This document shows positions 1 to 32,253 of a stretch of 32,253 nucleotides of DNA, piece after piece. The stretch is from the NCBI GenBank assembly GCA_016783745.1, contig JADHVZ010000023.1:1-32253 (forward strand), given 5' to 3'. Position numbers and translations under genes: made by a program. The DNA comes from Candidatus Omnitrophota bacterium (GTDB lineage: Bacteria; Omnitrophota; Gorgyraeia; JAHIPI01). Under the pieces are notes generated by a model that did not search any database, was not told the DNA's origin, and saw only the letters and a list, made by a program, of their open reading frames with translations. Numbering within the stretch: the first letter of the stretch is position 1; every line of letters starts with the position of its first letter.

Positions 1-48
1 ATGGTATATACTCCTATTTAGTAAGACTAAAATGGAGGATTATCCAAA

Positions 49-1209
49 ATGAGAGATATAAAAAGGATCTTGGATATAAAGCTCCCAGAACGTCAATCCG
101 CGTTTCTGTGGGGGCCCAGGAAGACGGGTAAAACCTCATACTTGAAGAAGCATTTCCCCAACAGCCTGATTTATGATTTTCTAAAAACAGACCTCTTTAT
201 AGAGATGTCGAAGAATCCCGCTTTATTGAGAGAGCGGATACTATCAAAAGATAAGAACGTCCTGATGTATCCGGTCATACTTGACGAGGTGCAAAAGGTC
301 CCCCAGATTCTTGATGAAGTGCACTGGTTAATCGAAAACAAGGGATTGAGGTTTATCCTTTGTGGATCCAGCGCGAGAAAATTAAAAAGAGGACACGCTA
401 ATCTCTTAGGGGGAAGGGCGTGGCGCTATGAAATGTTTCCTCTCGTTACAGCCGAGCTCAAAAGGATAGATCTCCTGCATGTTTTAAATCATGGCATGAT
501 ACCCCTGCATTATTTGCAGGGCGATGGCTACAAAAGATCTTTAAAGGCCTATGTGCAGGACTATTTGAAAGAGGAGGTCTTTGCCGAGGGATTGACGCGG
601 AATATCCCTGCGTTCTCAAAGTTTTTTGACGCATTCGGTTATTCACACGGCGAGCTTACCAATTATTCCAACATTGCACGTGACTGCGGGGTAGATTCCA
701 AGACGGTTAAGGAATACTATCAAATCCTTGTAGACACATTGTTGGCAGTGAGGATCGACCCTTTCAAGAAGAGGCAATCGCGGCAGGTCATAACTAAGGC
801 GGCGAAATATTATCTGTTCGATGTAGGGATTGCCGGTTATCTGACAAAACGACATCTGGAGGAAGAGAAGGGCGAAGGATTCGGCAAAGCGTTCGAGCAT
901 TTTTTGCTGCTGGAGATAGTAGCCTACCGGTCTTATCATGAGCGGGACTTCGAAGTTAATTTCTGGAGGACAAAGACAGGGCTTGAAGTAGATTTTGTGC
1001 TCGGGGGAGGAAAGATCGCCATAGAGATAAAAGGGGCAAACCGTGTGGATAAAAGGGATATGACAGGGCTAATTGCTTTTATGGAAGGGCATTCTCCGAA
1101 AAGAAGTATTATTGTTTGCAATGAACGGGAAAAAAGACTTCATGGTAAAATAGAGATACTGCCATGGGATAATTTTATATATGAACTATGGCAAGGGAAT
1201 ATCTTGTAA
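49..1209 (+). CDS. AAA ATPase with C-terminal DUF4143 / nuclease-like domain
   Basis: 386-residue protein of the widespread family of P-loop ATPases that carry a DUF4143 domain. Seen: Walker A GPRKTGKT at residues 22-29, a Walker B-like run ending VILDEVQ near residue 80, a sensor-like stretch FILCGSSARK, and near the C terminus EVDFVLGGG followed by IAIEIKG, which resembles a PD-(D/E)XK nuclease fold signature. The start is supported by GGAGG ten bases upstream of the ATG. The physiological role of the family is not established; many members are scattered singletons in uncultured genomes and may be mobile or defence or toxin-like genes. A second, diverged member lies at 5582-6796 on the other strand. 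Its upstream gene is outside the window, so no operon can be assigned. Family assignment is confident, function is not. Confidence 0.88.
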   Translation: MRDIKRILDIKLPERQSAFLWGPRKTGKTSYLKKHFPNSLIYDFLKTDLFIEMSKNPALLRERILSKDKNVLMYPVILDEVQKVPQILDEVHWLIENKGLRFILCGSSARKLKRGHANLLGGRAWRYEMFPLVTAELKRIDLLHVLNHGMIPLHYLQGDGYKRSLKAYVQDYLKEEVFAEGLTRNIPAFSKFFDAFGYSHGELTNYSNIARDCGVDSKTVKEYYQILVDTLLAVRIDPFKKRQSRQVITKAAKYYLFDVGIAGYLTKRHLEEEKGEGFGKAFEHFLLLEIVAYRSYHERDFEVNFWRTKTGLEVDFVLGGGKIAIEIKGANRVDKRDMTGLIAFMEGHSPKRSIIVCNEREKRLHGKIEILPWDNFIYELWQGNIL

Positions 1210-1381
1210 GAGATCCTGCTATCGGCATTGAGTAGCGCGGGGAGCCGGAGAAAAAGAAGGGTTTCATCAAAATGTTCGTTAAAGGCATAGAGTAGTCCAT
1301 TCTTCCCGCGAACAAGCCAAAATTACGCTTTACATAGAGCCATTATCTGATATAATGGCGGGAGCTAAAACGTGCAACTAA
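1210..1381. other. Gap between ATPase and TnpB element; possible short gene remnant
   Basis: No gene is visible. Around 1227-1293 a plus-strand frame reads GEPEKKKGFIKMFVKGIE before TAG, and the same frame has another GIE-stop just before it. It looks like the tail of a lost small gene with a repeated end, but it is too short to identify. A promoter follows at 1329-1356. Confidence 0.35.
1329..1356 (+). promoter_or_regulatory. Sigma70-like promoter, probable original glmS promoter
   Basis: TTTACA at 1329-1334, a 16-base spacer and a perfect TATAAT at 1351-1356. Transcription would begin near 1363 and run into the TnpB element and then glmS. If the TnpB element is removed, this promoter lies about 100 bases before glmS, so it is the likely ancestral glmS promoter. 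That link is inference. Confidence 0.55.
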
Positions 1382-1398
1382 GGGGACAGACACTTTTT
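1382..1398 (+). repeat. Left arm of GGGGACAGACAC repeat
   Basis: GGGGACAGACACTTTTT. Its reverse complement, with one base missing, occurs at 2853-2868 on the far side of the TnpB element. Together they would form a 16-pair stem. Similar GGGGAC...GTCCCC pairs recur in this window at 22638-22669, so this is probably a genome-wide palindromic repeat. Confidence 0.7.
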
Positions 1399-1440
1399 AT
1401 CATAAGGCGCCGTAAAACCCCTGGCTTTAGCCATGGGGAT

Positions 1441-1490
1441 ATAAGACCCCTCCTTTAAAGGAATTAGGAGGGTCTATCCCTGTGGATAAG
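1441..1490 (-). repeat. Inverted copy of tnpB 3' segment (left copy)
   Basis: The reverse complement of these 50 bases matches 2641-2690, inside the 3' part of tnpB, at 48 of 50 positions. Each copy is also an imperfect palindrome (GACCCCTCCT...AGGAGGGTC), but the asymmetric middle shows that the two copies are inverted relative to each other. Confidence 0.85.
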
Positions 1491-1528
1491 GCGCTTGGCA
1501 CGAAGTGCCAACAATTAGAGTTTGAACT

Positions 1529-2788
1529 ATGACAATCAAAAAGAGCTTCAAATACAGACTCAGATTAACTAAAGAACAGGAGTCCCTCTGCAACCAGACA
1601 GCAGGCTCATGCCGCTATGTGTGGAACAGGGCCTTAGCCCTGAAGAAGGAGCTCTGGGAGAAGAAGAAAGAGAATCTATCTTGTTTTGACTTAAATAACC
1701 TGCTTGCAGAATGGAAGAAAGAGCTTGAATGGCTATCTACTTCACCTTCTCAGTCTCTCCAACAGGTGAATAAGGACCTAGATCAAGCCTTTAAGAACTT
1801 CTTCCGAGGAAGGGGCTATCCTAAGTTCAAAAAGAAAGGAATCCATGACTCATTCAGACTCCCACAAGGAGTAACGCTACTAAATCAGCTATCAAAGAAA
1901 GCAGGCCAGGTACAACTTCCCAAACTAGACATAGTCCGCTTCACTAAGACAAGAGAGATTAATGGAACAATAAAGCATGTAACCATATCAAAGACTTGTA
2001 AAAACTGGTATATCTCATTTAACTGTGTAGTAGATATCCCCAAACCTAAGGAAATACCCCAATCTCACATAGGAATAGACAGAGGCATAAAGACATTTGC
2101 CCAATGTTCAAATAGGGAAGCTATACCTACAATATCACCACTAAAGAAGAACCTAAAAAGACTTGCTAAACTACAGAGAGAGCTTTCAAGAAAGAAGAAG
2201 TTCTCCTCAAACTGGAGAAAAACCAAACAAAAGATACAGAAACTCCACAACCATATAGCAAATCTAAGAAGTGACTTTCTACACAAGGCCTCCACACAAT
2301 TAACTAAGAGCCACAGCTTAATTGTAATGGAAGACCTGAAGACAAAGGATATGGCTAAATCAGCCAAAGGAACCAAGGAGAACCCCGGAACAAATGTAAA
2401 GGCCAAATCAAGCCTAAATCGTTCCATCCTTGACCAGGGTTGGTATGCATTCCAGAACTACCTCTCCTATAAACTCAATTGGAGAGGCGGTAGACTAATA
2501 CTTGTATCTCCAAGGAATACAAGCATAGAATGTAGAATTTGCCACTATATCTCAAAAGAGAACAGGATAAGCCAGGAAGTATTTCAGTGCCAGAGCTGCG
2601 GACATACAGAAAACGCAGACCTGCACGCAAGTATAAACATCTTATCCAGAGGGATAGACCCTCCTAATTCCTTTAAAGGAGGGGTCTTAGCCGCGGGACA
2701 CGCGGTCATAGCCTGTGGAGTGGAGGCATTAGCTTCCACAGCGAAGCAGGAACTCCTGATACGAAAGTCCCGAAGCTTCGGGATATAA
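1529..2788 (+). CDS. tnpB: RNA-guided endonuclease TnpB (IS200/IS605 family)
   Basis: 419-residue TnpB, the family ancestral to Cas12: an omega-RNA-guided DNA endonuclease that helps the element persist at donor sites. Seen: the N-terminal helix-turn-helix-like start, YRLRLTKEQ; RuvC-I aspartate D184 in IGIDRGIKT; RuvC-II glutamate E269 in IVMEDL; a zinc finger C335-x2-C338 ... C354-x2-C357; RuvC-III aspartate D364 in NADLHASINIL. All catalytic residues are present and the frame is intact, so it may be active. No strong ribosome site precedes the ATG. AT-rich codon use differs from the neighbouring glmS, which fits horizontal transfer. The 3' end overlaps the segment that is duplicated in inverted form upstream. 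Confidence 0.93.
   Translation: MTIKKSFKYRLRLTKEQESLCNQTAGSCRYVWNRALALKKELWEKKKENLSCFDLNNLLAEWKKELEWLSTSPSQSLQQVNKDLDQAFKNFFRGRGYPKFKKKGIHDSFRLPQGVTLLNQLSKKAGQVQLPKLDIVRFTKTREINGTIKHVTISKTCKNWYISFNCVVDIPKPKEIPQSHIGIDRGIKTFAQCSNREAIPTISPLKKNLKRLAKLQRELSRKKKFSSNWRKTKQKIQKLHNHIANLRSDFLHKASTQLTKSHSLIVMEDLKTKDMAKSAKGTKENPGTNVKAKSSLNRSILDQGWYAFQNYLSYKLNWRGGRLILVSPRNTSIECRICHYISKENRISQEVFQCQSCGHTENADLHASINILSRGIDPPNSFKGGVLAAGHAVIACGVEALASTAKQELLIRKSRSFGI
2641..2690 (+). repeat. Inverted repeat partner of 1441-1490 inside tnpB
   Basis: It lies just after the RuvC-III motif, in the part of the gene that in related elements is also transcribed as the omega RNA scaffold. It pairs with 1441-1490 at 48 of 50 positions. 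Confidence 0.85.
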
Positions 2789-2852
2789 GTTGGAGAATCC
2801 CCTAGCTTTAGCTATGGGGAGATGTCAACAGTGTTGTCTGTTTCTACTCTGT

Positions 2853-2868
2853 AAAAAGTGTCTGCCCC
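2853..2868 (-). repeat. Right arm of GGGGACAGACAC repeat, followed by T-run
   Basis: AAAAAGTGTCTGCCCC, complementary to 1382-1398 with one base missing, followed at once by seven T. Arm, loop and T-run without the TnpB element would have the form of an intrinsic terminator in the glmS leader. Confidence 0.7.
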
Positions 2869-2887
2869 TTTTTTTCAAGGATAAGCC

Positions 2888-4789
2888 ATGTGCGGGATAA
2901 TAGGATACATTGGAGACAGGGAAGCTACGGAGGTCATAATCGACGGCCTTACTCGCCTTGAATACAGGGGCTATGACTCCGCTGGCATCGCTGTCCTCAA
3001 CGACAGCGGCATCGAGATCAGAAAAAGGCCGGGTAAACTCAAAATCTTAAAAGCGGACCTGAAAAAGATGCCCTTAAGCGGCCACATAGGCCTTGGCCAC
3101 ACCCGCTGGGCCACGCACGGATTGCCAAATGAGCCGAATGCCCATCCCCATACAGACTGCAAGAAAAAACTCGCCCTTGTGCATAACGGCATCATCGAAA
3201 ATTACCAGCAGTTAAAAGACAACCTTATCAAAGAAGGCCACAGGTTCAAGTCCTACACTGACACCGAGGTCATAGCGCACCTTGTAGAAAAACATTATGA
3301 CGGAAACCTGGAAGAAGCCGTGAGGCGCGCCGTAAAAGAACTGCGGGGCGCATACGCGATAGTCGTGCTTCATAAGGATGAGCCGGACAAAATGGTAGCG
3401 GCGCGATGCGAGAGTCCTCTTATAGTCGGGATCGGAAAGTCAGAGAATTTTCTGGCAAGCGATATCCCCGCGGTTCTCAAATATACCAATAAGGTGATCT
3501 TTATGGATAATCTTGAGATAGCCTCTATCACTAAAGATTCCGTGAAGATCATGGATTATAATAAAAGGCCCGTCAAAAAGAAAATATCCGAAGTCAAATG
3601 GGATGTCACGCAGGCTGAAAAAGGCGGGTTTAAACATTTTATGCTCAAAGAGATCCACGAACAGCCGAAGGTCATATCCGGCATATTAACCGCCAGGACG
3701 CGCGGAAGCAATATCCGCTTTGAGGAACTAAAAATCAAAGACAGCGCGCTAAAGCGGATCAAAAAGATCGCTATAGTGGCGTGCGGAACAGCCTATCACG
3801 CGGGGCTAAGCGGTAAATACATGACAGAGTGGCTCGCCCACGTTCCGGTGCTCGTCGACACCTCAAGCGAATTCAGATATAGAAGCCCTATAATCGATAA
3901 AAATACACTTGTCATAGTCATATCCCAATCCGGCGAGACAGCCGATACGCTGGCGGCCCTGAGGGAAGCCAGAAAAAAAGGCGCGAAGGTGCTGGGCATA
4001 GTCAATGTGCTGGGCAGTTCTATCGCGCGCGAGGCCGACGGTGTAATATATACTTATGCGGGGCCGGAAATAGCGGTTGCCTCTACTAAGGCTTACACTG
4101 CGCAGCTTGCCACTCTTTATCTATTCAGTTTATATCTTGCCGGGCTCAGAGGGCAGAGGCCAAAGGCAAAGATCAGGGCGTATCTAAATGAACTCCGGAG
4201 AGTGCCGGAGCTTATAGAAAAAATACTTAAGCGCTATGGCATGGAAAGATCCGATATGATACAGAAGGCCCATGAATTTAACCGCGAATACCACAGACGT
4301 CTTAAACTGTACTATAAGGGTGACCCGGAAGGTAAAAGGCGCGCGCCTAACTGCTGCTTTCTGTTTTTAGGCAGAAATGTGAATTACCCGAGCGCGCTTG
4401 AAGGCGCCCTGAAGCTCAAAGAGATATCCTATATAAGCTCGGAAGGCTATCCTGCCGGTGAGATGAAACATGGGCCCATTGCGCTCATAGATGAAAACCC
4501 CTGGGTAGTGTGCATCGTGCCTGATTCAGACCTGCACGAGAAGATGATATCCAACATCATGGAGATACTGGCCCGCAGAGGGATAGTAGCCGCGATAGCG
4601 ACAGAAGGGGACGAGAAGCTGAGGAAAATAGGGGTCGATTATATCATGGAAATTCCTTACATAGAGCAGACACTTACCCCGTTTTTAGTGGCGATACCAT
4701 TACAACTGCTCGCCTACTATGTGGCGCGCGAATTCGGCGAAGAGATCGATCAGCCCAGGAATTTAGCGAAGTCGGTTACAGTTGAATAA
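2888..4789 (+). CDS. glmS: Glutamine--fructose-6-phosphate aminotransferase (isomerizing)
   Basis: 633 residues. It makes glucosamine-6-phosphate from fructose-6-phosphate and glutamine, the first step to UDP-GlcNAc for peptidoglycan and surface sugars. Seen: N-terminal nucleophile C2 in MCGIIGYIG, the class II amidotransferase signature LEYRGYDSAG, GHTRWATHG, then two SIS domains (VACGTAYHAG; ISQSGETADT), GEMKHGPIALID, and the family's C-terminal LAKSVTVE. It is longer than the usual ~610 because of an extra charged stretch at about residues 455-490 just before the FLGRN strand of the second SIS domain. No glmS ribozyme is apparent upstream. The gene lies 60 bases after the TnpB element's right end, so its leader has been changed by that insertion. 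Confidence 0.97.
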   Translation: MCGIIGYIGDREATEVIIDGLTRLEYRGYDSAGIAVLNDSGIEIRKRPGKLKILKADLKKMPLSGHIGLGHTRWATHGLPNEPNAHPHTDCKKKLALVHNGIIENYQQLKDNLIKEGHRFKSYTDTEVIAHLVEKHYDGNLEEAVRRAVKELRGAYAIVVLHKDEPDKMVAARCESPLIVGIGKSENFLASDIPAVLKYTNKVIFMDNLEIASITKDSVKIMDYNKRPVKKKISEVKWDVTQAEKGGFKHFMLKEIHEQPKVISGILTARTRGSNIRFEELKIKDSALKRIKKIAIVACGTAYHAGLSGKYMTEWLAHVPVLVDTSSEFRYRSPIIDKNTLVIVISQSGETADTLAALREARKKGAKVLGIVNVLGSSIAREADGVIYTYAGPEIAVASTKAYTAQLATLYLFSLYLAGLRGQRPKAKIRAYLNELRRVPELIEKILKRYGMERSDMIQKAHEFNREYHRRLKLYYKGDPEGKRRAPNCCFLFLGRNVNYPSALEGALKLKEISYISSEGYPAGEMKHGPIALIDENPWVVCIVPDSDLHEKMISNIMEILARRGIVAAIATEGDEKLRKIGVDYIMEIPYIEQTLTPFLVAIPLQLLAYYVAREFGEEIDQPRNLAKSVTVE

Positions 4790-4792
4790 ATA

Positions 4793-4880
4793 GTCTATCG
4801 TTTATCGTTGATCGTTAATAGTATATCGCAAGAGACGGGATTTTTACGATTGACGATAGACGAATAACGATAAACGAGTA
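4793..4880. repeat. Heptamer-built inverted repeat (ATCGTTT type)
   Basis: The left arm is made of near-repeats of ATCGTTT/ATCGTTG/ATCGTTA and the right arm of their complements (AACGATAAACGA), separated by about 20 bases. It fills the whole glmS-rsmI gap. It is related to the elements at about 11660-11793 and 12611-12804. Confidence 0.7.
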
Positions 4881-4888
4881 TCGGCACC

Positions 4889-5563
4889 ATGCCAGGCAAA
4901 CTATATATCGTATCCACCCCGATCGGTAATCTCAAAGACATCACCCTGCGGGCTATCGAGACCTTGAAGCAGGCCGATCTTATAGCTGCTGAAGATACCC
5001 GCCACACGAAGATCCTTACCTCCCATCACGGCATAAACACACCCATCACTAGTTATTTCGAATACAATAAGGTCAGGAAGGCAGACCACCTTATCCGCCT
5101 ATTAAAGGAAGGTAAGAGCGTAGCGCTTGTCTCTGATGCAGGAACACCCGGCATTTCTGATCCGGGGTTCGTTATCATAAAAAAGGCGCTTGAAGAGAAT
5201 ATCGATATATGCCCCATCCCGGGCCCGACGGGATTCTTAACCGCGCTTAGCGTATCCGGCCTCCCGACGAACAAGTTTGTATTCGAGGGGTTCCTTTCCA
5301 ATAAATCCTCGCAGAGAAGAAAGCGCCTGAAAGAGCTTTCCATGGAAGAGAGAACCGTCATCATCTATGAGTCCCCCCACAGGCTCCTTAAAACCCTCCA
5401 AGATATGCTCGATGTTCTGGGCGATATCCGTATCGTATGCGCCCGCGAGCTCACCAAAAAATTCGAAGAAGTCCGCCGCGAAAAGGTAAGCGAATCCATA
5501 GAGCACTTCTCAAATACCAAGATATTAGGCGAATTCATCCTCCTCTTTCACTCCTCGCTTTAA
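4889..5563 (+). CDS. rsmI: 16S rRNA (cytidine(1402)-2'-O)-methyltransferase
   Basis: 224 residues. RsmI uses S-adenosylmethionine to methylate the 2'-OH of C1402 in the ribosomal P site. Seen: N-terminal LYIVSTPIGNLKDIT, AAEDTRHT, SDAGTPGISDPG, IPGPTGFLTALSVSGLPT, and VIIYESPHRL, all typical of the tetrapyrrole-methylase-like fold. It ends at GEFILLF plus four residues, so it lacks the C-terminal extension of longer (~280 residue) homologues such as the E. coli protein. The last 75 bases have a diverged second copy at 6870-6944, beyond the ATPase gene; the present C terminus may therefore have been supplied by the insertion. No clear ribosome site is visible, because the upstream gap is a repeat. 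Confidence 0.94.
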   Translation: MPGKLYIVSTPIGNLKDITLRAIETLKQADLIAAEDTRHTKILTSHHGINTPITSYFEYNKVRKADHLIRLLKEGKSVALVSDAGTPGISDPGFVIIKKALEENIDICPIPGPTGFLTALSVSGLPTNKFVFEGFLSNKSSQRRKRLKELSMEERTVIIYESPHRLLKTLQDMLDVLGDIRIVCARELTKKFEEVRREKVSESIEHFSNTKILGEFILLFHSSL

Positions 5564-5583
5564 AAAGGCCGAGCGGCCTTTTT
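5562..5583. terminator. Bidirectional intrinsic terminator
   Basis: AAAAAGGCC-GAGC-GGCCTTTTT, a nine-pair stem with a four-base loop and A and T tracts on the two sides. It can end rsmI transcripts on the plus strand and the ATPase transcript on the minus strand. It overlaps both stop codons. Confidence 0.9.
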
Positions 5584-6796
5584 AAGCCAAAAATCGGGAG
5601 GCCGAGATTCTATAGGCGTTTTTCTTTTGCAACATGCAAATATTTTTTTCTCTACACAACTGCACGAGAGGAATATTATTAAGGACTTCCTGAACTTCAA
5701 GATGATGTCTTTCGATGGAAACATCGGAATATTTAGCCTCTATTAAGAGCCACGGCTTTTCATTTTTTGCAATAAGAAAATCGGTTTCCTCTTTTTGTTT
5801 GTTCCGAATATAGAATAGGGAATATCTTTCTCCGGTTGCGTCCATCCATAAATTCAGCATTGTTATTAATTCTACCGCAACGTAATTCTCAAATCTTTTT
5901 CCCGCGTCTTTTACGCGGGTCCAATCATAAAGATAGCATTTAGGAGCTTTTAATAACGAACGTTTAATATTTTTTGAATATGGATATATTCTAAAAGAGA
6001 GATAAAAATCTTCCAATCTTTTCAGGTAATTTTTTATAGTCGGAGAACTTAGTTCAAGATGCGATGCAATGGATGATACGGAGATGGGGTTTCCGACCAT
6101 CTCGGGCAATAACTTGTAGAGATCATAGAGATATTCCTTATCGATGATTCTTGTTAAGGCGCCTATGTCTTCTTTTATAACCGTATCCAAATAATCCTGC
6201 GCCCATTTTGAATGAAACGCTTTTGATTGTTTTATGAGCGGCTCGGGAAAACCGCTGTATTCCAACAGGAGAGACAACTCATTTTCAGCACAAACTACGG
6301 AATCTATTTTTCGCCCTACAAATTCCTCCGCTCTTTGCGGTATAACGAGAGAAGTAAAATTCTTATTTACCAACTCAGCAAGCGATAGGGGAAAAAGATG
6401 AAATGTAAAGTATCGCCCGGATAGACTGTCCCCTGCGCGTCTTGATATGTCAAATTTGGCGGAACCGGTTATTATAAAATGGTATTTCTCAAAAGAACTG
6501 TCAAAAATACCTTTTATTATGTTTTTCCATCTCGGCATTTTGTGTATTTCATCGAAACATATCCATGCCTTTTTTGAAGAGGGAGCCGTATTCGCGGTAA
6601 AAAATAGCTCATTCTCTTTGTATTTATTGCGGACAGAACGCAGGTCCCAAAGATAGTAAAAGCTTTCACAATTTTCCTGCTTTAATTTTAACCTGGCAAG
6701 AGTAGTCTTACCCGATTGCCTGGGGCCCGTTATAAACCTCATTTGACGACCCCATTCCCGAGAAAAGGCTATTTTATATAGCGCCCTTTTTATCAT
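5582..6796 (-). CDS. AAA ATPase with DUF4143 domain (second copy of family)
   Basis: 404 residues on the minus strand. Seen: Walker A GPRQSGKT at residues 24-31, Walker B WICFDEIH, FIITGSAKFD as a sensor-like motif, a middle winged-helix-like region (SIASHLELSSPTIKNYLKRLED), and a C-terminal ETDFLIA...LLIEAKYS nuclease-like signature. It is the same family as the protein at 49-1209 but clearly diverged. The gene is a single-gene unit with its own promoter, operator-like repeats and terminator, and is flanked by two copies of the rsmI 3' end, which suggests acquisition by recombination into rsmI. The predicted start lies 8 bases after the -10 box, so the mRNA would be leaderless or nearly so; ATG at codon 19 is an alternative start. 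Confidence 0.88.
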   Translation of the reverse strand: MIKRALYKIAFSREWGRQMRFITGPRQSGKTTLARLKLKQENCESFYYLWDLRSVRNKYKENELFFTANTAPSSKKAWICFDEIHKMPRWKNIIKGIFDSSFEKYHFIITGSAKFDISRRAGDSLSGRYFTFHLFPLSLAELVNKNFTSLVIPQRAEEFVGRKIDSVVCAENELSLLLEYSGFPEPLIKQSKAFHSKWAQDYLDTVIKEDIGALTRIIDKEYLYDLYKLLPEMVGNPISVSSIASHLELSSPTIKNYLKRLEDFYLSFRIYPYSKNIKRSLLKAPKCYLYDWTRVKDAGKRFENYVAVELITMLNLWMDATGERYSLFYIRNKQKEETDFLIAKNEKPWLLIEAKYSDVSIERHHLEVQEVLNNIPLVQLCREKNICMLQKKNAYRISASRFLA

Positions 6797-6803
6797 ATAT
6801 AAT

Positions 6804-6832
6804 AGTATACACTATCTGTTTAAAATAGTCAA
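6804..6832 (-). promoter_or_regulatory. Promoter of the minus-strand ATPase, with AAAATAGT repeats
   Basis: On the minus strand: TTGACT (6832-6827), a 17-base spacer, TATACT (6809-6804). TTAAAATAGTCA occurs twice on the plus strand, at 6820-6831 and 6851-6862, and the first copy is part of a palindrome AAAATAG-TCAAA-CTATTTT (6822-6840) over the -35 box. This is a plausible operator for self-control or for a repressor. Confidence 0.8.
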
Positions 6833-6869
6833 ACTATTTTTAATATACGATTAAAATAGTCATAATAGA

Positions 6870-6944
6870 AACGAATCCATCCGCCACTTCTCAAAGACGA
6901 AAATCCTCGGCGAATTCATCCTCCTCTTTTACCCCCAAAGCTAA
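6870..6944 (+). pseudogene. Displaced 3' end of rsmI
   Basis: 25 codons including the stop. The translation gives ESIRHFSKTKILGEF and ends ILLFYPQS, identical at 17 of 24 residues to the present RsmI C terminus, with about 56 of 75 bases identical and most changes at third positions. The match begins at the CGAATCCAT shared by both copies. There is no start codon or 5' part, so this is a remnant. Confidence 0.85.
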
Positions 6945-6989
6945 AAGTGTACCAGTTACTCTTGTAAGCCTATGTGGCGCAAGGGGTTA

Positions 6990-7279
6990 GGAGCAGGTGA
7001 AACGGTCCCTTTGTTACAGTGACCGATAATGACGGCCTGACCGGTTCTACATCCTGTGTAGTTACAGTCACTTCAAGTGGTATGCTATTAGGCGATGTTA
7101 CGGGCAACGGGAATGTCTCAGCGTATGACGCGTCGTTAACGGCCCAGTATGCTATAGGCCTTATAAGTTTAGCGGCGGATGAAGTCTTGCGGGCAGACGT
7201 CACGCAAAATGACGACATCTCAGCCTATGACGCGTCCTTAATAGCGCAATACGCGATCGGCCTCATAAGTAGCTTTTAG
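6990..7279 (+). pseudogene. Decayed C-terminal fragment with PKD end and dockerin repeat pair
   Basis: The open part reads FVTVTDNDGLTGSTS, the last strands of a PKD-like domain, then a serine-rich linker, then two dockerin type I repeats: GDVTGNGNVSAYDASLTAQY and ADVTQNDDISAYDASLIAQY, ending in LISSF and a stop. Upstream the likely continuation (AGETV) is in another frame and a TGA lies in the PKD frame at 6998, so the gene is truncated and frameshifted. In intact proteins such a tail sits on secreted surface enzymes and binds cohesins. No cohesin gene is in view. A GTG at 7019 opens a reading frame but is not a convincing start. Confidence 0.75.
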
Positions 7280-7303
7280 TGGGGGTATTTCTGTAAATAG
7301 TAC

Positions 7304-7332
7304 TTGACAAAGTAGAAAGCGTGTGATAGCAT
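7304..7332 (+). promoter_or_regulatory. Promoter of the pyrimidine operon
   Basis: Perfect TTGACA at 7304-7309, a 17-base spacer, TAGCAT at 7327-7332. The predicted start near 7339 places the PyrR loop within the first 45 bases of the transcript. Confidence 0.8.
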
Positions 7333-7346
7333 AACAGCAACACACA

Positions 7347-7382
7347 GACCTTTTAATATCGGTCCCGAGAGGCCGAAAAAGG
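7347..7382 (+). promoter_or_regulatory. PyrR-binding loop in the pyr leader
   Basis: Lower stem CCTTTT (7349-7354) with AAAAGG (7377-7382), an internal bulge AATAT, upper stem CGG/CCG, and the conserved loop TCCCGAGAGG. The layout and loop match the PyrR RNA target known in Gram-positive pyr attenuators, where UMP-bound PyrR stabilises this hairpin. The 3' side of the lower stem covers the AAGG of the ribosome site of the leader ORF that starts at 7391. Confidence 0.85.
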
Positions 7383-7390
7383 AGAATAAA

Positions 7391-7510
7391 ATGCAATTGC
7401 AGTGTTATAAAATGAACCTGCTCACCTTAAAGGTGGGGAGGTCATTTTTTTTACCCGATTTATCGGGTATAAAAATGACCCCGAGCCCGAAGTGGCGAGG
7501 GGTCATTTAA
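7391..7510 (+). CDS. Putative 39-residue pyr leader peptide
   Basis: ATG preceded at six bases by AAGGAG. The frame runs MQLQCYKMNLL... to ...KWRGVI and the TAA at 7508-7510, directly before the pyrR ribosome site (AAGGAG, about 7512-7517). The whole attenuator hairpin region lies inside this frame with no stop, although it contains an eight-base T run. Its amino acid sequence looks like a by-product of the RNA stems, so any function would be in the act of translation, not the peptide. It could be accidental; the strong ribosome site is the main argument for it. Confidence 0.45.
   Translation: MQLQCYKMNLLTLKVGRSFFLPDLSGIKMTPSPKWRGVI
7409..7452 (+). terminator. Attenuator terminator in the pyr leader
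   Basis: The left arm AAAATGAACCTGCTCACC pairs with GGTGGGGAGGTCATTTT around a TTAAA loop, followed by a T run to 7452. The same downstream arm (GGTCATTTTT, 7440-7449) can instead pair with AAAAATGACC at 7471-7480, and that segment can pair again with GGGGTCATT at 7499-7507, giving mutually exclusive folds. Confidence 0.8.
7440..7480 (+). promoter_or_regulatory. Competing (antiterminator-like) hairpin in the pyr leader
   Basis: GGTCATTTTT (7440-7449) pairs with AAAAATGACC (7471-7480). Inside it is ACCCGA-TTTA-TCGGGT (7453-7468). Formation of this fold removes the 3' arm of the terminator at 7409-7452. Confidence 0.6.
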
Positions 7511-7522
7511 CAAGGAGATGTT

Positions 7523-8068
7523 ATGACTCTTAGGGGAAAATCAAAGCTTATGACTAAAGAGGCCTTGGATAAGGCTGTCATGCGCATATCGCATGAGATA
7601 CTTGAGAAAAACAAGGCCATCAAGGATCTTGCCATTATCGGGATCAGGAACAGGGGGGAATACCTTGCTTACCGCATCGCGGATAATATAAAGAAGATCA
7701 GCGGCCAGGAGGCCTCCCTGGGCATACTGGATATAACATTGTACAGAGACGATCTTACGGAAGTCGCCGAGCAGCCGCAGGTGCAGGAGACAAGGATAGA
7801 CTTTGATATAAGCGGCAAAGATATAGTCCTGGTAGATGATGTGCTTTATACGGGCCGCACTATACGCTGTGCGCTGGATGCGCTGATAGATTTCGGCAGG
7901 CCGCACAGGATACAGTTAGCGGTACTCGTTGACAGAGGGCACAGAGAGCTTCCTATACGGGCGGATTTCGTGGGGAAGAACGTCCCTACGTCCTTAAAGG
8001 AAGTGGTAGAGGTACGCCTTAACGAATCCGACGGCAAGGATGAAGTCGTGATATGCGAAAAGGAATAA
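7523..8068 (+). CDS. pyrR: Bifunctional pyr operon regulator / uracil phosphoribosyltransferase
   Basis: 181 residues, the normal length for PyrR. It binds pyr mRNA leaders when UMP or UTP is plentiful, and many members also convert uracil and PRPP to UMP. Seen: AIIGIRNRGEYLAYRIA, GILDITLYRDDL, and the PRPP-binding loop VLVDDVLYTGRTIR, then LVDRGHRELPIRADFVGKNVPT, which is very typical of PyrR. A clear AAGGAG lies about six bases before the ATG. First gene of the operon, directly after a leader with a PyrR-type loop, so autoregulation is the natural reading. pyrB follows closely. Confidence 0.97.
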   Translation: MTLRGKSKLMTKEALDKAVMRISHEILEKNKAIKDLAIIGIRNRGEYLAYRIADNIKKISGQEASLGILDITLYRDDLTEVAEQPQVQETRIDFDISGKDIVLVDDVLYTGRTIRCALDALIDFGRPHRIQLAVLVDRGHRELPIRADFVGKNVPTSLKEVVEVRLNESDGKDEVVICEKE

Positions 8069-8125
8069 TTTGATATGGCTACTACAACCCTCTTAAATAC
8101 TCAAAAGAAGGAATCAAGGTGGGGT

Positions 8126-9064
8126 ATGACGAAAAAGAATGTGATATGGAAAAGAAAGGATCTGCTTGGCCTGGAGGACCTGAGCGCCGATGAGATCGCT
8201 CTGATCCTGGACGCCGCAAAGTCTTTCAAGGAAGTGTCGACCAGAAAAGTGAAAAAGGTGCCGACCTTAAGGGGCAAGACCATAGTGAGCCTCTTTTTTG
8301 AGCCGTCCACAAGGACGCGCATCTCTTTTGAATTAGCGGCAAAAAGGTTAAGCGCGGATACGATCGGCATAACAGCTAACTCATCAAGTGTGCTGAAGGG
8401 CGAGACGCTGAAAGACACCGCCAAGAATATCGAAGCCATGAATGTGGATGTAGTCATATTAAGGCACTCCACCCCGGGCGCGCCGCATCTTTTAGCAAAA
8501 GTTTTGGGCCCGTCCATCATCAATGCCGGAGACGGCGCTCACGAGCACCCCACGCAAGGGCTTCTGGATCTTTTCACTATAAAGGAAAAGAAAGGCACTC
8601 TTAAAAATCTGAAGGTCAGCATTATCGGTGATATAGCGCATTCAAGGGTGGCGCGTTCAAACATCTGGGGGCTTAAGAAAATGGGCGCGGATGTTACAGT
8701 ATGCGGCCCCAGTACGCTTATGCCGGTCGGGATAGAACGGATGGGGGTAAAGGTGACAAATGACCTGGACCAGGCGATAGAAGGCGCGGATGTATTGAAT
8801 GTGCTAAGGATACAGGTCGAAAGACAAAAGAAAGGCTTATTGCCTTCGATAAGGGAATACATAAATCTGTTCGGAATAAACAGGCAGCGTCTGAAGAACG
8901 CTAAGGATGACATGTTGATCATGCATCCCGGGCCGATAAATAGAGGTGTGGAGCTGACCCCCGATGTAGCTGACGGCCCATGCTCTGTGATACTTGAACA
9001 AGTCGCAAACGGTATTGCCGTGCGGATGGCGGTCCTCTTCCTTGTGACAGGAGGCAAGGAATGA
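8126..9064 (+). CDS. pyrB: Aspartate carbamoyltransferase catalytic subunit
   Basis: 312 residues from this start. It joins carbamoyl phosphate to aspartate, the committed step of UMP synthesis. Seen: the carbamoyl-phosphate loop [28 protein letters not shown], the aspartate domain [14 protein letters not shown], and [11 protein letters not shown]. An upstream in-frame ATG at 8075, seven bases after the pyrR stop, would add 17 residues (beginning MATTTLLN) that are not conserved in the family. I prefer 8126 because AAGGTGG precedes it at good spacing and the protein then begins close to the conserved [10 protein letters not shown]. No pyrI regulatory subunit is present, so feedback is probably at the RNA level. 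Confidence 0.94.
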
Positions 9065-9104
9065 TCCGCTTTCCCGAGACAGCGTTATCGATAGGAGTAA
9101 AAAT

Positions 9105-10376
9105 ATGGATATATTGATAAAAGACGGATACATTTATGATCCGGCCAACAGGAGAGAAGGTAATTTCGATATCCTGGTCTCCTGCGGCAAGATCAAGACG
9201 GTGGCTAAGAAAATAAAGGCACAAGCGTCCAAGGTCATCGATGCCAGGGGCAAGGTGATCCTTCCCGGCTTAATAGACATGCACGCCCATCTTAGGGAGC
9301 CGGGCAGAGAGGATGCCGAGACCATAGAGACCGGGCTGAGCGCCGCTCTGAGCGGAGGTTTTACGGGTGTATGCGCTATGCCGAATACAGAACCCTGCTG
9401 CCATAATCAGGAAGTAGCGGAATTTTTACTGAAAAAAGCGCAAGTTTTGGGGAAGGCCAATCTTTACCCTATCGGGGCGATAACCAAAAACCGCGAAGGT
9501 AAAGAGCTCTCCGAGATGAGCGAGCTTAAAAATGCCGGCTGCGTGGCTATATCCGATGACGGAAACTCCGTAAAAGATACCGCGATCATGCGCCGCGCGC
9601 TCGAATATGCCCACATGCTCGACATGCCGGTCATATCTCATTGCGAGGACACAGACCTTTCAGCTGATGGGGTGATGCACGAAGGCTATATATCGACGGA
9701 GATGGGGATGAAAGGTATGCCTGCGGTCTCTGAGAGTACTATAGTGGCGAGAGACCTGCAGCTGGCGGAATTTACCGGCGCGCGCATCCACATCGCGCAT
9801 GTAAGCTGTAAAGAGTCCTTAGATCTTATAAGAGCCGCCAAGGCAAAGGGCATAAGAGTGACCAGCGAAACATGCCCGCACTATCTGGTCCTTACGGATG
9901 AAACAGTGAAGAGTTTTGATTCGAACTTCAAGATGAACCCGCCGCTTCGCACCGAAGAAGATATGAAGGCTCTGAGGGCAGCTCTCAAAGACGGGACTAT
10001 AGACGTTATCTCTACCGATCACGCCCCTCATATAGAAAGCGAAAAGGATGTAGAGTTCAATTATGCGCCTTTCGGCATAATCGGGTTCGAGACCGCGGTG
10101 GCGGTGATATCTACGGACATAGTATCAAAGAACATAATCACATGGAACGATGTGGCCGAAGTGATGTCCAATCATCCGGCCCACATATTAGGGTTGGACA
10201 AGGGGAGCCTGGGTGAAGGCTCTGATGCCGACATCACGATAATCGATCCGGATGAAGAGTGGGTGTATAAAAGGGATGAGATAAAGTCGAAGAGCAAAAA
10301 CTCCCCCTTCATCGGCCGCAAGTTCAAAGGCAGAGTAAAACATACAATAGTAAATGGGGACATTTTTCCGATATAA
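9105..10376 (+). CDS. pyrC: Dihydroorotase
   Basis: 423 residues, the type I (long) dihydroorotase that closes carbamoyl aspartate to dihydroorotate. Seen: the zinc-binding HAH at residues 60-62 in DMHAHLREPGREDAET, substrate loop AMPNTEP, SHCED, HIAHVS, TCPHYL, and STDHAPH with the catalytic aspartate. Type I enzymes often associate with PyrB, and here pyrC follows pyrB by 40 bases with GGAG before the ATG. The frame is intact and all metal ligands are visible. Confidence 0.97.
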   Translation: MDILIKDGYIYDPANRREGNFDILVSCGKIKTVAKKIKAQASKVIDARGKVILPGLIDMHAHLREPGREDAETIETGLSAALSGGFTGVCAMPNTEPCCHNQEVAEFLLKKAQVLGKANLYPIGAITKNREGKELSEMSELKNAGCVAISDDGNSVKDTAIMRRALEYAHMLDMPVISHCEDTDLSADGVMHEGYISTEMGMKGMPAVSESTIVARDLQLAEFTGARIHIAHVSCKESLDLIRAAKAKGIRVTSETCPHYLVLTDETVKSFDSNFKMNPPLRTEEDMKALRAALKDGTIDVISTDHAPHIESEKDVEFNYAPFGIIGFETAVAVISTDIVSKNIITWNDVAEVMSNHPAHILGLDKGSLGEGSDADITIIDPDEEWVYKRDEIKSKSKNSPFIGRKFKGRVKHTIVNGDIFPI

Positions 10377-10385
10377 GGGAAAACA

Positions 10386-11618
10386 ATGCCGTATATTTGC
10401 GATCTACATATTCACTCAAAATACTCCAGGGCCACGAGCAAAGATATGGATATCGAACACTTAAGCAAATGGGCGAAGATAAAAGGAATATCCCTGATCG
10501 GCACAAGCGACTTTACCCATCCGGACTGGCTGAAAGAGCTTAAAACCAATCTGACTGAAAAAGAATACGGCATATATACGCATAGCGGAGTCGACTACAT
10601 ACTTACCGCTGAAGTCTCCAACATATATTTTAAAAACGGTAAAGTGCGCAAAGTACACAACGTCATAATAGCGCCGTCTTTCGCCGTTGCAGTAGAGATA
10701 AACAGGATGCTGGCAGGGTTCGGAAGGCTTGAATCTGACGGCAGGCCGATACTGAGCCTTGAATGCGATAAGATGGCAAAGGCCTTAAGGAAGATCAATG
10801 CGGATACTATGATCATACCCGCTCATATCTGGACCCCGCATTTTAGCCTGTTCGGCTCTAATTCCGGCTTCGATTCCTTAGAGGAATGTTTTGGGGAAGA
10901 AGCCAAGAATGTAACAGCGCTTGAAACGGGCTTGTCCAGCGATCCTGCCATGAACTGGAGGCTATCGTCGCTGGATAAATATTCACTGGTATCAAATTCC
11001 GATGCGCATTCACCTTCTAAGATAGGCAGGGAGGCGAATGTCTTTGATAAAAAAGCCGGGTACAAAGAGCTTAAAGAGATCCTTAAGAAAAAAGACGCTA
11101 AGAGATTTTTGTACACGGTGGAATTTTTCCCGCAGGAGGGGAAGTACCACTGGGACGGACACAGAAAATGTGGCGCAAGGCTTTCTCCGTCGGAATCAGC
11201 CAATGTCAACCACAGGTGCCCGAGTTGCGGTAAAAAGCTGACAGTAGGGGTGATGAGCAGGGTGGAGAAGCTTGCCGACAGGCCGGAAGGCTTTGTGCTT
11301 GAAAGCGCGCCCGGTTATAAAAGCCTGATCCCGCTCATAGAGATAATAGCCGATTCTATGGGCGTGGGTAAGGAGTCCGTAAGGGCAGAAAGAGAATATA
11401 ATTCTCTTATCCAGGGGGCAGGCAGTGAGCTTGACATCCTTATTTTTAAGTCGAGGGAGGAGATCCTTGAAAAATGCCCGCCGAAGATAGCGAAAGGCAT
11501 AATGAATGTGCGGGAAGGGAACGTAAATATTACTCCCGGGTATGACGGCGTTTATGGTAAGATAGAGATATTCGATAAGGACAATACCAAAGAAGAGAAG
11601 CAGATGACGTTCTTTTAA
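10386..11618 (+). CDS. Endonuclease Q-like PHP-domain DNA repair protein
   Basis: 410 residues. The N-terminal PHP metal site shows H8 and H10 in CDLHIHSKYSRA, with SNSDAHSP (D206, H208) later in the domain. A zinc finger follows, with C262, C278 and C281, and then a C-terminal helical region. This is the layout of the TIGR00375/EndoQ family, first described in Thermococcales, which nicks 5' of uracil, hypoxanthine and xanthine in DNA. The last five residues, QMTFF, fit the bacterial sliding-clamp binding consensus (Q-L/M-S/T-L/F-F). It sits ten bases after pyrC inside the pyr operon, so expression would follow pyrimidine demand. Family is fairly certain; activity is inferred. Confidence 0.88.
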   Translation: MPYICDLHIHSKYSRATSKDMDIEHLSKWAKIKGISLIGTSDFTHPDWLKELKTNLTEKEYGIYTHSGVDYILTAEVSNIYFKNGKVRKVHNVIIAPSFAVAVEINRMLAGFGRLESDGRPILSLECDKMAKALRKINADTMIIPAHIWTPHFSLFGSNSGFDSLEECFGEEAKNVTALETGLSSDPAMNWRLSSLDKYSLVSNSDAHSPSKIGREANVFDKKAGYKELKEILKKKDAKRFLYTVEFFPQEGKYHWDGHRKCGARLSPSESANVNHRCPSCGKKLTVGVMSRVEKLADRPEGFVLESAPGYKSLIPLIEIIADSMGVGKESVRAEREYNSLIQGAGSELDILIFKSREEILEKCPPKIAKGIMNVREGNVNITPGYDGVYGKIEIFDKDNTKEEKQMTFF

Positions 11619-11654
11619 TTATAATGTAATTGAGGTTACGAAAGGTTACAAGAT

Positions 11655-11793
11655 CCCTGGTTGTTCGTATATCGTTTATCGTCAATCGTACAAATCCTGT
11701 GATGGACATCAACAAAAACGATAAACGATCAACGATATACGATAAACGAATTACAAGCGTCTCTCGAGAAATAACAAACAAGTCGAGAGCACA
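11655..11793. repeat. Hairpin-forming intergenic repeat before pyrK
   Basis: Inverted arms built from ATCGTTT-like heptamers (about 11666-11692 and 11716-11750), followed by a conserved tail (11740-11793) that matches 12751-12804 at 51 of 54 positions. The tail contains CTCTCGA (11761-11767) and TCGAGAG (11783-11789), which can pair around 15 bases. The second half of that stem ends five bases before the preferred pyrK start. Confidence 0.8.
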
Positions 11794-11794
11794 G

Positions 11795-12607
11795 ATGATG
11801 AAACAATATAAAAGTATGCCAAAACAGGTAATAGCTAAAGTCATATCACAAAAAGAAGTCAAGCGCGGATGCTTCAGGATGAAGATCGAATCACCCATTA
11901 TCGCGAGATCCGCCTCGCCCGGACAGTTCCTGCACATTCTTTGCGGCGACTCGGGCTATCCCCTTCTGAGGCGGCCCATCAGCATCCACAGAATAGGCAA
12001 GAAGGACATAGAGATACTCTATAGTGTCATCGGTAAAGGCACAAAGATCCTTTCCGGAAAAAGATCGGGTGATACCCTTGACATAATAGGGCCGCTCGGT
12101 AACGGCTTCAAGGTCTTTAAGGGCAGCAGGTCCGTAAAAATGCTCGTCGCTGGCGGCATGGGGGTAGCCCCTCTTCTTGGATTAGCGGATGAATTATCGC
12201 GCGGCGCGAAAGGAAAAAATAAATTTATCGTGGTGCTGGGCGCCAGGACGCATAACCACATACTTTGTGAAGGCGATTTTAAGCGTTTAGGCGGTGATGT
12301 CCACATCGCGACTGAAGACGGAAGTAAGGGAAGGCGCGGATCAGCCACGGATCTCGCGCGCGATATCGTACATTCCAAAAAATATAAATGGAGGGATGTG
12401 TGTATTTATACTGCGGGGCCCATCAATATGGTCAAGGCGCTGGCCAGGCTGGTGGAAGGATGCAGCATTGAATCGCAGGCGTCTTTGGAAGAACGGATGG
12501 CCTGCGGTCTCGGCGCGTGCTTGGGATGCGCCATCGAAACACAGTCCGGTTATAAACGCGTCTGCAAAGACGGACCGGTGTTTAATTTTTGCGAGGTGGT
12601 AGCGTGA
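11795..12607 (+). CDS. pyrK: Dihydroorotate dehydrogenase electron transfer subunit
   Basis: 270 residues from this start. PyrK carries FAD and a [2Fe-2S] cluster and passes electrons from PyrD to NAD+. Seen: SPGQFLHI, the FAD motif LRRPISIHRI, GPLGNGF, the nucleotide-binding AGGMGVAPLLGLADEL, ARTHNHILCEGDF, and the C-terminal cluster CGLGACLGCAIET...CKDGPVF. The open frame extends 55 codons further up to 11630, but that part is translated intergenic repeat, so I exclude it. ATG at 11798 and 11816 are alternatives. The ribosome site is weak (GAGAG in the repeat stem). It pairs with pyrD as a class 1B enzyme. Confidence 0.93.
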   Translation: MMKQYKSMPKQVIAKVISQKEVKRGCFRMKIESPIIARSASPGQFLHILCGDSGYPLLRRPISIHRIGKKDIEILYSVIGKGTKILSGKRSGDTLDIIGPLGNGFKVFKGSRSVKMLVAGGMGVAPLLGLADELSRGAKGKNKFIVVLGARTHNHILCEGDFKRLGGDVHIATEDGSKGRRGSATDLARDIVHSKKYKWRDVCIYTAGPINMVKALARLVEGCSIESQASLEERMACGLGACLGCAIETQSGYKRVCKDGPVFNFCEVVA

Positions 12608-12610
12608 TGG

Positions 12611-12804
12611 TCGCTGGTTATTCGCATATCGTTAATTGTATTTCGCTTGATTATCTTGGTTTGGTTTACGGTTCATGGTTTACGGTTTACGGAACAACCC
12701 CCGGATTTTAAAACCGTACACCGTTAACCGTACACCGTAAACCGGATAAACGATAAACGAATTACAAGCGTCTCTCGAGAAATAACAAACGGTTCGAGAG
12801 CACA
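12611..12804. repeat. Nested hairpin repeat before pyrD
   Basis: Outer arms (about 12611-12631 and 12751-12770, TATTCGCATATCG against CGATAAACGAATTA) enclose an inner inverted repeat, 12663-12692 with 12713-12743, built from a GGTTTAC-like heptamer. The right tail 12751-12804 copies 11740-11793 at 51 of 54 positions, including the CTCTCGA/TCGAGAG stem. The inner repeat is absent from the copy before pyrK. Confidence 0.8.
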
Positions 12805-12841
12805 TGTAGCGATCATATTAGCGCAAAGCAATAAAGCGATT

Positions 12842-13753
12842 ATGAAACCTAAACTAGAAGTTAAAATCGGAAAACTAAAGCTGAAAAACCCGGTGACCGT
12901 GGCATCCGGCACATTCGGCTACGGCTCAGAGTTCGACGGCACCGCCGACATAGACAAACTGGGCGGCATCGTGACAAAGACCATCACTCTTCATGCGCGC
13001 GTCGGCAACAAACCTCCGAGGATAATAGAGACCCCATCCGGCATGATAAATTCGATAGGCCTTGAAAATCCGGGCGTTGAAAAGTTCATAAAGGACAAAC
13101 TGCCGTTCTTGCAAAAATACAAGATCCCTGTTATAGCAAGCATCGCGGGTGAGACTATAAAAGAATATTCAGAGCTTGCCGGGCGCCTTGACAGCGTAAA
13201 AGATATTGCCGCTATCGAGATAAATATATCGTGCCCTAATATAAAGACGAGCAAGTTGTTTTCTCAGGATGAAAACTCGACGGGAGAGGTTGTCAGGGCC
13301 GTTAGAAGCGCGACAAAAAAGACAGTCATCACTAAGCTTTCCCCGAATGTAACGGATATCGGCGGGATCGCGAAGTCAGCGGAATCGGCCGGCAGTGACG
13401 CGCTGTCACTCATAAACACGCTTAAGGCTATGTCCGTAGACGCTAAGACAAGAGAAAGCAGATTAGGCGATGTGACGGGCGGGCTTAGCGGGCCGGCAAT
13501 AAAACCCGTAGCTCTTTTTATGATATGGAAGGTATATCACAGAGTAAAGATCCCTATAATAGGCATGGGCGGTATCATGAGCCCTTCTGATGTCGTCGAG
13601 TTTATGTTATGCGGATCCACCGCGGTGTCGGTCGGGACAGCCAATTTTGTTCATCCTAACGCGGCCGCCGAAGCCGTAAAAGGCTTAAGCCAATACCTGA
13701 AAAACGAAAAAATAAAAGATGTCAACAAGCTTATAGGAAGTTTAAAGGTTTAA
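12842..13753 (+). CDS. pyrD: Dihydroorotate dehydrogenase B, catalytic subunit
   Basis: 303 residues of the class 1B (NAD+-linked) type, which oxidises dihydroorotate to orotate using FMN and needs PyrK. Seen: LKNPVTVASGTFGYG, GMINSIGLENPG, EINISCPN with the catalytic cysteine typical of class 1, INTLKAM, GGLSGPAIKPVAL, and GMGGIMSPSDVVEFMLCGSTAVSVGTANF. No membrane-anchoring N terminus is present, as expected for class 1. The start has no strong ribosome site; a hairpin repeat lies just upstream. pyrF follows after one base. Confidence 0.96.
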   Translation: MKPKLEVKIGKLKLKNPVTVASGTFGYGSEFDGTADIDKLGGIVTKTITLHARVGNKPPRIIETPSGMINSIGLENPGVEKFIKDKLPFLQKYKIPVIASIAGETIKEYSELAGRLDSVKDIAAIEINISCPNIKTSKLFSQDENSTGEVVRAVRSATKKTVITKLSPNVTDIGGIAKSAESAGSDALSLINTLKAMSVDAKTRESRLGDVTGGLSGPAIKPVALFMIWKVYHRVKIPIIGMGGIMSPSDVVEFMLCGSTAVSVGTANFVHPNAAAEAVKGLSQYLKNEKIKDVNKLIGSLKV

Positions 13754-13754
13754 G

Positions 13755-14468
13755 ATGGCAAGAGGGGAAAAGATAATAGTAGCGCTTGATGTAAGCAGAT
13801 TAGAGGAAGCCGAAAAACTTGTCGATAAGCTGCGGCCGGTCATCAAAATATTCAAAATAGGCTCAGAGCTTTTTACCTCATGCGGGATCGAGGCTGTCGA
13901 TCTGGTCAGAAGAAAAGGCTGCAAGGTCTTTCTGGACTTAAAATACCACGATATCCCGTATATAGTGATGAAGGCATCAAAGGCCGCGGCCAATCAAGGT
14001 ATACATATGTTTACTATGCATACTTTAGGCGGGGCCTCTATGCTGAAAAGAGCGGCCGATGCCGCGAGGGAAGAGGCGGCGCGCCTCAGCAACGAACCGC
14101 CTTTAGTGTTGGGCGTGACAGTCCTTACCAGCCATAACGATAAAGATATGCAGTCGGTCGGAATAAGCGGCTCTGTGGACGATGAAGTGGCGCGGCTGGT
14201 CAAATTGGCTGAAAAGGCCGGGCTCAACGGTATTGTGGCATCAGCGCAGGAGGTCTCGAGGATACGCAAAATAGTGAAGAAAGAATTTCTTATCGTGACA
14301 CCGGGCATAAGGCCTTCATGGGCGCAAAAAGCCGATCAGAAAAGAGTGGCTACTCCTAAGGAGGCGCTTGAAATGGGCGCGGACTATCTGGTCATCGGCA
14401 GGCCGATAACGGCTCAGGATGACCCCAAGGCGGCCGCGGAAAAAATACTTCAGGAAATCAGCGGGTGA
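13755..14468 (+). CDS. pyrF: Orotidine-5'-phosphate decarboxylase
   Basis: 237 residues, the short bacterial type that forms UMP from OMP. Seen: IIVALDVS, FKIGSELF, the catalytic charged tetrad in FLDLKYHDIPYI (D-x-K-x-x-D), GVTVLTS, and VTPGIRP, followed by ADYLVIGRPIT, the phosphate-binding end of the barrel. Spacing to pyrD is one base and to pyrE three bases, so the genes are translationally linked. Confidence 0.97.
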   Translation: MARGEKIIVALDVSRLEEAEKLVDKLRPVIKIFKIGSELFTSCGIEAVDLVRRKGCKVFLDLKYHDIPYIVMKASKAAANQGIHMFTMHTLGGASMLKRAADAAREEAARLSNEPPLVLGVTVLTSHNDKDMQSVGISGSVDDEVARLVKLAEKAGLNGIVASAQEVSRIRKIVKKEFLIVTPGIRPSWAQKADQKRVATPKEALEMGADYLVIGRPITAQDDPKAAAEKILQEISG

Positions 14469-14471
14469 TCC

Positions 14472-15047
14472 ATGGAGATAAAAAATCAGGATATTCTGGC
14501 TATATTTAAAAAGACAGGCGCGCTGCTTAACGGGCACTTTAAGCTCTCAAGCGGACTGCATAGCGGCCAGTATCTCCAATGCGCGCAGGTCCTCCAATAC
14601 CCCGAATACGCGGCGCAGATGGGGGAAGCTATTGCCGGCAAATTTAAGGATGAAGGCATAACCTGTGTAGCCGGCCCGGCCCTGGGAGGAATTATCATCG
14701 CCCATGAGGTCGCAAAGGCCCTCGGCAAAAGGTGCGTGTTTGGTGAGCGCGAAGATGGCAAGATGACTTTACGAAGGGGGTTTAAAATAGGCCCTGATGA
14801 TAAAGTCCTGGCAATAGAGGACGTAATAACCACCGGCAAGTCCATAAACGAGCTTATATCTGTGATAAGAGATACCGGCGCGGTGGTCATAGGAGCCGGC
14901 GCTATTGTAGACAGAAGTTCGGAAAGAATAGATTTCGGATGCGAGCTAAAAACGCTGATCAAGCTGGACGTACAAAAATTCAAGCCCGAAGAATGCAATT
15001 TATGTAAGGATAACACTCCACTGGTCAAGCCCGGCTCAAGAAAATAG
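14472..15047 (+). CDS. pyrE: Orotate phosphoribosyltransferase
   Basis: 191 residues. Joins orotate to PRPP to give OMP, the substrate of the preceding gene product. Seen: FKLSSGLHSGQYLQCAQVL, GPALGGIIIAHEVA, and the PRPP loop VLAIEDVITTGKS. It resembles the subgroup of PyrE with a cysteine-containing tail (EECNLCKDNTPLVKPGSRK). Last gene of the pyr operon; no clear terminator follows, and a new promoter begins at its stop codon. Confidence 0.95.
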   Translation: MEIKNQDILAIFKKTGALLNGHFKLSSGLHSGQYLQCAQVLQYPEYAAQMGEAIAGKFKDEGITCVAGPALGGIIIAHEVAKALGKRCVFGEREDGKMTLRRGFKIGPDDKVLAIEDVITTGKSINELISVIRDTGAVVIGAGAIVDRSSERIDFGCELKTLIKLDVQKFKPEECNLCKDNTPLVKPGSRK

Positions 15048-15048
15048 G

Positions 15049-15077
15049 TTGCATTTCTCCCCCGCTTAGAATATAAT
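15049..15077 (+). promoter_or_regulatory. Promoter of the V-type ATPase operon
   Basis: TTGCAT at 15049-15054, a 17-base spacer, perfect TATAAT at 15072-15077. It is placed immediately after pyrE and about 40 bases before the first ATPase gene, and would separate expression of the two operons. Confidence 0.75.
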
Positions 15078-15115
15078 CATAATAAAATAATAATATAGCA
15101 CTTGAGGTGGCTATT

Positions 15116-15727
15116 ATGGCTGAAGACCTGAAAGGTTTGATAGAAAAGATCCACGAAGAAGGCGTCATCGCCGCGGAAAATAAGGCAAAAGACATAGAGA
15201 AAGAGGCAAAGCTCAAAGCCCGCTCTATCGTCGATAAAGCCGAAAAAGACGCGGAGAAGATCATCGCCCGGGCTAAACAAGAGACCTCCAGAATAGAAAA
15301 AAGCGGGGAAACGGCCATTAAGCAGGCCGCGAGAAACACCATTATCGCCCTGAAAAAAGAGATCGGATCCACGCTTGATAAGCTTATTTCGCTTGAAATC
15401 CGCGCCGGACTTACCCCGGAGGCGATAGCCGGTATCATACCCTCGCTCATAAGGGACCATAAAGACACCGAAAATGCCGATATTGTAGTCTCTCTCAGCA
15501 AGGAAGACCTGAAAATATTGGAAAAGGGCCTTTTGAAAAAGCTGAAGGATGAGACAGGGAAGGGCATCACGCTAAAAGCGCGCGATGATATCGGCGCCGG
15601 TTTTGCTATAAGCTATGACAGCGGAAGGTCTCACTATGATTTTACGGATAAGGCGCTCGCGGAATATATAGGTTCTTACCTGAGGCCGAAGTTAAACGAT
15701 CTTCTGAAAACGGCAAAAGGCGATTGA
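15116..15727 (+). CDS. atpE: V-type ATP synthase subunit E
   Basis: 203 residues from this ATG. Peripheral-stalk subunit of a V/A-type ATPase. Seen: a long charged, alanine-rich coiled coil in the first ~95 residues (IEKIHEEGVIAAENKAKDIE and following), then a compact C-terminal domain. GAGGTGG lies five bases upstream; a GTG nine bases earlier (15107) is part of that site and is unlikely to be the start. Identification rests on shape and on the first position in a V-ATPase operon, since this subunit evolves fast. The next gene begins one base after its stop. Confidence 0.85.
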   Translation: MAEDLKGLIEKIHEEGVIAAENKAKDIEKEAKLKARSIVDKAEKDAEKIIARAKQETSRIEKSGETAIKQAARNTIIALKKEIGSTLDKLISLEIRAGLTPEAIAGIIPSLIRDHKDTENADIVVSLSKEDLKILEKGLLKKLKDETGKGITLKARDDIGAGFAISYDSGRSHYDFTDKALAEYIGSYLRPKLNDLLKTAKGD

Positions 15728-15728
15728 T

Positions 15729-16262
15729 ATGCCGGGTTATTATACTTATTTGATGTCAAGCCTGCCTATGCTTTATTTTGGGGTAAAGCCTCCTTTTTCC
15801 TTTGAGAGGCTGCTTGGGATGTGCGAAGGAGTGATCTCGCGGGAGGATATCGATATAGTCAAGGCCTCTGCCCGTTTAGACGGCGCCTGCGGCGGGCCTA
15901 AAGCGGGATCAAAATGGCGCGATTTTGATACGACCTTAAGAAACGAGCTGGTGAAGATCCGGGCCAGCCGTAAAAAAACAGACCCCGGTAAATATATCCG
16001 CGGTGAAGCGTATCCGGATCCGTTCATCTCCCATATAGCCATCCACGCGCAAAGAAACCCCTCAATACTGGAAGCTGAAAAGGCATTAGACAAAGAGAGA
16101 TGGCGTTTTCTCGAAGAACTCGGTACGCAAAATATTTTTTGTCTTGAGTCGCTGATAGTCTACGCGAATAAACTTTTGATCCTTGAGCGATGGGAAAGGA
16201 TCAATGCCATGGATAAATCTCAAGCGCTTGAAAAGGCGCTGGCGCGGGAAAGGGCGGTATGA
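15729..16262 (+). CDS. DUF2764 family protein of V-ATPase operons
   Basis: 177 residues beginning YYTYLMSSLPMLYFGVKPPF, the mark of DUF2764 proteins found between subunits E and A in V-ATPase operons of chlamydiae, spirochaetes and Bacteroidetes. No membrane segment is seen. The C-terminal half is helical with WRFLEELGTQNIFCLESLI. No separate subunit C gene is present, so this protein probably takes the place of subunit C as the link between rotor and membrane ring; that is inference from position. It overlaps the start of subunit A by four bases (ATGA). Confidence 0.85.
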   Translation: MPGYYTYLMSSLPMLYFGVKPPFSFERLLGMCEGVISREDIDIVKASARLDGACGGPKAGSKWRDFDTTLRNELVKIRASRKKTDPGKYIRGEAYPDPFISHIAIHAQRNPSILEAEKALDKERWRFLEELGTQNIFCLESLIVYANKLLILERWERINAMDKSQALEKALARERAV

Positions 16263-18010
16263 CCGGAAAAAGGAAAGGCTACATAACAAAGATCAGCGGT
16301 AACATGGTAAGCGCCCGCTTTGACACGTTTGTGGTCCAGAACGAAGTCGTTTACATCATCCATGGAGGAGAGCGCCTTAAATCCGAAGTGATAAGGGTGC
16401 GCGGGAAGAACGCGGAGATGCAGGTATTTGAGAGTACGGGCGGGCTTAAGGTGGGTCAGGAGGTCGAGCTTACAGGCGAGCTGCTTTCCGTCGAGCTCGG
16501 ACCGGGGCTTCTGGGCCAGATATTTGACGGCCTGCAGAACCCCCTGCCTCAACTCGCGGAGAAATGCGGCTTCTTTTTAAAGAGAGGAGTTTACCTTGAA
16601 GCGCTTCCGGATGATGCCCGGTGGGAGTTCACGCCTTCCGCAAAGAAAGGCGATAAACTGCGCGCCGGAGAAAAATTAGGGCATGTCACGGAAAAGATAT
16701 TCAAGCACTATATCATGGTGCCTTTTAACCTGAGGGGCATGCTTGAGGTCGTAAGTGTAGCCAAAAAAGAAAAATATGATTTAAAAGAACCCATTGCCCG
16801 GTTAAAGGATGAGAACGGCAGCCAGCACGATGCGTTTTTACAGCAGACATGGCCGGTGAAGATCCCTATAGAGGCCTACAGTGAAAAACTAAAACCGTCA
16901 ACACCCCTTGTTACGAAGATGCGCCTCATGGATTCTCTCTTTCCTGTCGCCAGAGGCGGCACATATTGCATTCCCGGGCCTTTCGGAGCCGGGAAGACAG
17001 TCCTTCAGCAGTTGACAAGCCGGCACGCGGAAGCGGATATCGTGATCATAGCAGCCTGCGGGGAACGCGCCGGTGAAGTAGTGGAAACGCTTAAGACCTT
17101 TCCTGAGCTGACCGACCCTAAGACAGGCAAACCCTTAAGCGACCGCACAGTGATAATCTGCAACACAAGCTCTATGCCGGTCGCGGCCCGAGAGTCAAGC
17201 GTCTATACCGCGGTCACGATCGCCGAATATTACCGTCAGATGGGCCTGAATGTTTTACTGCTTGCTGATTCTACGTCGCGCTGGGCGCAGGCCATGAGGG
17301 AGATGTCAGGAAGGCTTGAGGAGATACCGGGCGAGGAAGCGTTCCCCGCGTATCTTGAATCCCGCATAGCCTCTTTTTATGAGAGGGCGGGTGTCGTGAA
17401 GCTGCATGACGGGTCCACAGGCTCTGTTACGATAGGCGGCACCATAAGCCCCGCCGGAGGCAATTTTGAAGAGCCTGTCACGCAGGCGACGCTGAAAGTC
17501 GTGGGGGCGTTCCACGGACTCTCCCGCGAGCGCTCCGACGCAAGGCGCTATCCGGCCATAGATCCCCTGATAAGCTGGAGTAAATACAAAAGCTTTATCA
17601 ACATAGATCAGGTCGGAAAGGCCCACTCGATATTGCGTGAAAGCAATAACATACTGCAGATGATGAAGGTCATCGGCGAAGAAGGGACGTCTCTGGCCAA
17701 TTATATCATCTATCTTAAGGGAGAGTTTTTTGATTTTGTGTACCTGCAGCAGAACGCCTTTGACGAGGTGGATGAGGCGACGACCGACGAAAGACAAAGC
17801 TATATATTTGATTTTATTTACAGGATACTCGATTCGGAATTCGAGTTTGATAATAAAGAGGGCGCGTTACATTTCTTCCAGAAAATAAGGCAGGAATTCC
17901 GGGGATGGAATTCCGCTCAATGGAGATCGCCGGCGTTTACAAAGATAGAAAAAGATATATCATCGCTGGTGGAAGGCGCCGTTAAGAAGAAAGAAAAGGC
18001 CAATGCATAA
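16259..18010 (+). CDS. atpA: V-type ATP synthase subunit A (catalytic)
   Basis: 583 residues, the usual length. Catalytic subunit that hydrolyses or makes ATP. Seen: N-terminal barrel with GNMVSARFD, the non-homologous bulge region, Walker [22 protein letters not shown] with the catalytic glutamate, [33 protein letters not shown], and [21 protein letters not shown]. All nucleotide-site motifs are complete. It overlaps the start of subunit B by eight bases, and the ribosome site for B lies in its last codons. Confidence 0.97.
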
Positions 18011-19298
18011 AGTCTATACGGATATCATACAGATCGCCGGAGACGTCATAACGGTAGAGGCGGAAGGCGTCGGCTACATGGATATAGCCGAGGTGATCAC
18101 ACGGCACGGATCGTCCATGGCTCAGGTAATACGGCTGGACGAGAAAAGAGTGTCACTGCAGGTCTTCGCGGGAAGCCGCGGCATTTCCACCAGAGACAAG
18201 GTGCGCTTTTTGGGCCATCCCATGCGCATAGCGAGCGGGGACGATCTCATGGGGCGCATCTTTAACGGAAGCGGCGTACCTCTGGATAAAGGGCCGCTTC
18301 TTACCGATAATATCATCGATATAGGCGGGCCGCCCGTAAATCCTACTAAAAGAATAATACCGGATAAGATGGTGCGTACGGGGATCCCCATGATAGACGT
18401 TTTTAATTCACTTGTGGAATCGCAGAAACTGCCTATATTCTCTATAGCCGGAGAGCCCTATAACGAACTTCTTGCCAGGATCGCGATACAGGCGGAAGTG
18501 GACGTGATCATTTTAGGCGGGATGGGCCTGAAGCACGACGACTATCTGTTTTTCAGGGACACCCTTGAGGAGCACGGAGCGTTATCGCGCTCTATTTTCT
18601 TTATTCACACAGCATCGAATCCGACGGTGGAATGCCTGCTGGTGCCTGATATCAGCCTGGCTGTCGCGGAAGAAGCGGCCTTGCGCGGTAAGCGTGTCCT
18701 CGTGCTTCTTACCGATATGACAAATTTCAGCGACGCGTTAAAGGAAGTATCAATTACTATGGAGCAAGTTCCTTCAAACCGGGGATACCCCGGAGACCTC
18801 TATAGCCAGCTTGCGGCGCGGTATGAAAAAGCCGTTGATTTTGACACGGCCGGATCCATTACCATATTAGCGGCTACTACTATGCCCGGAGACGATGTGA
18901 CCCATCCGGTGCCCGATAATACGGGCTACATAACAGAGGGGCAGTTTTATTTAAAGGGAGGCGTAATAGAACCGTTCGGCTCACTTAGCCGCCTTAAGCA
19001 GCAGGTAAACGGAAAGACGCGCGATGATCATAGGACCATAATGGATACCATGATCCAGCTTTTCGCCAGCTATCGCGAGACGGTTGAGAAGCAGTCTATG
19101 GGTTTTCAGATGAGCTCATGGGACCGGAAGCTCCTCAAGTACGGAAAGCTTTTTGAGAAGAACATGATGTCACTCGAGGTCAACATCCCTCTTGAGGAGG
19201 CGCTGGACTCCGGCTGGGAGATCCTGGCAGAGTGTTTTACGCCCGAGGAGACAGGGGTAAAGAAATCCATGATAGAAAAGCACTGGCGCGGTAAATAA
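18003..19298 (+). CDS. atpB: V-type ATP synthase subunit B
   Basis: 431 residues. Non-catalytic nucleotide-site partner of subunit A in the hexamer. Seen: [42 protein letters not shown], with the degenerate P loop, the [26 protein letters not shown] run, [16 protein letters not shown], and [18 protein letters not shown], all diagnostic of B. Followed by a 60-base gap with two hairpins before subunit D. Confidence 0.97.
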
Positions 19299-19302
19299 GG
19301 TG

Positions 19303-19339
19303 ATCCTACGGCTGCTCCTTCTTGTCGCAGCCTCAGGAT
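19303..19339. repeat. Hairpin between atpB and atpD
   Basis: ATCCT-AC-GGCTGC (19303-19315) with GCAGCC-TC-AGGAT (19327-19339), eleven-base loop. Directly followed by a second hairpin at 19340-19359. Confidence 0.7.
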
Positions 19340-19359
19340 AAAATTTGCGAGCAAATTTT
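19340..19359. promoter_or_regulatory. Perfect inverted repeat abutting the atpD start codon
   Basis: AAAATTTGC-GA-GCAAATTTT, with the A of the ATG next to its last base. There is no ribosome site in the 25 bases before atpD. The stem would hold the initiation region in structure. Confidence 0.65.
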
Positions 19360-19977
19360 ATGCCGAAGGTAAAGCTTACAAAAGGCGAACTTAAGAGACA
19401 AAGAGACGCCCTGAAGCAATATGAGAGGTATCTTCCTACGTTACAGCTGAAGAAGCAGCAGCTCCAGCTTGAGATCCACCACCAGGAAGCGCTTCTTAAG
19501 GATAAAACGGATGAGAAGAAAGAAGTGACGGCTGAAATAAAAGAATGGGCCGGCCTTCTTTCGGATAAAGGAGTGGATGCGCGGCAGTGGATAGCGCCCG
19601 GAAAAGTCAATAGGGCGTCCAGAAACATAGCGGGTGTTGAGCTGCCTCTTTTTAGAGGCGCGGAATTCCAAAAGCCCGAATACGATCTTTTCATCATGCC
19701 GCTATGGGTAGACGCCGGCATCCTTGAATTAAGAAAGCTTGTTTCCCTGCTTGAGGAGATCAAGGTCGCGGAAGAAGGTATAGGGATATTAAAGCGCGAA
19801 TTACGCGTTACGACTCAGAGGGTGAATCTTTTTGAAAAGGTAAAGATCCCGGAAGCAAAAGAAGTGATACGCCTGATAAAGATATACATAGGCGACCAGA
19901 TGGCCAATGCCGTCGGCAGGAGCAAGACCGCCAAAAGAAAGATAGAGGAATCGATCCTTCAAGAGGCCGCCGTATGA
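19360..19977 (+). CDS. atpD: V-type ATP synthase subunit D
   Basis: 205 residues. Central rotor shaft. Seen: MPKVKLTKGELKRQRDALKQ, the usual D start, a long N-terminal coiled coil (YLPTLQLKKQQLQLEI...) and a C-terminal coiled coil (TTQRVNLFEKVKIPEAKEVI), with a small middle domain. An upstream in-frame TTG at 19345 would add five residues made of the hairpin sequence and is rejected. The stop overlaps the start of subunit I (ATGA). Confidence 0.94.
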   Translation: MPKVKLTKGELKRQRDALKQYERYLPTLQLKKQQLQLEIHHQEALLKDKTDEKKEVTAEIKEWAGLLSDKGVDARQWIAPGKVNRASRNIAGVELPLFRGAEFQKPEYDLFIMPLWVDAGILELRKLVSLLEEIKVAEEGIGILKRELRVTTQRVNLFEKVKIPEAKEVIRLIKIYIGDQMANAVGRSKTAKRKIEESILQEAAV

Positions 19978-21734
19978 TAGTCCCCATGAAAAAAGTCTCA
20001 ATAGTGACTCAGGCCAAAGATGCCTCTTCCGCGCTCGATTGCTTGCGCTCGCTCGGCGTTTTGCATGTAGTGAACGAAAACCTCCCGCAAAGCAAAGATG
20101 TCAGCGCGATCAAAGAAGAAATAAGCCTTATAGATAAAGCCGTCCAGATACTGTCCCTTCCGGAATTTTCAAAGAAAAAGAGGTCTTCAAAAGAACTTAA
20201 GGACTGGAGATCTACAGGCGGGCATATTGTGGATTTATGGAAGAGGCTTGACCAGCTTGAAGATTATTCAAAGATGGTCAGCGGCCTGATAAGCGAATGG
20301 GAGGCATGGGGAGACTTCGATCCTGAATTGATACGTAAGCTGGAAGAGAAAAATATCTACATCAGGTTTTTCCGGATACCCGCGCGTGAGATGAAAAATA
20401 TTCCCGCGGGAGCCATCGTCAAAAAATTATTTGTCTCACAAGGCAATACGAGCTGCGCTGTCATATCGCTGGGTAAAGCCGATATGCCTTTTAAGGAGCT
20501 TGAGCTGCCTAAGATGCCGCTTCAAAAGGCGCGGGAAAAATTAGCCGAGTCTGCCGGAGTGATGAAGGAGATCAAGGACGATCTCATAGGGCATACATCT
20601 TATTTGCAGAGCCTTATCTCTGCCAGGAGGCCTATAGCGCGGGAACTTGAATTTCATGAAGCGCTGAGCGGGATGGGGGAATCCGGAACATTGAAATACA
20701 TAAGGGGATATATTCCTTCGGATTCCGCAAAGACGGTGGAAGAAAAAGCAAAGAAAGAAAAATGGGCGTTGTCGATAAGCGATCCTTCGGATGGCGATGA
20801 TATCCCGACGCTTGTGCGTAACCCGAAATGGATCTCTATTATAGAGCCGGTCTTTAAACTTATAGAAGTAGTCCCGGGGTACAAAGAACTTGATATAAGC
20901 CTGTGGTTTCTTATATTCTTTTCTATATTTTTCGGGATGTTGATAGGAGACGCCGGTTACGGCGCGATATTTTTCATTCTCACCCTGTTCGCGCAGATCA
21001 AATTGGGCCGCCGGGTGAGCGGCAGGTCTCTTTTTGTTCTTTTTTACATACTGAGTTCAGCCGCAATGCTGTGGGGGGTATTAACAGGGACTTTTTTCGG
21101 CCAGGCATGGTTATCTCAGAAGGTCAGTCCTCTTATCCCGGCGCTAAGAGACGACAAAAATATCCAGGCCCTTTGTTTTTTACTGGGGGCTATTCACTTA
21201 AGTATAGCGCACCTATGGCGGGCGGTCATAAAACTGCCGTCCGTAAGGGCGCTGGCGCAGGTCGGGTGGTTTATTATATTATGGGGCGCTTTTTTTCTCG
21301 CTAAGATGCTTGTTTTGGGGGATGCCTTTCCCGCGTTTGGCAAATGGTTTTTTATCGCAGGCGCGGCATTAGTAGTATTTTTTACAGATCCCAAGAAAAA
21401 CATCCTCAAGGGCATAGGATCAGGCCTTGGGGCTCTTTTGTTAAATCTGGTCAACAGCTTTACTGATATAGTCTCCTATATCCGCCTTTTTGCCGTCGGG
21501 CTCGCTACCGTAGCGGTAGCGGACGCCTTCAATCAAATGGCAATGGATATAGGATACGGCAGTATTCTGACGGGGATCATGACATCGTTTATACTTCTTT
21601 TGGGCCACACATTGAATATCGTACTTGGCCCCATGTCCATTCTTGTGCATGGGGTAAGGTTGAACGTACTTGAGTTTTGCAGCCATCTTGATGTCAATTG
21701 GAGCGGTTTTAGCTATAAACCTTTAAAAAAATAA
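19974..21734 (+). CDS. atpI: V-type ATP synthase subunit I (subunit a homologue)
   Basis: 586 residues. Stator membrane subunit that forms the ion half-channels. Seen: a soluble N-terminal half with MKKVSIVTQAKD at the start, then membrane segments from about residue 305 (ISLWFLIFFSIFFGMLIGDAGYG), and the essential arginine in SYIRLFAVGLATVAVADAFN near residue 505, with the last segment TLNIVLGPMSILVHGVRLNVLEF. The start at 19974 overlaps the atpD stop; ATG at 19986 is an alternative. It is slightly short for the family, as is usual for this operon type. Confidence 0.95.
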   Translation: MIVPMKKVSIVTQAKDASSALDCLRSLGVLHVVNENLPQSKDVSAIKEEISLIDKAVQILSLPEFSKKKRSSKELKDWRSTGGHIVDLWKRLDQLEDYSKMVSGLISEWEAWGDFDPELIRKLEEKNIYIRFFRIPAREMKNIPAGAIVKKLFVSQGNTSCAVISLGKADMPFKELELPKMPLQKAREKLAESAGVMKEIKDDLIGHTSYLQSLISARRPIARELEFHEALSGMGESGTLKYIRGYIPSDSAKTVEEKAKKEKWALSISDPSDGDDIPTLVRNPKWISIIEPVFKLIEVVPGYKELDISLWFLIFFSIFFGMLIGDAGYGAIFFILTLFAQIKLGRRVSGRSLFVLFYILSSAAMLWGVLTGTFFGQAWLSQKVSPLIPALRDDKNIQALCFLLGAIHLSIAHLWRAVIKLPSVRALAQVGWFIILWGAFFLAKMLVLGDAFPAFGKWFFIAGAALVVFFTDPKKNILKGIGSGLGALLLNLVNSFTDIVSYIRLFAVGLATVAVADAFNQMAMDIGYGSILTGIMTSFILLLGHTLNIVLGPMSILVHGVRLNVLEFCSHLDVNWSGFSYKPLKK

Positions 21735-21746
21735 AGGAGACAGGAT

Positions 21747-22193
21747 ATGGATGGAGCGTTGGTGCAGTTTAAGGACCTTGGAGTGAGCGCTGTTTTAGCA
21801 TTTGCCGCGATGGGCTCAGCCCTGGGAACAGGAGCGGCGGGTATGGCGGCTATCGGGGCATGGAAAAAAGCCTTTGCCCAGAATAAAGCCGCGGCTTTCA
21901 TGCTTGTCGTGTTTGTAGGAGCTCCCCTGACGCAGATGATCTACGGCATGATCGTGATGAATAAGATGGCCGAAGCCGCCGCAAAGGGAAGTTACATGTG
22001 GGGCGTAGGCATTTTTTGCGGCATCGCCATGGGGATGTCCGCCTGGATGCAGGGCAAGGCAGGCGCGGTAGCGGCAGACGCGATGGGAGAGACGGGCAAG
22101 GGGTTTGGCAACTATATAGTGGTGCTGGGGATCATTGAGACCGTCGCGCTTTTTGTCATGGTTTTTTCAATGGGACTTTTCGGAAAACTGTAA
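21747..22193 (+). CDS. atpK: V-type ATP synthase subunit K (rotor ring)
   Basis: 148 residues with four membrane helices in two related hairpins (about 12-35, 49-72, 83-108, 122-147). It builds the ion-carrying ring. The ion-binding glutamate is E131 in GIIETVAL; T62 and Q63 in helix 2 (APLTQMIYG) and Q102 in helix 3 (WMQGKAG) are also present. In the Na+-pumping Enterococcus ring the same T, Q, Q and E set coordinates Na+, so Na+ coupling is likely here. AAGGAGA precedes the ATG at a good distance. It is the last gene of the operon; no subunit F or C gene is found. Confidence 0.96.
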   Translation: MDGALVQFKDLGVSAVLAFAAMGSALGTGAAGMAAIGAWKKAFAQNKAAAFMLVVFVGAPLTQMIYGMIVMNKMAEAAAKGSYMWGVGIFCGIAMGMSAWMQGKAGAVAADAMGETGKGFGNYIVVLGIIETVALFVMVFSMGLFGKL

Positions 22194-22214
22194 GCACACG
22201 AAGCAGACTACCGA

Positions 22215-22243
22215 TTGACATATGGATTAAATTGTGCTAGGAT
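22215..22243 (+). promoter_or_regulatory. Promoter of tRNA-Val
   Basis: Perfect TTGACA at 22215-22220, a 17-base spacer, TAGGAT at 22238-22243, 22 bases before the tRNA. Confidence 0.8.
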
Positions 22244-22264
22244 TATGACCCATTTGATAATGGA

Positions 22265-22341
22265 GGGCGGTTAGCTCAGTTGGCTAGAGCATCTGCTTTA
22301 CACGCAGAGGGTCGCAGGTCCGAGTCCTGCACCGCCCACCA
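22265..22341 (+). tRNA. tRNA-Val (anticodon TAC)
   Basis: Acceptor GGGCGGT pairs with ACCGCCC; anticodon stem TCTGC/GCAGA with loop TTTACAC, so the anticodon is TAC; T arm GCAGG-TCCGAGT-CCTGC. Discriminator A, and CCA is encoded (22339-22341). Confidence 0.97.
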
Positions 22342-22417
22342 TCCTTCGTCCATATGGGCGAATCGCAGAAGCAGATTTTGGGTGGCAGGCCATCCTGCGT
22401 GGTCATGTAAGAATTTC

Positions 22418-22446
22418 TTGACATTTAATTCACAATCATTTAAACT
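22418..22446 (+). promoter_or_regulatory. Promoter of tRNA-Asp
   Basis: Perfect TTGACA at 22418-22423, a 17-base spacer, TAAACT at 22441-22446. It lies between the two tRNAs, so they need not be co-transcribed. Confidence 0.75.
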
Positions 22447-22460
22447 AAATTCGCAATTTA

Positions 22461-22539
22461 GGGGACGTCGTTTAGCATGGCTTAAGACCCCTGACTGTCG
22501 ATCAGGTGATCGTGGGTTCGAATCCCATCGTCCCCGCCA
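22461..22539 (+). tRNA. tRNA-Asp (anticodon GTC)
   Basis: Acceptor GGGGACG pairs with CGTCCCC; anticodon stem CCTGA/TCAGG with loop CTGTCGA; D stem GTTT/AGAC with an 11-base loop; T arm GTGGG-TTCGAAT-CCCAT. Discriminator G73, as required for Asp identity, and encoded CCA. Confidence 0.97.
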
Positions 22540-22628
22540 TTCTTCTTCGCTCGAATGTTTTCGTTCTACTTCGCTAAATGTTTGCACGTTTAGCTTCGTA
22601 GGAACTTCACGTTCGAGCTTCGAAGGAA
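22540..22628. repeat. Long imperfect inverted repeat after tRNA-Asp
   Basis: TTCTTCTTCGCTCGAA pairs with TTCGAGCTTCGAAGGAA, and inside it TTCTACTTCGCTAAA pairs with TTTAGCTTCGTAGGAA, leaving a loop of about ten bases (TGTTTGCACG). The arms are rich in TTCG. It may act as a terminator-like or processing structure for the tRNA, or may be another dispersed repeat. Confidence 0.65.
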
Positions 22629-22637
22629 TTGGCGTGT

Positions 22638-22669
22638 ATGGGGACTGTCCCTCCAAGGATTGTCCCCAT
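22638..22669. repeat. GGGGAC/GTCCCC palindromic repeat before purF
   Basis: ATGGGGAC (22638-22645) and GTCCCCAT (22662-22669) flank a 16-base centre containing GTCCCTCCAAGGA. It is of the same type as the arms around the TnpB element (1382-1398 and 2853-2868). It lies 28 bases before the purF start. Confidence 0.65.
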
Positions 22670-22696
22670 GCAACTTTTACGGAGAATGCTTAAATC

Positions 22697-24067
22697 ATGT
22701 GCGGAATATTCGGAGTATCAGGCCATAAGGACGCTGCGCGGCTTACATACCTTGGCCTTTACGCTTTGCAGCATCGCGGAGAGGAAAGCGCCGGTATCTT
22801 TGCCTACAACGGCAAAAGGATAACACACCAGAAAGGAATGGGCCTGGTCAGCGACGTATTTGATGAAGGGGCCATAAAGACACTGCGCGGCGATCTGGCC
22901 ATCGGACACGTCCGGTATTCCACCACCGGTTCAAGTCATTCCAGGAACGTCCAGCCTTTTATGGCGAGGCATGGAAAGGGCCACGTTGCCATAGCCCACA
23001 ACGGTAACCTGACCAATGCCGGTAAGATACGCCGTGACCTTGAAGGGGAAGGTTCCATATTTCAGACCACGATGGACTCCGAGGTCATCGTCCACCTTTT
23101 AGCGAAATCAGAAAAAGAGGATTACAAGTCCAGGGTCGCGGAAGCGCTTTCCAAGCTTAAAGGTGCGTACTCTTTGGTCCTGATGTTAGATGATAAACTG
23201 GTCGGGGCAAGGGACCCGCGAGGCTGGCGCCCTTTATGTCTTGGCCGTCTTGACGGCGCATATGTCTTAGCGAGTGAGACCTGCGCGTTAGATATAATAG
23301 ACGCGGAGTACGTGAGGGATATTGAGCCGGGTGAGATCGTATTTATCGGTAAAAACGGGATTGAAAGCATCAAACCTTTTGAAAAACAAAAGCATTCTCT
23401 GTGTATATTTGAATATATATATTTTTCGAGGCCGGACAGTAACATATTCGGCAAGAATGTGTACCTGACCCGAAAAAGCCTGGGAGAGCAGCTTGCGCGC
23501 GAACACCCGGTCGATTGTGACCTGACGCTTCCGATCCCTGATTCCGGTAATTATGCCGCGATAGGTTTTGCCGAAGTCTCAAAGATACCGCTTGAAACCG
23601 GTATTGTAAGAAACCATTATATAGGCCGTACCTTCATTCAGCCTTCCCAGTTTGTGAGGGATTTCAAAGTCAAGATAAAGCTCAATCCCATAAAAGATGT
23701 TTTAAAGGGAAAGCGCATCGTTGTCATCGAGGACTCCATTGTAAGAGGCACCACAAGCCGCGTGAGGGTGAAGACCCTCCGCAAAGCGGGCGCTAAGGAG
23801 ATCCATATGCGTGTGAGCTGCCCGCCGCTCAAATTCCCCTGCTTTTACGGTATCGATTTCCCGACAAAAAAAGAATTGATAGCTTCCAATAAGACTATAA
23901 GCGAAATACGGGATTTTATAGGGCTGGACAGCCTGAAATATTTAAGCCTGGACAGGATGCTTGAGGCCATGCTGCTTCCGGGCGATGAATTTTGCACCGC
24001 GTGTTTTAACGGAAAATACCCCGTAAAAGCGCCAAAAAGAGCTTCAAAAAAGATGCTGGAGAAATAG
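22697..24067 (+). CDS. purF: Amidophosphoribosyltransferase
   Basis: 456 residues. First committed step of purine synthesis: PRPP plus glutamine to phosphoribosylamine. Seen: nucleophile C2 in MCGIFGVSG with no propeptide, ALQHRGEESAGI, GHVRYSTTG, HNGNLTN, then the PRPP loop VVIEDSIVRGTTSR. Four cysteines match the [4Fe-4S] ligands of the Bacillus-type enzyme: LCIFEYIYFSRPDS, FPCFYGIDFP, and the pair in EFCTACFNGKYP. This points to an oxygen-sensitive enzyme. GGAG lies upstream of the ATG. No other pur gene is adjacent; trxB follows after 12 bases. Confidence 0.97.
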   Translation: MCGIFGVSGHKDAARLTYLGLYALQHRGEESAGIFAYNGKRITHQKGMGLVSDVFDEGAIKTLRGDLAIGHVRYSTTGSSHSRNVQPFMARHGKGHVAIAHNGNLTNAGKIRRDLEGEGSIFQTTMDSEVIVHLLAKSEKEDYKSRVAEALSKLKGAYSLVLMLDDKLVGARDPRGWRPLCLGRLDGAYVLASETCALDIIDAEYVRDIEPGEIVFIGKNGIESIKPFEKQKHSLCIFEYIYFSRPDSNIFGKNVYLTRKSLGEQLAREHPVDCDLTLPIPDSGNYAAIGFAEVSKIPLETGIVRNHYIGRTFIQPSQFVRDFKVKIKLNPIKDVLKGKRIVVIEDSIVRGTTSRVRVKTLRKAGAKEIHMRVSCPPLKFPCFYGIDFPTKKELIASNKTISEIRDFIGLDSLKYLSLDRMLEAMLLPGDEFCTACFNGKYPVKAPKRASKKMLEK

Positions 24068-24079
24068 GAATAAAGGTGT

Positions 24080-25021
24080 ATGAGTAACGAGATGTACGAT
24101 GTCATTATAATAGGAGGCGGAGCCGCGGGCCTCACAGCTGGAATATATTCTTCGAGGGAAAGACTTAAGACACTTTTACTGGAAAAAGGCGTATGCGGCG
24201 GGCTGACGGCCAGCACGGATATCGTAGAGAACTATCCGGGTTTTCCGGACAGCGTAAAGGGCGCTGACCTGATGGAAAAATTCAAAGAACATGCCGAAAA
24301 ATTCGGGGTAGTGATCAACGAGTTCGAAGAAGTGAAAAATCTTAAGGCAGAAGGGAAGAATATAAAGGTCAAAACGGATAAGGGTGAATATAATACCCAT
24401 GCGGTAATAGTGGCCTCCGGCAGCATCCCGAAAAAATTAAACATTCCGGGTGAGGAAGAACTCAAGGGAAGAGGTGTCTCATATTGCGCCACTTGCGATG
24501 GGCCGCTTTTCAGGAACAAAGACGTCGCCATAATAGGTTGTGGGAATTCCGGGCTGCAGGAAGGCGAGTCTGTCTTAAGATACGTAAAAAGCGTGACTTT
24601 TGTGGAATTTCTGCCGCATATGACTGCCGCAAAAATATTACAGGAAAGGCTGCAAAAAAAAGAAAACACGACCTTTTTTCTTAATCACGCCCTGACCGCC
24701 ATAAACGGCGAAAAAAAGGTGGGATCTATTAAGGTGAAGAACCGCCAGACAGGAGAGGATAAAGATATTCCTGTCGACGGTGTATTTATATACGCCGGTT
24801 TTCTCCCTAATGCCGGTTTCCTGGAAGGCACCGTCAAGTTGGACGGTGCCGGATATATAATGACGAATGAAAAAATGGAGACAACCGTGCCGGGCATATA
24901 CGCGGCCGGTGATGTCTGCTCAAAGAAAGTGCGGCAAATAGATACCGCATGCGGAGACGGGACCGTTGCGGTAATATCCGCGCTTGAACGCATAAAGGAG
25001 CTTAGCGCCCACCAAAATTAG
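24080..25021 (+). CDS. trxB: Thioredoxin reductase-like flavoprotein
   Basis: 313 residues. Seen: FAD motif IIIGGGAAGLTAG, the redox pair C136-A-T-C139 in SYCATCDGPLF, a second nucleotide-binding motif IIGCGNSGLQEG at 151-162, and the FAD-binding end YAAGDVCSKKVRQIDTACGDG. It therefore has the TrxB layout. The classical NADPH-binding HRRxxxR is missing; in its place is VEFLPHMTAAKILQ, which resembles the NADH-dependent AhpF family (EF-P-E-M-KADQVLQ). NADH as electron donor is likely. It is close behind purF; reduction of the Fe-S-containing or thiol enzymes nearby is possible but not shown. Confidence 0.93.
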   Translation: MSNEMYDVIIIGGGAAGLTAGIYSSRERLKTLLLEKGVCGGLTASTDIVENYPGFPDSVKGADLMEKFKEHAEKFGVVINEFEEVKNLKAEGKNIKVKTDKGEYNTHAVIVASGSIPKKLNIPGEEELKGRGVSYCATCDGPLFRNKDVAIIGCGNSGLQEGESVLRYVKSVTFVEFLPHMTAAKILQERLQKKENTTFFLNHALTAINGEKKVGSIKVKNRQTGEDKDIPVDGVFIYAGFLPNAGFLEGTVKLDGAGYIMTNEKMETTVPGIYAAGDVCSKKVRQIDTACGDGTVAVISALERIKELSAHQN

Positions 25022-25044
25022 GGTATTATAAAGTAAGATTTATC

Positions 25045-25073
25045 TTGACTCCCCCTGATAATCAAGGTAATAT
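25045..25073 (+). promoter_or_regulatory. Promoter of the small secreted protein gene
   Basis: TTGACT at 25045-25050, a 17-base spacer, TAATAT at 25068-25073. Confidence 0.7.
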
Positions 25074-25156
25074 ACAGGCTAATATTGGTGTAATTGATAA
25101 ATAGTGGCGAAGATGCGTAAAGATAATACACAGTTAAAAAAATTCTGTAAGAGAAA

Positions 25157-25184
25157 GCCGATGTCAATGAGACATCGGCGTTTT
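25157..25184 (+). promoter_or_regulatory. Terminator-like hairpin over start codons
   Basis: GCCGATGTC-AATGA-GACATCGGC, a perfect nine-pair stem followed by GTTTTAGTTT. It lies about 80 bases after the promoter and holds two candidate ATG codons (25161 and 25167). Confidence 0.65.
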
Positions 25185-25484
25185 AGTTTAAACTTTAAAG
25201 TGTTAAAAACTTTAAAGGAAGTCGGTTTTATAACAGCCTGTTTGATCATGGCATCCAAGGCATGTGCGGACACGGATTCGGCAACCATAACCGTGCACAT
25301 AAGAGTAGTCCCTTCCTCTAATACTGTTGAAGCATACCAGGAAAAAAGCATTGACGAAGCGTTTCTGCGGCTTCCTGATCCGGATGCTCTTAATATGATG
25401 CAGGGCGAGGATAATAATACGACCGTACGCACTACGGTAGTCGAAGAGGAGATTTATTGGGATTCTGTTCCGATTTCGCGGTAG
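25161..25484 (+). CDS. Small secreted protein of unknown function
   Basis: 107 residues from this start. Seen: a basic N terminus (RHRRFSLNFKVLK), a hydrophobic stretch GFITACLIMA and a likely signal peptidase site after ACA before DTDSATITVH, so export is probable. The mature part is acidic, with an IxVHIRVVPSS strand and EEIYWDSVPISR at the end. I do not recognise a family. The frame opens further up to GTG at 25104, but that would put 40 charged residues before the signal; the alternatives are 25104, 25113 and 25167. The start region lies in a strong hairpin. It has its own promoter. Confidence 0.6.
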   Translation: MSMRHRRFSLNFKVLKTLKEVGFITACLIMASKACADTDSATITVHIRVVPSSNTVEAYQEKSIDEAFLRLPDPDALNMMQGEDNNTTVRTTVVEEEIYWDSVPISR

Positions 25485-25511
25485 ATCAGTATGGAGTGAT
25501 AATCGGGCGTA

Positions 25512-25910
25512 TTATAATAATTCTTCTTTTCTTGATCTCTGCAGGTCAAGTAACATTGTTATATGTTTTAACAATCTAGAAAATTCCACAGGCTTCGCCA
25601 CATAAAAATTAGCGTCCTCATCATATGCCTCCCTAACCTTTTTCAGCTCATCAACCGCTGTAAGCATGATAAAAGGTACCCGGCTAAAGCTTGCGTTAGC
25701 CCTGATCTCCCTCAGCACCTCAAAGCCGTCTTTTTTCGGCATCTTCACATCGCAGATTATCATGTCCGGATTGTCATTCATTGCCTTCCTCACGCCCTCG
25801 CTACCATCTTCAGCTGTAATGACATCGTAATCTGCCGGCTTAAGCCCTTTTATCATAAAATCAAGAAATTCTTTTTCATCATCGATCAATAAGATCTTTG
25901 CCTTTGCCAT
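25512..25910 (-). CDS. Stand-alone response regulator receiver protein
   Basis: 132 residues on the minus strand, a single CheY-like receiver domain without an output domain. Seen: acidic pair D10-D11, phosphoacceptor D54 in IICDVKMPKKDG, T84 in IMLTAVD and K106 in VAKPVE. All phosphorylation residues are present. A strong GGAGGTGA lies 9-16 bases before the ATG. No histidine kinase is nearby. The short C-terminal tail LQRSRKEELL is charged. It probably acts through protein contact; the partner is unknown. Confidence 0.93.
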   Translation of the reverse strand: MAKAKILLIDDEKEFLDFMIKGLKPADYDVITAEDGSEGVRKAMNDNPDMIICDVKMPKKDGFEVLREIRANASFSRVPFIMLTAVDELKKVREAYDEDANFYVAKPVEFSRLLKHITMLLDLQRSRKEELL

Positions 25911-25950
25911 CTTAGGTCACCTCCATCGATTTTTTGTTTGTATTTATTGA

Positions 25951-25978
25951 ATTATACCATAAAATAATAAAAATTCAA
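25951..25978 (-). promoter_or_regulatory. Promoter of the receiver protein gene
   Basis: On the minus strand: TTGAAT (25978-25973), a 16-base spacer, perfect TATAAT (25956-25951). Confidence 0.75.
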
Positions 25979-25989
25979 AATGTTCATAG

Positions 25990-26027
25990 CGGCTCAGGCC
26001 TCCGGCTCTACGAGCCGTAGGCTCGGA
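25990..26027. repeat. GC-rich GGCTC/GAGCC palindromes
   Basis: GGCTCTACGAGCC and GAGCCGTAGGCTC overlap in a 38-base stretch between two divergent promoters. It may fold into alternative hairpins. No protein site is recognised. Confidence 0.5.
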
Positions 26028-26039
26028 GAGCCCGGGAAC

Positions 26040-26068
26040 TTGCCAATTTTTTGACAGTAAGGTATACT
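26040..26068 (+). promoter_or_regulatory. Promoter of the 67-residue protein gene
   Basis: TTGCCA at 26040-26045, a 17-base spacer, TATACT at 26063-26068. A CCCG-A7-CGGG hairpin lies in the leader. Confidence 0.7.
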
Positions 26069-26138
26069 TTGAGCAACCAAAACCCGAAAAAAACGGGCGC
26101 TATAAACTTAAAATCCATGTGGAATAAGGAGACAAAAA

Positions 26139-26342
26139 ATGGGAGAAGAAAATGATTTTTCGCCCGAGATCCACAATATAAAGGTCACTAGATCAAACGG
26201 CGATAGATTTGTAATAGTATTAGGTACTAAGACAGAGATACCAGGTCTTTACTCTGCCTCAACCGAAATAGAGGTTGACCGAGCCCTTTTAGAGCAGTTT
26301 GTCGCCAGCGCAGAGGAAGCTCTTGGGGAAGGGGCAGAATAA
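26139..26342 (+). CDS. Small acidic protein of unknown function
   Basis: 67 residues. The reading frame is supported by AAGGAGA before the ATG and by its own promoter. The sequence IKVTRSNGDRFVIVLG, then TEIEVDRALLEQFVASAEEA, suggests two or three strands followed by one helix. No cysteines, no membrane segment and no signal peptide. I recognise no family. Its neighbours are a divergent receiver gene and a membrane protein gene with a separate promoter. Confidence 0.7.
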   Translation: MGEENDFSPEIHNIKVTRSNGDRFVIVLGTKTEIPGLYSASTEIEVDRALLEQFVASAEEALGEGAE

Positions 26343-26351
26343 AGCCTACCC

Positions 26352-26380
26352 TTGTCAAGATATCATACCTCAGGTATACT
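26352..26380 (+). promoter_or_regulatory. Promoter of the membrane protein gene
   Basis: TTGTCA at 26352-26357, a 17-base spacer, TATACT at 26375-26380. Confidence 0.7.
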
Positions 26381-26419
26381 TAAGTCTATAGATTTATTTC
26401 TTGGAGAGGAAAATAAAAT

Positions 26420-26869
26420 ATGCTGCCCTCAAGGCATGTTATAGCTTCATTTTCTATAGGAGCGGTGTTCTATTTCTTCAGCAGATCTATAGCTGCGTCA
26501 TTATTTTGCATTTTTTCAGGAGTTCTTGTAGATCTAGACCATTTTCTGGATTATGCGATAAACAGCGGAATGAAACGCTTTACCTTTAAAGAGATGTACT
26601 GGGCCTGCCTCAATCTCCCCCACCTAAAAGAAGAAAGCGAGATCAAAAAAGTATATCTTTTGCTGCACGCATGGGAGATCGTTGTCATATTATGGATAGT
26701 ATATATTCTGACGCGAAACATATATTCATTAGCGCTGGCCATAGGTTATACCGGACATCTTATTTTAGACACGGTAGCGCGGGCATTTCACCCGTTAGCG
26801 TACTCCTTAATATATCGCTTCAGGCGCGGCTTCAAACCAATAAAATTTTTCCATTCCCGATTCCGGTAG
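26420..26869 (+). CDS. Membrane protein with DLDHFLD motif, YdjM/DUF457-like
   Basis: 149 residues with about four hydrophobic stretches. Seen: HVIASFSIGAVFYF at the start, VLVDLDHFLDYAIN, LLLHAWEIVVILW and IGYTGHLILDTVA. The spaced H, D and H residues resemble the metal-dependent membrane hydrolase group that includes YdjM, related to phosphatidic-acid-type phosphatases in topology. The substrate is unknown. GAGAGGA is found in the region before the ATG. A PilZ-like remnant follows. The family call is tentative because only short motifs support it. Confidence 0.6.
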   Translation: MLPSRHVIASFSIGAVFYFFSRSIAASLFCIFSGVLVDLDHFLDYAINSGMKRFTFKEMYWACLNLPHLKEESEIKKVYLLLHAWEIVVILWIVYILTRNIYSLALAIGYTGHLILDTVARAFHPLAYSLIYRFRRGFKPIKFFHSRFR

Positions 26870-26875
26870 CATAAC

Positions 26876-27145
26876 CTTGCCGGCAATACTTCAGATTTTC
26901 CGCCCGAGAGTAAAGGTGGCATTAAAAAGCATTTTGGAGATCGATAAATATTTCAAACGTAAGTTCGCGCTTGTCAAAGGTAATCGCCTTGAAGCCTGGA
27001 CAGCCCTATGAGCGTTGTCGGAGAAGTTTGCTATTGTAATCATACGGAATTTCAGCAGTATAAATGCGGCATCAGATTTCTGACATTGCATATGAAGCAC
27101 AAAAAAGCCATCGCCAGACTTTCCCCTGATTATAACGCCGCATAA
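26876..27145 (+). pseudogene. Frameshifted PilZ-like remnant
   Basis: Two adjoining frames read like one PilZ domain. The first gives FRPRVKVALKSILEIDKYF and runs to a TGA at 27009. The second, from ATG at 27008, gives VVGEVCYCN, then YKCGIRFLTLHMKHKKAIARL and ends in a stop at 27143-27145. The GEVCYC...YKCGIRF pattern is typical of the PilZ C-terminal strands. The central D/NxSxxG motif is missing. It fills most of the 364-base gap between two genes. Weak but coherent. Confidence 0.45.
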
Positions 27146-27185
27146 TCCTCCATGCTTGACTTAAATCCGCTTAATGCGCAGTTCC

Positions 27186-27214
27186 TTGAATTAGGTATGC
27201 CTGTGTGGTACACT
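27186..27214 (+). promoter_or_regulatory. Promoter of the YfhO-radical SAM-GT2 operon
   Basis: TTGAAT at 27186-27191, a 17-base spacer, TACACT at 27209-27214, 20 bases before the first start codon. Confidence 0.7.
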
Positions 27215-27233
27215 TAATTTACTGGGACATATT

Positions 27234-29582
27234 ATGAAGCAGGGCAAGGACTTATACATATTCGCAGGCGTTATTGTAATCATTTTAGCCTTTTCCGTTA
27301 TACTTGCCGGAAATATTTACTATTTCAGGGACTTTTCCGCCTACATCTTTCCGCTTAAATATTTTCTCAAGGCCTCAGTCTTAAATTGTGATTTCCCGTT
27401 TTTAAACTCTCGTTCGAACATGGATGTGCCTTTTTTCGCGAATCCCCAGGCCGGTGTTCTATATCCCCTCTCGATCATTTTTTATATTTTACCTATGATC
27501 CCCGGGTTAAAGATCTATATCATCCTTCATTTTATTATCGCGTATCTGGCCATGTATTATTTTATGAGACGCGTTTTCCATATGCGCGAAATGGTGGCCT
27601 TATATGCGGGTATCATGCTGGCGCTCAGCGGTTTTTTGTTGTCCCTTGTCGAATATCTCTCGATCCTTTCTACGCTGGTCTGGTTCCCCCTGGCCCTGAC
27701 GTGTGTCAAAAAAGCCGTTGATAGCGATGAATGGAAATACTGGATATTGACAGGCCTCATATTTTCTTTGATGTTTTTAGGAGGCAAGCCTGACCATGCC
27801 GCGCTTTGCATGGGGATGAGTTTTTTGTTCGCCATGTACATGTCGTTTGACGGAAGCAGAAGATATCTTAAGGTGACGGCCGGTTTTTTGTTCAGCGCAA
27901 TGGTATTTTTGTTGTTATGCATGGCTCAGATACTCCCCTTTATCGAATTTATTTTAAGTTCTGACCGCGGCATGGGGACGTTTGAGGTCGTGGCAAAAGG
28001 CTCTATTCACCCTTTGGAGACTATAAAATTTATTATTCCCGATATATTCGGGAATTACACCCGCGATGTCCGGCATTTCTGGTTCGGACAGATCTACTTT
28101 TTGTCATTTTATATCGGGATAGCGCCCCTTTTACTTGCGCTGTTCAGCCTTTACGGCAAAGGCCGCTACATTAAAGCGGCCAGATTTTTTGCCGTTGTTT
28201 TTTTCGTGAGCCTGCTTCTGTCATTCGGCAGATTTACGCCGTTGTACGGCATTTTGTATAAATATTTCATTCCTATACGCTTCATGCAGTACCCGTCTAA
28301 ATTTATGTATTTCGCAATATTTTCGCTCGTTGTATTATCATCGATAGGCTTCAATAATTATCTGACGCTGTTCAGGGAAAAGAACTATGGTATTATAAAG
28401 CCGCATGTGACGAAACTTGTTTTGGCATCATCCGTTTTTTTGTGCGCCCTCTTATTATTGCTTATTTTTCAAAGGTGCATCAAGGGGCTCCTTGCTCACG
28501 CATTTACGTTTTTTAGCGTGGAATTCATAGATTTTGAATACGGCTACCTTTTAAGGCGTTTTTTCCAGCTATGCGCTGTGTTTCTTTTGCTGGCTATGCC
28601 CGTAAAAGTATTACTGAGGAAACAGGCCTCCGCGTCTCGATTTGCGCTATTTATAACAGTTTTCTCGGTGATCAACATATTTTTTTACAACTTCAACATG
28701 AACCCTGTTCAGGGAGATGATTTTTTCAGCCAAAAACCGCGCATTACGGAGTATCTTGACCTTAAAGAGGGCGGCAGGGCCCTGTTTGTGGATGATAAGG
28801 AAAAAAGCATATTTCAATTTCGAAATTATAATCCGGAATACCCGGTTTGGGACGCTTACCATAAGATCCATAAGGAGCTGATGCATCCGAATATGAATAT
28901 TATGTATGGTGTTTCAAGCCCGGATTCCATGTGGGTGGTCGAACCTGTTCCGAACATGGATGACTCGCTAAATATAGAAAATATTAACATGATGAGCCTT
29001 TTGAGTGTGAAATATATTTACACTGTTAGAGAGATCGCCGGTAAGGCCTATGAACTTACGCGAAAGTTAAGCTATGATGAATTTCTGTACCCGGTCAATG
29101 TATACCAAAACCGGAAGGCGCTGCCCGAGGTTTTTTTTACAAGCCGCTTCCGGACGATAAGCGATGAAGGCGCGGCGCTTGACGCGATAAGATCAAGCGG
29201 TTTTGACCCGGGGAGTGAGATCATCCTGAAAGATCATCCGGAAGAAAAATTTTTAAGAGGGGATCAGAATAACACTATCAGCTTTAATATCAGCTCAAGC
29301 AGGCTCAGTTCGAATAAGACAGAGGTGGATATAGAGACGGGCGGTAACGGCCTTTTATTTATCAGCAGAAGGTATGGGCGGAACTGGAAATGTTTTGTGA
29401 ACGGAAAACTCGCCTCACTTTACCGCGCGAATGTATTTTTTCAGGCCGTACCCCTTCGAAAGGGTAGAAATATCGTAAGATTATCATATATTCCGGATAC
29501 GTTTATTTACGGCTCGATAGTCAGCGTGGTTTCGCTGGTTTTTTTAGCAGTTTTTTATCTATCAAAGGTCAGGCGAAGATGA
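27234..29582 (+). CDS. YfhO-like multi-spanning membrane protein
   Basis: 782 residues. Seen: an N-terminal membrane segment (YIFAGVIVIILAFSVIL), about ten further hydrophobic helices to residue ~490, the stretch PFFANPQAGVLYPLSIIFY that marks GT-C-like YfhO proteins, then an extracytoplasmic C-terminal domain ending RRYGRNWKCFVNGK, LYRANVFFQAVPLRKGRN and a last membrane segment. Members are thought to be polyprenyl-phosphate-sugar-dependent glycosyltransferases that act outside the membrane. The next gene starts inside its stop codon (ATGA), so the two are translationally coupled. With a family 2 glycosyltransferase downstream that could make the lipid-linked sugar, this suggests surface glycan or lipoteichoic-like decoration. 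Confidence 0.85.
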   Translation: MKQGKDLYIFAGVIVIILAFSVILAGNIYYFRDFSAYIFPLKYFLKASVLNCDFPFLNSRSNMDVPFFANPQAGVLYPLSIIFYILPMIPGLKIYIILHFIIAYLAMYYFMRRVFHMREMVALYAGIMLALSGFLLSLVEYLSILSTLVWFPLALTCVKKAVDSDEWKYWILTGLIFSLMFLGGKPDHAALCMGMSFLFAMYMSFDGSRRYLKVTAGFLFSAMVFLLLCMAQILPFIEFILSSDRGMGTFEVVAKGSIHPLETIKFIIPDIFGNYTRDVRHFWFGQIYFLSFYIGIAPLLLALFSLYGKGRYIKAARFFAVVFFVSLLLSFGRFTPLYGILYKYFIPIRFMQYPSKFMYFAIFSLVVLSSIGFNNYLTLFREKNYGIIKPHVTKLVLASSVFLCALLLLLIFQRCIKGLLAHAFTFFSVEFIDFEYGYLLRRFFQLCAVFLLLAMPVKVLLRKQASASRFALFITVFSVINIFFYNFNMNPVQGDDFFSQKPRITEYLDLKEGGRALFVDDKEKSIFQFRNYNPEYPVWDAYHKIHKELMHPNMNIMYGVSSPDSMWVVEPVPNMDDSLNIENINMMSLLSVKYIYTVREIAGKAYELTRKLSYDEFLYPVNVYQNRKALPEVFFTSRFRTISDEGAALDAIRSSGFDPGSEIILKDHPEEKFLRGDQNNTISFNISSSRLSSNKTEVDIETGGNGLLFISRRYGRNWKCFVNGKLASLYRANVFFQAVPLRKGRNIVRLSYIPDTFIYGSIVSVVSLVFLAVFYLSKVRRR

Positions 29583-31036
29583 ATATCTTAACTTTAGTCC
29601 CGCCCGCTGAGGGAAATGTCATAAGGGATGTGCTTTACGGCTGCTGGTGCAGGGGCCGCAGGATCGGGGGCGGCACTATACCGCCTTTGAGCCTTCTTTC
29701 AGTCGCCACGACATTGAAGCAGCGGGGGCATTCCGTAAGGCTGATAGATGCCCCGGAAGAAAAAAAAGCGTTAAAGGATATTGAAACGGAAATCGAAGGC
29801 ATAGGCCTGATAATAATACTGACTTCCAGCATGAGTTTTAAGGACGATGTAGCGCTGCTCGGTAAGTTAAAGAAGAAAAATCCCCGTCTTATCACCAGCA
29901 TGTTCGGTTCTCACCCCACATTCCTTCCGAAGATATGTTTAGAGCGCAAAGAAGTGGACATCCTGGTCAGATATGAGCCGGAATTTGTTTATAGGGATCT
30001 GGCGGATAAGCTCAGCAAAGAAAGCGGTCTCTGGAAGAAGGTCAAAGGTATAGCGTTTAGAGACGGTGATTCTATAAACATAAACGAACCATATCCTTTT
30101 ATAGACCATCTGGACGAGTTACCCGTACCTGACAGGTCGCTTTTGAGCAAGGGGATGGACTATTTTAATCCGATCATCAAACGAACGCCTTATACTACCT
30201 CTGTCACCTCGCGCGGATGCCCGGGAAAGTGCACCTTTTGCACGGCGCCGGCTTTTACCGGCAATAAGGTCCGGCATAACAGCGCCCGGCATGTTATGCA
30301 TGAGATAGAATATCTATTGTCGCTCGGCTTTAGGGAGATCTATTACCGCGATGAGACCTTTTCTTTTTTTAATTCCAGAAACGAGGATATTTGCAGGTCT
30401 ATCATAGACAAAAAACTTGATGTAAGCTGGATCTGTAATATAAAATCGGGAACGATCAAAAAAAATACCCTTGCCCTGATGAAGCAGGCCGGATGCCATA
30501 CGATAAAGATAGGAGTCGAAAGCGGTGTTCAGGATATCCTGGACAGGTCCAAAAAAGGGATAAAGCTGGAGGATACCCGGACACTGTTTCGCTGGGCCCG
30601 CGAATTGGGAATTTCAACACATGCCCATGTCATGCTGGGAATGCCCGGAGAGGACAAGAATACAATAAAAAGAACCGTGGATTTTGTTATATCGCTGGAT
30701 CCGGCAACAGTTGATTTTGGCATCTGTACCCCATATCCCGGGACTCCGCTATTTGACACCCTGATCGAAGAGCATAAAGAGTTAAAAGATAAGATGGGCA
30801 TTGATTGGGATACGCTGCATGTAAGCGGGTACCTGAACAAATATTTTACCGGCATGGGCGCGAAAGAGCTGGAAAAGGCTATATTTTCGGCCTACAGAAG
30901 ATTCTATATGAGGCCGGGCTATATTCTGTCCTGGCTCGGGCGTATATTTTCCGACGCAAAGGCTTTCAGGAAAGTGTTAAAAGCCGGATACAATATCATC
31001 TTATTCTGCCTTATAGGCGAAGAGAAAAAGAGATGA
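29579..31036 (+). CDS. B12-binding-type radical SAM protein
   Basis: 485 residues. Seen: an N-terminal Rossmann-like domain in the place of a cobalamin-binding domain (PPLSLLSVATTLKQRGHSVR, then FGSHPTF), without a DxHxxG motif, and the radical SAM cluster C214-x3-C218-x2-C221 in SRGCPGKCTFC, followed by YRDETFSFF, IGVESGVQ and HVMLGMPGE. Such proteins often methylate or rearrange unactivated carbons, or modify lipids, with SAM. The N-terminal YGCWCRGRRIGGG is a further cysteine-rich spot. Overlaps both neighbours by ATGA, so it belongs to the same pathway as YfhO and GT2. The substrate is unknown. Confidence 0.92.
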   Translation: MNILTLVPPAEGNVIRDVLYGCWCRGRRIGGGTIPPLSLLSVATTLKQRGHSVRLIDAPEEKKALKDIETEIEGIGLIIILTSSMSFKDDVALLGKLKKKNPRLITSMFGSHPTFLPKICLERKEVDILVRYEPEFVYRDLADKLSKESGLWKKVKGIAFRDGDSININEPYPFIDHLDELPVPDRSLLSKGMDYFNPIIKRTPYTTSVTSRGCPGKCTFCTAPAFTGNKVRHNSARHVMHEIEYLLSLGFREIYYRDETFSFFNSRNEDICRSIIDKKLDVSWICNIKSGTIKKNTLALMKQAGCHTIKIGVESGVQDILDRSKKGIKLEDTRTLFRWARELGISTHAHVMLGMPGEDKNTIKRTVDFVISLDPATVDFGICTPYPGTPLFDTLIEEHKELKDKMGIDWDTLHVSGYLNKYFTGMGAKELEKAIFSAYRRFYMRPGYILSWLGRIFSDAKAFRKVLKAGYNIILFCLIGEEKKR

Positions 31037-31689
31037 AAATAAATTTCCTTGTGCCTGTGTATAATGAAAAGAGGACAATACGGCAGTTGATAAAAAAAAT
31101 ATCCGATCTGCCCGGGGATAAAAACATTATCGTCATAGATGACGGTTCTACTGACGGCACCGAAGGGATCCTGAGCTCATCGGGGGGCACAAAGCTGATC
31201 CGGCACGAAAAGAATGCGGGTAAGGGGGCGGCTATAATAACAGCTCTTAAGGAAATAAACGAGGGAATCGTCATAATACAGGACGCTGACCTTGAACTTG
31301 AGCCGGCGGAAGCCCTCGGCCTGGCTGAACGGATAGTGAACCCGGAAAATGACGTCGTGTTCGGGACGAGGATGAAAAACGATCTTTCCATGACCTTGGG
31401 GTGCGCCTGTAATAAAATGCTGGCCGTCTTCACGAATATTTTGTTCGGATCACATCTGACCGACGTCATGACATGCTATAAAATAATGGATGTAAGCGTA
31501 CTGAAAGCCTTAAAACTGCGGTCGAAAGGATTTGAGATCGAGACGGAGATCACAGCGAAATTACTGTCCGTGGGCTATAATATAATCGAGGTACCTGTCT
31601 CCTATAACATGCGGACAAAAAAAGAGGGCAAAAAGATCAGATTCAGGGATAGTTTTTCTATAATCTATACCTTGCTTAAATACAGGTAA
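31033..31689 (+). CDS. Family 2 glycosyltransferase (dolichol-phosphate mannosyltransferase-like)
   Basis: 218 residues from this ATG, which overlaps the stop of the radical SAM gene. Seen: NFLVPVYNEKRTI, the GT-A motif VIDDGSTDG, NAGKGAAIITAL, the DxD-type IIQDADLELEP, FGTRM, and MTCYKIM with EIETEITAKL, all typical of polyprenyl-phosphate hexose synthases. No C-terminal membrane segments. It probably charges a lipid phosphate with a hexose for the YfhO-like protein. The frame opens 76 codons further up, inside the radical SAM gene; that part is a shadow. Confidence 0.92.
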   Translation: MKINFLVPVYNEKRTIRQLIKKISDLPGDKNIIVIDDGSTDGTEGILSSSGGTKLIRHEKNAGKGAAIITALKEINEGIVIIQDADLELEPAEALGLAERIVNPENDVVFGTRMKNDLSMTLGCACNKMLAVFTNILFGSHLTDVMTCYKIMDVSVLKALKLRSKGFEIETEITAKLLSVGYNIIEVPVSYNMRTKKEGKKIRFRDSFSIIYTLLKYR

Positions 31690-31826
31690 TTAGGGACAAC
31701 GCCGCAAAAAAAGTAATAGTTCAGCCATCCAAAGAAACAATATCACATCGTCATTGCGATCCGCCTTAGGCGGAGAAGCAATCCCATCTTATTTATTTTA
31801 ATCCGCAAATATAATAGAATAGTATT
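31690..31826. other. Intergenic gap with dispersed hairpin repeat
   Basis: No gene. It holds ATTGC...CCGCC-TTA-GGCGG...GCAAT (31753-31782), inside CGTCATTGCGATCCGCC, a hairpin of a type common between genes in many uncultured bacteria. No terminator is evident after the glycosyltransferase gene. Confidence 0.6.
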
Positions 31827-32253
31827 TTAGGTAGGAGCGGCTGCTATAGCTGGTTGGATGTTTTTGTCCCTGGCAGGCAGAGAGAATATCTTTTGTAATG
31901 TTGGGATATCGTTATGGACAAGTGGCACTTTTTGGAAGGCGGGTTTTAAACATGAAGCTTTGTCAGCAGACAGCAATATCTTCTGCAGTGTTTGTATAGG
32001 GTCAAGCCTGTTTAATTTTGCTGTCTGTAGGATACTCATAAGCACATTATGATTTTGAGCTCCTTTAATGGACCTATTTTGAAAGGTTATCTTGCGGAAG
32101 ATAACATCTGGCCGTATCTGTTGTTCTGCATGATTGTTATGATAGTCTATATCCTTTGTGTATAAGAAGGTAAACAATTCATCCTTATGCCGGTTAAGCC
32201 TTTTTACAAACCTTTGCAGAATTCTCTTATTAGGGTTTGGGAAGTAAAAATCT
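31827..32253 (-). CDS. IS66 family transposase, C-terminal part, cut by window edge
   Basis: Minus strand, open to the window end, 141 residues visible. Seen: RILQRFVKRLNRHKDELFTF, DIDYHNNHAEQQIRP, VIFRKITFQNRS and LMSILQTAKLN, the region of the catalytic glutamate in the IS66 DDE domain. The stop is at 31827-31829. The start and upstream IS66 genes (tnpA, tnpB-type helper) are outside the window, so I cannot say whether the element is whole. The terminal inverted repeat is not recognised. Confidence 0.88.
   Translation of the reverse strand, partial: DFYFPNPNKRILQRFVKRLNRHKDELFTFLYTKDIDYHNNHAEQQIRPDVIFRKITFQNRSIKGAQNHNVLMSILQTAKLNRLDPIQTLQKILLSADKASCLKPAFQKVPLVHNDIPTLQKIFSLPARDKNIQPAIAAAPT

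Follow-up and report, generated by a model that had tools for sequence, protein, structure and literature searches.

The leader of the pyr operon in the window (the whole stretch of 32,253 nucleotides of Candidatus Omnitrophota DNA that was analysed, which makes up contig 10 of a draft genome of 1.66 Mb) is best explained as a PyrR attenuator gated by ribosome entry, a reading that we give a probability of roughly 0.8. Because the PyrR hairpin hides the start signal of an ORF that runs across the terminator, the most likely way in which PyrR switches the operon off is by excluding ribosomes. The leader (7339-7522) heads an operon in the order pyrR-pyrB-pyrC-TIGR00375-pyrK-pyrD-pyrF-pyrE, with the following features:

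7304-7332, plus strand: sigma-70-type promoter TTGACA-17-TAGCAT with TG before the -10, read from the sequence
7349-7382, plus strand: predicted PyrR-binding loop, with lower stem CCUUUU/AAAAGG, upper stem and loop UCCCGAGAGG (RF00515 match and fold)
7376-7384, plus strand: Shine-Dalgarno of the leader ORF, AAAAAGGAG, whose AAGG forms the 3′ side of the lower stem in the PyrR loop
7391-7510, plus strand: leader ORF of 39 codons, ATG to TAA, extending across the terminator as far as the pyrR ribosome site (ORF call; frame open in relatives)
7409-7453, plus strand: intrinsic terminator, hairpin 7409-7448 and T run (predicted fold)
7452-7469, plus strand: second hairpin, inside the leader ORF past the terminator (-9.7 kcal/mol)
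7473-7508, plus strand: third hairpin, inside the leader ORF and ending at its stop codon (-22.1 kcal/mol)
7511-7516, plus strand: pyrR ribosome site AAGGAG, adjoining the stop codon of the leader ORF
7523-8068, plus strand: pyrR, pyr operon regulator/uracil phosphoribosyltransferase (NCBIfam NF003549, E = 8e-74)
8075-15047, plus strand: pyrB, pyrC, TIGR00375 protein, pyrK, pyrD, pyrF and pyrE (family matches)

The best PDB match of the window's PyrR is Thermus PyrR (1ufr), and the six named genomes with the PyrR nearest to it are all Candidatus Omnitrophota. The TIGR00375-type protein between pyrC and pyrK (10386-11618) scores under the model cut-off and has no Pfam match. Upstream of the leader, a minus-strand ATPase-like gene (5582-6796) neighbours a short plus-strand frame (7019-7279) that by eye resembles a dockerin-type tail and may be what is left of an interrupted gene.

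Transcription would start near 7339, as judged from the position of the promoter, and a TTGAC-type -35 element is found about 46 nt 5′ of the PyrR loop in 181 of 196 relatives. The loop sequence (CCUUUUAAUAUCGGUCCCGAGAGGCCGAAAAAGG, 7349-7382) folds alone with -12.3 kcal/mol, and both the fold and an alignment to RF00515 with high posterior probability over the loop show the conserved UCCxGxGAGG loop on two stacked stems with a CCUU/AAGG base; pyr genes follow it, and the genome encodes PyrR (pyrR at 7523). This is the single RF00515 match in the whole genome. The match spans 7346-7451 (49.8 bits, E = 3e-6) and scores slightly below the Rfam gathering score of 54, and a search at that threshold did not pick up the window's PyrR loop; the mismatches fall between loop and terminator, with none inside the loop. 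The AAGG of the leader Shine-Dalgarno pairs with CCUU of the lower stem, so that the site, whose duplex with the anti-Shine-Dalgarno has an energy of -8.9 kcal/mol, sits within the PyrR stem; and since the loop is fairly stable alone, the leader ribosome site should be partly buried even without PyrR. For the entire leader, folding gave z = -7.2. The match and the fold bear out an earlier sequence-only reading of this DNA, which had described a PyrR-type loop with a lower stem covering the AAGG of a ribosome site.

The same reading had described a 39-codon ORF beginning six bases past the ribosome site and running stop-free through a terminator and T run to just before the pyrR ribosome site, and this proved accurate throughout. 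The leader ATG lies 8 nt after AAGG, which is six after AAGGAG; the terminator hairpin (7409-7448) has a folding energy of -20.4 kcal/mol (z = -5.9), with none of 200 shuffles equally stable; hairpin and T run lie wholly inside the frame; and the stop codon TAA (7508-7510) directly adjoins the pyrR Shine-Dalgarno AAGGAG. The two hairpins beyond the terminator (7452-7469 and 7473-7508) are not retained in genomes of the same family, the one at 7452-7469 being missing from L003-L005, and the idea that they form a repeated element was rejected because they are single-copy in the genome. The segment AAAAAUGACC (7472-7481) could pair alternatively with the 3′ arm of the terminator and the T run.

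Of 384 genomes in the window's class, 278 (215 of 282 genera) contain a match to RF00515, only 24 of the 384 passing the gathering score, and other Omnitrophota classes have matches too. The comparative set consists of 196 Omnitrophota leaders located through RF00515, with close relatives counted individually; the controls by other frames and by shuffling carry the same kinship among leaders as the true-frame counts. Leaders that lack a terminator are under-sampled in this set because the RF00515 model contains the terminator. An ATG lies 4-13 nt past the AAGG of the PyrR stem in 170 of the 196 leaders, vs 47 ± 5.6 in shuffles that preserve dinucleotides, and most of the non-ATG leaders have GTG as start codon. 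By inspection, six named Omnitrophota leaders that were found by the PyrR protein alone all possess the loop, AAGG, ATG and terminator (6/6). Judged from sequence, a layout with the PyrR loop over a Shine-Dalgarno and an ORF over the terminator is retained in nearly 200 relatives. Two variants of the loop were observed. Eight leaders (L035, L055, L103, L105, L109, L118, L122 and L138) have the loop CAGCAC.GAGAGGCUG, with UCC changed to CAC, and GTG starts, and four leaders from other Omnitrophota classes (L262, L269, L270 and L274) have an altered loop, GACGGCGCUGAGACGCCGAC, without UCCxGxGAGG, and retain AAAGG, a start codon and the terminator; the altered loop of these four possibly reflects a co-evolved PyrR specificity.

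Open frames were counted in the 194 leaders with a start codon and a terminator, with a start rule blind to frame and with terminators anchored on the hairpin. A stop codon 5′ of the terminator stem occurs in the true frame of 9 of the 194 leaders, vs 87 ± 6 in spacer shuffles with dinucleotides kept, and vs 89 and 107 in frames +1 and +2. Within the 5′ arm, its first half holds 0 stops in the true frame vs 23 and 11 in the other frames, and its second half holds 6 in the true frame; further true-frame stops lie in the hairpin loop (16, including L005, of the window's own family) and in the 3′ arm (17), and 146 of the 194 frames run beyond the T run (57 and 47 in the other frames). Because a ribosome stopping in the loop or 3′ arm still covers the 5′ arm, the conserved trait would be ribosome passage over the 5′ arm of the terminator, and neither a peptide nor full crossing. 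The leader peptide sequence is not shared between families, so translation, rather than the peptide, seems to be what counts. That the ORF crosses the terminator is thus true of the window and is not a requirement, since covering the 5′ arm would suffice, to judge from relatives.

Of the nine leaders with an early stop, two (L132 and L278) have a second start codon in reach, the frame of which is open; one (L082) has a longer hairpin, inside which the stop lies; and in three (L140, L290 and L293) the stop is at most about 12 nt before the 5′ arm. Real exceptions are L074, L091 and L096, the first two close to each other, in which by inspection the frame stops after 2-4 codons and the loop and terminator are retained. 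Relatives that keep the loop and hairpins with a broken ORF or a lost ribosome site had been named in advance as evidence against the proposal, and with about three clear exceptions among the 196 relatives the proposal was not refuted.

The same parts could also belong to classical attenuation of the Bacillus type, in which an antiterminator competes with an anti-antiterminator stabilised by PyrR-UMP and the ORF is incidental. The window's loop is of the same family (RF00515), its terminator lies about 25 nt downstream, and by eye there is a weak ACCUUU/AAAGGU complementarity between the 5′ side of the loop and the terminator loop. We therefore folded transcripts only up to the terminator loop, when a Bacillus antiterminator would form. 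The truncated window transcript retains the full PyrR stem in the predicted fold, and the stem stays intact in 91% of 153 leaders of the class vs 59% of the 29 from Bacillota. Pairing between the terminator arm and the loop's 3′ strand is predicted in 5% of the class leaders vs 34% of those from Bacillota. In the class, loop and terminator arm are about as complementary as in shuffled sequence (median z = -0.22), and in Bacillota they are more so (-1.09). Duplex energies and truncated folds thus revealed a competing antiterminator in part of the Bacillota controls and generally none in Omnitrophota, and the predicted default in the absence of a ribosome is termination. As the Bacillus-type account also leaves the conserved start codon and open frame unexplained, we regard it as quite unlikely. 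That the leader ORF is an accidental frame, or belongs to a small protein with a function, is barely credible: a 39-codon frame is unremarkable in the window alone, but for the group, comparison of the 194 leaders with their other frames and with shuffles excludes chance, and the lack of peptide conservation across families speaks against a protein.

The leader ORF might instead serve mainly for translational coupling, with PyrR blocking ribosome loading, ribosomes from the leader supplying pyrR and the terminator acting as a fixed dampener. The leader stop and the pyrR start share exactly 4 nt (ATGA-type overlap) in 30 of 154 leaders, vs 1 and 2 when the other frames are read; overlaps of any length occur in 66 of 154. 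These 4-nt overlaps, together with the abutment of the window's leader stop and the pyrR Shine-Dalgarno, make translational coupling to pyrR likely in many, not all, members. However, the leader ORF ends more than 60 nt from pyrR in 31 of 154 leaders, yet nearly all reach the terminator arm, and stops are allowed within the hairpin and not 5′ of it. Coupling as the main role is consequently unlikely, and it could operate alongside terminator gating.

In ribosome-gated attenuation as we picture it, the PyrR loop would be the first part of the transcript to emerge after initiation near 7339. At high UMP, PyrR-UMP would clamp the loop and bury the leader AAGGAG, no ribosome would load, and the terminator (7409-7453) would fold freely and end transcription of the operon. 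When UMP is low, the loop would be open to the ribosome and initiation would occur at 7391; the ribosome would cover the 5′ arm of the terminator within 6-12 codons, allowing polymerase to continue into pyrR-B-C-K-D-F-E, and would finish at 7510 beside the pyrR ribosome site, probably feeding pyrR translation. The binding of PyrR, its control by UMP, the timely melting of the terminator by the ribosome and the coupling to pyrR are steps that we infer from the layout. The earlier proposal that PyrR stops leader translation so that the terminator forms is largely supported at the level of sequence comparison by the conserved start, spacing and open frame and by the absence of an antiterminator. 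The main doubt about ribosome gating comes from E. coli, where a terminator located within 100 bp of the start of a coding region usually escapes repression unless pausing couples ribosome and polymerase (PMC4824070). Since the T run in the window ends about 62 nt past the leader ATG, by this rule a pause, a slow polymerase or close ribosome loading must be assumed, and a pause at the PyrR hairpin is perhaps the source of the required delay.

Ribosome-gated PyrR attenuation is already known as a proposal. Van de Casteele and colleagues reportedly suggested in 1997 (J Bacteriol) that, in the PyrR attenuator of Thermus ZO5, a translating ribosome and not an antiterminator prevents the terminator. 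The window's leader resembles that proposal in its PyrR loop, in an ORF that follows just after the loop and runs over the terminator, and in a ribosome that would keep the terminator open; it has the Shine-Dalgarno in the PyrR loop and, in predicted folds, no competing antiterminator, as expected of the Thermus type. It differs in belonging to another phylum, in the documentation of 196 leaders and in the mapping of the boundary for tolerated stops to the 5′ arm of the terminator. Our Deinococcota sample, which is two leaders, shows the same layout: in both Thermus tenuipuniceus (L154) and Meiothermus rufus (L155) the loop is followed after 7 nt by an ATG whose frame stays open beyond the T run. 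The joined mechanism of the sequence-only reading is thus supported in substance, but not as a new idea, because it had been proposed for Thermus ZO5 and its layout is present in Thermus and Meiothermus; as far as our literature search showed, what is new here is the phylum, together with the scale of the comparison.

The pyr attenuators of Bacillus subtilis and B. caldolyticus (RF00515) share with the window the regulator, binding loop, downstream terminator and pyr operon. Unlike them, the window has no antiterminator that competes with the loop (the predicted fold of the truncated transcript retains the PyrR stem), one loop per genome rather than several, and a leader ORF. PyrR is said to exert translational control in Mycobacterium smegmatis (reportedly work of Fields and Switzer in 2007). 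There, too, the PyrR loop hides a Shine-Dalgarno; in the window, however, the hidden one is that of the leader ORF and not that of pyrR, which lies outside the loop (7511-7516), and a terminator stands in between. E. coli pyrBI senses UTP through polymerase pausing, with no PyrR, whereas here PyrR would gate initiation of the leader ORF. The two are alike in a leader ORF over the terminator, where an advancing ribosome prevents, or in the window would prevent, termination (PMC5021804, PMC4824070), as when it blocks the pyrL terminator in E. coli (PMC5021804). Among Clostridia, leaders L165 (Peptococcaceae) and L175 (Dichloromethanomonas) have an ATG past the loop, and its frame continues stop-free across the terminator into the pyrR region; the ribosome-gated mode, or an extended pyrR, may thus occur in some Bacillota.

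The leader is a member of a known, little-tested kind, and the comparative support for this is strong. The textbook mechanism of PyrR is based on Bacillus. We suggest only tentatively, as an idea somewhat more likely to fail than to hold, that the ribosome-gated form is the usual PyrR control outside Bacillota (in Omnitrophota, Deinococcota, perhaps others and some Clostridia) and that the Bacillus antiterminator may be derived; ribosome gating would then have been easily acquired, since the conserved AAGG of the PyrR loop is already a Shine-Dalgarno. Through the comparison, what was one proposal for Thermus becomes a rule that can be tested, namely that the leader ORF must cover the 5′ arm of the terminator; the comparison also illustrates how the same binding loop can serve differing outputs. 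An uncultured phylum would have a different read-out of one protein-RNA contact, in which PyrR admits the ribosome and the ribosome decides transcription, implying functional coupling of transcription and translation very early in the transcript in Omnitrophota.
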